From an uncultured Pelagibacteraceae bacterium (lineage in GTDB: Bacteria; Pseudomonadota; Alphaproteobacteria; Pelagibacterales; Pelagibacteraceae), in contig CACNRH010000002.1 of assembly GCA_902622825.1 (NCBI GenBank), positions 1-64,000 of the forward strand: DNA of 64,000 bases, read 5' to 3'. The position numbers and the translations under genes are program-made. Every line of letters begins with the position of its first letter. Within the stretch, counting starts at the first letter, position 1. The notes under the pieces are model-generated. The model was not told the DNA's origin, ran no database searches, and saw only the letters and a list, made by a program, of their open reading frames with translations. This document shows, piece after piece, positions 1 through 64,000 of the stretch.

Positions 1-68
1 AATGTTTCTGTTTGTTTCTGTCTGTAATTGCTTTGGTTGGTAAATCGGTTGGTTAGTGGATTTCACTT

Positions 69-90
69 TTCCCGAGCAGTTGGGAATTTT
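69..90 (+). terminator. putative intrinsic terminator
   Basis: TTCCCGA-GCAG-TTGGGAA: 7-bp stem (one G-T wobble), tetraloop, followed by TTTT. Confidence 0.45.
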
Positions 91-197
91 ATCCGATCAT
101 AAATCTTTAGTTAGAACCATACACTAATGCAAAACGAAAGGATGTATATTTATGATTAGTACTTGTTTTAAATTGCCTAAAACAATATAAATTGATT

Positions 198-1127
198 ATG
201 GATTATAAAAATTTTTTAGATGATGGATACTTAAATTTAGGTCAAATTATATCTAAAAATGAATGTGATAAACTCTATGATAAGTTATTAAAATCAAGAG
301 ATTGGTCACCTAATCTTTTTAGATCTGAGGAGGAAGTTAATAAAAAGTTACTTCCAGATAGAACTTCAAAAAATCCAAAAGGTGGTACTAATCCAGGCAA
401 AGGTAAATGTAATTTAGCAGAGGAATTAGATTTAGACTTTTTAGAAAAAAATGAAAGTTTTGTAAAAATTATAAATGATATTTGTGGCCATGATCATGAG
501 CTATTACTAAAAAAATTTGTTGTTGCAGTACCTGCTGACTGGATACCCGAATGGCTCAAAATTAAAATGAAGAAACAATATATAGATAATATAAACCCTT
601 ACATTAAAGAAGAATATAGAGATGTAACTTATTTCAGAGGAATTGATTATCACATGGATTACATGGACCAAGTTGGTACTAAAGCAGACATGATTACAAT
701 TTATGTATATTTAAATAATGTAACAGAAAAAATGTCACCTCTACATGTAATAAAAAAAAGTCATGAATATAGCTATACACTTTTTCCTCATTACTACGAA
801 GACGAAACAAATAAATCAATTATTTTGGGTGAAAATTCAGATAATAAAAAAAGATATGATAAAGAAATTTTAATAGGCAATGCTGGATCGGTATTTGTAT
901 GGTCATGCGTAACAATGCATAGAACAAGACCCTTTAAAAGTAGTGATTTACCAAGAATATCTCTAAGATATACTATTCGAAAAAATAAAAATAATAAAAA
1001 TAATTTAATCATTGATAAATTCTTAAAAAAACATTCACTAGAAAATTTTAGAAATGATTTAAATAATACAACTACTTTAAAGAGTAAATTTGGTGAATTT
1101 AAAAATATTAATGCAAACCAAAAGTAA
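198..1127 (+). CDS. phytanoyl-CoA dioxygenase (PhyH)-like 2OG-Fe(II) oxygenase
   Basis: H-x-D (YHMDYMD) and distal H...R (TMHRTRPF...PRISLRYT) motifs; ATG at 198 preferred over TTG at 192. Confidence 0.65.
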   Translation: MDYKNFLDDGYLNLGQIISKNECDKLYDKLLKSRDWSPNLFRSEEEVNKKLLPDRTSKNPKGGTNPGKGKCNLAEELDLDFLEKNESFVKIINDICGHDHELLLKKFVVAVPADWIPEWLKIKMKKQYIDNINPYIKEEYRDVTYFRGIDYHMDYMDQVGTKADMITIYVYLNNVTEKMSPLHVIKKSHEYSYTLFPHYYEDETNKSIILGENSDNKKRYDKEILIGNAGSVFVWSCVTMHRTRPFKSSDLPRISLRYTIRKNKNNKNNLIIDKFLKKHSLENFRNDLNNTTTLKSKFGEFKNINANQK

Positions 1128-1135
1128 AATTATTT

Positions 1136-1396
1136 TCAATTATTATTAACTTCCTTAATTAATTTCTTTAGAAACTTACCAATCAAGTCCGCATCATCAG
1201 GATTCAACATTTGCTCTTTTTCGATACCCTTTTTCATTTCATCTCTTATCTTATCTTTCACAAGTATAATTTTTTCCCTGGATAATTGATCACTTAAATC
1301 CTTTTTTAGACTATTCACTAACGATCCAATTGTTAGTTGGAATAATACAAAAATACTTATAAAAATTATTAATGTCTTAATTACAAATATTTTCAT
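1136..1396 (-). CDS. hypothetical small protein with N-terminal hydrophobic segment
   Basis: 86-aa ORF overlapping the upstream glycosyltransferase by 4 bp. Confidence 0.55.
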   Translation of the reverse strand: MKIFVIKTLIIFISIFVLFQLTIGSLVNSLKKDLSDQLSREKIILVKDKIRDEMKKGIEKEQMLNPDDADLIGKFLKKLIKEVNNN

Positions 1397-3048
1397 TTTA
1401 TTTTACTGTTTTTCATATTTATGAATAATTCATTTACTATATTACCATTTATCTCAAACTTATAATAGGATTTAAAATAATCAGGGATTGTGTATCTTTT
1501 TTTATTGTATATTGGCCTTGTAAAATAATAATAATTGGTAAAAATAAAATCACTTTCATAATGCCTATCTTCAATAAAATTTATCTTATTTGCATCAGCT
1601 GCTTCCATAATTAATTTAGTTTTATTTAAATCAGTAAAACTTGCTGATGAAATTTTTATAGGAAATTCATCATTATTAGTATTCTTTAGTAAATGATTTA
1701 GAGTTTGAGAGTTTGAGACTCCCCAATAATCTAATGCAAATTCGCCCTTTATAAAACTATTTACTAATCCATTAAAATATACGTGCTGGTGCGGGTGCAT
1801 TTTAATAATATTGTATATACTAAATAATGATTGAATTGAAAAAATTAGTATAAATATCCTAAAATATTTGATGTTTATCTTTTTTAAAAAATTCAAAAAA
1901 AATAATCCAAGAATTATGAGTGGTGGATATAAAAAATATAACTGCCTCCATCCAGAGTAAAGAGTTGAGTTAAATAAAATTACTAATAAAATTGGAGTAA
2001 TAGTGACCATAAGGAAAAAAATACCAAACATTTCATAATTCTCTCTCCATAGGTTGTTATTTTTAATTACCTCTATTTGGAATAAGTTTCTAAAAAAAAT
2101 AAAGAATGTATAGATAACTCCAAATATAATAATTACCGAAAATATAACTGGTGTAGTTAGTAAAAACCAAACAAAAAAGTAATGCCAGGGAGTAAACTCT
2201 GCATTTATAAATTTACCAAAGTATAATATTTCTCCCTTCCAGGGATAATTTTTAAACTCATTATAAGCGACTAATAGATTTGAAAATGTATCTTCCCATA
2301 ATAACGGCCATAAAAAAACTAAGAAACCCAGAAATAAAAATAAGTACTTAATAGAACTAAAAATTTTAAATTTAGTATTTGTATTATCTGTATTGAATAA
2401 AAAAAAGAATAAAGTTATTAATGGTAAGTAAATACCTACTATCCTTACTCCGACAGCTAATGATGTAAAAAAAGCAGCTAAAATTATTGACGAATTATTT
2501 TTATCCCTTAAAAATTTTACGCTAAACAGGGTCGCAATAATAAATAAACTCATAAATATTATATCTTTAGGGTTATAAAAACTTTCAGCAAATATTCTTG
2601 GTGATAAAATTAAAGATAAACTTCCAATCAGCGACAAAACTTTGTCCTGAAAAATTTGGTTACATAGAATAAAAAATACAATAGTTGATATAAAGAACAA
2701 TATGAAATTTATTAAGTGTCTAAATAAAAAGGCATCTCTCGTATTATCAATGTCAAAAAAAAATTCAAGAAAAGCCAAAGGTAAATCAAAAACTACGCCG
2801 TACGCTTTGTCTTTATAGTCACTTAGATTTGGTATATCGACCACAAATTTTGAGAGATCGGCGTTAATTCCAATTTTTTCAAAAATATACTTTAAAGATA
2901 CGAAACCATTATCTCTATTTATATTTTCATCAAATGATATCCCATAATCTTTGTAAATATTGACCCCGATAATGAAATAAATCAAAAAAATGAAAAAAAT
3001 TAATAAATTAATTTTAAACTTTTTTTTTGTTTGTTTTACAGTAATCAT
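1393..3048 (-). CDS. multi-pass membrane glycosyltransferase (GT39/ArnT-like)
   Basis: 551 aa, many hydrophobic segments, N-terminal FDE motif (GISFDENINRD). Confidence 0.6.
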   Translation of the reverse strand: MITVKQTKKKFKINLLIFFIFLIYFIIGVNIYKDYGISFDENINRDNGFVSLKYIFEKIGINADLSKFVVDIPNLSDYKDKAYGVVFDLPLAFLEFFFDIDNTRDAFLFRHLINFILFFISTIVFFILCNQIFQDKVLSLIGSLSLILSPRIFAESFYNPKDIIFMSLFIIATLFSVKFLRDKNNSSIILAAFFTSLAVGVRIVGIYLPLITLFFFLFNTDNTNTKFKIFSSIKYLFLFLGFLVFLWPLLWEDTFSNLLVAYNEFKNYPWKGEILYFGKFINAEFTPWHYFFVWFLLTTPVIFSVIIIFGVIYTFFIFFRNLFQIEVIKNNNLWRENYEMFGIFFLMVTITPILLVILFNSTLYSGWRQLYFLYPPLIILGLFFLNFLKKINIKYFRIFILIFSIQSLFSIYNIIKMHPHQHVYFNGLVNSFIKGEFALDYWGVSNSQTLNHLLKNTNNDEFPIKISSASFTDLNKTKLIMEAADANKINFIEDRHYESDFIFTNYYYFTRPIYNKKRYTIPDYFKSYYKFEINGNIVNELFINMKNSKIK

Positions 3049-3072
3049 TTTTTTTTGTATTGTTTTTATTGC

Positions 3073-4065
3073 ATGAAATCGACTCTACTATTAAAAAATA
3101 TTTTAACAACTTTTCTAGGAATTTTTTTATCACTTGTTGTCATTGAAATAATGCTTCGAATTTTGGGTTATACCCCCTGGCATTACGATAAGTCAAATAA
3201 TCCCAGTATTTACCGATTTGACAATGAACTTGGTTGGATATCAAAAAGCGGGAAGTTTAGTATGAGTGTATCAAAGAGTAATAAGGACATATTTGAGATG
3301 ACAATTGAAGATGATTCTAGCAGAAAGATATATGGAAATCCTGCTGAAAATAAGATTTTGTTTCTTGGAGGGTCTTTCACACAAGGCTGGGGTGTCAATG
3401 ATAACGAAACATTTGCTAATTATGTACAGAAAAATTTTAAAAATTACCAAATCAAGAACTTCGGTCAAGGTGGTTACGGAAGTGTACAATCTTATTTGCT
3501 CTTAAAGAGATTATATAATGAAGGTGCTAAACCAAAACTTGTAGTCTACTCATTTATTGATCACCATGAGTACAGAAATGTTGCTCGAGGGGAATGGCTT
3601 AGATTGCTACTAAAATATTCCAATTCGGGTCATGAAACCTCTCCCCGAGTACCTTTTGCAACTATTGGAAAAAATAATGTAATTAATTTTCATAAACCGG
3701 TTGGTTATCCAATGTTTCCATTGAGAGAATCTTTGTCTTTGGTAAATTTTTTAGAGTTTAATTATGCAAAAATTACTACCAAAAAAAGAAAAAAAATGCA
3801 AAAAGAGGTTTTGCGTAAATTGTTGCTAGAAATGAAAAAAATTAGTGATACTAAAAACACGGTTTTTTTATTCGTCAATTTAAAATCTGAGATTTCTGAA
3901 CATGAAAATTTTTTAATAAACCAGCGAATAAATTATGTTGATTGTAATATAAAACTATCTGAGGACACTTTGCTAGACGGAGACTATCATCCTAATGTTA
4001 AAGCTCACAAATTATATAGCCGGTGCATTACGTCTTACTTAAAAAGAAATAATTTACTTTTCTAA
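3073..4065 (+). CDS. SGNH/GDSL-like hydrolase with N-terminal membrane anchor
   Basis: [12 protein letters not shown] block I and C-terminal DGDYHPN (D..H) block; start at internal ATG 3073. Confidence 0.65.
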
Positions 4066-5919
4066 AAAACTTTTTAGTTGTTTTGATCGACTAGGATGTT
4101 TGAGTTTTCTAAGTGCTTTTGCCTCGATTTGTCTTATTCTTTCTCTAGTAACGGAAAATTGCAGACCTACCTCCTCTAGAGTATGATCAGTATTCATTCC
4201 AATTCCAAATCTCATTCTTAAAACTCTCTCCTCTCTAGGAGTCAATGATGCTAAAATTTTTGTTGTAGATTCACTTAAATTAGATTGTATAGCAGTGTCC
4301 AAGGGCTGAAGAGCATTCTTATCCTCAATAAAATCTCCAAGACTACTGTCTTCCTCATCACCAACTGGGGTTTCTAATGATACAGGCTCTTTAGCAATTT
4401 TTAAAACTTTTCTTACTTTCTCTAGTGGCATTGCAAGTTTTTTTGCTAGCTCCTCGGGAGTCGGTTCTCTTCCAAACTCACTCATAATTTGTCTTTGAGT
4501 CCTTACAATTTTGTTAATTGTTTCAATCATGTGAACTGGTATTCTTATAGTTCTTGCTTGGTCAGCTATAGATCTTGTAATAGCTTGCCTAATCCACCAA
4601 GTTGCATATGTTGAAAATTTATAACCTCTTCTATACTCAAATTTATCTACAGCTTTCATCAATCCAATATTACCTTCCTGAATTAAGTCTAAAAATTGTA
4701 GTCCTCTATTGGTATATTTTTTCGCGATAGAAATTACCAATCTCAAATTGGCTTCTACCATTTCTTTTTTTGCTATTCGGGACTCTCTTTCCCCTTTTTG
4801 AATTCTGCTGACTAACTTTTTAAATTCACCTACTGACAAGCCAATTTTTTTACTTAACTCTATTAGCCTGTCTCTAATTTCATTAAAATCTTTTTTATGT
4901 TTTTTGAAAAAGCTTTTCCAGGTTTTGTTCTCATTCAAAAACGTTTCAAATTTCGGATTGATCTCATTTCCTAAATAATATTTTAAAAATTCTTCTCTTG
5001 TTATTTTATTTTCCATTGCTAATCTTAGTAAAATTCCCTCAAGAGAAACTATTTTTTTATTTTCTTTGTAATGTGCCTGAACAAGCTCTTCTACAACACC
5101 TGGTGACAAAGGAAGGTTTTTAAAATTATCTATTAAAGTTGACTGTATTTTTTTAAAGTTTTTACTTTTTGATGTCGAAAGCTCTTTCGAGGAAAGCAGT
5201 AGTGTTAATTTCTCAGTTTGATATTTAGTTAATTTAGAATAATTTTTATTTAGGTTGTCTAAAATTTTTAAAATTTTAGGTTTTATCTCTTCTTCCATCT
5301 TTGCAAGTGAGACATTAAATTCATCCTCATTAATATTTTCTTCCTCAGCTTGTTTTTCTCCACCCTCTGAAGAAGTCTTTTGATTTAATTTTTCACTAGA
5401 TTTATTTTTTTTTGAATCTTTTTCGCCCTCTTCTGTTTCAATGTCTTCGTAACTAGAGTCTATATCAATAATATCCCTAACCAATATCTCCTGATTTTCA
5501 ATTTTATCTTTCCACTCTGTGATTTTTTTTCCTACAATTGGACTTTGTGTTAAGGCATTAATCATCACATCTTTACCTGCTTCTATTCTTTTAGCAATTG
5601 CAATCTCACCCTCTCTGGATAATAACTCAACCCCTCCCATCTCTCTCAGATACATTCTTATAGGGTCGTCGCTTTTATCTGAAGATTTATCTTCGCTTAC
5701 TTGCGCCACCTCTTTCTTCTTATGAACTTGATAATCAGCTTTTTTTTCTACTAAAGTTATCTTGTTATCTGCAATTATAATGAAAGATTTTTCGGTATTA
5801 TCACTTGAATTACCTCTTTTACCTAAAGACTTACCCAGTTCCTCATATGTAATAAAACCTCTTTTTAAACCTTTGTCTAAAAGACGTTCAAATGATTTTG
5901 TAATTAGTTTATCAGGCAT
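4054..5919 (-). CDS. rpoD: RNA polymerase primary sigma factor RpoD
   Basis: Regions 1.2-4.2, e.g. [41 protein letters not shown] and [14 protein letters not shown]. Confidence 0.97.
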
Positions 5920-5972
5920 AATATAAACAGTAGAGTATATATAGTCTTTAAATTCTAAAAATCTATTCTTTT

Positions 5973-7757
5973 TTATTCCCCATTTATCTGACTTTTAAGC
6001 TTAACTAACTCAGAGTATGCATTTTCATCGAAGTTTTCTAACAATTTTTTTTCAAACGACTCAATTTTTTTTTGCTGAATTTCTTTATTGTAATCTGAAA
6101 TTAACTCATCAATTATATTAATTATTTCCTGATCATTTTTTCTATTGATTATTAGCCTTACATTAGAATTTAAGTATATATCTTCTATTAATTTTTTATG
6201 GGATGTGCTGAATTTTTCCATGATAATTTCTTTTGAGCAATTATCAGAAAGTATCAATTTAACTATTTCATTTTTAAAATCTTCGTTGTCATCTTTTGAA
6301 AAGCTAATTTTGCTGATTTCTTCAATTCTAGCATGAAATAACTTATCAAACTCAATTAACATAAATAAGATAGATAATTCTTTTATTTCTAAATTGTTAA
6401 GATTATTCTTTCTTTCCAGTATTTGTTTGGTTTCCTTTAAAATCTTTTCTTGCTTAAAATTGTAAATTTTTCTTGATCTTTTTAAATTTTGATTTGGTGT
6501 GAGTGACCTGAGTTTATCTAAATATTCCTCGGTTATATATTTTTTCAAAGTTTGATCTTTAATGTTGTTGCTTAATTTTTTTATATACTTTTCAAATCTT
6601 GAAATTTCGTAAGGATCAGACAGGTTTAATTTTTCTAAATATTTGTTCCATACATAATCTTTTATATCTATTTTGTTTCTTATTAATTTCAAAAATTCTT
6701 CTCTTCCATTTTTTTTAATAAAATCATCTGGATCAGTGGATATTGGCAATGAAGCAAAATAGATATTTTTATTTTCAGAAATATATGGAAAAGTATTTTC
6801 GGCGATCCTTAACGCAGCTTTTTGTCCACTTACGTCACCGTCTAATGATATTATTGGATTTGAAAAAAACCTCCAAACAAGTTCGACTTGATTTTCGGTA
6901 AAGGCTGTACCAGAATTAGCAATTACATTCTTAATATTATTTTCATACAAGCTTATAACATCCATGTAGCCCTCTACTACGATCACCTCATCCCTTTTGA
7001 CTCTAAAATTTCTAGCTCTATCAAGATTAAATAATATTTTACCTTTTTTATAAAATTCTGTCTCCGGAGAATTTATATACTTTGCTATTTTATCACCTGA
7101 AATAACTCTTCCTCCAAATGCGATTGGGTCGTTAGTCAAATTATTTATGGGAAAAATTATTCTTGAATGAAATCTATTTATAATCTTATTGCTCTTTTCG
7201 TTTTTATAAAATAGACCAGTTAACTCGATTTCATCATCATTATATTTTTTTTTAAGTATTTCATAAAAGTTTTCATTTCGATCAACATAACCAATTTTAA
7301 AATCCTTTAGGGTGTTTTTTGTCACTCCTCTTTTTTCTAAATAAAGTAAAACATTTTTATGTTCGCTCGAAAATAGCTTCTCATGAAAATGGTTTTGAAA
7401 ATCTTGATAAATATTTTTATACACTTGATATCTTTTTTCTTTTTTTTCATCGAATTTAGAAAATTTGTACTCTTGCATCCCTGCCTCTGAGGCAAGATAT
7501 TTTACTGCTTCACCAAATCTCATAGATTTTGTTTTCATTAAAAAATCAAAAATATTTCCATGCTCCCCAGTGCTAAAACAATGATAAAAACCTTTTTCAT
7601 CGCTTACGGTAAAAGATGGCGTTTTTTCGTTTTTGAATGGAGATAACCCTACGAATTCTTTTCCTCTTTTTTTTAAGTTTACTGTTTTTGCCACAACAGA
7701 CGAAACCTTTAGTCTTAATTTTATTTCCTCCAAATATTCTTTAGGATACTTCATCAA
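5973..7757 (-). CDS. dnaG: DNA primase
   Basis: Zn/TOPRIM primase motifs ([39 protein letters not shown]). Confidence 0.95.
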
Positions 7758-8206
7758 TTTAACAACTCTTTAATAATTTTACTTACTTTCGAAAAATCCA
7801 GAGTATCACCATGAGATTTTTTTAATGCACCCATTATTTTACCCATGTCTTTCATAGATTGAACATTTAATTGTTTGATAAGTGTTTCGCATAATTCTTT
7901 TGTTTGAGCTTCATCTAGTTGTTTTGGTAAAAATTCGTTAATGATTTTTATTTCTTTCGTCTCTTTGTCGTAGAGATCTTTTCTTCCAGCTTTTTGATAC
8001 GCTTCACATGAGTCGTTTCTTTGCTTAACCATTTTCTTAAGTATAGACGAAACATCATTATCTTTTAGGCTTTCCTCTTTAATTTTTTTAGCTATTTTTA
8101 AATCTTTAATTGCCGATATAATAAGTCTTAAGGTAGGATAAACTTCTTTATCTTTATTTTTAAGGCTTAGGGACAGCTTTTCTTCTATTTTTTTTTCGAG
8201 AGACAT
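7754..8206 (-). CDS. yqeY: GatB/YqeY domain protein
   Basis: YqeY family sequence (FLPKQLDEAQ..., MGKIMGALKKSHG); upstream of dnaG-rpoD. Confidence 0.9.
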   Translation of the reverse strand: MSLEKKIEEKLSLSLKNKDKEVYPTLRLIISAIKDLKIAKKIKEESLKDNDVSSILKKMVKQRNDSCEAYQKAGRKDLYDKETKEIKIINEFLPKQLDEAQTKELCETLIKQLNVQSMKDMGKIMGALKKSHGDTLDFSKVSKIIKELLN

Positions 8207-8255
8207 AATGAAGTTAATTTAATCACAAATTATATTTAAAATAAAAAGATCTTTC

Positions 8256-8284
8256 TTGACGATTTTTAAAGTTTTTCATATGTT
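8256..8284 (+). promoter_or_regulatory. putative sigma70 promoter for carAB
   Basis: TTGACG - 17 bp - TATGTT in the carA/yqeY divergent gap. Confidence 0.5.
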
Positions 8285-8326
8285 TCGCAAAATCATGTTT
8301 ATAAGTTTTTTACTTTAACTCATGAG

Positions 8327-9535
8327 TTGTATTTGAAACATTTTGATCAAAATATATACTCACAAAACAATCTTAAAAAGATCAATGGTACCGCTATTTT
8401 AGTTCTAGAGAATGGGAAATTCTACAAAGGTTTTGGTTTAGGTCACGAGGGTTCCGCAACTGGAGAGGTGTGTTTCAATACTTCAATTACCGGCTACCAA
8501 GAAATTATTTCAGATCCATCTTATGCGGAACAAATAATTAATTTTACTTTCCCCCATGTTGGTAACGTGGGAACAAATAGTGAGGATCATGAGTCTGATA
8601 AAGTTTGGACAAAAGGTATAATTTTAAATACAGAAATTACTGATCCCTCTAATTATCGTTCGCTTAAACATCTCGATTCGTGGTTAAAAAAAAATAAGAT
8701 AGTTGGGATTACAGGTATTGATACTAGAAATTTAACTAATTTCATAAGAGATAAAGGGGCGCCTAAGGGCACCATATCTTTTTTAAAAAGTGGAGAGTTT
8801 GATATTAAAAAAATGATAAGTATCACCAAAAAATGGAGCGGTTTAAAAAATCTTGATTTAGCTAAAAAAGTTTCAACAAAAAAAAATTATGTGTGGAAAG
8901 ATTTTAAAACTTGGAAAAAAGGAGAAGGTTTCACAAAAAATACAAAAAAGTCTTTACATGTTGTAGCTATTGACTACGGAATTAAAAAAAATATTTTAAG
9001 ATATTTTTCAGATTTTAACTGTAAGGTTACGATTGTTTCTTGCAAAACCGGTGCAAATGATATTTTAAAGTTAAAACCTAATGGTATTTTTTTATCTAAT
9101 GGCCCGGGTGACCCTGCGGCTACTGGAAAATACGCTATTCCAATTATAAAAAGTTTTATAAAAGTCAATCTTCCAATATTTGGGATTTGCCTAGGTCATC
9201 AATTGCTAGGTTTAGCTTTAGGAGCGAAAACTAAAAAGATGAGTTTAGGACATAGAGGTGCCAATCACCCCGTTAAAAATTTAATAAGAGGAAACGTTGA
9301 GATAACTAGTCAAAATCATGGATTTGAAATAGTAAAAAAAAATTTACCGAAAAATATTCAAATCACCCATCAGTCTCTTTTTGATAAAAGTATAGAAGGA
9401 ATCAAACTAAAATCTAAACCAATTTTTTCTGTGCAATACCATCCTGAGTCAAATCCAGGGCCACAAGATAGTGTTTATTTATTTGATGAGTTTATTAAAA
9501 GTATGAAAAAAAATGCCAAAAAGAAAAGATATTAA
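8327..9535 (+). CDS. carA: carbamoyl-phosphate synthase small subunit
   Basis: Class I GATase ([26 protein letters not shown]); start codon uncertain (TTG). Confidence 0.95.
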
Positions 9536-12500
9536 AAAAATTTTAGTTGTTGGAGCCGGTCCAATCGTTATTGGCCAAGCATGTGAATTTGATTACTCTG
9601 GTACACAAGCTTGCAAGGCCTTAAAAGATGAGGGTTATAAGGTAATTTTAATTAATTCTAATCCAGCAACGATCATGACGGATCCAAACATAGCTGATAA
9701 AACTTATATCGAACCTATAACACTGGAAGTTCTTGAAAAAATTCTTATCAAAGAAAAACCTGATGCTATTTTACCAACAATGGGAGGACAAACTGCTTTG
9801 AATTTGGCAATGGAGGCAGAGAAAAAAGGGATACTAAAAAAATATAAAATTGAATTAATAGGTGCAAACTCAAAAGCAATTTCAAATGCTGAAGATAGGA
9901 AAAAGTTTAGAAAAAATATGCTTCAAATTGGTTTGGATTTACCAAAATCAAAAATAGTAAATAATTTTAATCAAGCTACAAAAGTTTTGAAACAAATTGG
10001 ATTGCCTGCAATTATAAGACCAGCATTTACTTTAGGTGGCCTTGGAGGTGGAATAGCTAAAAACAAAAAAGAATTTTTCAAAATAGTTAAAAACGGTCTG
10101 AATGAGTCACCCGTAAGTCAGATTTTGGTTGAAGAATGTTTAGAGGGTTGGAAAGAGTTTGAAATGGAAGTGGTTCGGGACAAAAAAGACAATTGTATAA
10201 TAATTTGCTCAATCGAAAATTTAGATCCGATGGGAATTCACACAGGAGACTCTGTCACCATAGCTCCTGCACTAACATTGACTGATAAAGAATATCAAGT
10301 AATGAGAAACGCATCGATAGCTTGTTTAAGAAAAATTGGCGTAGAAACTGGGGGGTCAAATGTTCAATTTGCCATTAACCCTAAAAATGGAAGAATGGTA
10401 ATTATTGAAATGAACCCAAGAGTTTCGAGATCTTCAGCTTTGGCATCAAAAGCTACTGGTTTTCCTATTGCAAAAGTGGCTGCAAAATTAGCAATTGGAT
10501 ATACTCTTGATGAATTAAAAAATGAGATAACAAAAGTTACCCCGGCCTCCTTTGAGCCAACGATTGATTATGTTGTAACTAAAATTCCTAGATTTACTTT
10601 TGAAAAATTTTCAGATTCAGCTGCGATTTTAGGCACTTCTATGAAATCAGTTGGTGAAGCAATGGCTATAGGAAGGAATTTTAAAGAGTCGTTACAAAAA
10701 GCTTTGGTATCTCTTGAAACAGGTTTTTCAGGCTTGGATCAAATATTTAACTTAAATGTTAATCAGATTGAAAAGAAACTTAAAGAGAATATCCCTAATA
10801 AAATTTTACTAGTTGGAGAAGCGTTTAGAAAAAAAATTAATTTAACTAAAATACACAAGCTTTCGAAAATTGATCCTTGGTTTTTAAATCAGATAAAAGA
10901 AATTATTGAAACTGAAGAAAAAATTAAGAAAAACGGTTTACCTAGAACTTTCAATGAATTAAATTATATAAAATCTATCGGTTTTTCAGATAAAAAACTA
11001 TCGAAACTCACAGGTACTTCTGAGAAATTGATTAGGAAGAGAAGAATTGATTTAAAAGTTTTACCCGTTTACAAAAAAGTAGATACTTGTGCTGCCGAGT
11101 TTAAATCCTTTACTCCCTATATGTACTCAACCTATCAAAGAAATTTTTCTCTAAAATCTGAATGTGAAGCTAATCCCTCAGGTAGAAAAAAAATTATTAT
11201 TCTTGGAGGAGGACCAAATAGGATAGGTCAAGGTATAGAGTTTGACTACTGTTGTTGTCAGGCCAGTTTTGCTCTTAAAGAGGCTAAATATGAGACTATA
11301 ATGGTAAATTGCAATCCAGAGACAGTTTCAACAGATTACGATACAAGTGATAGATTATATTTCGAGCCTTTAATCGATGAATATGTTTTTAATATTATAA
11401 ATAGGGAAAAATCTAAGGGTGTTTTAAAAGGAGTTATCACTCAATTCGGTGGACAAACTCCAATTAAACTAGCAAAATTTTTACACGATAATAAAATTCC
11501 AATATTAGGAACTCAGTATTCATCAATTGACCTTGCGGAAGATAGGGATAGATTTAGAAGTCTTTTGAACAGATTAAATTTAAAACAAGCTGAGAGCGGC
11601 ATCGCAAAAACATTTCCTCAAGCTATTAAAATCGCAGAGAAGATTGGTTTACCTTTAATGGTTAGACCGTCATATGTGTTAGGTGGAAGAGCCATGGAAA
11701 TAGTTTACGAAAGAAGACAGCTTAAAGACTTTGTAAAAGAAGCATTTAAGGTGGCAGAAAAAAATCCAATTCTTATTGATAAATTTATCGATAATGCAAT
11801 GGAAGTAGATGTCGATGCAATATCAGATGGTAAAAATGTTTTCGTAGCTGGTATTATGCAGCATATTGAAGAAGCCGGGATACATTCGGGTGACTCGGCG
11901 TGCAGTTTACCGCCTGTATCTATAAAACCTTTTTTATTAAAAGAAATAGAAAATCAAACCAGAAAATTGGCTTTGGCACTAAAAGTCAGAGGTTTTATGA
12001 ATGTGCAATATGCTATCAAAAATGACTCGATTTATGTTATAGAAGTTAATCCTAGAGCAAGTAGAACGGTCCCATTTGTCTCAAAGGCAAAAAATTTACC
12101 TTTAGCTAAGATAGCCTCAAGAGTTATGGCTGGAGAAAAAATATTTAAGTTTAATTTAAAAAGTAAAACAAAAAATATGTTTGCTGTGAAAGAGGCAGTC
12201 TTCCCGTTCAATAAATTTCCTAACAGCGATCTTCTGCTTGGACCTGAAATGAAATCTACAGGTGAAGTTATGGGTTTTGATAGAAATTTCGGTATGGCAT
12301 TTGCAAAAAGTCAGATTGCAGCCTCAAATTCATTACCTAAAAAAGGTTTGGCTTTTATATCTTTAAAAAATAGTCATAAAAAGGAGGGAGTTCTATTGGC
12401 CAAACAATTAATTAAATTAAATTTCAAACTTTGTGGCACTGAAGGAACTGCCGATTTCATAAATCAGCACGGTATTGAATGTAAAAAAATAAATAAAGTG

Positions 12501-12737
12501 AATCAAGGATCTCCACATATAGTAGATGTGCTTAATGCAAAAAAAATTGCTCTAGTGATTAATACTGGGGGCGGAAACAGTGAAAATCAGCTCAGTGATG
12601 CCGTAGCTTTAAGAAGGGCAACTTTAGCAAATAAAGTTCCTTATTGTACCAATATGTCAACTGCAAAAGTTTGTTTAGAAGGAATAAAGTCTTTAAAATT
12701 TAAAGCTATAAATGTTACTTCGCTGCAAGATATTTAA
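9513..12737 (+). CDS. carB: carbamoyl-phosphate synthase large subunit
   Basis: 1074 aa, duplicated ATP-grasp domains ([30 protein letters not shown]). Confidence 0.97.
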
Positions 12738-13399
12738 TTGTTAACTTTCCAATCAGTCTCGAAAGTTACATAATTAATTTGAATACATCTTCTCTCTTTT
12801 TTAATCTCTTTTTTTTCCATACCATGCCATGTGTTGGGTCCGCTAGTGAAGAAGTATCCATAATTGTGTTTGTAAGGAACTGTTTTTACCTTTTTTAATT
12901 TTTTGTCATAAAAATCTGTTCCTAAGTTTTCTGATTCATTATGTAAATTTACAAATACAATTGATGACATTAATTTTTCCTCAATATCACAATGAGGTTT
13001 TAACCAAAAACCTTCTCTATCACAAATTACTTCAAGTCTAACAAAGGAGTTGCTTAAGTCCTTTCCTATCATTGATCCTATTTTTTTATAAACCTCTGGT
13101 GATCTTAATTCGTCAATAAATTTAGTTAAATTTGGAAATTGATCAGAGTTTTTTTTAGTAACGTAACATCTTAGTTTTTTAGCTTTACCACCATCTTTAA
13201 TTCCTGCACGGAAGTTTCCCTCGCCTCCGTCCAAAGCCCTGGTGCCATCATAATTAAGATTTTCTTTCCTTGGATCAGCAATTTCAGCATTACAAATCTC
13301 ATTAATAGCGTTTTGAGTTAATGGCTGATTAATTTCAAAATGTTTAAAAGGGTCTTCAAATAATTTTGTTCTAGTTTCTAATGATTTAAATAATTCCAT
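12734..13399 (-). CDS. putative 2OG-Fe(II) oxygenase-like protein
   Basis: H-x-D (KPHCDIEEK) and distal H (TWHGM) with R (RRCIQINYV). Confidence 0.5.
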
Positions 13400-14336
13400 T
13401 TTTTTTTATTCTTTCATTTATAATAGGTGATATTCTATTCACCTCATCTAATTTATCATAAGACCACAAATCAATTTTATCTGTCAAATCTTTTATAATA
13501 TTTAATTGTTTAAATTGGGAAAAAAATTTTTGAAATCTTAAATTATTTTTATTTGTATTCATTTGAGCAACATATATTGGTTTTCCAGTAATAGCAGCCT
13601 CAGATATCATGGACGTAGAGTCGCAAGTCACAACGATATAATTTGAAATAGACAGAGCAGATAAATACGCCTTTTTGTCGACCTCTTTTATAACCATGTG
13701 GTCATGTCCAAAGGAATTAAAAGCTTTTTTTATGATATCGAAGGGTGTTCTGTATGATGGTATGATAACTAATTTATATTTATCTCTAGTAAAAATAGTT
13801 TTTATTCGATTGAATAAAAAAGTAATTTCTTTATCTGAGAAAGAATAATATTTATTTGGCCCGCCAAGAATAAATGCAACTATTTTCTTATCCTCTTTTT
13901 CAATTTTTAAATAGTTTTTTTCTTTTAATATTTCTTTATCTGTAAGATAATGTATTGCTCCAGTAGTTTTGATAACATTTTTTCCCTCTAAACCATCATG
14001 TTCAGGACATATGATTAAATCGAATTTGTCTGTTGAAACTTTTGGATCCTGAATGTGAATAGTAAAGATCTTATCTTTATATTTTTTCTTTAAAGCTATT
14101 GATGGTATAACGCTTTTTCTCCCACATGAAATGACTACTTTCGAATCAAAAATAAAATTAGTTTCAAGTACACTCAAAGTAGCTGGTGTTAAAAAAGGTG
14201 GTATAAACTCCCAAAATTTTTTCAATTTAATTTCTTGGTTTTTATAGTTTAAATTCAAAGCTTTTGCTAAGCCCTCTACTTGGCTGATCATACCATGCAT
14301 ACCTTGCGTTAAAAGGAGTGCTTTTAATTTTGACAT
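13386..14336 (-). CDS. ELM1/GtrOC1-like family protein (mitochondrial fission ELM1 family)
   Basis: GGPNKYYSFSD..., VVTCDSTSMISEAAITGKPIYV motifs. Confidence 0.7.
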   Translation of the reverse strand: MSKLKALLLTQGMHGMISQVEGLAKALNLNYKNQEIKLKKFWEFIPPFLTPATLSVLETNFIFDSKVVISCGRKSVIPSIALKKKYKDKIFTIHIQDPKVSTDKFDLIICPEHDGLEGKNVIKTTGAIHYLTDKEILKEKNYLKIEKEDKKIVAFILGGPNKYYSFSDKEITFLFNRIKTIFTRDKYKLVIIPSYRTPFDIIKKAFNSFGHDHMVIKEVDKKAYLSALSISNYIVVTCDSTSMISEAAITGKPIYVAQMNTNKNNLRFQKFFSQFKQLNIIKDLTDKIDLWSYDKLDEVNRISPIINERIKKNGII

Positions 14337-14360
14337 TTGTTACTATATACCTTCATTAGA

Positions 14361-15308
14361 ATGAATAATAAATCAAGTAAACATACAAAAGTGTTAATTC
14401 TTGGGTCAGGACCTGCCGGATATACGGCAGCAATTTATGCTGCTAGAGCGCTATTAAAGCCTATATTGGTTTTTGGCTCTGAGCCGGGCGGTCAATTAAC
14501 AACAACAACTGATGTTGAGAACTTTCCAGGTTTTTCAAAAGTTATACAAGGTCCATGGTTAATGGAAGAAATGAAAGGTCAAGCTAAGGCTGTTGGCACT
14601 GAAATGATACAAGATCATATTAGTAAAGTTGACTTATCCAATAGGCCATTCACTGCACACGGCGATAGCGGTCAAATTTACACTGCTGATAGCGTTATAA
14701 TTTCAACTGGTGCTCAAGCTAGATGGTTAAATTTAGACTCTGAAAAAAAATTTAGAGGCTTTGGCGTATCTGCTTGTGCTACATGTGATGGATTTTTTTT
14801 CAAAGACAAAGAGGTCGCTGTGGTTGGCGGGGGTAACGCTGCTGTTGAAGAGGCAATGTTCTTAACAAAATTTGCATCTAAAGTAAAATTAATACATAGG
14901 CGAGACTCTTTGAGGGCAGAGAAAATGCTACAAGAAAAACTCAAGGCGAATAAAAAAGTTGAAATAATATGGGATAGTGTTGTCCATGAGGTTTTGGGAT
15001 CAGTGGAGCCAAAGGGAGTTAACGGATTAAAAATAAAAAATGTTAAGGACAATAAAATTTCTGAACTAAAGTTAGATGGACTTTTCGTTGCAATAGGACA
15101 CGATCCTGCAACATCATTGTTCAAAAATCAATTAAAGATGGATAAAGAAGGATATTTAATAACAAAACCTGACTCCACAGAAACGAACATTCCAGGCGTT
15201 TTTGCAGCTGGAGACGTTAAAGATAAAATTTTTAGACAGGCAGTAACTGCTGCCGGTATGGGATGTATGGCGGCATTGGAAGCTGAAAAACATTTATCGC
15301 ATAAGTAA
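14361..15308 (+). CDS. trxB: thioredoxin reductase
   Basis: CATC active site (SACATCDGFFF), FAD and NADPH binding motifs; ATG at 14361. Confidence 0.95.
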   Translation: MNNKSSKHTKVLILGSGPAGYTAAIYAARALLKPILVFGSEPGGQLTTTTDVENFPGFSKVIQGPWLMEEMKGQAKAVGTEMIQDHISKVDLSNRPFTAHGDSGQIYTADSVIISTGAQARWLNLDSEKKFRGFGVSACATCDGFFFKDKEVAVVGGGNAAVEEAMFLTKFASKVKLIHRRDSLRAEKMLQEKLKANKKVEIIWDSVVHEVLGSVEPKGVNGLKIKNVKDNKISELKLDGLFVAIGHDPATSLFKNQLKMDKEGYLITKPDSTETNIPGVFAAGDVKDKIFRQAVTAAGMGCMAALEAEKHLSHK

Positions 15309-15309
15309 A

Positions 15310-17450
<2,141 letters not shown>

Positions 17451-17485
17451 TTATAATATCTTATTTAAATTATTAATAACATAAA

Positions 17486-19657
17486 ATGAGTAATTCGTAC
17501 CAAGAAAAATTTAATGAACTGGAGAGTGGATCCACAGCAATCAAGAAAAAACTTGAGGGTGGTATTAAATTTAAAATTAAAAGTGATTTTCAACCCAGCG
17601 GTGATCAACCTGGAGCAATAAAAAAAATAATAAAAAATTTAAAGGGAGAAAAGCAAGAACAAGTTTTATTGGGAGTTACTGGTTCAGGCAAAACTTTCAC
17701 AATGGCTAAAGTAATCGAGAGTGTAAATAGACCTGCTCTGGTTTTAGCTCCAAATAAAACTTTAGCAGCTCAACTTTACGGAGAAATGAAAAGTTTTTTC
17801 CCAAACAACGCAGTGGAATATTTTGTCTCTTACTATGATTATTATACGCCTGAGGCGTATGTGCCTAGATCAGATACTTATATTGAAAAAGAGGCATCTA
17901 TTAATGAACAAATTGATAGAATGAGACACTCAGCAACTCGTTCTTTGTTAGAAAGAGACGATGTAATCATTGTTGCAAGTGTTTCTTGCATTTACGGTTT
18001 AGGTTCAGTTGAGGCATACTCTAAAATGACTATTACTCTTAAAAAAAATTATGAGTACGACAGAGATCAATTAATAAGAGCCTTTATCAATTTACAATAT
18101 AAAAGAAATGATCAAAATTTTTTTAGAGGGACTTTTAGAGTTAGAGGAGAAAATTTAGAAATTTTTCCATCTCATCTTGAAGATAGAGCATGGAGATTAA
18201 GTTTAAATTTCAATAAATTAGAAAAAATTGAAGAGTTTGATCCTTTAACAGGTGATAAAACAAATGATTACTCAATAATCAAAATATACGCTAATAGTCA
18301 TTACATCACTCCTAAACCAACTATCGACCAAGCGATCAAAGAAATTAAAAGTGAACTAGAGGTAACTTTAAAAAAACACGAAGAGAATAACAAATTACTT
18401 GAAGCACAAAGATTGAGGGAAAGAACGAAGTTTGACTTAGAAATGATTGAGGCTACAGGTACGTGCGCAGGTATTGAAAACTATTCAAGGTTTTTATCTG
18501 GTAGAAAGGCCGGAGAGCCACCGCCAACTTTGTTCGAATATTTTCCTGATAATACAATTATATTTGTCGATGAAAGTCACGTTACTGTTCCTCAGTTAAA
18601 TGGGATGTATAAAGGAGACCGTACAAGAAAAAGTACTTTGGCTGAATACGGCTTTAGGTTGCCATCTTGTATGGATAATAGACCTTTAAAATTTGAGGAA
18701 TGGGATTTAATGAGAACACAAACTGTTTTTGTTTCTGCTACTCCTGGTCCATGGGAGCTTAAGCAAACAAAAAATGAATATATAGATCAAATCATCAGGC
18801 CAACAGGTCTGATAGATCCACCTGTTGAAATTAGACCAGCTAAAACGCAAGTTGATGATTTAATGCATGAAGCCAAAGAAATTGTAAAAAAAGGGTACAG
18901 AATACTTGCAACCACACTAACAAAAAAAATGGCAGAAGACTTAACAGAATACCTTCACGAGAATGGTCTTAAAGTAAGATACATGCACTCAGATATAGAC
19001 ACTCTTGAAAGGATAGAAATTATAAGGGATTTAAGAATGGGAGTATTTGACATTCTTGTTGGAATAAATTTATTAAGAGAAGGACTGGATATACCTGAAT
19101 GCGCTCTTGTAGCAATACTAGATGCTGACAAAGAAGGGTTCTTAAGATCTGAAACATCTTTAATACAAACAATTGGACGAGCTGCCCGTAATGTTGATGG
19201 CAAGGTAATTTTATATGCAGATAAGATTACCAAAAGTATTGATAAAGCTATAAAGGAAACTGACAGAAGAAGAAATAAGCAGCTTGAATATAACAAAAAA
19301 AATGGAATAACCGCTGAGTCGGTTAAAAAGGAAATAAGCGATATATTAGAGTCGGTTTACGAGAAAGATTACGTAAAAATTAGTGAGGGTTCCAATGTAG
19401 GGGGGAATTTAAAGAAACATCTGAAAGCTTTAAATAGAAAAATGAAAGAGGCCGCGTCTAATTTAGAATTCGAAGAAGCTGCAAAAATAAGGGATGAAAT
19501 GAGAAAACTTGAAGCGAGTGAACTCGAAATAACTTTGAATCCAAAAATAACTCAATATAATTTAAAAAGTAAGGTTTATCCTAAGGGAAGATCAACTATG
19601 GGTATGCCTGGCACAAAGCCGAGAAAAGCGATTAAAAAATGGAAGCCAAAAAAATAA
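17486..19657 (+). CDS. uvrB: excinuclease ABC subunit B
   Basis: Walker [11 protein letters not shown], beta-hairpin [12 protein letters not shown], helicase motifs, UVR domain. Confidence 0.97.
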
Positions 19658-20394
19658 TTATTACAGGTGGAGCTACTCGTATAGGTGCTGCAATTGCAAA
19701 AAGTATAGTTGGTTTTAACACTAAAATATCTATTCATTTCAATAGATCTAAAAATAGCGCTTCAAAATTAAAAAAAGAACTGGAAGACCTTGGTGCTGAA
19801 GTACATCTGCTTAAATCAGATCTTGGCAATTTCAAACAAACACAAAATTTAATTAAAAACGCTTATAAAAAAATGAAAGGGTTAGACTGTTTGATAAATA
19901 ATGCTTCAATTTTTGAAAACGACAATTTAGATAATTTCTCAGATAATTCATTTCAGAAGCATTTAAATGTAAATTTAAAGGCTCCAGCTATATTAACTCA
20001 AAATTTTAAAAAAATGGTTAAAAACAAAAACGGGTGTATTATAAATATCATTGATCAGAGAGTTGAAAAACTAACCCCATTTTTTTTCTCCTACACTTTA
20101 AGTAAATCCTCATTAGTAACTCTAACAAAAACATCGGCCATGAAATTGGCTCCTAATATAAGAGTTAATGGTATATCACCCGGGCCTACCTTGAAAAATA
20201 AAAGACAATCTGAGAAACATTTTAAAAAACAATGGAAATCTGTACTGTTAAAAAAAAAGGTAGATTTAGAGGATATATGCAAAGGTGTAAAATTTCTTAT
20301 CGAAAATCAGAGTATAACTGGAGAAATAATAAATATTGATAGCGGGCAAAGACTTGCGTGGCAGACACCTGATATAATAAATACAAAAGAATGA
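19639..20394 (+). CDS. short-chain dehydrogenase, pteridine reductase/FolM-like
   Basis: TGGATRIG matches TGxxxRxG of PTR1/FolM-type SDRs; YTLSKSS catalytic; adjacent to folB. Confidence 0.7.
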
Positions 20395-20786
20395 AAATAA
20401 TCAAATTTAAAAAAAAAGAAAAATTTAAATACAGAAGGAAAGTAATTATTAAAGATTTAATTTTAAATATTTCTGTGGGTATACATGTTTTTGAAAAGAA
20501 GAAAAAACAAAGGGTAAAATTTAATATTGAAATTATAACTAATTCCCTTGTATCTCCAAATAACAAAGATTTAAGTTCTATTCTAAATTATGAAGAAGTT
20601 GTTAATAGTATCGAAAAACTTGTCAATTTAAAACATTATGAATTATTGGAAGATTTGGCAGAAAATATTTTTGATATGATATTTAAAAATAAACTTGTTA
20701 AAAATATAAAACTTAGAATAGATAAAATTGATATAATTAAAAAGGCGAGCTCCGTCGGAATTGAGGTTCAAAAATCAAAAATATGA
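20391..20786 (+). CDS. folB: dihydroneopterin aldolase family protein
   Basis: [38 protein letters not shown]. Confidence 0.8.
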
Positions 20787-22621
20787 TTAATAGTTTGGAG
20801 CAAGGTAAAAAAATAATTAAAGATAAAATACCATTAATAACAAACAATCCTGGTGTTTATAAAATGATTAGTTCAAACGGAGAAATATTATATATCGGTA
20901 AAGCCAAGAATATTCCAAACAGACTTAAAAGTTATGTGACAGACTCAAACCTGCCAATAAGAACTGAGAGAATGCTATCTCTAACTCATAACCTTGAGAC
21001 TACAACAACAAGTAACGAAAGCGAGGCCTTGCTTCTAGAGGCTAATTTGATAAAAAAACATAAACCACGTTTTAATATTCTTTTGCGTGATGATAAATCT
21101 TTTCCTTATATTTATGTTGGTGAGAAAGATAAATGGCCTCAGCTTACGAAGCTGAGAGGTAAAAAGTCGAAGTCTGGATATTACTTTGGACCATTTGCGT
21201 CTGTAGGATCGGCGAACTGGACAATAAAGATTTTGCAGAAAATTTTTCTTTTAAGAGTTTGTGACGATACAGTTTTTAAAAATAGAGAAAGACCTTGTAT
21301 ACTGTATCAAATAAAAAGGTGTTCAGCTCCCTGCGTTGGACATATAAACGAAAAAGATTATAGAGCATCAGTTGCAGACGCTATAGATTTTATATCTGGA
21401 AAATCTAGGAGAATACAAAAAAATCTATCGAGAGAAATGGAAAAAGCGAGTAAAGATCTTGATTATGAAAAGGCTGCTATAGCCAGAGACAGAATAAAAG
21501 CTTTAACTCAAATACAAACTTCCCAAAAAATTAATCAGACTAATTTAACCGAAGCTGATGTTATCAGTATCTACAAGGAGACAGGAAAAACATGTGTGCA
21601 GGTATTTTTTTTTAGAGCAAAACAAAATTGGGGAAATCAAGCATTTTACCCAAAGCATGATCCCGACGATAACTTGGGAGATATTTTAAGTTCATTTATA
21701 ACCCAATTCTACGAAAACAAGTCTATTCCAAGATTAATAATAACTAATTGTGAAATTAAAGACAAAAAACTTATAGAAAAAACATTTTCACAAAAAGATA
21801 ATAAAGATATAATTATCAAACTTGCGAAGAATAAAAATGAGATAAATATTTCCAATCTTGCAGAAAAAAACGCCAGACAAGCTTTAAAGCAAAAGTTAAT
21901 TCAATCAGATACTAATAATAATCTGATCGATGAATTAGCATCTAAATTTAATCTTAATAACAGTATTGAGCTGATTGAGGTTTATGATAACAGCCATACA
22001 CAGGGGACTGACTCGGTAGGATCTTTAATTTGTTTTGGTAATGAGGGTTTTGTTAAAAAAAGATACAGAAAATTTAATATTAAAGATGAAAAGATAAAAA
22101 ATGATGACTATGGGATGATGAAAGAAGTACTATTCAGAAGATTTTCGAAAGCTATTAAAGAAAAATCTGGCTCTCTGACGCTTCCAGATCTAATAATTAT
22201 TGACGGTGGAAAAGGACAATACTCAGTTTCAAGAGAAGTTCTAAATGAATTAGGATTGCATGACCTACCGATCTTAGCGGTAGCTAAAGGAAAAAAAAGA
22301 AACGCAGGAGAAGAAAAAATTTATCATAAGGGTAAAGAATATGTTCTAAGTAGAAATAATCCTTTATTATTCTTCATACAAAGATTGAGGGATGAGGCAC
22401 ACAGATTTGCAATAAGTACGCATAGAGCAAAAAGAAAGAAAAATCTCAGCAGATCTTTACTTGACCAAATACAAGGTATTGGTAAACAAAGAAAAAGAGC
22501 TTTATTAAATCATTTTGGATCTGCCAGATCGGTCGAGTCAGCAAGTTTGGATGATCTTAGATCTGTTGAGGGAATCGAAGACAGTATTGCAAAAAAGATA
22601 TATAATTATTTTCACGAGTAA
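20783..22621 (+). CDS. uvrC: excinuclease ABC subunit C
   Basis: GIY-YIG N-terminus ([21 protein letters not shown]), C-terminal endonuclease and HhH. Confidence 0.97.
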
Positions 22622-22625
22622 AACT

Positions 22626-23210
22626 ATGAATATTAAAATACCAAATATACTCACAATTGGAAGAATTATAATTGTTCCTATTTTTGTATTTACATTTTTT
22701 TTGCCGGGTTTTTTTGGAGATTTAATCCCCTTTTTTTTATTTGTAATTGCAAGCTTTACAGATTTTTTGGACGGTTTATTAGCTAGGCTCTATAAAGAAG
22801 AGTCAAAATTAGGGGAACTTTTAGACCCTATAGCTGATAAGATTTTAATAGCAGCAGCTTTAATATTGCTTGTTATGAATGGAACTATAAAAAATTACGA
22901 AGTTATTGCCGCTATAATTATTTTAACAAGAGAAATATTAATATCCGGTTTAAGAGAATTTTTAGCTAATGTGAGTGTAAAAATGCCTGTCTCTAGCCTT
23001 GCTAAAGTAAAAACATTTACTCAAATACTCGCGATTTCAATTTTATTAACTGGAGAAAGTGGAAATAAATTAATTAACTTCGAGGATTATAATGCACAAA
23101 CTATTGGCATAATACTATTGTGGTTCTCAGCTTTTTTAACTCTTTACACCGGATATGACTATCTAGTTAAAGGTATTGACCATGCTTTAAATGAAGACAG
23201 AGATAAATAA
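22626..23210 (+). CDS. pgsA: CDP-diacylglycerol-glycerol-3-phosphate phosphatidyltransferase
   Basis: NIPNILTIGRII start and DFLDGLLARLYKEESKLGELLDPIADK CDP-alcohol motif; ATG at 22626. Confidence 0.93.
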   Translation: MNIKIPNILTIGRIIIVPIFVFTFFLPGFFGDLIPFFLFVIASFTDFLDGLLARLYKEESKLGELLDPIADKILIAAALILLVMNGTIKNYEVIAAIIILTREILISGLREFLANVSVKMPVSSLAKVKTFTQILAISILLTGESGNKLINFEDYNAQTIGIILLWFSAFLTLYTGYDYLVKGIDHALNEDRDK

Positions 23211-23957
23211 ATGCAATTAAGTGAAGAAAATAAAAGAGAAATTAAATTTCACGACGAGCTTCAAAGTAAAGATAAGGCCAGATTTGAAAATAGATTTTAT
23301 AAAGCTTTGGCAAACATGTTTTCTGATTTCGACGTTCAGATAAGGCAAAATTGTAAAAATAAAAAAATATTAGATTTTGGGTGCGGAATTGGTAACAATT
23401 TGGAAAAAGTATTAAAGTATAGCCCAAAAGAAATTACTGCAGTAGATATTTCTAAAGTATCTTTGGAAAAAGCAAAAAGAATAATTGGAATTGACAAATC
23501 AAAAAATATAAATTTTGTTAATGACAATTGTGAAAAACTTTCTTTTGTCCCTGGTAGCTTTGAAGTAGTTTATGGTTCTGGCATCCTTCATCATCTAAAA
23601 TATGAACTGGCTTTAAAGGAAATCTCAAGAGTTTTAACAAACAATGGAAAGATAATATTTATTGAACCACTCGGCACAAATCCTGTAATAAATTTTTACA
23701 GACGTTTAACCCCAAAATCTAGATCTGTTGATGAACATCCTTTTCTAGAAACTGATTTTTCAAACTTTGAAGCTTACTTTAAAGATGTTAAATTAAAATA
23801 CTACGGATTTTTGACACTTATTTTTTTCTTCTTTTACAAAGACCCAAAAAATTCTTTAATTTTCCACTTTTTATCAAACTTAGATCAAAAACTATTTAAA
23901 TATAAAATTTTTCAAAAATTTGCTTGGTCAGTGTTGATTACTGGTGTCAAAAATTAA
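23211..23957 (+). CDS. class I SAM-dependent methyltransferase
   Basis: ILDFGCGIGNNLEKV, SFEVVYGSGILHHL. Confidence 0.85.
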   Translation: MQLSEENKREIKFHDELQSKDKARFENRFYKALANMFSDFDVQIRQNCKNKKILDFGCGIGNNLEKVLKYSPKEITAVDISKVSLEKAKRIIGIDKSKNINFVNDNCEKLSFVPGSFEVVYGSGILHHLKYELALKEISRVLTNNGKIIFIEPLGTNPVINFYRRLTPKSRSVDEHPFLETDFSNFEAYFKDVKLKYYGFLTLIFFFFYKDPKNSLIFHFLSNLDQKLFKYKIFQKFAWSVLITGVKN

Positions 23958-24841
23958 GCAGCTGTTTTTTTTCTTACTAGACTTTGATAACTATCACTCA
24001 AATCTTTTATAGTTTCGCAAACAACAAATTTATAATTTCCAATAAGAGAAACTGGAGTAAGTTCAGCTGCAGTACCAGTTAAAAAGCATCCTATAAAATC
24101 TTTCATCTCCTCGGGTTTAATTTTTCTTTCGATAACCTTGATATTTTTAGACTTAGCAATCTTAATAATTTCTCTTCTCGTAATTCCATCTAAAAAAGAA
24201 TCTGGTATTGGAGTATGCAGTTCGCCATTTTTAGTTTTAAAAAAAATATTTGCACCTGTTGCTTCAGCAATATTTTCCTCGTGATCTAACATTAGCGAGT
24301 CCGAATACCCTTGGCTCTCTGCTTCATGTTTGGATAGAGTGCAAATCATATATAACCCCGAAGCTTTGGTGTCCCACGGAACCGAATTCGGCGAAGGTCT
24401 TCTCCAAGAAGAAATATTTAGCTTAATACCCTCTATTTTTAATTTTGGATCAAAATAAGATCCCCACTCCCATGCAGCTATAGCAAAATGAGTTTTATTT
24501 TTTTGTGCTGAGATAGCCATCATCTCGCTTCCTCTCCATATCACTGGTCTTACGTAACCATTTTGCACTGACTGAACATTTACAATTTTTTTGCAAAAAC
24601 TGTTTATTTCTTCTAAAGAGTAAGGAACTTTAATACCCATTCTTTTTGCTGAATAAAGCAACCGCTCGTTATGTTCTCTCAATCTAAAAATTTCTCCGTC
24701 ATAAACTCTCTCTCCCTCAAAAACGCAGCTAGCGTAGTGCAGTCCGTGGTTTAAAACGTGAATTTTTGCATTGCCCCAATCAACTAGGTCGCCATTAAAC
24801 CATATTTTTCCAGATCTTTTATCGTAAGGAACAGTATCCAT
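23954..24841 (-). CDS. ilvE: branched-chain amino acid aminotransferase
   Basis: WFNGDLVDWGNAKIHVLNHGLHY; class IV aminotransferase; start MDTVPYDKRSGK at 24841. Confidence 0.92.
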   Translation of the reverse strand: MDTVPYDKRSGKIWFNGDLVDWGNAKIHVLNHGLHYASCVFEGERVYDGEIFRLREHNERLLYSAKRMGIKVPYSLEEINSFCKKIVNVQSVQNGYVRPVIWRGSEMMAISAQKNKTHFAIAAWEWGSYFDPKLKIEGIKLNISSWRRPSPNSVPWDTKASGLYMICTLSKHEAESQGYSDSLMLDHEENIAEATGANIFFKTKNGELHTPIPDSFLDGITRREIIKIAKSKNIKVIERKIKPEEMKDFIGCFLTGTAAELTPVSLIGNYKFVVCETIKDLSDSYQSLVRKKTAA

Positions 24842-24915
24842 TAATTTAATATAACTTTTTTTTTTATTTAAAAAAGTATATTTGTTATAGTGATAAGTCA
24901 ACATAACTGACCAAT

Positions 24916-25356
24916 ATGAAAAATTTACTTTATCTAAAAGATGAACAAATAAAAGAGTTTATACAGCTATTGTTTTATGCCTACAGGGAAACTTTCTCTG
25001 ACCCTAAGGAGATACTGTCTAAAAATTACTTTGGGCCCGCTCATCTACGGGCTTTAAATCTAATAGAGAGTAATCCTGGCATTAGCTTAAGTGAATTAAT
25101 CTATAAGTTAAAGGTAACAAAACAAAGTTTAAATAGAGTTTTGCGTGACTTAATAAAATCAAAAATGATAAAGCAAATAAAAGACGAAACTGATACTAGG
25201 AAAAAAAAATTATATCTTGATGTTGAGGGTAAAGTATTTTTTGACTCGGTTTACGACAAACAAAAAAAAAGGATTTTCAATGCATTAAAGAGTTCCAATT
25301 CGGACTCGGTTATTAAGTTTAAAGAGGTTTTAAAAAAAATTATTAATGGAAAATAA
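24916..25356 (+). CDS. MarR-family transcriptional regulator
   Basis: Winged-helix: SELIYKLKVTKQSLNRVLRDLIKSKMI...DTRKKKLYLD. Confidence 0.85.
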   Translation: MKNLLYLKDEQIKEFIQLLFYAYRETFSDPKEILSKNYFGPAHLRALNLIESNPGISLSELIYKLKVTKQSLNRVLRDLIKSKMIKQIKDETDTRKKKLYLDVEGKVFFDSVYDKQKKRIFNALKSSNSDSVIKFKEVLKKIINGK

Positions 25357-26020
25357 ACCACATATATTAGTTGTAGATGACGATGATAAAATAAGAAATC
25401 TACTTAAAGAATTTTTAAATACTCACGAATTCTATGTAACAACGGCATCAGATGCAGAAGATGCAGAAAAAAAAATGGGTCATTTCAAATACGAAATATT
25501 AGTTTTAGATGTCATGATGCCAGGTATGGACGGTTATCAACTTACTAAAAATATCAAAAAGAAATCAAAAGTTCCAATTATTTTATTAACGGCTAAAGGA
25601 GAGGTAGAAAACAGAATAAAGGGCCTAGAGTTAGGCGCAGATGATTACCTTGGTAAACCATTTGAGCCTAAAGAATTATTGCTAAGAATTAAAAATATTA
25701 TTAATAAAAACAAAAAGATCAGTGTAAATATTACTCATAAAGTTGGATCTGCAGATATAGATTTGAATAAAATGTTTATCAAATTACTAAATAAAACGAA
25801 AAAAATTAACGCAAGTGAAAAAAAGGTTCTGGTTGAAATGTTAGCAAATCCTGGAAAAACATTTTCGAGACAGCAGATTGCAAATATTTCAGGGATATCT
25901 CAAGAGAGATCAATAGACGTTATGATTACTAGATTAAGGCAAAAAATTGAAATCGAGCCAAACAAACCGAAATTTTTACAAACTATAAGGGGTGAGGGAT
26001 ATGTTCTCTGGATTAAATAG
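25346..26020 (+). CDS. OmpR-family response regulator
   Basis: Receiver (VVDDDDKIR, VLDVMMPGMDGYQL) plus winged-helix C-terminal domain. Confidence 0.93.
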   Translation: MENKPHILVVDDDDKIRNLLKEFLNTHEFYVTTASDAEDAEKKMGHFKYEILVLDVMMPGMDGYQLTKNIKKKSKVPIILLTAKGEVENRIKGLELGADDYLGKPFEPKELLLRIKNIINKNKKISVNITHKVGSADIDLNKMFIKLLNKTKKINASEKKVLVEMLANPGKTFSRQQIANISGISQERSIDVMITRLRQKIEIEPNKPKFLQTIRGEGYVLWIK

Positions 26021-27320
26021 ATTGATTAAATTCCTGTTGCCTAAAAGACTTTTTTATAGATCATTAATTATTGTTGCTGCACCAACAATAATTTTACAAT
26101 TAATAGTTACTGTTGTTTTCTTTGACAGTATATGGATAAAAGCAAATAAGGGCATGACTAGATCACTTGTATCAGAATTAAAAACACTAACAGATGTTTA
26201 TAAAACTAATAATGAAACTCAAATAAAATTTATAACAGAAACTTATAAAAAAAATTTTGATTACGTAATTAATGTATTAGATGAAGAGATAGGTTTAGGT
26301 AACTTTGAGAGAAAATATAGTCCGATGGATAGATCTTTAAGAAGGGAATTAAAGTCAACTTTTGGTAGTGAAAATTATTGGTTTAATACAATAAGCTATC
26401 TCGATGTTGTTGAAGTAAAAATTAGATCTGGGGATAGAGTATTACAATTTTTTTTTCCAAAAGAAAAAATTGCGACTTCCTCAGTGCGGCTGTTTATTTT
26501 ATGGATAACTTTGCCTTCAATTTTATTAATAACAATAGCTATTATTTTTTTAAAAAATCAAACAAAACCAATAGTCAATTTATCTAAGGCTGCTGAGAAA
26601 TTTGGAAAGGGAGAATATATAAATGAATTTCATGCTTCCGGGGCTTCAGAGATAAGAAAAGCATCGTATGAGTTTGACAGAATGGTCAAAAGAATTAATA
26701 GACATTTAAATCAGAGGTCTGAGATGCTTTCTGGAATTAGTCACGATTTAAGGACTCCTTTAACCCGTTTAAAACTACAATTGGCAATGATTAAAGATGA
26801 AAAACTTTCGAAAAAAATGTCTGAGGATATAGATGAAATGGAAAAAATGTTAAATGATTACCTTCAATTTGCAAAAACTCAAACAAAGGAAGATTTCGCT
26901 AAAGTTAATCTGATTGATCTAATAAAAGGAATAGTAAAAATTTCTAATACAAACAATATTCAATTTGATTATAAAGACAGTATATTTATAAATGGTAGGG
27001 AAAATGCTTTAAAAAGATGTTTTCAAAACATACTAGAAAATGCTCTTACATACGGGGAAAAAGTTAAGATTAGTTTAAAAGAAACTTCCAACAGAGTCGC
27101 TATCACTATTGAGGATGATGGTCCTGGAATTCCTTCTGAACAATTTAAAAATGTTTTTAAACCTTTTCATAGGTTAGATAAAAGTAGAAGTATGAATAAA
27201 AAAGGCGTAGGTTTAGGCCTTGCGATAGTTGAGGATATTGTAAATTCACATGGTGGAAACATACAGTTATCAAAAAGCCAACTTGGTGGTTTATTGTTTA
27301 AAGTATCACTTCCTTCTTGA
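26001..27320 (+). CDS. EnvZ-like sensor histidine kinase
   Basis: HAMP, H-box SGISHDLRTPLTRLKLQ, ATPase GVGLGLAIVEDIV. Confidence 0.92.
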   Translation: MFSGLNRLIKFLLPKRLFYRSLIIVAAPTIILQLIVTVVFFDSIWIKANKGMTRSLVSELKTLTDVYKTNNETQIKFITETYKKNFDYVINVLDEEIGLGNFERKYSPMDRSLRRELKSTFGSENYWFNTISYLDVVEVKIRSGDRVLQFFFPKEKIATSSVRLFILWITLPSILLITIAIIFLKNQTKPIVNLSKAAEKFGKGEYINEFHASGASEIRKASYEFDRMVKRINRHLNQRSEMLSGISHDLRTPLTRLKLQLAMIKDEKLSKKMSEDIDEMEKMLNDYLQFAKTQTKEDFAKVNLIDLIKGIVKISNTNNIQFDYKDSIFINGRENALKRCFQNILENALTYGEKVKISLKETSNRVAITIEDDGPGIPSEQFKNVFKPFHRLDKSRSMNKKGVGLGLAIVEDIVNSHGGNIQLSKSQLGGLLFKVSLPS

Positions 27321-27542
27321 TTTTGTTTTTTTCTTTAAATTTTTTATAATCTTATCTTGTTTCTCTACTAATCTCTTGAGTTGAATAAAATCTTCTTTTC
27401 TTACCAATTGTAAATCATTTATTATTTTTTCCTTTTTAAATTTTAGATTGGTAATAATCTCTTTTTTTAAATCATCTGAGCTTAAAATCCCGTTTTCAAT
27501 AAAATCAGATATAAGTTTCATTATTTTTTGATAGTTTTGCAT
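27306..27542 (-). CDS. UbiK/BMFP-domain accessory factor-like protein
   Basis: 78-aa coiled-coil ORF; EDFIQLKRLVEKQDKIIKNLKKK resembles the BMFP C-terminus. Confidence 0.6.
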   Translation of the reverse strand: MQNYQKIMKLISDFIENGILSSDDLKKEIITNLKFKKEKIINDLQLVRKEDFIQLKRLVEKQDKIIKNLKKKTKSRRK

Positions 27543-27586
27543 ATATTAACTAATAAAATATTATCAGTTATGTTATAAAATCTCAA

Positions 27587-28381
27587 ATGTATACACACAA
27601 TTTAGACCCGGTTTTGTTCAGCATTTACTTCCTAGAAATCCGTTGGTACTCATTAGCTTATATAGCAGGTATAACATTAGGTTGGTGGTATGCCAAAAAA
27701 ATATGTTCGTTTTTAAACAAAAGTAAAAATGTTCCAATTAAGGGTGAAGAATTTGATAATCTTATTTCTTATTTAATCGCAGGAATTATTGTTGGTGGAA
27801 GAATAGGTTATGTAATATTTTATAATCCTGGATTTTATTTATCTAATCCCATTGAAATATTGAAAATTTGGAAGGGCGGCTTGTCTTTTCACGGAGGTTT
27901 AATAGGTATAACAATATCAGTTATTTTTTTTTCAAGAAAAAATAATCTGAATACTTTAATGTATTTAGATGTAATAGCTTGTGTTGCGCCAATAGGTTTA
28001 TTCTTAGGAAGAATCGCTAATTTTATTAATAGTGAATTGATCGGTAAACCAACACAATTTTTTCTAAACGTAATTTTTCCAGAAATTGATGAATTACCAA
28101 GACATCCTTCTCAAATTTATGAAGCCCTTTTAGAGGGTGTAATTCTATTTTTTATTTTAAATTTTTTGATCTATAGAAAAAATTATGAGATAGGTATAAT
28201 ATCATCCTACTTTCTTATGTTTTATGGCTTATTCAGAATAATCTCAGAATTTTTTAGAGAGCCTGACGCTCATATAGGTTATTTATTTTATAGTATCTCA
28301 ATGGGTACAGTTTTAAGCGTGTGTATGATGATAGTGGGTCTTGGCTTATACGAGAAAGTCAAAAATGGATATAAAAAGTAA
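27587..28381 (+). CDS. lgt: prolipoprotein diacylglyceryl transferase
   Basis: GGRIGYVIFYNP, GLFLGRIANFINSELIGKPT, RHPSQIYEALLEG. Confidence 0.95.
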   Translation: MYTHNLDPVLFSIYFLEIRWYSLAYIAGITLGWWYAKKICSFLNKSKNVPIKGEEFDNLISYLIAGIIVGGRIGYVIFYNPGFYLSNPIEILKIWKGGLSFHGGLIGITISVIFFSRKNNLNTLMYLDVIACVAPIGLFLGRIANFINSELIGKPTQFFLNVIFPEIDELPRHPSQIYEALLEGVILFFILNFLIYRKNYEIGIISSYFLMFYGLFRIISEFFREPDAHIGYLFYSISMGTVLSVCMMIVGLGLYEKVKNGYKK

Positions 28382-29396
28382 AATTTTTTATAAGAAATAT
28401 CTTCCGATTGATGAGTTTGTGGAAAAAATCTTATACGATCCACATAATGGTTATTATGTCAAACATAACCCTTTTAATAAACAAGGTGATTATATTACAA
28501 GTCCTAACATCTCTCCTATTTTTAGCGAAATAGTTTCAATATGGATAGTTTCTCTTTGGAACAAATTCGGTAAGCCGAAAAAAATTAATATTGTAGAGCT
28601 AGGGCCAGGAAATGGTGAGATGACAAGAATATTGTCAAGAAGTTTAAAAAAATTTTTAAAAATAAATTCATTTGAGATATTCTTGTATGAAAAAAGTATT
28701 TCTTTAGTAAAACTACAAAAAAAAAGAATCAAAGATCCATGTGTTAAATGGATTAACGATTTTAACAAGATAAAAGGCGGACCAGTGATATTTATAGGTA
28801 ATGAATTTTTTGATGCTGTTCCAGTCAAGCAATTTCAAAAGAAAGATAATGTTATAAAAGAAAAAAACTTATTTTTAGAGGCAAACAAAATAAAAAATAG
28901 ATATCTCAAAATTTCAAAAAATTTAGAGAGATATCTTAATAAATTTAAAACAATTAATTCGAATAAGTTTTTTGAGTTTCCTCTCAAAGGTTTAAAGATT
29001 ATGGACATTATTATAAAAGTAATTAAAAGATTTAATGGAGCAATTTTGTTAATTGATTATGGTTACACCATTAAATCAGAAAAAAGCAGCTTACAATCTG
29101 TCAAAAATCACAAATATAACAAATTATTTAGTAATCTTGGTGACGCTGATATATCTTCGCTCGTAAATTTTAAATTATTAGAGGAATATTTTAAATCTAA
29201 AAAACTAAAAGTTAATAACATAATTGATCAGGGAAAATTTTTAAAAACTCTTGGCATTATTGAGAGAGCTGATATTTTAAGTAATAATATGAATTTTAAA
29301 GATAAAGCAGATTTGTATTATAGGGTAAAAAGACTTATTCATCCTAAGGAGATGGGAAGCTTATTTAAAGTAATTCAAGTTTTTAGTCATAAATGA
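28365..29396 (+). CDS. MidA/NDUFAF7-like SAM-dependent methyltransferase
   Basis: GDYITSPNISPIFSEIV, VELGPGNGEMTRIL, IGNEFFDAVPVKQF. Confidence 0.9.
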   Translation: MDIKSKIFYKKYLPIDEFVEKILYDPHNGYYVKHNPFNKQGDYITSPNISPIFSEIVSIWIVSLWNKFGKPKKINIVELGPGNGEMTRILSRSLKKFLKINSFEIFLYEKSISLVKLQKKRIKDPCVKWINDFNKIKGGPVIFIGNEFFDAVPVKQFQKKDNVIKEKNLFLEANKIKNRYLKISKNLERYLNKFKTINSNKFFEFPLKGLKIMDIIIKVIKRFNGAILLIDYGYTIKSEKSSLQSVKNHKYNKLFSNLGDADISSLVNFKLLEEYFKSKKLKVNNIIDQGKFLKTLGIIERADILSNNMNFKDKADLYYRVKRLIHPKEMGSLFKVIQVFSHK

Positions 29397-29416
29397 AATA
29401 CCTAAACTGAAATTAA

Positions 29417-30166
29417 ATGTATTTTTCCAAAAAATTGAGAGGTGTTAAACATTGTTTTTTTTCTAGGAAAAATGGTATTTCAAAAGGTGTTTATAAAAGT
29501 TTAAATTGTGGTCCAGGATCCAAAGATAAAAAAAAGAATATAAAAAAAAACCTTATCAAAATATCGAAATTTTTAAATATTAAATCAAGGTATTTAAAAT
29601 TAATGCATCAAGAACATAGTTCAAGAATTATTCAAATAAATGCGAATAATATTACGAAAAAAAAATTTCATTCTGATGCACTAATAACAAAATTAAACAA
29701 CGTTGGACTTGGAGTATTAACAGCTGATTGTGTTCCAATTTTACTTTATGACAAACCTAACCAGATTATTGGTTGCATACATGCTGGTTGGAAAGGAGCA
29801 TTTAAAGATATAATTAAAAAAACAGTAATAAAAATTAAAAAAACAAGTATGAAAAAAAATAATATTTCTGCAGCTGTGGGCCCGTGTATTGGGAAAAAAA
29901 ATTATGAAGTTGGTTTTAAATTCAAAATCAAGTTTTTAAAAAAATTTAAAAAATCTTCCAGTTGTTTTAATGAAAAAAATGGAAGGTATTTGTTTGATCT
30001 CAGAAAATTTGTTAACATAAAACTAAGAGAATCAGGAATAAAAAAAATTGATAATATTGCTTTAGATACTTTTAAAAATCACTCAAGCTTTTTTAGCTAT
30101 AGAAGATCAAAACTAAGGGGTGAAAAAGACTATGGTAGATGCATATCTGTCATAAAATTAAATTAA
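29417..30166 (+). CDS. pgeF: peptidoglycan editing factor/laccase-domain protein
   Basis: LTADCVPILLYD, IGCIHAGWKGAF, GPCIGKKNYEV. Confidence 0.9.
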   Translation: MYFSKKLRGVKHCFFSRKNGISKGVYKSLNCGPGSKDKKKNIKKNLIKISKFLNIKSRYLKLMHQEHSSRIIQINANNITKKKFHSDALITKLNNVGLGVLTADCVPILLYDKPNQIIGCIHAGWKGAFKDIIKKTVIKIKKTSMKKNNISAAVGPCIGKKNYEVGFKFKIKFLKKFKKSSSCFNEKNGRYLFDLRKFVNIKLRESGIKKIDNIALDTFKNHSSFFSYRRSKLRGEKDYGRCISVIKLN

Positions 30167-30206
30167 TTGAAAAAAAATCAAAAAAATGTATATATAGTAT
30201 TATTTC

Positions 30207-31139
30207 ATGAAAATTCTTTCTGGAACTAGTAACCTTAACCTGAGTAAGGATATCTCTAAATCATTAAAACTGAAATTGGTTAACACTAATATAAAGAGGT
30301 TCGCCGATGGTGAAATATATATTGAGATAAATGAGAACATCAGGGGTAACAGTGTTTTTGTTATTCAGTCAACTTCTAATCCGGCAAATGATAATCTAAT
30401 GGAACTTTTATTAATAATTGATGCATTGAAAAGGTCCTCTGCTAAAAACATAACAGCTGTAATCCCTTATTTCGGCTATGCAAGACAAGATAGAAAGGTC
30501 GTTCCTAGAACTTCCATTTCTGCTAAAGTTGTAGCAAACCTACTTACAAATGCAGGAGCTAGCAGAATTTTAACTGTAGACCTACATGCTGGACAAATCC
30601 AAGGTTTTTTTGATATGCCTGTCGACAATCTATTTACAACTCCTCTTTTTGCTAGATACATAAAAAAAAAGTTGAAGAAAAAAAATTTGATTTGTGTTTC
30701 TCCAGATGTGGGAGGAGTTCAAAGAACAAGAGGGCTTGCAACAAAGATCGCTGCAGATCTAGCAATAATTGACAAAAGAAGACCGGCTCCTGGAAAATCG
30801 AGAGTGATGAACATCATTGGGGATGTTAAAGGAAAAACATGTATCATAGTCGATGATATAATAGACAGTGGAGGCACAATTGTTAATGCTGTAACAGCTT
30901 TAAAAAAATCAGGAGCTGAAGATGTATATGTTTTTACTACCCATGGAGTTCTAAGTGGTGAGGCAGTTAAAAAGATACAATCATCTAAAATTAAAAAACT
31001 AGTAATTACAGACAGTATAGATAATTCCAAAAAAATTAAAAATCATAGTAAAATTGAAGTTTTATCCATATCTAACCTTATGGCAGAAGCAATTAAAAGA
31101 ATATCCAATTCGACATCTGTGTCAGATTTGTTCAATTAA
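30207..31139 (+). CDS. prs: ribose-phosphate pyrophosphokinase
   Basis: GYARQDRK, CIIVDDIIDSGGT PRPP motif. Confidence 0.97.
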   Translation: MKILSGTSNLNLSKDISKSLKLKLVNTNIKRFADGEIYIEINENIRGNSVFVIQSTSNPANDNLMELLLIIDALKRSSAKNITAVIPYFGYARQDRKVVPRTSISAKVVANLLTNAGASRILTVDLHAGQIQGFFDMPVDNLFTTPLFARYIKKKLKKKNLICVSPDVGGVQRTRGLATKIAADLAIIDKRRPAPGKSRVMNIIGDVKGKTCIIVDDIIDSGGTIVNAVTALKKSGAEDVYVFTTHGVLSGEAVKKIQSSKIKKLVITDSIDNSKKIKNHSKIEVLSISNLMAEAIKRISNSTSVSDLFN

Positions 31140-31188
31140 TACTTGTTTTATTTTAAAAGTTGAGTTAAATACCCATTCAAAATAAATT

Positions 31189-31941
31189 ATGAATAACTTT
31201 AAAGCTGAAAAAAGAGAAAATACCAAAACCGGTTATACTAATAGTTTAAGAGCTAAAGGATTGATACCGGCAATATTATATGGGGGAAAATTGCCAAATG
31301 AAAATATTTCTGTTGTTAAAAAACAATTTCAAAATATTTTAGATAGTGAGGCTTTTTTATCTTCAGTTTTAGAAATAGAAATTAATGGCAAAAAAGAGAA
31401 AGTTTTACCTAGAGAAGTCTCGTATCATGCTGTTTCTGATGAACCTATTCACATAGATTTTATGAGAATAGTCTCTGGTACTAAAATTATTTTAGAGATA
31501 CCTGTTCGCTTTATTAATCAATCTGAGTCACCGGGATTAAAAAGAGGTGGTGTACTAAACATAGTGAGAAGAAAAATTGAATTAAATTGTCCAGCTGACA
31601 ACATTCCAAAAGAAATTGTGATTGATCTTTCAGGTACAGATATAGGTACGAGTATTAAAATTTCGGCAGTTAAACTACCGGAAAATGTAATACCAACCAT
31701 TACGGACCGGGACTTTGTTGTGGCAACAGTTGCTGCTCCGACAGTAATAAAAGAGCCGGAAAAACCTGCTGAAGCCGCAGCAGAAGGAGCTGATGGAGAA
31801 GCAACTGCTCAAACTGAGGGTGCTGAAGTTAAGGCTGAACAGGGTAAAGATGGTGACGCAGCTAAAAAAGATGAAAAACAAAAAGATGCTGGTGGCGATA
31901 AGAAATCACAAGCAGAAAAAAAACCAGCTGAAAAGAAATAA
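31189..31941 (+). CDS. rplY: 50S ribosomal protein L25/general stress protein Ctc
   Basis: L25 N-domain and TL5/CTC C-domain plus ~60-aa charged Ala/Lys/Glu-rich tail. Confidence 0.93.
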   Translation: MNNFKAEKRENTKTGYTNSLRAKGLIPAILYGGKLPNENISVVKKQFQNILDSEAFLSSVLEIEINGKKEKVLPREVSYHAVSDEPIHIDFMRIVSGTKIILEIPVRFINQSESPGLKRGGVLNIVRRKIELNCPADNIPKEIVIDLSGTDIGTSIKISAVKLPENVIPTITDRDFVVATVAAPTVIKEPEKPAEAAAEGADGEATAQTEGAEVKAEQGKDGDAAKKDEKQKDAGGDKKSQAEKKPAEKK

Positions 31942-31947
31942 TAATTT

Positions 31948-32520
31948 ATGCTTTTATTAGTAGGACTAGGAAATCCAGGACCAAATAGTGTTAATAATAG
32001 ACATAATATTGGTTTCAAAATTATAGATGCAATAAACTCAAAATTTAAATTATCTAAGCAAAAGCCAAAATTTAAAGGATTACTCACAACAGGGAACATA
32101 GATTCAAAAAAAGTTTATGCTATCAAGCCACTTACGTTCATGAATAATTCTGGAACTGCAGTAAAAGAGTTAATTGATTACTTTAAAATTGACGCAAAAA
32201 ATGTAATTGTTTTTCACGATGACATGGATATTGATTTTGGAAAAGTCAAAACAAAAGTTGGTGGAAGTAGTGCGGGCCACAACGGAATCGAGTCAATTGA
32301 TAAGTTTATAGGTAAAGATTATTCAAGAGTAAGAATTGGTATTGGGCATCCTAAAGATAAAAAGAAAGTTAATAATCATGTTCTCGATGATTTTAAGGAA
32401 GATGAAGAAGAAAAGATTAAAGAAATAGCAGAAAATATAGTTGAACAAATTCCGAGTCTAATCGATAAGAAAATTGAGTTGTTTTCAAGTAAAGTTAATC
32501 AAAACTTAAATGGGGTTTAA
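31948..32520 (+). CDS. pth: peptidyl-tRNA hydrolase
   Basis: VGLGNPGPNSVNNRHNIGF, GHNGIESI. Confidence 0.96.
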   Translation: MLLLVGLGNPGPNSVNNRHNIGFKIIDAINSKFKLSKQKPKFKGLLTTGNIDSKKVYAIKPLTFMNNSGTAVKELIDYFKIDAKNVIVFHDDMDIDFGKVKTKVGGSSAGHNGIESIDKFIGKDYSRVRIGIGHPKDKKKVNNHVLDDFKEDEEEKIKEIAENIVEQIPSLIDKKIELFSSKVNQNLNGV

Positions 32521-33580
32521 ATGTGGTATAGTTGGTTTACCAAATGTTGGGAAATCGACGCTCTTCAATGCCCTTACAGCTTCTAAAAACGCAGAGGCAG
32601 CTAACTTTCCATTTTGCACTATTGATCCTAATATAGGAATTGTTGATGTACCTGATGAAAGATTAGAAAAATTATCAGTACTTTCAAAGTCAAAAAAAAA
32701 AATTTTGGCTAACATCACTTTTGTTGATATTGCTGGTCTAGTAAAGGGAGCATCCAAGGGTGAGGGTTTAGGTAACAAATTTCTATCACATATAAGAGAA
32801 GTCGATGCAGTAGTACATTTAGTAAGATGTTTCAAAAACGATAAGATCCAACATGTGAATAATCTGATTGATCCTATTAACGATCTTGAAATTATTAAGA
32901 CTGAGATTGTTTTGTCAGATATAGATTTAATTCAAAAAAAATTGGAAAAAAGCAAAAAAAAGACATTAAATCCTAAAGAGCTTGATTTACTTCAATCAGC
33001 TTTGAAAAACCTAAATGAAGACAAAGAAATAACAGTTCTAGATGATGAAAATTACAAGTTTTTTAACACAATGGGGATACTAAGTATTAAGCCAAAGATA
33101 ATTGTATGTAATGTTGATGAACAAAGTTTGGCAACCGGGAACAAGTATACTAATGCAATTAAACAAAGATTTGTTAATGAAAAAATTATATTAATTTGTG
33201 CTGACATTGAGGATCAACTTTCCTCACTCGATAGAAATGAGAAAGAAAATTTTATGAAAGAAATAGGTCTTGATAAAACTGGATTAAATAAATTAATTAA
33301 AGAAGGATATGACCTTTTAAACTTAAATACTTTTTTTACCTCTGGTATAGAAGAAAGTAGAGCCTGGACAATTAAGAAAAATACTCGAGCACCAGAAGCG
33401 GCAGGGGTAATACATACAGACTTTGAAAAAAAATTTATTCGGGCTGAGGCAGTTTCATGCGAAGACTTTTTTGAATATGGCAGTGCTGAAAAATGTAAAG
33501 AAAAAGGTAAATTAAGGATAGAGGGAAAAGACTATATTGTTAAAGATGGTGATGTGTTACACTTCCGTGTCAATCCTTGA
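32510..33580 (+). CDS. ychF: redox-regulated ATPase/GTPase YchF
   Basis: GIVGLPNVGKSTLFNALT, FVDIAGLVKGASKGEGLGN. Confidence 0.97.
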   Translation: MGFKCGIVGLPNVGKSTLFNALTASKNAEAANFPFCTIDPNIGIVDVPDERLEKLSVLSKSKKKILANITFVDIAGLVKGASKGEGLGNKFLSHIREVDAVVHLVRCFKNDKIQHVNNLIDPINDLEIIKTEIVLSDIDLIQKKLEKSKKKTLNPKELDLLQSALKNLNEDKEITVLDDENYKFFNTMGILSIKPKIIVCNVDEQSLATGNKYTNAIKQRFVNEKIILICADIEDQLSSLDRNEKENFMKEIGLDKTGLNKLIKEGYDLLNLNTFFTSGIEESRAWTIKKNTRAPEAAGVIHTDFEKKFIRAEAVSCEDFFEYGSAEKCKEKGKLRIEGKDYIVKDGDVLHFRVNP

Positions 33581-34339
33581 CCATAATCGCTTCATACTTA
33601 AATAAACTAAAATTGTTAGAAGAATTAAATAAATCATTACTTTAACCCCTGTCCTATGTCTTTCTTCCAGCTCTGGTTCTGCAGCCCAACTTAAAAAGGT
33701 CGTAACATCTCTTGCCATTTGTTCTTCCGTTGAATTAGTTCCATCTGCATAATCTACTAAACCATCTGATAAAACTTTAGGCATTTTAATTTTATTTCCT
33801 GCCATATATTTGTTGTAATAAACACCATCGTCTAAAATCATTCCAGCCGGTTTTTCCACATAACCTAATAAAACTGAATAAATATAATCTGCTCCACCTT
33901 TTCTTGCTTTTACTAAAACCGACATATCAGGCGGATATGCGCCTCCATTTGCTGCCATTGCAGCTTGGTTATTTGGATAGGGATTTACAAATTTATCTGC
34001 TGGTCTGCCCGGTCGCAAAAACATTTCTCCCTGGCTGTCTGGTCCATCTGTTACCTCAAAACTAGCTGCTATTGCCTTAACTTCTTTTTCAGAAAACTCT
34101 GGACCTCCAGGCTCTCCTAAATTCCTATAACTAAGGTATTTCATTGAGTGGCATGAGGAGCAAACCTCTTTGTAAACCTGAAAACCTCTTTGCAAAGATG
34201 ATCTATCAAACTTACCCGTTAATCCTTTAAAGCTCCAATCAACCCTTATTGGATCGATGGCCTCTGCAGAAAAAGTTTTAACAGAGAGTAAAAAGCTGAA
34301 AATTAAAGTTTTAAAAAATATATTAAATACTTTTATCAT
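33557..34339 (-). CDS. petC: cytochrome c1
   Basis: [15 protein letters not shown] heme site; C-terminal TM anchor. Confidence 0.93.
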
Positions 34340-35582
34340 TTTTTTTTGCTAAAGATATATTAGCTCCACCCGTCATTATTGGATCAGATATGCTCACTGG
34401 TAGTGGATCTGTTTTCTCTAAATAACCAACAACCGGTAAAACGACTAAAAAATGTAAAAAATAGTAAATTGTTCCTACTCTTGTCAATAATAGATAAATT
34501 CCTTCTGCAGGCATTGCTCCCATGTATCCAAGTAATAACACGTCTATAACAAGTATCCAAAAAAATTGTCTATAGATTGGTCTGAAAACAGATGACCTAA
34601 CTTTTGAAGTGTCTAGCCACGGTAAAATTAAGAGAATAAAAATTGCAGAAAACATCAATATTACTCCACCAAGTTTGTCAGGCACCGACCTCAAGATTGC
34701 GTAAAAAGGAAGTAAATACCACTCCGGAACAATATGGGCTGGTGTAACCATTGGATTAGCCGGAATATAATTATCAGAATGTCCTAAAACATTAGGCGCG
34801 AAGAATACAAAGCCTGAGAAAATTATCATAAACATTAATAATGCAAATAAATCTTTTATGGTAATATAAGGATGAAATGGGACAGTATCTTTAGAAGGTT
34901 TTTTTATATCTATACCAACTGGATTATTATTACCGGGAACGTGAAGTGCCCAGATATGCAGTACTACTAAACCTAAAATTAAAAAAGGTATTAAATAATG
35001 TAAACTAAAAAACCTGTTTAGCGTTGGGTTATCTACTGAGTATGCTCCCCACAACCATGTTGTTATACTTTCACCAACTAAAGGTATTGCGCTAAATAAA
35101 TTTGTTATGACAGTTGCTCCCCAAAAACTCATCTGACCCCAAGGTAAAACGTAGCCCATAAACGCAGCGGCCATCATCAACAGATAAATAAGTATACCTA
35201 TGATCCAAATTACTTCTCTTGGTGATTTATATGAGCCATAAAATAACGATCTAAATATGTGAATGTAAACTGCTAAGAAAAACATTGAGGCCCCATTACT
35301 ATGTATATATCTTATCAGCCAACCATAATTTACATCTCTCATGATATGCTCTACGCTACTGAATGCAAGATCAGCATGAGCCACATAGTGCATTGCCAAA
35401 ACAATTCCGGTGATTATTTGAGTGACTAGGCAAAAAGTTAGTATTCCGCCAAATGTCCACCAATAATTTAAATTCTTTGGTGTGGGATAATCAGTCAAAT
35501 GAGAAGCTAACGACAGCAACGGCAATCTATCGTTAAACCACTTACCTACTTTTGATTTTGGTTGATATTCATGTTCACTCAT
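34323..35582 (-). CDS. petB: cytochrome b of the bc1 complex
   Basis: Cytochrome b N- and C-domains, [14 protein letters not shown]. Confidence 0.95.
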
Positions 35583-35587
35583 AATTA

Positions 35588-36109
35588 TTATCCAATTTTT
35601 ATCGTATTATTATCTACAAACTCATACTTAGGTATTTCCATATTAACTGGCGCTGGGCCCTTTCTAATTCTCCCTGATACGTCGTAGTGAGATCCGTGGC
35701 AAGGACAGAACCATCCTTTATAGTCTCCTTTGTCAGCTAAGGGCACGCACCCTAAGTGTGTACATACACCTAACATAACAAGCCATTCATCTTTACCATC
35801 TTTAACTCTATCTTCATCTTTTTGAGGGTCCTTAAGTTCCTCTAAACTTACAGCTCTAGCTTCAGCAATCTCATCTTGAGTTCTTCTTTTCAGAAAGACT
35901 GGCTTTCCTCTCCATAACACGGTAATCGATTTCCCGGGCTCGATGTTGCTAATATCTACCTCTGTTGTGGCTAAAGCTTGAACAGATTTATCAGGATTCA
36001 TTTGATCTATGAAGGGCCAAATGGTTGCACCCAAACCAACCGCACCAACCGTAAAACTAGCTGTATAAAGAAAGTCTCTTCTAGTAGTTTTTTCTTTTTT
36101 TTCAGGCAT
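35588..36109 (-). CDS. petA: ubiquinol-cytochrome c reductase Rieske iron-sulfur subunit
   Basis: CTHLGCVP...CPCHGSHYD cluster-binding motifs. Confidence 0.96.
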
Positions 36110-36186
36110 ATATGTTATTTATAATGTAAATATTAAATAAGACTAATTAATTACATTTTCTAGGGTCAGAATGACACATAATTCGG

Positions 36187-36645
36187 TTGATAATGATTAG
36201 CATAGCTCTCTATAAACCAGATATACCACAAAATACAGCATCAATAATAAGACTTTGTGCCTGTTTTGATATGATGCTTCATATTATTGAGCCTTGTGGT
36301 TTTAGCCTTGATGATAGTCGCTTTAAGAGGGTTGTAATGGATTATATTAATATTAATAATTTAAAAAGATATGAAAATTTTAACAAGTTTAAAGATGAAA
36401 ATATTAAAAAAAGAATAATTTTAATGACAACAAAAGCAGAAAACTCTTACACCAATTTTATCTTTAAAAGAGATGATATTCTTCTTTTTGGAAGGGAAAG
36501 TAAAGGAGTTCCATTATCTATTCATAGTGAAATAATAGATAAATTAAAAATACCTATAAATAAAAAAACTCGTTCTTTAAATGTTGCGATGAGCGTGGCA
36601 ATAGTATCTTCTGAAGCATTAAGACAAAATAAATTTCTAAAGTAA
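36187..36645 (+). CDS. trmL: tRNA (cytidine/uridine-2'-O-)-methyltransferase TrmL
   Basis: SPOUT motifs: PDIPQNTASIIRLCA, LLFGRESKGVP, RSLNVAMSVAI. Confidence 0.93.
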   Translation: MIMISIALYKPDIPQNTASIIRLCACFDMMLHIIEPCGFSLDDSRFKRVVMDYININNLKRYENFNKFKDENIKKRIILMTTKAENSYTNFIFKRDDILLFGRESKGVPLSIHSEIIDKLKIPINKKTRSLNVAMSVAIVSSEALRQNKFLK

Positions 36646-36646
36646 A

Positions 36647-37486
36647 ATGTATAGTTTAAACGATAAAAAAAGAATTATAGACGAATGGTTTAACTACTTA
36701 CAAATTCAGATTTCTTCTGAATTTCAGAAAATTGAAAATAATTTTTCAAAAAAACCTGCTAAATTCAAAACTACCGAATGGAAAAAAGAAAATATCAATC
36801 AAGGTGGGGGAATTTCTATGTTACTATCAGATGGTGTGGTATTTGAAAAAGTTGGTGTAAATAAATCATGTGTTAACGGTAAATTTGGTAAAAACTTTCA
36901 AGACAAAATTTTAGGCGCAAAAGAAAGCAATGGTAAATATTGGGCGTCTGGAGTCTCTGTTGTTGCCCATATGAGAAATCCAAAAATTCCCGCCTTGCAT
37001 TTTAATACTCGTTTTATAGTAACGAGTAAAGAGTGGTTTGGAGGAGGGATAGATGCAACGCCAAGTTTTAAAGATCTAGGTGAAAGCAAAATATTTCATA
37101 AAAAACTTAAAAACGTTTGCACAGCAAACAAGAAAAGCTATAAAAAATTTAAAAATTGGTGTGATAATTATTTTTATTTACCAAATAGAAACGAACCTAG
37201 GGGAATAGGTGGAATTTTTTTTGATTATGAAATGGACAACTGGCTAAAAAATTTTAAATTTGTTAGAGACGTTGGTCTCACTTTTATTGATTTATCAAAA
37301 ATCATAATTAATAGAAAAATTAAAAAGACTTGGTCTAAAAAAGATAAAATTACTCAATTATATAAGAGAGGAAGATATGTTGAGTTTAATCTATTATACG
37401 ATAGGGGAACTAAATTTGGACTAAATTCAGGAGGAAACGTTCAGTCAATCTTAATGTCTTTGCCACCAACAGCTAAATGGAAATAA
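36647..37486 (+). CDS. hemF: oxygen-dependent coproporphyrinogen III oxidase
   Basis: FGGGIDATP, EPRGIGGIFFDY, EFNLLYDRGTKFGL. Confidence 0.96.
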   Translation: MYSLNDKKRIIDEWFNYLQIQISSEFQKIENNFSKKPAKFKTTEWKKENINQGGGISMLLSDGVVFEKVGVNKSCVNGKFGKNFQDKILGAKESNGKYWASGVSVVAHMRNPKIPALHFNTRFIVTSKEWFGGGIDATPSFKDLGESKIFHKKLKNVCTANKKSYKKFKNWCDNYFYLPNRNEPRGIGGIFFDYEMDNWLKNFKFVRDVGLTFIDLSKIIINRKIKKTWSKKDKITQLYKRGRYVEFNLLYDRGTKFGLNSGGNVQSILMSLPPTAKWK

Positions 37487-37487
37487 A

Positions 37488-37964
37488 ATGGACAAAGAAC
37501 CAATAACAATTTTAGGTTTAGAAAATCTTCGAAAGGAACTTGATCAATTAAAAAAAGTTGCAAGACCAAAAGTAGTGGCTGCCATAGCAGAAGCAAGATC
37601 GCATGGTGATTTAAAAGAAAATGCAGAATACCACGCGGCCAAAGAACAGCAGGCTTTAATAGAGTCAAGAGTGTTGAAAATAAATGATACTATTGCAAGA
37701 GCTAATGTAATAGATGTAACAAAGATTGAAAATGAGGGCAAAGTAATTTTCGGCTCTACTGTTAAAGTAAAAGATCTTGAGTCGAATAAAGAAATAAAAT
37801 TTAGATTAGTTGGCAAAGATGAAGCTGATGTTAAAGACAATTTAATATATTTTAGAAGTCCCATTGGAAAAGGTCTTATTGGCAAAAGTTTAGGTGACTT
37901 AGCAACAATTGTGACGCCCTCAGGTGAAAAAAATTTTGAGATTTTGAGTGTTGACTATATTTAA
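37488..37964 (+). CDS. greA: transcription elongation factor GreA
   Basis: EARSHGDLKENAEYHAAKEQQ. Confidence 0.97.
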   Translation: MDKEPITILGLENLRKELDQLKKVARPKVVAAIAEARSHGDLKENAEYHAAKEQQALIESRVLKINDTIARANVIDVTKIENEGKVIFGSTVKVKDLESNKEIKFRLVGKDEADVKDNLIYFRSPIGKGLIGKSLGDLATIVTPSGEKNFEILSVDYI

Positions 37965-39229
37965 TTGTTTTTTAAATTTTTAATTAAATTTTGAACATCT
38001 TTATCGGAGATATCAAAATTATTGTTTACCCAAACGTTCTCTAAAGTTTTTAACACCTCCCCTAGTTCCGGTCCCTCTTTAAATCCTTGTTTCAATAAAT
38101 AATCACCTTTAATCGGAAATTGTGGAATTGAAGTCTTATATATTTTTATCACAAAAGTATCTAAATCTTTTGTTTTTTTATTATCAACTTTATTTATCAA
38201 ATAAGCTGATATCATCGCCTCCTTTCCAAAAAAATACAAATTTTTCTGTAAATCATTGGTAAAAAAATTCTTGTCTTTTAGTGAAGCTAGATAAGTTTTA
38301 TGAAAATTTGACAATTTTTCTTTAAGATTATTTGAAGTTTTATATTTATGGCAGAAATATTCGTAATTTGAAGATTTGTCTAATACCATCAGTGAAATTA
38401 ATAATGTGGGATTTATGATGATTTCACTGTTAACTTTTTTTAGATACTTAATTCTATTCAAATATTTTAACTCAGGAAATATTATCTCAAACAAATCTTT
38501 GATTTCTTTACTGTCATTAATGTTTAAAAAATTCTTTATTTTTAAAATTTTGTTAAATTCGTCAAAAATTCTCTCACGAGATAGATTTTTAATGCCATTT
38601 AGATTTATCTTTATGGCACCGATGGTAGTTTTTTCAGGAGAATGATTATAAAAAATAGAAAATCTTATGAATCTAATTATCCTAAGATAGTCTTCTTGTA
38701 TTCTCTTTTCAGGATCACCAATAAATTTTACGGTGTTATTTTTTAAATCTATTAGACCAGACTGCGGATCAAATATTTTTCCATTTTTGTTTAAATATAT
38801 TGCATTAATTGTAAAGTCTCTTCTTTCGGAATCTTTTGTCCAATCAGCAGAGAATTCTACTTCGGCATGACGACCGTCAGTTGTTATATCTTCTCTTAAA
38901 GTTGTTAATTCATAATTAAAATCTTCTCCTACGACCGTTAATGTTCCATGTTCTAACCCAGTTTCAATAATCTTAAATTTTGTATTTTTAAACTTTTCTT
39001 TTATTATTTCTGGAGGAAAAATTGTTGCGATATCAATATCTTTAATCGTTTCATCTTTTAAAAAATTTCTGACACATCCCCCAACAAACATTGCAAAATC
39101 TTTTGATTTGTCAGTTTCGTTTTCGCTTATAATTTCAAAAAAATTTTTTATTTCCGCAGATTTATAAAAAGGAAATAATTTTTTTGTTAAAAATTTAATT
39201 AGATTAAATTTATTTACTTGTAAGTTCAT
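37961..39229 (-). CDS. CCA tRNA nucleotidyltransferase/poly(A) polymerase family
   Basis: FVGGCVRNFLKDETIKDIDIAT, RRDFTINAIYLN, QEDYLRIIRFIRF. Confidence 0.93.
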   Translation of the reverse strand: MNLQVNKFNLIKFLTKKLFPFYKSAEIKNFFEIISENETDKSKDFAMFVGGCVRNFLKDETIKDIDIATIFPPEIIKEKFKNTKFKIIETGLEHGTLTVVGEDFNYELTTLREDITTDGRHAEVEFSADWTKDSERRDFTINAIYLNKNGKIFDPQSGLIDLKNNTVKFIGDPEKRIQEDYLRIIRFIRFSIFYNHSPEKTTIGAIKINLNGIKNLSRERIFDEFNKILKIKNFLNINDSKEIKDLFEIIFPELKYLNRIKYLKKVNSEIIINPTLLISLMVLDKSSNYEYFCHKYKTSNNLKEKLSNFHKTYLASLKDKNFFTNDLQKNLYFFGKEAMISAYLINKVDNKKTKDLDTFVIKIYKTSIPQFPIKGDYLLKQGFKEGPELGEVLKTLENVWVNNNFDISDKDVQNLIKNLKNN

Positions 39230-39234
39230 TTTTT

Positions 39235-39308
39235 TGGCTGGGGCACTAGGATTCGAACCTAGGATGGCGGTACCAAAAACCGCTGCCTTACCGCTTGGCT
39301 ATGCCCCA
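39235..39308 (-). tRNA. tRNA-Gln(TTG)
   Basis: Reverse complement TGGGGCATAGCCAAGCGGTAAGGCAGCGGTTTTTGGTACCGCCATCCTAGGTTCGAATCCTAGTGCCCCAGCCA; acceptor and anticodon stems pair, loop TTTTGGT gives TTG anticodon, CCA encoded. Confidence 0.95.
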
Positions 39309-39343
39309 ACGATAATAATTTGATACATCATTAATTGAAATAA

Positions 39344-40180
39344 TCAAAGAGTTTTTGTGACCACATGCCAATATTTTGGAAAGCTTTTTCTTATATTTTT
39401 TAAAGCTTGTTTTGCATATTTTTGACTTTTAAACAAGCCGTAAGAAACAGAACCAGATCCTGTAACTCTCGAAAAAGAACATCCTTTCTGACTTCTTATT
39501 TCTCTCAATATTTTGTTAATTTTAGGATACTTTTGATTGACAATAGACTGTAGATAGTTTTTTTCCTGAGATACCTTTTGAATATAGATTTCTTTTTTTT
39601 TAATTCTTGAAAAATTTTGACTCCTAAATTTATTTACTTTTTTCAACGATTTATAAATATTAGATGTTCTACATTTAATATAAGGATATACTAATAGAAA
39701 ATATAAAGTAAAATTACTCTCATACTCTTTAAAAATATTTAGATTTTTTTGATAAGATTTTTTGAAATTAAATAGACTATAGTCTGTCCCAATCTTTTTT
39801 ATAATATCCTTTTTAATTTTTTTTTTTAAAACTTTATTTTTTGTTAAATACTGAGTAACAAAAAAAGCATTGGATGTTCCACCCCCGAGCCCAGCAAAAA
39901 CAGGAATGTTTTTTTTAACTTTTATATTGTAAAAATTATTTATTAACTTATGTTTTCTTAATATTTTTAAGGTATAGAAAATTGAATTATTCTTAGATCT
40001 TACATGTTCTGAAAATTTACCATAAAATTTTATGTTGTCTTTGAATCTCGATTTATTTACATAAATATCATCATGTAAATTTAGTAAGCTAACATTAGAT
40101 TGAATATCATGTAAGCCATTTTTTAACTTTGCATGAACATCTAGTGTCAGGTTTAATTTAGCATTTGATTTCAATTTCAT
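39344..40180 (-). CDS. ispE: 4-diphosphocytidyl-2-C-methyl-D-erythritol kinase
   Basis: AKLNLTLDV, PVFAGLGGGTSNA, SFSRVTGSGSVSYGLF. Confidence 0.9.
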   Translation of the reverse strand: MKLKSNAKLNLTLDVHAKLKNGLHDIQSNVSLLNLHDDIYVNKSRFKDNIKFYGKFSEHVRSKNNSIFYTLKILRKHKLINNFYNIKVKKNIPVFAGLGGGTSNAFFVTQYLTKNKVLKKKIKKDIIKKIGTDYSLFNFKKSYQKNLNIFKEYESNFTLYFLLVYPYIKCRTSNIYKSLKKVNKFRSQNFSRIKKKEIYIQKVSQEKNYLQSIVNQKYPKINKILREIRSQKGCSFSRVTGSGSVSYGLFKSQKYAKQALKNIRKSFPKYWHVVTKTL

Positions 40181-40192
40181 GTAATTATTATA

Positions 40193-41890
40193 TTATGGCC
40201 CAGACACAAGTTTTTTTATAATATTTTTTCTCATATTGTCTTTGGTCTCTTTTAAGGTAAGTACGTAATTCCAATAATATCTTGCTTGTATCTTTTTGTT
40301 ATTCATCCATAAAATATCTCCAAAATGATCGTTAACTATTGGATCTGCAGGCATAAGTCTCACAGCTTTTTGTACGTGTATTTTGGCTTTTTCAAAATCT
40401 TTTAACTTATAAAAGACCCAGCCTAATGAGTCAGTTATATAAGGATCGTTTTTTCTAAGATTGTTTGCTTTCTTTAACATTATTAATGATTTTTCAAAAT
40501 TTATATTTTTTTCTATCCATGAGTACGCTAAATAATTTAAAACATAAGCTTGATTTGGATTCGCTTTTAATGAATTCATAAAATCTTTTTCTGCTTTATC
40601 CCACTTCCCTATTTGCTCGAATGAAATGCCTCTTCCATCTGTAACCTCCGGATAGATTGGGTGAGTAATATCAATTTCTTGTAAAATGAGTGTATATAAT
40701 TTTATTGCATCGTTATGTTTATTGTTATTTTTTAGGTAATCTGCAAATTCCAGCTTCTGGTAAATGTTAGGTTTTAATAATTTGTTAAAACTTTGCTTTA
40801 AGAGTTTTATACCCTCTTGTTGTCTGTCAGTATTAATGTAAATGTTTGCAATCTCTTTATTTGCAAACCAGTGATAAATATCTCCATAATTTTTTAACTT
40901 ATTGTAAATTTTTTTTGCCTCATTAGTGTTTTCAATAAAATTAAGATTTTCTGCAAAAAGAATATTATAAGATATGAAATCTGGATTTAAAAATTTAGCA
41001 AGATTAATATAAAAATTTGAAACAGAATAGAATTTTTGCGAAGAAAGGGCGTTAGATACTAAGTAAAATAACTCTGCCATAACATGTAAATTATTTTGAC
41101 AATCAAATATATTTTTTAAATTCTCATCTCTCTCAACATCAAGCTTAAGTTGATTTATTAGTAAATTTCTTGGTGTTTTTCTTAAAGCAACTTTAATTGC
41201 CTTGTCATACTCTAATGATTTATTTTTATTGTTAAGATAGTTGGCAAAGAAAAAATTATATCTGTTAAAATTTGCCGACTTATCATTTACCAAATCAAAA
41301 AAAACTTTACTTGTTGAAGCTTTATCAAAGTAACAATTCAAAAAAGATTTTTGAATTTTTTTTATATTTTCAAATCTAATATCTATTTTCTCTAATTTTA
41401 CTATTGAGTCTCGATAACTCAAATCTTCAAGATTTGACCATTGTAATATTAATATTGATAATAATTTTTGTATCGGGTCTAAATTCTTCCGTTGATAATT
41501 CCTTAATAAATACTTTTTAGCTAAAAAAGGTTTTTTATTTTTAAGATGATATATACCTACTATTAAGTCGCTTTCAAAATTATTGATTTGATTTTGCTCA
41601 AGTTTTCTTGAGTATCTAAAGGCATCAGTAAATTTATCGAGATTTATTAATGAGTATAAATATATTTGTGAAAATGTGTAATGATCCTTTTCAAGTCCAT
41701 TGATGTTTTTGAGAAATTTGTATGATCTTTCGTAATCATTTTCATTAAGAGAAATAACACCTGAAAGATAGTTTGATAAGTCTTTAGCCTTATATGTTTT
41801 TTCTAGGGAAATAGCTGGAAATAGTGAAAATAAAAACGTGATCTTTATGGCAAATAATGTAATGATTATATTATAGATTAATTTTTTCAT
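40193..41890 (-). CDS. TPR-repeat protein
   Basis: C-terminal TPR motifs (AYVLNYLAYSWIEK..., DPYITDSLGWVFYKLKDFEKA); start MKKLIYNI at 41890. Confidence 0.75.
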   Translation of the reverse strand: MKKLIYNIIITLFAIKITFLFSLFPAISLEKTYKAKDLSNYLSGVISLNENDYERSYKFLKNINGLEKDHYTFSQIYLYSLINLDKFTDAFRYSRKLEQNQINNFESDLIVGIYHLKNKKPFLAKKYLLRNYQRKNLDPIQKLLSILILQWSNLEDLSYRDSIVKLEKIDIRFENIKKIQKSFLNCYFDKASTSKVFFDLVNDKSANFNRYNFFFANYLNNKNKSLEYDKAIKVALRKTPRNLLINQLKLDVERDENLKNIFDCQNNLHVMAELFYLVSNALSSQKFYSVSNFYINLAKFLNPDFISYNILFAENLNFIENTNEAKKIYNKLKNYGDIYHWFANKEIANIYINTDRQQEGIKLLKQSFNKLLKPNIYQKLEFADYLKNNNKHNDAIKLYTLILQEIDITHPIYPEVTDGRGISFEQIGKWDKAEKDFMNSLKANPNQAYVLNYLAYSWIEKNINFEKSLIMLKKANNLRKNDPYITDSLGWVFYKLKDFEKAKIHVQKAVRLMPADPIVNDHFGDILWMNNKKIQARYYWNYVLTLKETKDNMRKNIIKKLVSGP

Positions 41891-41894
41891 AACA

Positions 41895-42602
41895 ATGAAA
41901 TTAAATAACAAATTAACAAAATTAATTAAATACTATAGTTTAATTAATCACAATTATATCTTTAAAAATGCCCCTATTAATCGCTATAAAAACAAAGACA
42001 AAAACGGTTTATCTTCAGATAAATCGTTGAATATTTTAAGAAAAGAAATTTCTTTAATCAAAAATTGTGAACTCAAAAAAAATGCTAATAATTTAGTATT
42101 TGCTGATGGAAACCCGGGCGCAAAAGTAATGATTATTGGTGAAGGACCTGGCGCAAACGAAGATAAGGTGGGCAAGCCATTTGTTGGGAGAGCTGGACAA
42201 TTATTAGACAAAATGTTGAATTCAATCAATCTTGATCGAACAAATGTTTATATTACTAACGTAGTAAATTATAGGCCGCCTGAAAATAGAAAACCAACAG
42301 AGGCAGAAATAGAGAGATATCTTCCTTTTTTAATTAAACATATCTTAATAATAAAGCCAAAAATAATTATGTTGCTTGGTAGTACTGCATTAAGTGCGTT
42401 GATAGGCGAAAATGAGGTAATATCAAAAGCTAGGGGTAAATGGCATGATAAAGTTTTTGAAAATACAAGGATATCGATTATGCCATCTTTTCATCCAGCA
42501 TTTTTAATGAGACAACCAGAGCAAAAAAAGCTTGCTTGGATAGACTTAAAAATGATCAGGGATAAAATTAAAAAACTTGGTATAAAAATTGAAAAGAGTT
42601 AA
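41895..42602 (+). CDS. family 4 uracil-DNA glycosylase
   Basis: MIIGEGPGANEDKVGKPFVGRAGQLLDKML, MPSFHPAFLMRQP. Confidence 0.93.
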   Translation: MKLNNKLTKLIKYYSLINHNYIFKNAPINRYKNKDKNGLSSDKSLNILRKEISLIKNCELKKNANNLVFADGNPGAKVMIIGEGPGANEDKVGKPFVGRAGQLLDKMLNSINLDRTNVYITNVVNYRPPENRKPTEAEIERYLPFLIKHILIIKPKIIMLLGSTALSALIGENEVISKARGKWHDKVFENTRISIMPSFHPAFLMRQPEQKKLAWIDLKMIRDKIKKLGIKIEKS

Positions 42603-43155
42603 AATATCTGCTGGGGTGGATGAGGTTGGAAGAGGTAGTTTGGCCGGGCCGGTGGTTGCCGCCGCAGTAATTTTCAAAGGGAATATTAAAAGGTCTTTAT
42701 TAAAAGATTCTAAGAAATTATCATTTAATAAAAGGATGATTATCGCAAAATATATAAAGAAAAACTCGATCTATGGCATTGGAGTTGCCGATGTAAATGA
42801 AATTTATAAATTTAATATTTTAAATGCCTCCTTATTAGCTATGAAAAGAGCGATATCTAAATTGAGCACTAAACCGAACCTGATATATGTTGATGGTATT
42901 TATGTGCCTAAAGGAATTAAAAATTGTAAAGCGATAATAAGAGGAGATCAAAAAATTAAGGTTATTAGTGCTGCATCAATACTAGCTAAAGTTTACAGGG
43001 ATCTACTAATGATTAAACTTTCAAAAAAATATAAGAATTATTTTTGGGAAAAGAATTTTGGATACGGAACAAAAGATCATTTAAAAAGTTTGAAAAAATA
43101 TGGAATAACTACTTTACATAGACGAGAGTTCAAGCCGGTATACAAGATGTTGTGA
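42589..43155 (+). CDS. rnhB: ribonuclease HII
   Basis: AGVDEVGRGSLAGPVVAAAV, KDSKKLSFNKR. Confidence 0.96.
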   Translation: MKRVKISAGVDEVGRGSLAGPVVAAAVIFKGNIKRSLLKDSKKLSFNKRMIIAKYIKKNSIYGIGVADVNEIYKFNILNASLLAMKRAISKLSTKPNLIYVDGIYVPKGIKNCKAIIRGDQKIKVISAASILAKVYRDLLMIKLSKKYKNYFWEKNFGYGTKDHLKSLKKYGITTLHRREFKPVYKML

Positions 43156-43220
43156 TTGAAAAAATTTAGAACACAAAAAACAAGCTTTTTCACGTAAAAC
43201 AGTTTGACCTCATATACAAT

Positions 43221-43238
43221 TTAGAGTTGAATCTCTAA
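43221..43238 (+). promoter_or_regulatory. inverted repeat with a GANTC site abutting the ccrM start codon
   Basis: TTAGAG-TTGAAT-CTCTAA, perfect 6-bp arms; GAATC at 43229-43233; ATG at 43239. Confidence 0.45.
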
Positions 43239-44309
43239 ATGCCAGTTTTTTCTAACAAATTAATAAATGGAAATTGTATTAAAGAATTTAAAAAAATTCC
43301 TGATAAGAGTTTCGATTTAATTTTTGCCGACCCTCCTTACAATATGCAATTAGGTAAAAAATTAACTCGGCCTGACTCAAGCAAAGTCAATGGAGTGAAC
43401 GATAAATGGGATCAGTTTGGTAGCTTCAAGCATTATGATGAATTTTGCAAAATTTGGCTGTCTGAATGCAAAAGAGTTCTTAAGGATAATGGTAGTATAT
43501 GGGTAATAGGCTCATATCATAATATTTTTCGATTAGGGTTTCACATGCAAAATTTAGATTACTGGTTATTAAATGACGTCATTTGGAGAAAAAACAACCC
43601 TATGCCTAATTTTAAAGGCACTAGATTTACTAATGCACATGAAACGTTGATTTGGGCATCTAAAAACAAAAAGTCAAAATATACTTTTAATTATCAATCA
43701 ATTAAGTGTTTTAATGATGATCTTCAAATGAGATCGGACTGGATATTTCCAATTTGCAGTGGGAAAGAGAGGTTGAAAAAAAATGGGAAAAAAATTCATT
43801 CTACACAAAAGCCAGAGGCATTACTTCATAGAATAATATTAGCAACTACAAACAAAGGTGACACTATATTCGATCCATTTTTAGGGACTGGTACCACAGC
43901 AGTAGTAGCAAAAAAATTAGGCAGAAAATATTTTGGATTTGAAAAAGATAAAACGTATTTTAAAGCAGCATGTGATAGGTTAAATCAAGCTAAAATTATT
44001 GAGGATGATTATTTAGATACAATAGAGAATTCTAAATCTAAGCCTAGGATTCCTTTTGGTTCATTAGTAGAAATGGGAATGATAAGACCTGGCACAACCT
44101 TATATGATCAAAAAAAGAGATTTAATGCAAAAATAATGGCTGATGGAAGTTTAAAGCATAAGGATAAAGAGGGATCTATTCATAGAGTTGCAGCTCAAAT
44201 TATGGGCACAGAAAGCTATAATGGATGGACTTATTGGTATTGTGACATAGGGGGAAAATCAGTATCAATAGATAATTTGAGACAAAGATTGATCACAAAA
44301 AGTTTTTAA
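43239..44309 (+). CDS. ccrM: CcrM-type DNA adenine methyltransferase (predicted GANTC)
   Basis: DPPYNMQLG, FDPFLGTGTTAVVAKKLGR, CcrM-type C-terminal domain. Confidence 0.92.
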   Translation: MPVFSNKLINGNCIKEFKKIPDKSFDLIFADPPYNMQLGKKLTRPDSSKVNGVNDKWDQFGSFKHYDEFCKIWLSECKRVLKDNGSIWVIGSYHNIFRLGFHMQNLDYWLLNDVIWRKNNPMPNFKGTRFTNAHETLIWASKNKKSKYTFNYQSIKCFNDDLQMRSDWIFPICSGKERLKKNGKKIHSTQKPEALLHRIILATTNKGDTIFDPFLGTGTTAVVAKKLGRKYFGFEKDKTYFKAACDRLNQAKIIEDDYLDTIENSKSKPRIPFGSLVEMGMIRPGTTLYDQKKRFNAKIMADGSLKHKDKEGSIHRVAAQIMGTESYNGWTYWYCDIGGKSVSIDNLRQRLITKSF

Positions 44310-44320
44310 CTTTTTCAAAG

Positions 44321-45448
44321 CTAATTGTAAACTTTTCCTAAATACAAATTTAAAAATTTTTTATTTTTTGTCATGGTTTTCATTAAATAGTTTCTTATTT
44401 TTGTTAAAAAAGAATTCGATAAATGAAAAGAAAAATAATTTAGTTTAGATCTATAAATTACGGCATTTATTTTTTTGGATCTTTTTTCGTGGTAAGTAGA
44501 GTGAGCATTTGTAACATTTTTGCTCAATAAAAGAGACAGCTCATAGGCATCTTCAATTGATTGTGAAGCTCCTTGTGCCATTGTTGGTAAAAGTGTGTGA
44601 AAAGCATCACCAAGATAAAAAACCTTATCATTCTTAGGTTTTATAATTTTATTTGAAACATATATTGGCCAAGATTTTGTATCTTCACTAAAAATATCCG
44701 AAAACTTTTTATTTTGTTTTAAAATATTTTTTTCTAATATTGAATTAATATTTTCAGAATTAAACTTTGTCCTTGAAATTAAAACCAAATTTAGATCACC
44801 TTTCATATTTATTGGATAAGAAACTATATGAGAATTTGAACCCATAAATATCGAAATATTTTGATTATCAAATCCCTCTAGGTTGGAAGATTTCAATATT
44901 TTTCTTATTGCTACTGAGCCGGAATATTTTGGTTTGTAACTTTTATTTTCTATTATCGTTTTAGTATTTGAAAAAACTCCATCGCAAACACAAATATAAT
45001 CTACAAGATCGTTTGTATTGTCTTCAAAATTTATGAGCATCTTTCCTTTAAGCTCTGAAATTTTTTTCACAACTTTGTTAAATTTTAAATTATTTTTATA
45101 AACTTTTTCTTTTAAAAATTCTATCAGTGTCGACCTTCTCAGAGTCGTATATTTAACGTCGGATCTGTTAAAAACTTTCAAATCTAGTTCACAAATTTTT
45201 TTATTTTTAATTGAAAAAAAGTTTATTTTATTTGGATTAAAAATCTGTTTTTTATCTATGTTATCAAAATCAATATCATTGAGAATTGAAATGCTATTAG
45301 TAGACAATTGAATTCCATAACCCTCATCAAATTTTAAACCGTCATCTTTTTCGTAGATCATAAAATCACAATTTTGGTTTTTTTTTAATAAATTGCCCAA
45401 TGCTAAACCTGCTATACCCGAACCTATTATGGCTATTTTTTTTTTCAT
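44321..45448 (-). CDS. FAD-dependent monooxygenase
   Basis: IAIIGSGIAGLALGNLL, FYLGDAFHTLLPTMAQGASQSIEDA. Confidence 0.85.
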   Translation of the reverse strand: MKKKIAIIGSGIAGLALGNLLKKNQNCDFMIYEKDDGLKFDEGYGIQLSTNSISILNDIDFDNIDKKQIFNPNKINFFSIKNKKICELDLKVFNRSDVKYTTLRRSTLIEFLKEKVYKNNLKFNKVVKKISELKGKMLINFEDNTNDLVDYICVCDGVFSNTKTIIENKSYKPKYSGSVAIRKILKSSNLEGFDNQNISIFMGSNSHIVSYPINMKGDLNLVLISRTKFNSENINSILEKNILKQNKKFSDIFSEDTKSWPIYVSNKIIKPKNDKVFYLGDAFHTLLPTMAQGASQSIEDAYELSLLLSKNVTNAHSTYHEKRSKKINAVIYRSKLNYFSFHLSNSFLTKIRNYLMKTMTKNKKFLNLYLGKVYN

Positions 45449-46440
45449 TAATATAATTTCTCTATATGATTTATTATTTTTTTTGTGAATGACGGTATAA
45501 CTTCCTTATTAGAACCGATCGAATGCCACTCAAAGTTTTTTGGAATTGTTTTTGAAAATTTGTAATACAAGTTAATATCTAACTTTTTATTTGAAATAGA
45601 ATTACTATAATTTTTTAATAAAGACCAATTTTTTTTATTATTTTTTTCTCTAATCATGATTTTTGGTATTAAAAAATCTTTTAAAAAACCAAGATTATTC
45701 TTTTTTGTAAGTCCAATTTGTTTTCTTTTAGTAACATAGCAAAAGATATCCAATTTTTTTGTTGTCTTTTTAATTTTTGTTTTTGTGATAGAGACTGTCT
45801 TAGAATTTTTGAACAAACAGTTCTTTTTTATCGGACATTTCTCGCATAGAGGTTTGGGTCTGCATATAAGAGCTCCAAACTCCATTAACGCCTCAACGAA
45901 ATCTGAATTTCTATTATGAAAAAAAAATGCTCGTTGATTATCACTTTTAATTTTTTCCTGATTTAACAGGTCTACATTTTTATTTAAAATTCTTGAAAAA
46001 ATACGTTTTACATTTCCATCAAAAGCTATAGTGGGATTATTATAGATTAAAGCTAAAAGAACGTTTGCTGTATATTCCCCCACCCCAGGTAATTTTTTAA
46101 TTTCATCAAAATCTCTTGGCAATTTAAAATTGTTCTTTTCTAATTTTTTGGCTGAAGCTAATAAAAATCTTGCTCGTCTATAGTATCCGAGTCCTTCCCA
46201 AGCTTTCATTACATCTTTTTCTTTGGCTCGTGATAAAGATTTTAGATTAGGATACTTGTCAATAAACCTGTTAAAATACGGGATTACAGTTTGAACTTGA
46301 GTTTGCTGTAGCATAAATTCACTTAAAATCCTAAAATAAACCGCCTGTTTGTGGTTATTTTGCACACGCCAAGGTAGTGAACGTTTGTTATTATCATACC
46401 ATGCTAAAATAATTTTTGATAAATTAAAGTCTATATGCAT
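45448..46440 (-). CDS. mutY: A/G-specific adenine glycosylase
   Basis: LPWR, LPGVGEYTANVLL HhH, FeS CxxCPIKKNC; start MHIDFN at 46440. Confidence 0.94.
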   Translation of the reverse strand: MHIDFNLSKIILAWYDNNKRSLPWRVQNNHKQAVYFRILSEFMLQQTQVQTVIPYFNRFIDKYPNLKSLSRAKEKDVMKAWEGLGYYRRARFLLASAKKLEKNNFKLPRDFDEIKKLPGVGEYTANVLLALIYNNPTIAFDGNVKRIFSRILNKNVDLLNQEKIKSDNQRAFFFHNRNSDFVEALMEFGALICRPKPLCEKCPIKKNCLFKNSKTVSITKTKIKKTTKKLDIFCYVTKRKQIGLTKKNNLGFLKDFLIPKIMIREKNNKKNWSLLKNYSNSISNKKLDINLYYKFSKTIPKNFEWHSIGSNKEVIPSFTKKIINHIEKLY

Positions 46441-46914
46441 AAAAAATTCAATATTAATAAAACTGGTAATTTCATACAAGGTTTAAGACCTTTTTCAAAC
46501 ACCATTCCAAAAAATTTAAAACAAATTTTCAAAAAAAGGGGAAAAAATTTTTCTAATTTAGTGGATAACTGGAGTAAAATAGTTGGTAAAAATATATCAA
46601 ATGTGAGCTACCCGGTAAAAATTTTAAATGATAGAACTGCCAATAAGACATCTTTAGTATTAAATATTATGCGTGGAAACGAATTGGAAATTGAATATTC
46701 TAAATCAGAAATAATCGATAAAGTTAATAGTTTTTTTGGGTATAAATTTCTAAATTCATTAAAATTGACATCCACACAAGCAAAAAAAACTGACAAAAAT
46801 AAAGTTATGATTAAAAGAAAAAGATACGAGAAGCAGCTAGATAATATAGAAAATGAGAAACTTAAAACGCAATTAAACAAATTAATAAAGGCATTTAATG
46901 AAAAAAATTGTTAA
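46435..46914 (+). CDS. DUF721/DciA-like protein
   Basis: GLRPFSNTIPKNLKQIFKKRGKNFSNLVDNWSKIVGK resembles DUF721 N-domain; upstream of dsbA-like and smc. Confidence 0.7.
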   Translation: MHKKFNINKTGNFIQGLRPFSNTIPKNLKQIFKKRGKNFSNLVDNWSKIVGKNISNVSYPVKILNDRTANKTSLVLNIMRGNELEIEYSKSEIIDKVNSFFGYKFLNSLKLTSTQAKKTDKNKVMIKRKRYEKQLDNIENEKLKTQLNKLIKAFNEKNC

Positions 46915-47482
46915 ATATTTCTATGTATTGTTTTTTTTGATATTACAAAACACACTTGTTTTTGCAAATATTTCCATTGGTGAAAAAAATGCTAAGGTAA
47001 ATGTGAAAGTTTTTTCATCATTAACTTGTCCTCATTGTGCGAGTTTTCATATTAAGATTTTTGACAAATTAAAAGAGGAATATATTGACAATAATAAAGT
47101 GCATTATGAGCATTTTAGTTTCCCTCTAGATTTAGCTGCTCTAAACGCTGAGAAAATAATAAAGTGTACGTCTAATAAAAATATTGCTTTTAAATTACTT
47201 GATAATATTTATAGAAATCAAAATAAATGGGCGGTAGGTGAAGATATTAATAAAATTAATAATTCACTAATAAATTTAAGTGTTAAATTTGACCTAAAAA
47301 AAGAAGAGCTTGACAAATGTCTGAAAGACGAAAATTTACAAGATCAAATATTAAGTCAAAGAATAGAGGCACAAAAAAATTACAAAATATCATCAACCCC
47401 AACCATTTTTATCAATGATAAAGTTTATGATGGGAAACACGATTTTAAATCTTTTAAAAAACAAATAGATAAGAATTTATAA
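46898..47482 (+). CDS. DsbA-family thioredoxin-fold protein
   Basis: Signal peptide, SLTCPHCASFH CxxC, ISSTPTIFIND. Confidence 0.9.
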   Translation: MKKIVKYFYVLFFLILQNTLVFANISIGEKNAKVNVKVFSSLTCPHCASFHIKIFDKLKEEYIDNNKVHYEHFSFPLDLAALNAEKIIKCTSNKNIAFKLLDNIYRNQNKWAVGEDINKINNSLINLSVKFDLKKEELDKCLKDENLQDQILSQRIEAQKNYKISSTPTIFINDKVYDGKHDFKSFKKQIDKNL

Positions 47483-47484
47483 AT

Positions 47485-49929
47485 ATGAAATTTAAAAAAC
47501 TAGAACTAACAGGTTTTAAATCCTTTTACGATAAAACATCTTTTTTTATAGAAGATGGTTTGACGGGAATAGTAGGACCAAATGGTTGTGGTAAATCAAA
47601 TATAGTTGAAGCACTAAGATGGTGTATGGGGGAAACATCTGCTAAAAGTATGAGAGGTTCTGGAATGGAAGATGTAATTTTTTCAGGGACATCTAACAAA
47701 CCATCAAAAAACATTTCAGAAGTTTCATTATTAATTGATAATAAATCTAATGAAGGACCAACCCAATTTAAGAATTTAAATGAAATCTTGGTGACAAGAA
47801 AAATTGAGAGAGACAAAGGATCAAAATATTATATAAATGAGAGGGAAGTGAGAGCAAAAGATGCGCAAACTTTTTTTGCTGATCTTTCCACTGGGGCCCA
47901 TTCACCCTCTTTAATAAGCCAGGGTAAAATTGGACAGCTGGTAATTTCAAAACCAGATGAAAGAAGAGCCATCCTAGAAGAGGCAGCTGGCATATCGGGT
48001 ATGCATGCTCGAAGGCATGAGGCAGAAACAAGACTTGCCGCCGCAGAGAATAATTTAAAAAGAGCAGATGAATTAAAAAGGCAACAAGAAAAGCAACTTG
48101 AAAATTTAAGAAAACAAGCTGAGGAGGCCTCCAAATATAAAGAAATATCTAAAGAAATAAGAAAAAAAGAAGCTGGTTTGTACTTCTTAAAATTTCAAGA
48201 AATTGAAAGCGAGCAAAAAATTGTATCTGATAAATCCAGTGAATTGGAGGATGAAATTAGTGCAATAAAAATTGATTTAAACCACAATTCTCAGCTTCTT
48301 GATGAAGAAAACAAAAAGTTATCGCCGCTAAGAGATAAGAAAATGGAAAATTTAGCTAAAATACAAAAAATAAACCTTGAATTAGATAACTTAATTTTAG
48401 AGGAAAATAGAATAAAAAGCTTACAAGAAAAATTACGTAAATCATTAAATGAAATCGACTCAGATCTAGAAAGGGAAAAAAGTATTACTTTAGATGCAAC
48501 CTTGAATGAAAAAAGAGTTCTGGAAGAGAAAAAAGAACTGCTTAAAACAGAAAATGAATTAGCGGTTATAGAAGATAAGTCTTCATTAAATTTGGACGAT
48601 GCAAAAAGGGAACTTAATGAATTAAAAGCAGAATTAGATGTTATGATTAATGAGTTGGAGGTTTTAATTGACTCAGATCAAAAAATTAATAAAGAAACTT
48701 TTAAAGTTTTTAAGGATTTAATAAATAAAATTACAATTTCCCAAGAAAAATACGCTACATTTTTTGGAAAGAATGAGTCTATTAAGAGTGACTCGATTAA
48801 AAGAAAAGAGAGAATCAAGAATATAGATAATGAACTTGAAAATTGGAAAAATTTGAAAATTAATTCTGAAAAGATGATTATGGCATTGAATGAGAGAAAA
48901 ATCTCATTAAAAAAAGAAATCGATGAAAATGAGAAAAACCCAGAAAAGATTGCAACTAGCAAAGGCCAAAATAAACAAAATTTGGAAAATACTAAAAAGA
49001 GAAATGAAGAAATTGATATCGAATTAATCGAGGCGGAAAATAAATACAACTTAGTTAATAATAATTTAAAGGAAATCCAGGAAAAATTATCAAGCTTAAG
49101 AGAGGATAAAGCAAGAAAAGAAGCTACTATTGAAGGGATCGAAAATAGAAAAAAAGATCTTTTATATACAATAAAAAATGAATTACGTATTGATGATGCA
49201 AGTCTCTTATTAGCGTCTTCAAATTTAGTAGATTTGAATAAAGACGAATATCCGGAAATACAAGCTATAGAAAAAAGCGTTGAAGAATCAAAAAAGAAAA
49301 GAGAGTCGCTTGGCTCAGTTAATTTGAGAGCTGATGAGGAAACTGAAAAGTATAAGAATGAGATTAAAAAAATGGAGGATGACAGAGCAGACCTTTACAC
49401 CGCTATCGTTAAATTAAAAACTAGTATCGATGAATTGAATCAAAGAGGGAGAGAGAAATTGCTAGATGCATTCACTAAAGTTAATAGAAAATTTAATGAA
49501 GTTTATACTAAACTATTTAATGGTGGAAACGCAAAATTAGAGCTCGTTAATTCTGATGATCCATTAGAAGCTGGTTTAGAAATGTTGGTTTCCCCTCCTG
49601 GTAAAAGATTGCAATCAATTACACTCTTGTCTGGTGGAGAGCAAGCTTTAACCGCGCTCTCCTTAATATTTGCTGTATTCCTTGTAAGCCCCTCGCCTAT
49701 ATGTGTATTAGATGAAGTGGATGCTCCGTTAGATGATGCTAACGTTACTAGATTTTGCTCATTACTTGATGAACTCACAAAAATTACCAAAACAAGATTT
49801 GTAATAATAACACACCATGCTTTGACCATGTCAAGAATGCACAGACTCTATGGTGTAACCATGCCAGAGAAAGGTATTAGTCAATTAGTATCAGTTGATT
49901 TACAAAAAGCCGAGGGTCTTGTAGCTTGA
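47485..49929 (+). CDS. smc: chromosome segregation protein SMC (short, apparently hinge-less)
   Basis: Walker A GPNGCGKSNI, signature LLSGGEQALTALSL, Walker B PICVLDEVDAPLDDAN; 814 aa. Confidence 0.93.
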   Translation: MKFKKLELTGFKSFYDKTSFFIEDGLTGIVGPNGCGKSNIVEALRWCMGETSAKSMRGSGMEDVIFSGTSNKPSKNISEVSLLIDNKSNEGPTQFKNLNEILVTRKIERDKGSKYYINEREVRAKDAQTFFADLSTGAHSPSLISQGKIGQLVISKPDERRAILEEAAGISGMHARRHEAETRLAAAENNLKRADELKRQQEKQLENLRKQAEEASKYKEISKEIRKKEAGLYFLKFQEIESEQKIVSDKSSELEDEISAIKIDLNHNSQLLDEENKKLSPLRDKKMENLAKIQKINLELDNLILEENRIKSLQEKLRKSLNEIDSDLEREKSITLDATLNEKRVLEEKKELLKTENELAVIEDKSSLNLDDAKRELNELKAELDVMINELEVLIDSDQKINKETFKVFKDLINKITISQEKYATFFGKNESIKSDSIKRKERIKNIDNELENWKNLKINSEKMIMALNERKISLKKEIDENEKNPEKIATSKGQNKQNLENTKKRNEEIDIELIEAENKYNLVNNNLKEIQEKLSSLREDKARKEATIEGIENRKKDLLYTIKNELRIDDASLLLASSNLVDLNKDEYPEIQAIEKSVEESKKKRESLGSVNLRADEETEKYKNEIKKMEDDRADLYTAIVKLKTSIDELNQRGREKLLDAFTKVNRKFNEVYTKLFNGGNAKLELVNSDDPLEAGLEMLVSPPGKRLQSITLLSGGEQALTALSLIFAVFLVSPSPICVLDEVDAPLDDANVTRFCSLLDELTKITKTRFVIITHHALTMSRMHRLYGVTMPEKGISQLVSVDLQKAEGLVA

Positions 49930-49933
49930 AAAT

Positions 49934-50218
49934 ATGGAAAATAAAGAAGATTTTAAAACTCGCCTAAAAATTGAAAAAAAAAGGTTGGAAGAATTAACCT
50001 TCAAAAGTGAAAATAAAAGAGGTTTATTTTTAGGGAACGCATTTAAATTGGGTACAGAATTAGTCGCAGCGGTAGTAGTTGGGACAATAATTGGGTTTAT
50101 TTTAGATAATTGGTTTGGTACTAAACCAGTATTAATTATAATATTTTTTTTAATTGGTTTTGCCGCTGGTATATTAAATGTGGTAAGAACAGCAAAAAAT
50201 ATGCAAAAAAACGACTAG
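49934..50218 (+). CDS. atpI: AtpI-like ATP synthase accessory protein
   Basis: Two TM segments (GTELVAAVVVGTIIGFILDNWFGTKP), directly upstream of atpB. Confidence 0.85.
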   Translation: MENKEDFKTRLKIEKKRLEELTFKSENKRGLFLGNAFKLGTELVAAVVVGTIIGFILDNWFGTKPVLIIIFFLIGFAAGILNVVRTAKNMQKND

Positions 50219-50233
50219 TGATTTAGGAAAAAT

Positions 50234-50968
50234 ATGGCTGCTAATCCAATGGTTCAATTCAATGTTTATCGCGTTGGACCTGAGATAAAATTCGGTAACA
50301 TTGATTTGTCATTCACCAATTCAAGCTTATTTATGTTAATTAGCGCCTCAATAATTACATTATTTCTTTATTTATCGACTAAAAATAAACGATTGGTGCC
50401 CGGTAAAATACAGTTAATTTCTGAACTTCTATACAACTTCGTTGCTAAAATGATAAGCGATACCGCTGGGTCAAAAGCTAAACCTTATTTTCCATTCATT
50501 TTTAGTCTTTTTGTTTTTATTTTGGTTTGCAACATGGTTGGTATGTTGCCTTACTCATTCACTGTCACTAGCCATATAATTGTAACACTCGTTATGGCAT
50601 TATTCATTTTTATAGCGGTAACTATTATTGGCTTTTTAAAACACGGTTTAAAATATCTTTCGATATTTGTCCCTAGTGGCGTTCCCGTTGTATTGTTGCC
50701 CTTGATAACTATAATTGAAATTATTTCTTATTTAAGTCGACCTGTTAGTTTATCGGTAAGATTATTCGCTAATATGATGGCGGGGCATACGATGCTTAAA
50801 GTTTTCGGAGGATTTGTAATTAGTCTTGGATTAGTTGGTGGGTGGTTACCATTGAGTTTTTCAGTTGCATTAACAGGTCTAGAAATACTAGTAGCTTTTC
50901 TACAGGCTTATGTTTTTGCAATATTAACCTGCATCTATTTGAATGATGCATTAAATTTACACCATTAA
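50234..50968 (+). CDS. atpB: F0F1 ATP synthase subunit a
   Basis: SVRLFANMMAGHTMLKV, LEILVAFLQAYVFAILTCIYL. Confidence 0.97.
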   Translation: MAANPMVQFNVYRVGPEIKFGNIDLSFTNSSLFMLISASIITLFLYLSTKNKRLVPGKIQLISELLYNFVAKMISDTAGSKAKPYFPFIFSLFVFILVCNMVGMLPYSFTVTSHIIVTLVMALFIFIAVTIIGFLKHGLKYLSIFVPSGVPVVLLPLITIIEIISYLSRPVSLSVRLFANMMAGHTMLKVFGGFVISLGLVGGWLPLSFSVALTGLEILVAFLQAYVFAILTCIYLNDALNLHH

Positions 50969-50970
50969 AA

Positions 50971-50977
50971 AAGGAGG
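50971..50977 (+). promoter_or_regulatory. strong Shine-Dalgarno of atpE
   Basis: AAGGAGG 4 nt upstream of ATG 50982. Confidence 0.75.
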
Positions 50978-50981
50978 AAAA

Positions 50982-51209
50982 ATGGAGTTAGAAGCAGCAA
51001 AAATGATCGGTGCAGGTCTTGCAGCGATCGCTTTAGCTGGAGCAGGTGTTGGTATCGGAATTATTTTCGGTAACTACCTCTCTGGAGCTATGAGAAATCC
51101 GTCTGCAGCACAAAAGCAATTCCCAAATTTACTTTTAGGATTTGCATTGGCTGAAGCAACAGGATTATTCGGATTAGTGGTAGCTTTGATTATTTTATTT
51201 GCATTTTAA
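50982..51209 (+). CDS. atpE: F0F1 ATP synthase subunit c
   Basis: 75-aa two-TM hairpin; MRNPSAAQKQ loop; FALAEATGLFGLVVALI. Confidence 0.97.
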   Translation: MELEAAKMIGAGLAAIALAGAGVGIGIIFGNYLSGAMRNPSAAQKQFPNLLLGFALAEATGLFGLVVALIILFAF

Positions 51210-51219
51210 GTTTAAAATA

Positions 51220-51795
51220 ATGAAGTTACCAATTTTAATATTGATTGCTCTAATATTAGGGCAAAGCAGGATTATAGCAGCTGAGGCTGGAATGCCCCAG
51301 CTGAATCCTGAATACTGGCTGTCACAAAGCTTTTGGCTTATAATAATTTTTATCACTTTATATGCTTTAATCGCAAAATTTTTTATACCAAAAATTAAAT
51401 TAAGTATTGGTGACAGAGAGAGAAAAATTAAGGATGACTTAGATGAAGCGAATAAATTAAAAAAAATATCAGAAGATAAAATTAAAGAATACGAGAAGTT
51501 GATACTAGAAAATAAAAAGAAATTAATGAAAATTTCAAATGATACTAAAAAAAAGTTGGACTTAGACATACAAAAAAAGAAAAAGGCTATAGAATCTCAA
51601 ATTCAAAATGAGTTGGATAAAGCACAAATTGAAATAGATAATTTTAAAAAGGGATCATTAGCATCTATAGAGCAAGTTGCTGAGGATATTGCTTCGAAAG
51701 TTGTAGAAGACTTGACGAATGAAAAGCTAAATCAAAGTAGTGTCAAAGCTATAGTTTCTAGTACCTCAAAAAAAAGGATTGGTAGTTTATTATGA
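51220..51795 (+). CDS. F0F1 ATP synthase subunit b'
   Basis: N-terminal TM plus charged helix; position after atpE; start MKLPIL. Confidence 0.88.
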   Translation: MKLPILILIALILGQSRIIAAEAGMPQLNPEYWLSQSFWLIIIFITLYALIAKFFIPKIKLSIGDRERKIKDDLDEANKLKKISEDKIKEYEKLILENKKKLMKISNDTKKKLDLDIQKKKKAIESQIQNELDKAQIEIDNFKKGSLASIEQVAEDIASKVVEDLTNEKLNQSSVKAIVSSTSKKRIGSLL

Positions 51796-52286
51796 TTGAT
51801 GCAACTTTCTGGGTAGCAGTATCATTTGTAATATTTGTTTTTCTTTTGATATATTTCAAAATTCCAAGCAAAATCAAAGATGGATTAAATGAAAGTATTT
51901 TTTTAATAAAAAAACAAATAGAAGATGCTGAAAAATTAAGAGATGAGGCAAATAATATATTAAGCGATAGTGAAAAAAAATTAAGTAACTCAAAAAAAGA
52001 AATCCAAAATATGATAACTGAAGCTAATAAATCTTCGGAAAAACTCATAATTAAAACTAACTCTGATTTTCACAAATTAATGGATAATAGGAAAAAGGAT
52101 ACTGAGAGAAAGATTTCTCAGATGAAAGAACAGGCTAAAAGTGACATTAAAAATGCCTCTGTGAAGATAGCTATTGAGTCTGTCGCAAATTTATTAAAAA
52201 ATTCTATTGATAAAAGCAAATTAGATAAAATTCTCAAAGAAAGCGTAGAAGAAACAAAGTTAGCTCTTAAAGAAAAATCAAGTTAA
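51792..52286 (+). CDS. atpF: F0F1 ATP synthase subunit b
   Basis: Single TM plus long charged helix; position. Confidence 0.88.
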   Translation: MIDATFWVAVSFVIFVFLLIYFKIPSKIKDGLNESIFLIKKQIEDAEKLRDEANNILSDSEKKLSNSKKEIQNMITEANKSSEKLIIKTNSDFHKLMDNRKKDTERKISQMKEQAKSDIKNASVKIAIESVANLLKNSIDKSKLDKILKESVEETKLALKEKSS

Positions 52287-52299
52287 TATAAGCCAATGT

Positions 52300-53766
52300 A
52301 TGGCAAATAAAATCTTGATAATTGGCTCAGGTTTCGGTGGTTTGGCTTCAGCTCTTAGATTAAGAGCAAAAAAATATGACGTCACATTAATCGAAAAACA
52401 CAAAGATTTAGGGGGTAGAGCCAGGGTATTTAAAAAAGATAATTTTGTTTATGATGGTGGTCCCACAGTTATTACTGCTCCTTATTTATTTGAAGAATTA
52501 TTTGAATTATTTGGAAAAAAATTAAAAAATTATACCAAAATAGTTCCATTAAATTTATGGTATAGGTTCGCTTTTGATAATGGAGAAAGTTTTGATTACT
52601 CTTCAGATGAGAATGTCATGAGCAAAGAAATTGAAAAATTTTCTAAAGATGACTTAAAAGGTTACCGCGAATTAGTCAATTTTACTCAAAAAATTTTTGA
52701 AAAAGGATTTGTAGAATTATCAGATAAACCTTTTAATAAATTAAATTTCATGATTAAACAAATCCCTTCATTATTAAAATTGAAAAGCTACCAGTCGGTT
52801 TATTCATTAGTTTCAAATTACATAAAAAATGAAAAATTAAGAAGAGTGTTTAGTATGCATCCTTTGCTTGTTGGTGGCAACCCTTTTACTACAACTTCAA
52901 TTTACGCCTTGATACTTTATCTCGAAAAAAAATGGGGAATACATTACGCTATGGGAGGTACTGGAAGTATAGTTAGTGCAATAGAGAAGTTAATGCTTGA
53001 AGAAAAAATTAATGTATTAAAAAATTCTGAAATAACCGAAATTCTTACTGAAAATAAAAAAGTTATTGGTGTCAAAATTAATAATAACAAAGTCATTAAT
53101 TGTGATTATATAATTTGTAATTCAGACCCACCGGGAGTTTACAAAAATTTAATTAAGGAAGAAAAGGATTACAGCACTTTTTTTAAACAAAAAATGAAAA
53201 GGATGGATTATTCAATGGGTCTCTTTGTTTACTATTTTGGCTCAAAAAAACAATATAACAACGTAGCCCATCACACAATTTTTTTTGGCAAATCATATAA
53301 AGATCATTTGTCTAATATTTTTGAAAAAAAAATATTATCTGACGACATAAGTTATTATTTGCACAGACCATCTGCTACTGACTCAAGTATGGCTCCAAAA
53401 GGCCATGATGCTTTTTATGTCTTAGTTCCTGTGCCAAATAATCTTTCTGCGGTAAACTGGAATTTAGAGGGAGATAAGTTTAAGGACCTAGTAATTGACA
53501 AAATGGATAAATCAGTTTTACCGGGTATAAAGGAAAATATAGTTAGTGATTTTTATTTAACTCCTGATTATTTTGAAAAAGAACTTAATACGCTTCACGG
53601 ATCAGGATTTTCAATTCAACCTAAATTTACTCAATCAGCTTATTTTAGGTTTCACAACAAATCTGAAGTTTATAAAAACTTATTTTTTGTTGGTGCAGGC
53701 ACACACCCTGGAGCTGGGATACCTGGAGTGCTATCCTCAGCAAAAGTTGTTGATACTTTGTTTTAA
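52300..53766 (+). CDS. crtI: phytoene desaturase
   Basis: IIGSGFGGLASALRLRAKKYDVTLIEKHKDLGGRARVF; C-terminal GAGTHPGAGIPGVLSSAK. Confidence 0.95.
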   Translation: MANKILIIGSGFGGLASALRLRAKKYDVTLIEKHKDLGGRARVFKKDNFVYDGGPTVITAPYLFEELFELFGKKLKNYTKIVPLNLWYRFAFDNGESFDYSSDENVMSKEIEKFSKDDLKGYRELVNFTQKIFEKGFVELSDKPFNKLNFMIKQIPSLLKLKSYQSVYSLVSNYIKNEKLRRVFSMHPLLVGGNPFTTTSIYALILYLEKKWGIHYAMGGTGSIVSAIEKLMLEEKINVLKNSEITEILTENKKVIGVKINNNKVINCDYIICNSDPPGVYKNLIKEEKDYSTFFKQKMKRMDYSMGLFVYYFGSKKQYNNVAHHTIFFGKSYKDHLSNIFEKKILSDDISYYLHRPSATDSSMAPKGHDAFYVLVPVPNNLSAVNWNLEGDKFKDLVIDKMDKSVLPGIKENIVSDFYLTPDYFEKELNTLHGSGFSIQPKFTQSAYFRFHNKSEVYKNLFFVGAGTHPGAGIPGVLSSAKVVDTLF

Positions 53767-54605
53767 TGAAAACCGACTTGCTAAAAAGACATGCCAAATC
53801 ATTCTATTGGGCAAGTTATTTCTTAGATAATAAAATATATACAAAATGTTGCGTGCTATATAATTTTTGCAGATCTTTGGATGATATAGCTGATAAAAAA
53901 TCAGAATTAGAAAAAAAAAGGGAAAACTTTAAAAATTTTAAAAATAAATTTTTTGGGAAAGATACTAATAATGAAATTATTAAAGACATGTGGGCGTTGA
54001 TATTGAACGAAAAAATTTCATTAAATGTTGTTAAAGACCTGTTTGATGGTGTTGAAACCGACCTAAGTGAAAGGGTAATGTTTAAATCACAATCTGAACT
54101 TATAACGTATTCTTATAGAGTTGCAGGAACCGTTGGTTTGATGATGGCCAAAATTTTCAAAATTAAAAGTAAAAATGCTCTTTTAGGTGCAATAAATTTA
54201 GGAGTCGCCATGCAATTAACTAATATTGCTAGAGATGTAGTTGAGGATGAGGCAATAAACAGAAATTATATTAATGGCAACTTTTCATCGATAATTGAAA
54301 CTTTAAACACTGCAGACACTCTTTATAAAAAATCATACTTCTCAATTAAAGAAATACCCATTAGATCAAGATTTTCAATTATTGTAGCTCGAAGACTATA
54401 CCAAAAAATTGGAAATTATATCCTTGGGAAAAAAAATAAAGAAAATTATATTAAAGCTGGTAAAATTTATGTTCCACTCTACAGGAAGATTTTAGAAACA
54501 TTATTTTCTTTGTTTGATTTCATTCATATACTCTTTATGAGTAAACATAAAGAAAGCGATCAATTACTTACAATAGAAAAAATAAATATTAATGAAAGAA
54601 TTTAA
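53766..54605 (+). CDS. crtB: phytoene synthase
   Basis: SFYWASYFL, YNFCRSLDDIAD, QLTNIARDVVEDE. Confidence 0.95.
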   Translation: MKTDLLKRHAKSFYWASYFLDNKIYTKCCVLYNFCRSLDDIADKKSELEKKRENFKNFKNKFFGKDTNNEIIKDMWALILNEKISLNVVKDLFDGVETDLSERVMFKSQSELITYSYRVAGTVGLMMAKIFKIKSKNALLGAINLGVAMQLTNIARDVVEDEAINRNYINGNFSSIIETLNTADTLYKKSYFSIKEIPIRSRFSIIVARRLYQKIGNYILGKKNKENYIKAGKIYVPLYRKILETLFSLFDFIHILFMSKHKESDQLLTIEKININERI

Positions 54606-55662
54606 TTTTATAATAAATGGAGGAGGTTGCTCAGGTCTGTCTCTTGCATACGAAATGGAAAAAAGAGGAATATTAGATAAAAACAAACTTGCAATAATTG
54701 AAATAAGAAAAAATTATACTAGGGATAAAACCTGGTCATTTTGGAAAATTCACGATCATGATTTTAATGATTGCGTGATTAAAACTTGGAATACATTTAC
54801 AATCAAAACTAAAGAAAGGTCTAATAATATAAATATAAAAGGTCAGCCTTATCAAAGTGTAGATAGTGGATTATTTTATAAAAAAATTACTGATAAACTC
54901 TCTAAAAATAAAAATGTCAAATTTTTTAAAAATATTGATGAAGTAGATAAAAAGAACTCAATAATTTTCAATAGTGTGCCAAGAGAAAAAATTAATAAAG
55001 ACGAAATTTGTCAACATTTTAAAGGTATTGAGATAGAAACTGAGAGAAATACTTTTGATGATAACAAACTTATTTTAATGGATTTTAATTGTGATCAAAA
55101 GAATAGTATTCATTTTTTTTATGTATTGCCTTTTTCTCCTAAAAGAGCGTTGATAGAAACCACATGGCTATCCAACCTAAATGATAAATCTTTTTTAGAC
55201 TATGATATCCAGTTAGAAAAATATATAAAATCAAATTTGCAAATCAAAAATTATATAATCAAACACGAAGAGCTAGGGAAAATTCCTCTATACTTGTCAT
55301 CCTCTAATAACGAAGAAAATTTAATTAATATTGGCTCAGCCGGCGGAATGACAAGGATAAGTACTGGATATACTTTTTTAAACATTCTGGAACATAGTAA
55401 ATTTATTTGCAATAATCTTCATGACAAGAAAAAATTAATGAGCTACAAACAAAAAAGCAAATATATTTATTTTGATAAAATATTTCTTAAAGTTTTAAAA
55501 AATCACTCTGAATTAATGCCGGATATTTTTTTAAATTTATTCCAATCAAATTCTGACTCTGTAATTAAATTTTTGTCAAATAAAAGTAATTTTATTGATG
55601 ACATTAAGGTAATTTTAAATACTAAACATAAAATGAAATTTTTAAATTCTTTAATACCATGA
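54592..55662 (+). CDS. crtY: lycopene beta-cyclase
   Basis: INGGGCSGLSLAYEM, DKTWSFW, GSAGGMTRISTGYTF. Confidence 0.93.
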   Translation: MKEFNFIINGGGCSGLSLAYEMEKRGILDKNKLAIIEIRKNYTRDKTWSFWKIHDHDFNDCVIKTWNTFTIKTKERSNNINIKGQPYQSVDSGLFYKKITDKLSKNKNVKFFKNIDEVDKKNSIIFNSVPREKINKDEICQHFKGIEIETERNTFDDNKLILMDFNCDQKNSIHFFYVLPFSPKRALIETTWLSNLNDKSFLDYDIQLEKYIKSNLQIKNYIIKHEELGKIPLYLSSSNNEENLINIGSAGGMTRISTGYTFLNILEHSKFICNNLHDKKKLMSYKQKSKYIYFDKIFLKVLKNHSELMPDIFLNLFQSNSDSVIKFLSNKSNFIDDIKVILNTKHKMKFLNSLIP

Positions 55663-56594
55663 TTTATACATACGAAAAACACACAATATATTTTTGGAGT
55701 TTCACTTTAGTTCTATGTGCTTTAAGTACTTTGGTTGAAAATAATAATTTTGATAATTATTTTTCTGTTGTAAATAAAATTTGTTTTTTTCTTATCTTAG
55801 TATTTGGAGTGATGCACGGTGCACTGGACGATTATAAAGGAAAAAAATTGATGAAGCTTTGGAACATTCAAGGGTATTATCTATTTTATTTAATTTATAC
55901 TTCAATTGCATCTCTCATAATTTTTTTATGGTGGACGTTTCCAGGTTTTACCTTATCTATGTTTTTGCTTATAGCGTCATACCATTTTGGAAAAGAAGAT
56001 ACTGAATTTTTTTACTCTAAAAAAAATTTTTTTGATTTATTTTTTTATTCCCTTAAGGGGTCACTTATAGTCCTTGCACCATTATTTTTTAAATTTTCAG
56101 AAACTATCAGTATATTTGCAAATCTATTTATTTCCGAGTCATTGATAATATTCTTGTCAGACAACAGGTACTATATAAATTTATTTTTTATTTTAAGCTT
56201 ACTTTCGAACATATACTTTATTTTTAAAGGTTTTGAGAATTGGTTAATTGTAGTTTTTGATCTTTGGTCGGTTCTTGCTTTGAATTATTTTTTTCCTCCG
56301 CTAGTTGCATTTACATTGTATTTTTGTTTTTTACATTCATTTCGGCATACTATTTCGTTATCATACGACTTAAACCCCAATAATTTTGTAATTGGTTTGA
56401 AAATATTTATTAAAAAGGCAGTAGTATTAACTCTTATCACGGCGACTTTATTCATTTTTGCGACTGTAATGTTGCTCAAAAATTACACTATAGATAGCTC
56501 TATATTAAAAGTAATATTTATTGGTTTGGCCTCATTAACTTTTCCGCATATATTGCTTGAATATATTTTAGAAAAAAATGAAAAGCGAAATTAA
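55659..56594 (+). CDS. blh: Brp/Blh-family beta-carotene 15,15'-dioxygenase (retinal-forming)
   Basis: GVMHGALDDYKG, SYHFGKEDTEF; multi-TM; last gene of crtIBY run. Confidence 0.9.
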   Translation: MIYTYEKHTIYFWSFTLVLCALSTLVENNNFDNYFSVVNKICFFLILVFGVMHGALDDYKGKKLMKLWNIQGYYLFYLIYTSIASLIIFLWWTFPGFTLSMFLLIASYHFGKEDTEFFYSKKNFFDLFFYSLKGSLIVLAPLFFKFSETISIFANLFISESLIIFLSDNRYYINLFFILSLLSNIYFIFKGFENWLIVVFDLWSVLALNYFFPPLVAFTLYFCFLHSFRHTISLSYDLNPNNFVIGLKIFIKKAVVLTLITATLFIFATVMLLKNYTIDSSILKVIFIGLASLTFPHILLEYILEKNEKRN

Positions 56595-57522
56595 AATATT
56601 TTTAGCAGCCCCAAGAGGATTTTGTGCTGGCGTTGAAAGGGCAATTGAAATAGTAAATCAAGCCATTAAAAAATATGGAACACCAGTATACGTTAGACAT
56701 GAGATAGTTCATAACAAGCACGTCGTTGAAACTTTAAAAAGTAAAGGAGCAATATTTGTCGAAGAATTGTCGGAAATAGAAGATAAAACTCGTCCAGTGA
56801 TTTTTTCTGCTCATGGAGTGCCTAAAAAGGTGCCTGAAGAAGCGAAATTAAATAATTTAACTTTTGTAGACGCAACTTGTCCCTTGGTATCTAAAGTACA
56901 CAGAGAGTCAGAGCAAAACTTTAGAAAAGGTTACGATATAATTCTTATTGGGCACAAAAATCATCCAGAAGTTGTTGGAACTATGGGTCAGTTGCCTGAA
57001 AAAGCTATAACGTTAGTAGAAACTGTTGGGGATGTAAAAAATTTAAAAAAAGAAAAATTTAAAAAAAACCTTTCGTACATAACTCAAACAACTTTGTCAT
57101 TAGATGATACCACTGAAATTATTGGGGAGTTAAAAAAAAAGTTTCCAATGATAAAAGGACCAGTCAAAGAGGACATTTGTTATGCAACAACAAACAGACA
57201 GTTAGCAGTCAAAAAAATAGCACCTAATTGTGATATGTTTTTTATAATTGGTAGCAGAAATTCATCCAATTCTTTAAGACTTGTTGAGGTTGCTAAAAAA
57301 GCCGGCTGTCAAAAATCTGAACTTATTCACCATGGCAAAGAATTGCCCTTTGATAAAATTGAGAAGTGCAAAACTATTGGCATCTCCTCTGGAGCCTCAG
57401 CCCCCGAAATTTTAGTCAATGAATTGATGAAAAAAATCAAAGCTAAATTTGAAATTAAAATTGAGGAAGTGAAAGTCGCAGAGGAAAAGGTTGTTTTTAA
57501 ATTACCCAAAGAATTAAATTAA
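56578..57522 (+). CDS. ispH: 4-hydroxy-3-methylbut-2-enyl diphosphate reductase
   Basis: APRGFCAGVERAIEIV, DATCPLVSKVHRE, ISSGASAPE. Confidence 0.97.
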   Translation: MKSEIKIFLAAPRGFCAGVERAIEIVNQAIKKYGTPVYVRHEIVHNKHVVETLKSKGAIFVEELSEIEDKTRPVIFSAHGVPKKVPEEAKLNNLTFVDATCPLVSKVHRESEQNFRKGYDIILIGHKNHPEVVGTMGQLPEKAITLVETVGDVKNLKKEKFKKNLSYITQTTLSLDDTTEIIGELKKKFPMIKGPVKEDICYATTNRQLAVKKIAPNCDMFFIIGSRNSSNSLRLVEVAKKAGCQKSELIHHGKELPFDKIEKCKTIGISSGASAPEILVNELMKKIKAKFEIKIEEVKVAEEKVVFKLPKELN

Positions 57523-58490
57523 TGGCTGTTTATACAAAGTTAGATCGATCATCAATCGAAAAGATACTATCAAATTATAGATTGGGAAGTTTAGATAATT
57601 TCAAAGGTATAGAGGAGGGAATTGAAAATACTAACTATTTTTTGTCAATAAATAATAAAAAATATATTTTAACAATATATGAAAAAAGAGTAAAATCAAA
57701 AGACCTTCCCTTTTTTTCTAGCCTAATGACATCATTAAACAATGCTGGTTTTAAGTGCCCAATTCCAATAATTAATAATTCAAATAAATCTATTTCTAAT
57801 TTCAACGGTAAAAACTTGATGATTGTCTCTTTCATTGAGGGGAAAGCCAAAAAAAACCTATCTCCTGATAATTGTAAATCCATAGGTATTGAAGTTGCAA
57901 AAATGCACGACCTGACTAAAGATTTTAAAATAAAAAGAAAAAATGATTTATCAGTAAACTCTTGGAGAAATTTATTCGATACTGTTAAAGACAAATGCTC
58001 AGATATTCACGATGATTTACCAAATTTGATTGAAGAAAATTTAAATAGTGTTGAACAAAATTGGCCTGAAAGTTTGCCAAAAGGAATAATTCACGCTGAT
58101 TTATTTCATGACAATATTTTTTTTAAACAAGATCGTTTAAGCGGAATAATTGACTTTTATTTTTCTTGTGAAGATTTCTACGCTTTCGAAATAGCTATTT
58201 GTTTTAATGCCTTGTGCTTTGATGGCGTTAAAGAAAATTTAAGTTTTAATATTACAAAGGCGAAAAAGTTTATTGATGGTTATTCGTCAGTAAGAAAAAT
58301 AACTGACGAGGAAAAAAGCAATATTAAGATTTTATCTCAGGGAGCATCTTTAAGATTTTTGTTAACAAGAGTTTTTGATGCATTAAATACTGTTGAGGGT
58401 GCTATGGTAAAAAATAAAGATCCTATTGAATATCTAAAAAGATTAGAGTTTCACAAAAACTCAAAAAATTTTGAGGATTATTTCTTTTAA
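57522..58490 (+). CDS. thrB: homoserine kinase (ThrB2-type)
   Basis: APH-like kinase: GIEEGIENTNYFL, IHADLFHDNIFF, GIIDFYFSCED. Confidence 0.9.
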   Translation: MAVYTKLDRSSIEKILSNYRLGSLDNFKGIEEGIENTNYFLSINNKKYILTIYEKRVKSKDLPFFSSLMTSLNNAGFKCPIPIINNSNKSISNFNGKNLMIVSFIEGKAKKNLSPDNCKSIGIEVAKMHDLTKDFKIKRKNDLSVNSWRNLFDTVKDKCSDIHDDLPNLIEENLNSVEQNWPESLPKGIIHADLFHDNIFFKQDRLSGIIDFYFSCEDFYAFEIAICFNALCFDGVKENLSFNITKAKKFIDGYSSVRKITDEEKSNIKILSQGASLRFLLTRVFDALNTVEGAMVKNKDPIEYLKRLEFHKNSKNFEDYFF

Positions 58491-58915
58491 TGAAATTAAA
58501 AATTTACACAGATGGAGCATGTTCCGGAAACCCCGGAAAAGGTGGTTGGGCTGCAATAATATTGGACGATAAAACAATTCAATTTACTATCTCAGGTAGT
58601 GCCGAAAACACTACTAATAATAGAATGGAGTTGACGGCGCCGATAATGGCACTAAAGAAAATAAAAAAAAAATCTGAAATAACAATTATCACAGACTCTC
58701 TTTATGTTAAGGATGGAATAACAGAGTGGATTCAAAAATGGAGGATAAATGGTTGGAAAAACTCAAATAAAAAACCCATTAAAAACAAGGATCTTTGGAT
58801 TAAATTGGATGCGTCTTGTAAAAAACATAAGGTTATGTGGAAGTGGGTAAAGGCTCATGCTGAAGATAAATTCAATAATTTGGCTGATGAGCTAGCTGTC
58901 TCAAAAACTAAATAA
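58490..58915 (+). CDS. rnhA: ribonuclease HI
   Basis: IYTDGACSGNPGKGGWAAI, NNRMELTAPIMAL, VKAHAEDKFNNLAD. Confidence 0.97.
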   Translation: MKLKIYTDGACSGNPGKGGWAAIILDDKTIQFTISGSAENTTNNRMELTAPIMALKKIKKKSEITIITDSLYVKDGITEWIQKWRINGWKNSNKKPIKNKDLWIKLDASCKKHKVMWKWVKAHAEDKFNNLADELAVSKTK

Positions 58916-59396
58916 GGTTTATAAATTTTTCGGCAGAAGTTAAGTCGCATTGGGCTGTCTCTTTCTCTTCTTTTAATAATTTAACTACATTGTTGTCTAT
59001 TAGCATTGAATATCTAGTAGATCTTATTCCAAGACCTTTATCAGATTTATCAATTTCTGCGCCAATAGTTTTTGTAAATTTAAGATAGGGATCCCCAACC
59101 ATTAAAATTTTACCACCAACTTTTTGACTTTCTCCCCATGCTTTCATGACATTTGGATCATTTACAGCTATACATATAATTTGTGTAACTCCCTTTTGTG
59201 TTGCCAGATGATAATTTTTTATAAAACCTGGAAGATGAAGCAATGAACAGGTCTTGGTAAAGGCACCTGGCATGCCTAAAATTATAACTTTTTTATTTTC
59301 ACACAATTCTTGTAAATTAATTTTTTTTATCGAATTATCTTTTTCAATATGAAACAATTCTGATTTTGGTAATTTATCTCCCACCTTTATTTTCAT
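58908..59396 (-). CDS. Prx5-like peroxiredoxin
   Basis: GMPGAFTKTCSLLHLPGF. Confidence 0.93.
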   Translation of the reverse strand: MKIKVGDKLPKSELFHIEKDNSIKKINLQELCENKKVIILGMPGAFTKTCSLLHLPGFIKNYHLATQKGVTQIICIAVNDPNVMKAWGESQKVGGKILMVGDPYLKFTKTIGAEIDKSDKGLGIRSTRYSMLIDNNVVKLLKEEKETAQCDLTSAEKFINLI

Positions 59397-60766
59397 AAAT
59401 TTTTATCTATAACGTATTTTTTTAAATCGCTTAAATTATTTTCCAATACATCAAATTTTTCTTTTTTGTTTGGTAAACTTAAAATCTGTTGGGGTATTGA
59501 AACATCTTTATTTATAGCAATTTTAACAGTTTCAGCAAATTTATATGGATGAGCGGTAGCTAAAATTGCTGTGGGTAAATTATTTTGAATTTTATAGGAC
59601 GCGCCGACGGCTGTTGCAGTGTGAGGATCTATAATAAATCCGAAGTTATTAAAAAAATCTCTTATAATTCTTATTGTATCGTTATCATTAACGGCCTCGG
59701 CCACAAAAAATTTTTTGATTTCATCAAGTTCACTCTTTTCCAGCGAAAATGAGCCTTTGATTTTCAACTCATTCATTAAGTTGTTGACCCTTGCGTCACT
59801 ATAATTTGCAATATCAAATAATAATCTCTCAAAGTTGCTTGAAACTTGTATATCCATACTAGGGGTTAGTGTTGATTTGACTTTGCTAGGTTCGTATTTC
59901 CCAGAATTAATTACTCTAGCTAAAATATCATTCTCATTTGTTGCAACGATAAGTTTTCCCATCGGTAGTCCCATTTTTTTTGCTACGTAACCTGCATAAA
60001 TATCTCCAAAGTTGCCTGTTGGAACAGCAAAATTTGTTTTTTTTGAAAGTTTAAAATAACAATAAAAATAATATACAATTTGACATATTATTCTCGCCCA
60101 ATTAATTGAATTTACGCCTGACATATTAATTTTTTCCCTAAAATCATTATCTGAGAACATTTCTTTTACTGCTTTTTGGCAATCGTCAAAATTACCTTTT
60201 AGTGCAATGTTATAAATATTCTTAGATCCTATAGTTGTCATAATTTTTCTTTGTGTCGGCGAAATTTTGTTGTGTGGATGAAGCACAAAAACATTGATAT
60301 TCTTTTTATCATTCAAAGCAGAAATTGCTGCTGAGCCCGTATCTCCAGAAGTCGCTACTATTATATTTATGACCTTATTCTCTGCTATTTTTAATTCACT
60401 ATAAAGGTTACCTATCACCTGCATTGCTATGTCTTTAAAAGCTAAAGTGGGACCGTGATACAATTCTACAAGAGCTAAATCCTCAAATTTTTTTATTTCA
60501 ACCACTTCATTATGATTAAATTTTGAGTACGATTTTTTAACAATTTTACTAACATCATCTTTAGAAAAATTCTCTTTACAAAAAGAATAAATAATTTCTG
60601 CAGCTAAGTCTAAATAGCTAAGTTTACCTAGTTCGGATATCTCTTCTTCACTAAATCTTATAGGTCCTTTGGGAATAAATAATCCACCATCGGGCGCTAA
60701 ACCTCTTTCAAATATACTTCTAAAATCACAGTTTAGACTTTTATTTCTGGTGCTATAATATTTCAT
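59393..60766 (-). CDS. thrC: threonine synthase
   Basis: YHGPTLAFKDIAMQ, ATSGDTGSAAISAL, PTGNFGDIYAGY. Confidence 0.96.
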   Translation of the reverse strand: MKYYSTRNKSLNCDFRSIFERGLAPDGGLFIPKGPIRFSEEEISELGKLSYLDLAAEIIYSFCKENFSKDDVSKIVKKSYSKFNHNEVVEIKKFEDLALVELYHGPTLAFKDIAMQVIGNLYSELKIAENKVINIIVATSGDTGSAAISALNDKKNINVFVLHPHNKISPTQRKIMTTIGSKNIYNIALKGNFDDCQKAVKEMFSDNDFREKINMSGVNSINWARIICQIVYYFYCYFKLSKKTNFAVPTGNFGDIYAGYVAKKMGLPMGKLIVATNENDILARVINSGKYEPSKVKSTLTPSMDIQVSSNFERLLFDIANYSDARVNNLMNELKIKGSFSLEKSELDEIKKFFVAEAVNDNDTIRIIRDFFNNFGFIIDPHTATAVGASYKIQNNLPTAILATAHPYKFAETVKIAINKDVSIPQQILSLPNKKEKFDVLENNLSDLKKYVIDKNL

Positions 60767-61416
60767 TGTTTTTTTCTAAAGTATAAAAAATATATCAGTA
60801 TGGATAATGCAACAGAATACCATGTTAAAGCATATTTAAGGTGATTGTTTGTCAAATTTGCTGTTATTACTTTAGGAGTAGGTAGATTAGTCTTTTTACC
60901 TTCAAGGAAAATAACATAATTTCTGAAATTTATACCAGTAAATCTCTTCAAATCATTCTGATTCAAAGAAAACCAAACATTTTTGAAAATATCATTTTTT
61001 GGCTTAAACATGTTTGGTTTTGGAATTTCTCTAAATATGCCAACTATCTCATTTTTTTTTATTACATTGATTGATTTTAGGTCTTTGTAATTCTTGTCTA
61101 TCCATCCTCTATTAACTAATACGTGTTCATTAGAATTTGTCATTAATGGTGTGATAACATCAAAACCTGGTTTGCCAGTTTCATTAAGGCTGTAGAGATA
61201 AATTTGTTTATTGAATTTAAATTTTCCTTCAACCGAAACTCTTTGATAGTTTTTTTTAATTAATTTTGAGTATTTTACCGGCTCCGATTTTAATCCAGTA
61301 TTTATTTGATCGATCAAATCAAGTTTCCATTGCAATCTATAAAGTTGCCATGTTCCTAATGAACAGAAAACTGTAATAAAAAAAATAACAAATATGTTAA
61401 ATAATGTTTTTTTCAA
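60763..61416 (-). CDS. SURF1-family cytochrome oxidase assembly protein
   Basis: GTWQLYRLQWKLDLI, VNRGWID, two terminal TMs. Confidence 0.9.
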   Translation of the reverse strand: MKKTLFNIFVIFFITVFCSLGTWQLYRLQWKLDLIDQINTGLKSEPVKYSKLIKKNYQRVSVEGKFKFNKQIYLYSLNETGKPGFDVITPLMTNSNEHVLVNRGWIDKNYKDLKSINVIKKNEIVGIFREIPKPNMFKPKNDIFKNVWFSLNQNDLKRFTGINFRNYVIFLEGKKTNLPTPKVITANLTNNHLKYALTWYSVALSILIYFLYFRKKQ

Positions 61417-61423
61417 TTATTTC

Positions 61424-62215
61424 TTAGCTACCCCAGATGTAAATTGCAGCAAATAAAAATAACCATACGACATCAACAAAATGCCAGTACCAGGCTGCTG
61501 CTTCAAATCCAAAGTGATGATCAGGTTTAAAATGTCCTTTCATTGATCTATATAGACAGACTGCTAAGAAGATCGTACCCACTATAACATGGAAACCGTG
61601 AAAGCCTGTAGCCATATAAAAAGTGGAACCGTAAATATTTTGTGAAATTGTAAAAGTTGCATGATGATATTCATATGCTTGAAAACAAGTGAATATAAAA
61701 CCAAGAAAAACAGTGGCCATTAACCCATTTACTAATCCTTTTCGGTCATTTTCCAACATAGCATGGTGTGCCCATGTTACTGTGGTGCCCGATAATAATA
61801 AAATTAAAGTGTTAATTAATGGTATGTCCCATGGATCAAAGGTTTTAATGTCTGCTGGAGGCCAAACATTTCCAATAGCCTCGGTTGGAAAGAGGCTAGC
61901 GTTGTAAAAAGCCCAAAACCAAGCAACAAAAAACATTACTTCAGAGGCGATAAATAATGTCATGCCGTACCTATGTCCAATTTGGACAACAACAGTATGA
62001 TGACCTTGTTTTTCGGCCTCCTCTATGACATCTCTAAACCACATAAAGGATCCGTAAATTAACAAAGCTGTACCAACTAGCAGTAACCACAAGGTTTTCG
62101 TGTGAAAATAATAAACCGCCCCGAACGCAAGTATTAGAGATGCAAATGACGCAAAAATTGGCCAGGGACTTGGGTCAACTAAATGGAAATCGTGTTTTTT
62201 TTCTCCAGAGGACAT
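61424..62215 (-). CDS. coxC: cytochrome c oxidase subunit III
   Basis: HDFHLVDPSPWPI, FHGFHVIVGTIFL, WYWHFVDVVWLFLF. Confidence 0.97.
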   Translation of the reverse strand: MSSGEKKHDFHLVDPSPWPIFASFASLILAFGAVYYFHTKTLWLLLVGTALLIYGSFMWFRDVIEEAEKQGHHTVVVQIGHRYGMTLFIASEVMFFVAWFWAFYNASLFPTEAIGNVWPPADIKTFDPWDIPLINTLILLLSGTTVTWAHHAMLENDRKGLVNGLMATVFLGFIFTCFQAYEYHHATFTISQNIYGSTFYMATGFHGFHVIVGTIFLAVCLYRSMKGHFKPDHHFGFEAAAWYWHFVDVVWLFLFAAIYIWGS

Positions 62216-62217
62216 AA

Positions 62218-62775
62218 TTAAACTTTACCACCTTTTTCGTAATAATCAGACGAAAAAAAAGTGAAAGATAATGTCACATCTGATATTTCATTAGTTTTGC
62301 TGTCATCAACTACCTCGGGGTCTAGAAAGAATGTCAAAACAAAGTTCTTTTTTTCTCCAGGCTTTAAAGTCTGTTTTTCAAAACAAAAACAACCAATCTT
62401 ATTTAAATAAATACCAAATGGAGAAGGTGATACATTAAATGTTGCTGAACCAGACGATAATTTAGCTGAATTATTCTCAACAAAAAAATTAACATTGTGG
62501 ATTTCTCCTGGTTTAAGTTTTAGAGTATTTTTTTCAGGATAAAACTTCCAATCAAGGTTGCCGTTAGAATTAGTATCAAATCTGATCTTGTAATCTTGGT
62601 TGACTATAATTTTTGGGATTTCTTTATTGGACGCATTTTGAGTTGTACCTCCGAAACCAGTTACTCTACAAAATAAGTCATAAAGTGGAACAGAAGCAAA
62701 AGACAAACCCAGCATTATTAAAAAAATCAATACTAATATAATTGGTGTTAATCTTCTATTGCTGAAACTTATCAT
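62218..62775 (-). CDS. ctaG: cytochrome c oxidase assembly protein CtaG/Cox11
   Basis: FASVPLYDLFCRVTGFGGTTQ, IGCFCFEKQTLKPGE. Confidence 0.95.
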   Translation of the reverse strand: MISFSNRRLTPIILVLIFLIMLGLSFASVPLYDLFCRVTGFGGTTQNASNKEIPKIIVNQDYKIRFDTNSNGNLDWKFYPEKNTLKLKPGEIHNVNFFVENNSAKLSSGSATFNVSPSPFGIYLNKIGCFCFEKQTLKPGEKKNFVLTFFLDPEVVDDSKTNEISDVTLSFTFFSSDYYEKGGKV

Positions 62776-62882
62776 ATTTCCCTGTTATAAATTCCTATAT
62801 TGTAAAAAGTCATTAAGAATAAAAAAACTATAAAGATAATCAAGGCAAAGGCAGTAATCATATTTTTTTTTTTATTTTTCAT
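62772..62882 (-). CDS. 36-aa single-TM small protein, not in the ORF track
   Basis: MKNKKKNMITAFALIIFIVFLFLMTFYNIGIYNREI; ATGA overlaps with both ctaB stop and cox11 start. Confidence 0.75.
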   Translation of the reverse strand: MKNKKKNMITAFALIIFIVFLFLMTFYNIGIYNREI

Positions 62883-63796
62883 ATTTGGTAGATGGTATCT
62901 ATAAGTAAAAATAAGAAAAGAAAAAATAGATACATTATAGAATACGTAAATATTTTTTTGGCTAATAAATTTGATTTTTTCTGGTTTTTAGCTTCATTCA
63001 AGTTATAGCATAAATAAATATAATATGATGTTAGAGCGCTACTTAATACAAAGTAATAAAGTGTAACCATTTCAAAGTAATACATGGATAATACTGGCAT
63101 TAGCATCAATAAAGAGTAAACAAAGATATTTTTTTTTGTTTTGTCAGTCCCGGATATTAATGGCAACATTGGTATATTTGCTTTTTTATAATCCTCTGAT
63201 TTATAAAGACTTAGGGCCCAAAAATGTGAAGGTGTCCACAAAAAAATAAGTAAAAAAAGTATCATTGGCTCAGCTGATAAATTCCCTGTTGCTATGGACC
63301 ATCCAATTACTGGAGGTAATGCTCCCGCAGCCCCGCCGATTACTATATTTTGCGGTGTCTTCCTTTTTAACCAAACTGTATATATAAAAAAGTAAAAGCT
63401 AATTGTTAAAAATAACAAAAAGGCTGAAATAAAATTTGACGAAAAATAAAGAAGTGAAATTGAAATTAAGCTGAGAATTATCCCAAAGCTTAAAGCTTGA
63501 TTTTTTTTAACTTTGCCAATCGGAATTGGTCTCAAACAAGTTCTTGACATCAGTGCATCTAAATCGGACTCATACCACATATTTAGAGTTCCTGCTGCTC
63601 CAGCACCTAAAGAAACAGCTAAAAGTGAAACTATTGCCGTAATAATATCCACCTCGGTAGGGGCTATCACTAGACCAACCATACAAGTAAAAAGAACTAA
63701 TGACATGACTCTTGGTTTCATTAAACTAAAAAAGTATTTAAAGTTTTCTACTGAAACTGAAGACTCTCTTTTAGATTTTATCGCGTAAGGTATCAA
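62879..63796 (-). CDS. ctaB: protoheme IX farnesyltransferase (heme O synthase)
   Basis: NMWYESDLDALMSRTCLRPIPIG, TPSHFWALSLYKSEDY. Confidence 0.96.
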   Translation of the reverse strand: MIPYAIKSKRESSVSVENFKYFFSLMKPRVMSLVLFTCMVGLVIAPTEVDIITAIVSLLAVSLGAGAAGTLNMWYESDLDALMSRTCLRPIPIGKVKKNQALSFGIILSLISISLLYFSSNFISAFLLFLTISFYFFIYTVWLKRKTPQNIVIGGAAGALPPVIGWSIATGNLSAEPMILFLLIFLWTPSHFWALSLYKSEDYKKANIPMLPLISGTDKTKKNIFVYSLLMLMPVLSMYYFEMVTLYYFVLSSALTSYYIYLCYNLNEAKNQKKSNLLAKKIFTYSIMYLFFLFLFLLIDTIYQI

Positions 63797-63797
63797 T

Positions 63798-64000
63798 TTA
63801 TTTTATTTTAGGAAGCTCTTCAAAAGTATGAAAAGGTGGCGGTGACGCAACTGTCCATTCTAAAGTTGTAGCTCCTTCTCCCCATGGATTTTTTTCTGCT
63901 GATTGTTTTTTTATGAACGCATATAGTATATTTACCAAAAATACTGCTACTCCTATTAATGAAATATAAGAGCCAATTGATGAAACGTAATTCCATCCCG
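63798..64000 (-). CDS. coxA: cytochrome c oxidase subunit I, C-terminal fragment cut by window edge
   Basis: Translation ends ...[29 protein letters not shown], typical CoxA C-terminus. Confidence 0.92.

Follow-up and report, generated by a model that had tools for sequence, protein, structure and literature searches.

mutY and dciA share a conserved six-base head-to-head start-codon overlap in SAR11 (Pelagibacteraceae), with predicted promoters inside the opposite genes

Our results identify a divergent overlapping gene pair in a SAR11 genome, in which mutY and dciA, encoded on opposite strands, share six bases (ATGCAT) of their 5' coding regions as overlapping start codons, and two operons leave from this one six-base point. 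Our preferred reading, to which we give a probability of roughly 0.77, is that this is a conserved overlap fixed by genome streamlining, in which the core promoter of each operon would be embedded in the opposite gene, within its first codons. The first-pass annotation had described ATGCAT as the shared head-to-head starts of both genes and had proposed related genomes as a check; the bases of the window, the comparative evidence, and the presence of the exact overlap in 91 of 91 species from seven genera bear this out. The palindrome has no separate meaning, because any two ATG starts placed in this way give ATGCAT; CATG and CATATG are likewise geometric.

The window, that is, the whole stretch of 64,000 nucleotides that was analysed, comes from contig C2 of a genome, 680 kb in size and 67% complete, of a Pelagibacteraceae (SAR11) genus; its closest named relative, an 'uncultured Pelagibacteraceae bacterium', shares 97% of DciA. 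The features around the junction are listed in Table 1. DciA scores 39.7 bits against PF05258, for which the cut-off is 24. MutY carries the HhH-GPD domain and the LPWR motif and matches solved MutY chains (best E 1.5e-46), yet its match to TIGR01084 mutY (E 1.8e-68, 231 bits) stays under the curated 286-bit NCBIfam equivalog cut-off. As a side observation, the SMC of this operon is just 814 aa long, which suggests a shortened coiled coil; bacterial SMC proteins usually have about 1,150-1,200 aa.

Table 1. Features of the mutY/dciA junction and of the two operons (positions in the window).
Feature	Position	Strand	Evidence
ATGCAT, overlapping starts of dciA (+) and mutY (-), 6 bp	46435..46440	.	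read from sequence; kept in 91/91 species, seven genera
dciA (DUF721/DciA, replicative helicase operator), 159 aa	46435..46914	+	PF05258, E 5.9e-10
mutY (A/G-specific adenine glycosylase), 330 aa	45448..46440	-	HhH-GPD, E 2.6e-19; TIGR01084; PDB MutY
DsbA/thioredoxin-like gene, second in dciA operon, 17-bp overlap with dciA	46898..47482	+	PF13462, E 9.3e-36
smc, third in dciA operon, 814 aa	47485..49929	+	PF02463, E 3.2e-46
FAD-dependent monooxygenase-like gene after mutY, 1-bp overlap	44321..45448	-	PF01494, E 6.9e-12
TGATAAATT, predicted extended -10 (TGnTAnnnT) of dciA operon, in mutY codons 6-8	46417..46425	+	126-species motif
TAATAT, predicted -10 of mutY, in dciA codons 6-8	46451..46456	-	TATTAT in 63/91 relatives

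The exact overlap was found in every sampled species of the genus of the window, g1 (70 species), and of six further genera comprising 21 species, namely g2 (10), g3 (6), g6 (2), g10, g11, and g14. None was found in g4, g5, g9, g12, and the family f2, nor in the one g13 species, which reads CATATG; the large sister genus g4 mostly has an abutting CATATG, and lineages further away show either CATG or small gaps. These genus counts are preferred to the invariance of the six ATGCAT columns (90 of 90), which is partly by construction, the loci having been picked for ATGCAT. The flanking codons vary: the amino acid at DciA codon 3 changes about 29 times on the tree, and MutY codon 3 is ATA, ATT, TTA, or others across the ATGCAT species. 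In a tree of MutY and DciA built with the N-termini removed, g11 and g14, which have ATGCAT, stand beside g4 with its mostly CATATG junctions, and g13 (CATATG) falls inside an ATGCAT group. Parsimony slightly favours ATGCAT as ancestral to the clade, with two changes against three. In ATGCAT species, MutY begins Met-His-Ile/Leu with a codon 3 that is one or two bases away from ATG, and 15 CATATG species have CAA, which differs from CAT by one base, as their next dciA codon. The overlap states are thus in frame and close, and relocating the mutY start by two codons accounts for the change between ATGCAT and CATATG. The gene set and order are those of the mutY / dciA / trx-smc neighbourhood reported earlier in alphaproteobacteria (PMC5109545); in contrast to the overlap in the window, other sampled alphaproteobacteria with this neighbourhood have a gap between mutY and dciA (40 and 78 bp at the two resolved junctions).

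Synonymous differences, counted in disjoint species pairs, are at their lowest for the whole of mutY and of dciA at the 5' ends, with 13 of 237 at MutY codons 7-12 against 26% in the gene body and 6 of 207 at DciA codons 4-9 against 32%. The non-ATGCAT group showed the same pattern, with 0 of 76 at MutY codons 4-9. Among controls from the same operons, smc (0.33) and the FAD gene (0.43) had recovered at codons 7-12, while dsbA, which overlaps dciA, stayed at 0.13; most wide-gap controls had also recovered there (0.23-0.36), and one was low throughout (4 of 68 over codons 2-13). At codons 2-6 the control genes dip to 0.11-0.24, one of them to 0.00. A duplicate locus (L079) had been misplaced into comparison group B in the synonymous-pair and the shuffle/junction tests, with negligible effect. 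Low synonymous rates at gene 5' ends are general and partly mutational (PMC12725619). Because such dips are general and one control is equally low, the rate test alone is no proof; since the low rates may be mutational, a motif was sought, and it is the motif test that carries the weight.

This test used an alignment of 126 Pelagibacteraceae species anchored on the invariant Trp14 of MutY. In all 126, codon 7 is NTA (Leu, Ile, Val) and codon 8 is NCA, and these are the only two of 98 comparable columns with zero third-base changes (mean 29.4). For residue 8 itself, about 28 changes were counted among Ser, Pro, Thr, and Ala, which are all encoded here by four-fold degenerate NCN codons; when it is Ser, the codon is TCA in 48 of 49 cases, against an expected 0.31. 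Read on the dciA strand, codons 8-7-6 give TGnTAnnnT (T 126, G 126, n, T 126, A 126, n, n, n, T 121), and the variation falls exactly at the n positions. The motif stops 9 nt short of the dciA ATG in 79 of the species and 12 nt short of it in another 31, so that 110 of the 126 have one of these promoter-like distances. The conserved TG, TA, and final T, the free n positions, and the distance match those of an extended -10 element, and the motif occurs in 91 of 91 ATGCAT species, against 38% under synonymous shuffling. Two g4 species carry the motif in its perfect form, TGATATAAT. The usual spacing of about 7 bp from -10 to start would put the beginning of the dciA transcript near 46432, two or three bases ahead of its ATG.

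A -10-like element of mutY is also probable in dciA codons 6-8, and it is weaker than the one predicted for dciA. On the minus strand, 63 of 91 species have TATTAT at a distance of 11-16 bases ahead of the mutY ATG, and the first two bases of the hexamer are T in 89 of 90 and A in 85 of 90; the window has the weak form TAATAT, and the spacing of the element differs in g4. The dciA codons under it avoid C-ending codons, and codon 7 is AAT in 70 of 70. The mutY transcript would start near 46444, and part of mutY transcription could come from deeper inside dciA. The earlier proposal that each promoter lies inside the opposite gene thus gains strong support for dciA, from the invariant TGnTAnnnT, and moderate support for mutY. 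A candidate mutY -35 (TTGTAT, in a conserved IQG motif) was dropped, as dciA N-terminal indels shift it by 3-9 nt among species.

Two further codon biases were seen near the 5' end of dciA. In g4, the rare codons AAG CAG at dciA codons 8-9 (for example, L057 and L109) are kept in 21 of 22 CATATG species, and this different and very conserved stretch is perhaps part of the g4 mutY promoter. At DciA codon 12 of ATGCAT species (for example, L007 and L012), Phe is TTC in 34 of 38 cases against 0.13 expected, and Tyr is TAC in 15 of 15, which amounts to an unexplained conserved G at -30 on the mutY strand.

A convincing -35 was found on neither the dciA nor the mutY side. TGnTAnnnT showed no clear enrichment ahead of the other first-in-operon genes of this genome, so that a genome-wide extended -10 signal was lacking, and TATAAT was only slightly enriched near starts (0.59 against 0.49 shuffled). 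Maximum -10 scores gave only a modest z against synonymous shuffles, with the first segment still ranked top in each gene, and a mechanical promoter scan returned fewer sites than in shuffles. No SAR11 transcription start map was found in the literature searched.

According to the preferred reading, the ATGCAT overlap would have been fixed during genome streamlining in SAR11, and with the intergenic DNA gone, the core promoter of each operon would have been written into the opposite gene: TGnTAnnnT in mutY would be the extended -10 driving dciA-dsbA-smc, and the TATTAT element in dciA would drive mutY. Each RNA polymerase would occupy the opening codons of the other gene and start a few bases before its own ATG, and the resulting near-leaderless mRNAs would not need a Shine-Dalgarno sequence. 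The first-pass annotation had seen no clear Shine-Dalgarno on either side, and this holds across the relatives (2 of 91 and 0 of 91 species); the absence is unremarkable because such sequences are scarce genome-wide (10-19% of genes, against a background of 5-7%). Placed one on each side of ATGCAT, the two predicted -10 elements point inward, and the predicted starts cross by about 13 bases. With facing promoters and polymerases crossing each other, the two operons would exclude one another at any instant, and simultaneous use of both promoters appears unlikely because the polymerase footprints would overlap. Whether such exclusion matters is a question of promoter strength; for the bidirectional promoters of E. 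coli, no competition is seen at basal activity (PMC12825309). We infer transcription starts, leaderless initiation, and promoter competition from the sequences. A stronger version, a stable two-way switch in which the facing promoters keep mutY and dciA-dsbA-smc, and with them DNA repair and replication genes, mutually exclusive per initiation event and promoter needs dictate both N-termini, seems rather doubtful.

Could the overlap be an artefact, with one of the genes beginning elsewhere? Published divergent overlaps of more than 60 bp were all misannotations (PMC2478687), and an in-frame TTG lies 39 nt ahead of the mutY ATG in the window, as an upstream in-frame TTG does in many relatives. 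In other relatives, however, mutY is preceded by an in-frame stop 21 nt before its ATG, and the length of the MutY N-terminus fits solved MutY chains (query residue 8 corresponds to residue 7 of E. coli MutY). The dciA gene is unable to start upstream because of nearby in-frame stops, at -15 in the window and at -3 to -24 in relatives, present in every ATGCAT species, and a start codon between stop and ATG was seen in 3 of 90 of them. Use of both starts in the cell is also supported, because ATGCAT is kept in 91 of 91 species. On this comparative evidence, we take both starts to be real and the junction to be neither chance nor a start-calling error, and consider the artefact highly improbable.

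If the starts are real, the low 5' synonymous change might still reflect general effects, such as AT-rich codons for open mRNA or a lower mutation rate, with the promoters lying at other places in the adjacent genes. Effects of this kind have been described (PMC12725619), and the dip of the controls at codons 2-6 and the one uniformly low wide-gap control agree with them; but most controls recover by codons 7-12, the equally AT-rich TCT and AGT are avoided at MutY codon 8, and the third base A of this codon is held through all its residue changes while the first base is free, the reverse of coding constraint. We judge this explanation quite unlikely. Still less probable, and in our view very unlikely, is one symmetric bidirectional promoter centred on the junction and driving both genes. 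The genes are divergent, the junction is palindromic and AT-rich, and promoters of this type abound in E. coli (PMC12825309), yet instead of one shared symmetric -10 there are two separate conserved -10-like elements, about 31 bp apart, that flank ATGCAT and face each other.

A survey of about 450 kb, or about two thirds of the genome, with our own simple ORF caller yielded 44 divergent pairs, 10 of them with a gap below 30 bp; mutY/dciA was the sole ATGCAT junction, and one further pair, the thiE-like one below, reads CATATG. Closely spaced divergent starts are thus common in this genome, and mutY/dciA is its most compact well-supported divergent case. Three other pairs were recorded. A thiE-like gene (L180:16928-17485, minus strand) and a PLP-binding alanine-racemase-like gene (17486-18136, plus strand) meet head to head at CATATG, which is kept in 10 of 12 resolved junctions of the genus, and synonymous change is low at the 5' ends of both genes; this is probably another pair with embedded promoters. 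In the window, a TPR protein gene (40193-41890, minus strand) and a uracil-DNA glycosylase gene (41895-42602, plus strand) diverge across a 4-bp gap. A periplasmic binding protein-like gene (L181:6257-7411, minus strand) and a tetrapyrrole methylase family gene (7417-8256, plus strand) are separated by 1-6 bp in most of the genus, with synonymous constraint falling chiefly on the minus-strand gene.

Divergent overlaps tend to be set aside as annotation errors, both genes needing upstream regulatory DNA. The mutY/dciA pair suggests that streamlining can move this regulatory DNA into the opposite gene and that the arrangement can be kept family-wide. Invariant third codon positions under a changing amino acid may offer a route to promoters in uncultured, gene-dense bacteria, and the pair yields specific start-site and mutation predictions where promoters are almost unmapped. 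Our analysis adds the deep conservation, an evolutionary route from one overlap state to another, and a footprint of the predicted dciA promoter in the codons of mutY, as read by comparison.

Among known systems, the closest are divergent overlapping prokaryotic genes, in which opposite start regions overlap by a few bases, as here. They account for about 1% of the curated set (457 of 42,055 overlaps; PMC2478687) and are strongly under-represented, which has been ascribed to regulatory needs (PMC2174442). Unlike typical cases, mutY/dciA is kept in 91 species and has a visible, predicted embedded promoter; within a class that is known but rare and often artefactual, it appears to be a deeply conserved, real variant. 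The bidirectional promoters of E. coli resemble it in the compact divergent expression of two genes, but they share one symmetric -10, with starts beside or within it, whereas mutY/dciA has two facing -10-like elements in coding sequence and none shared (PMC12825309). The dciA-side element has the same TGnTAnnnT with free n as extended -10 promoters, and differs from them in sitting within conserved coding sequence and in being predicted from codon constraint.
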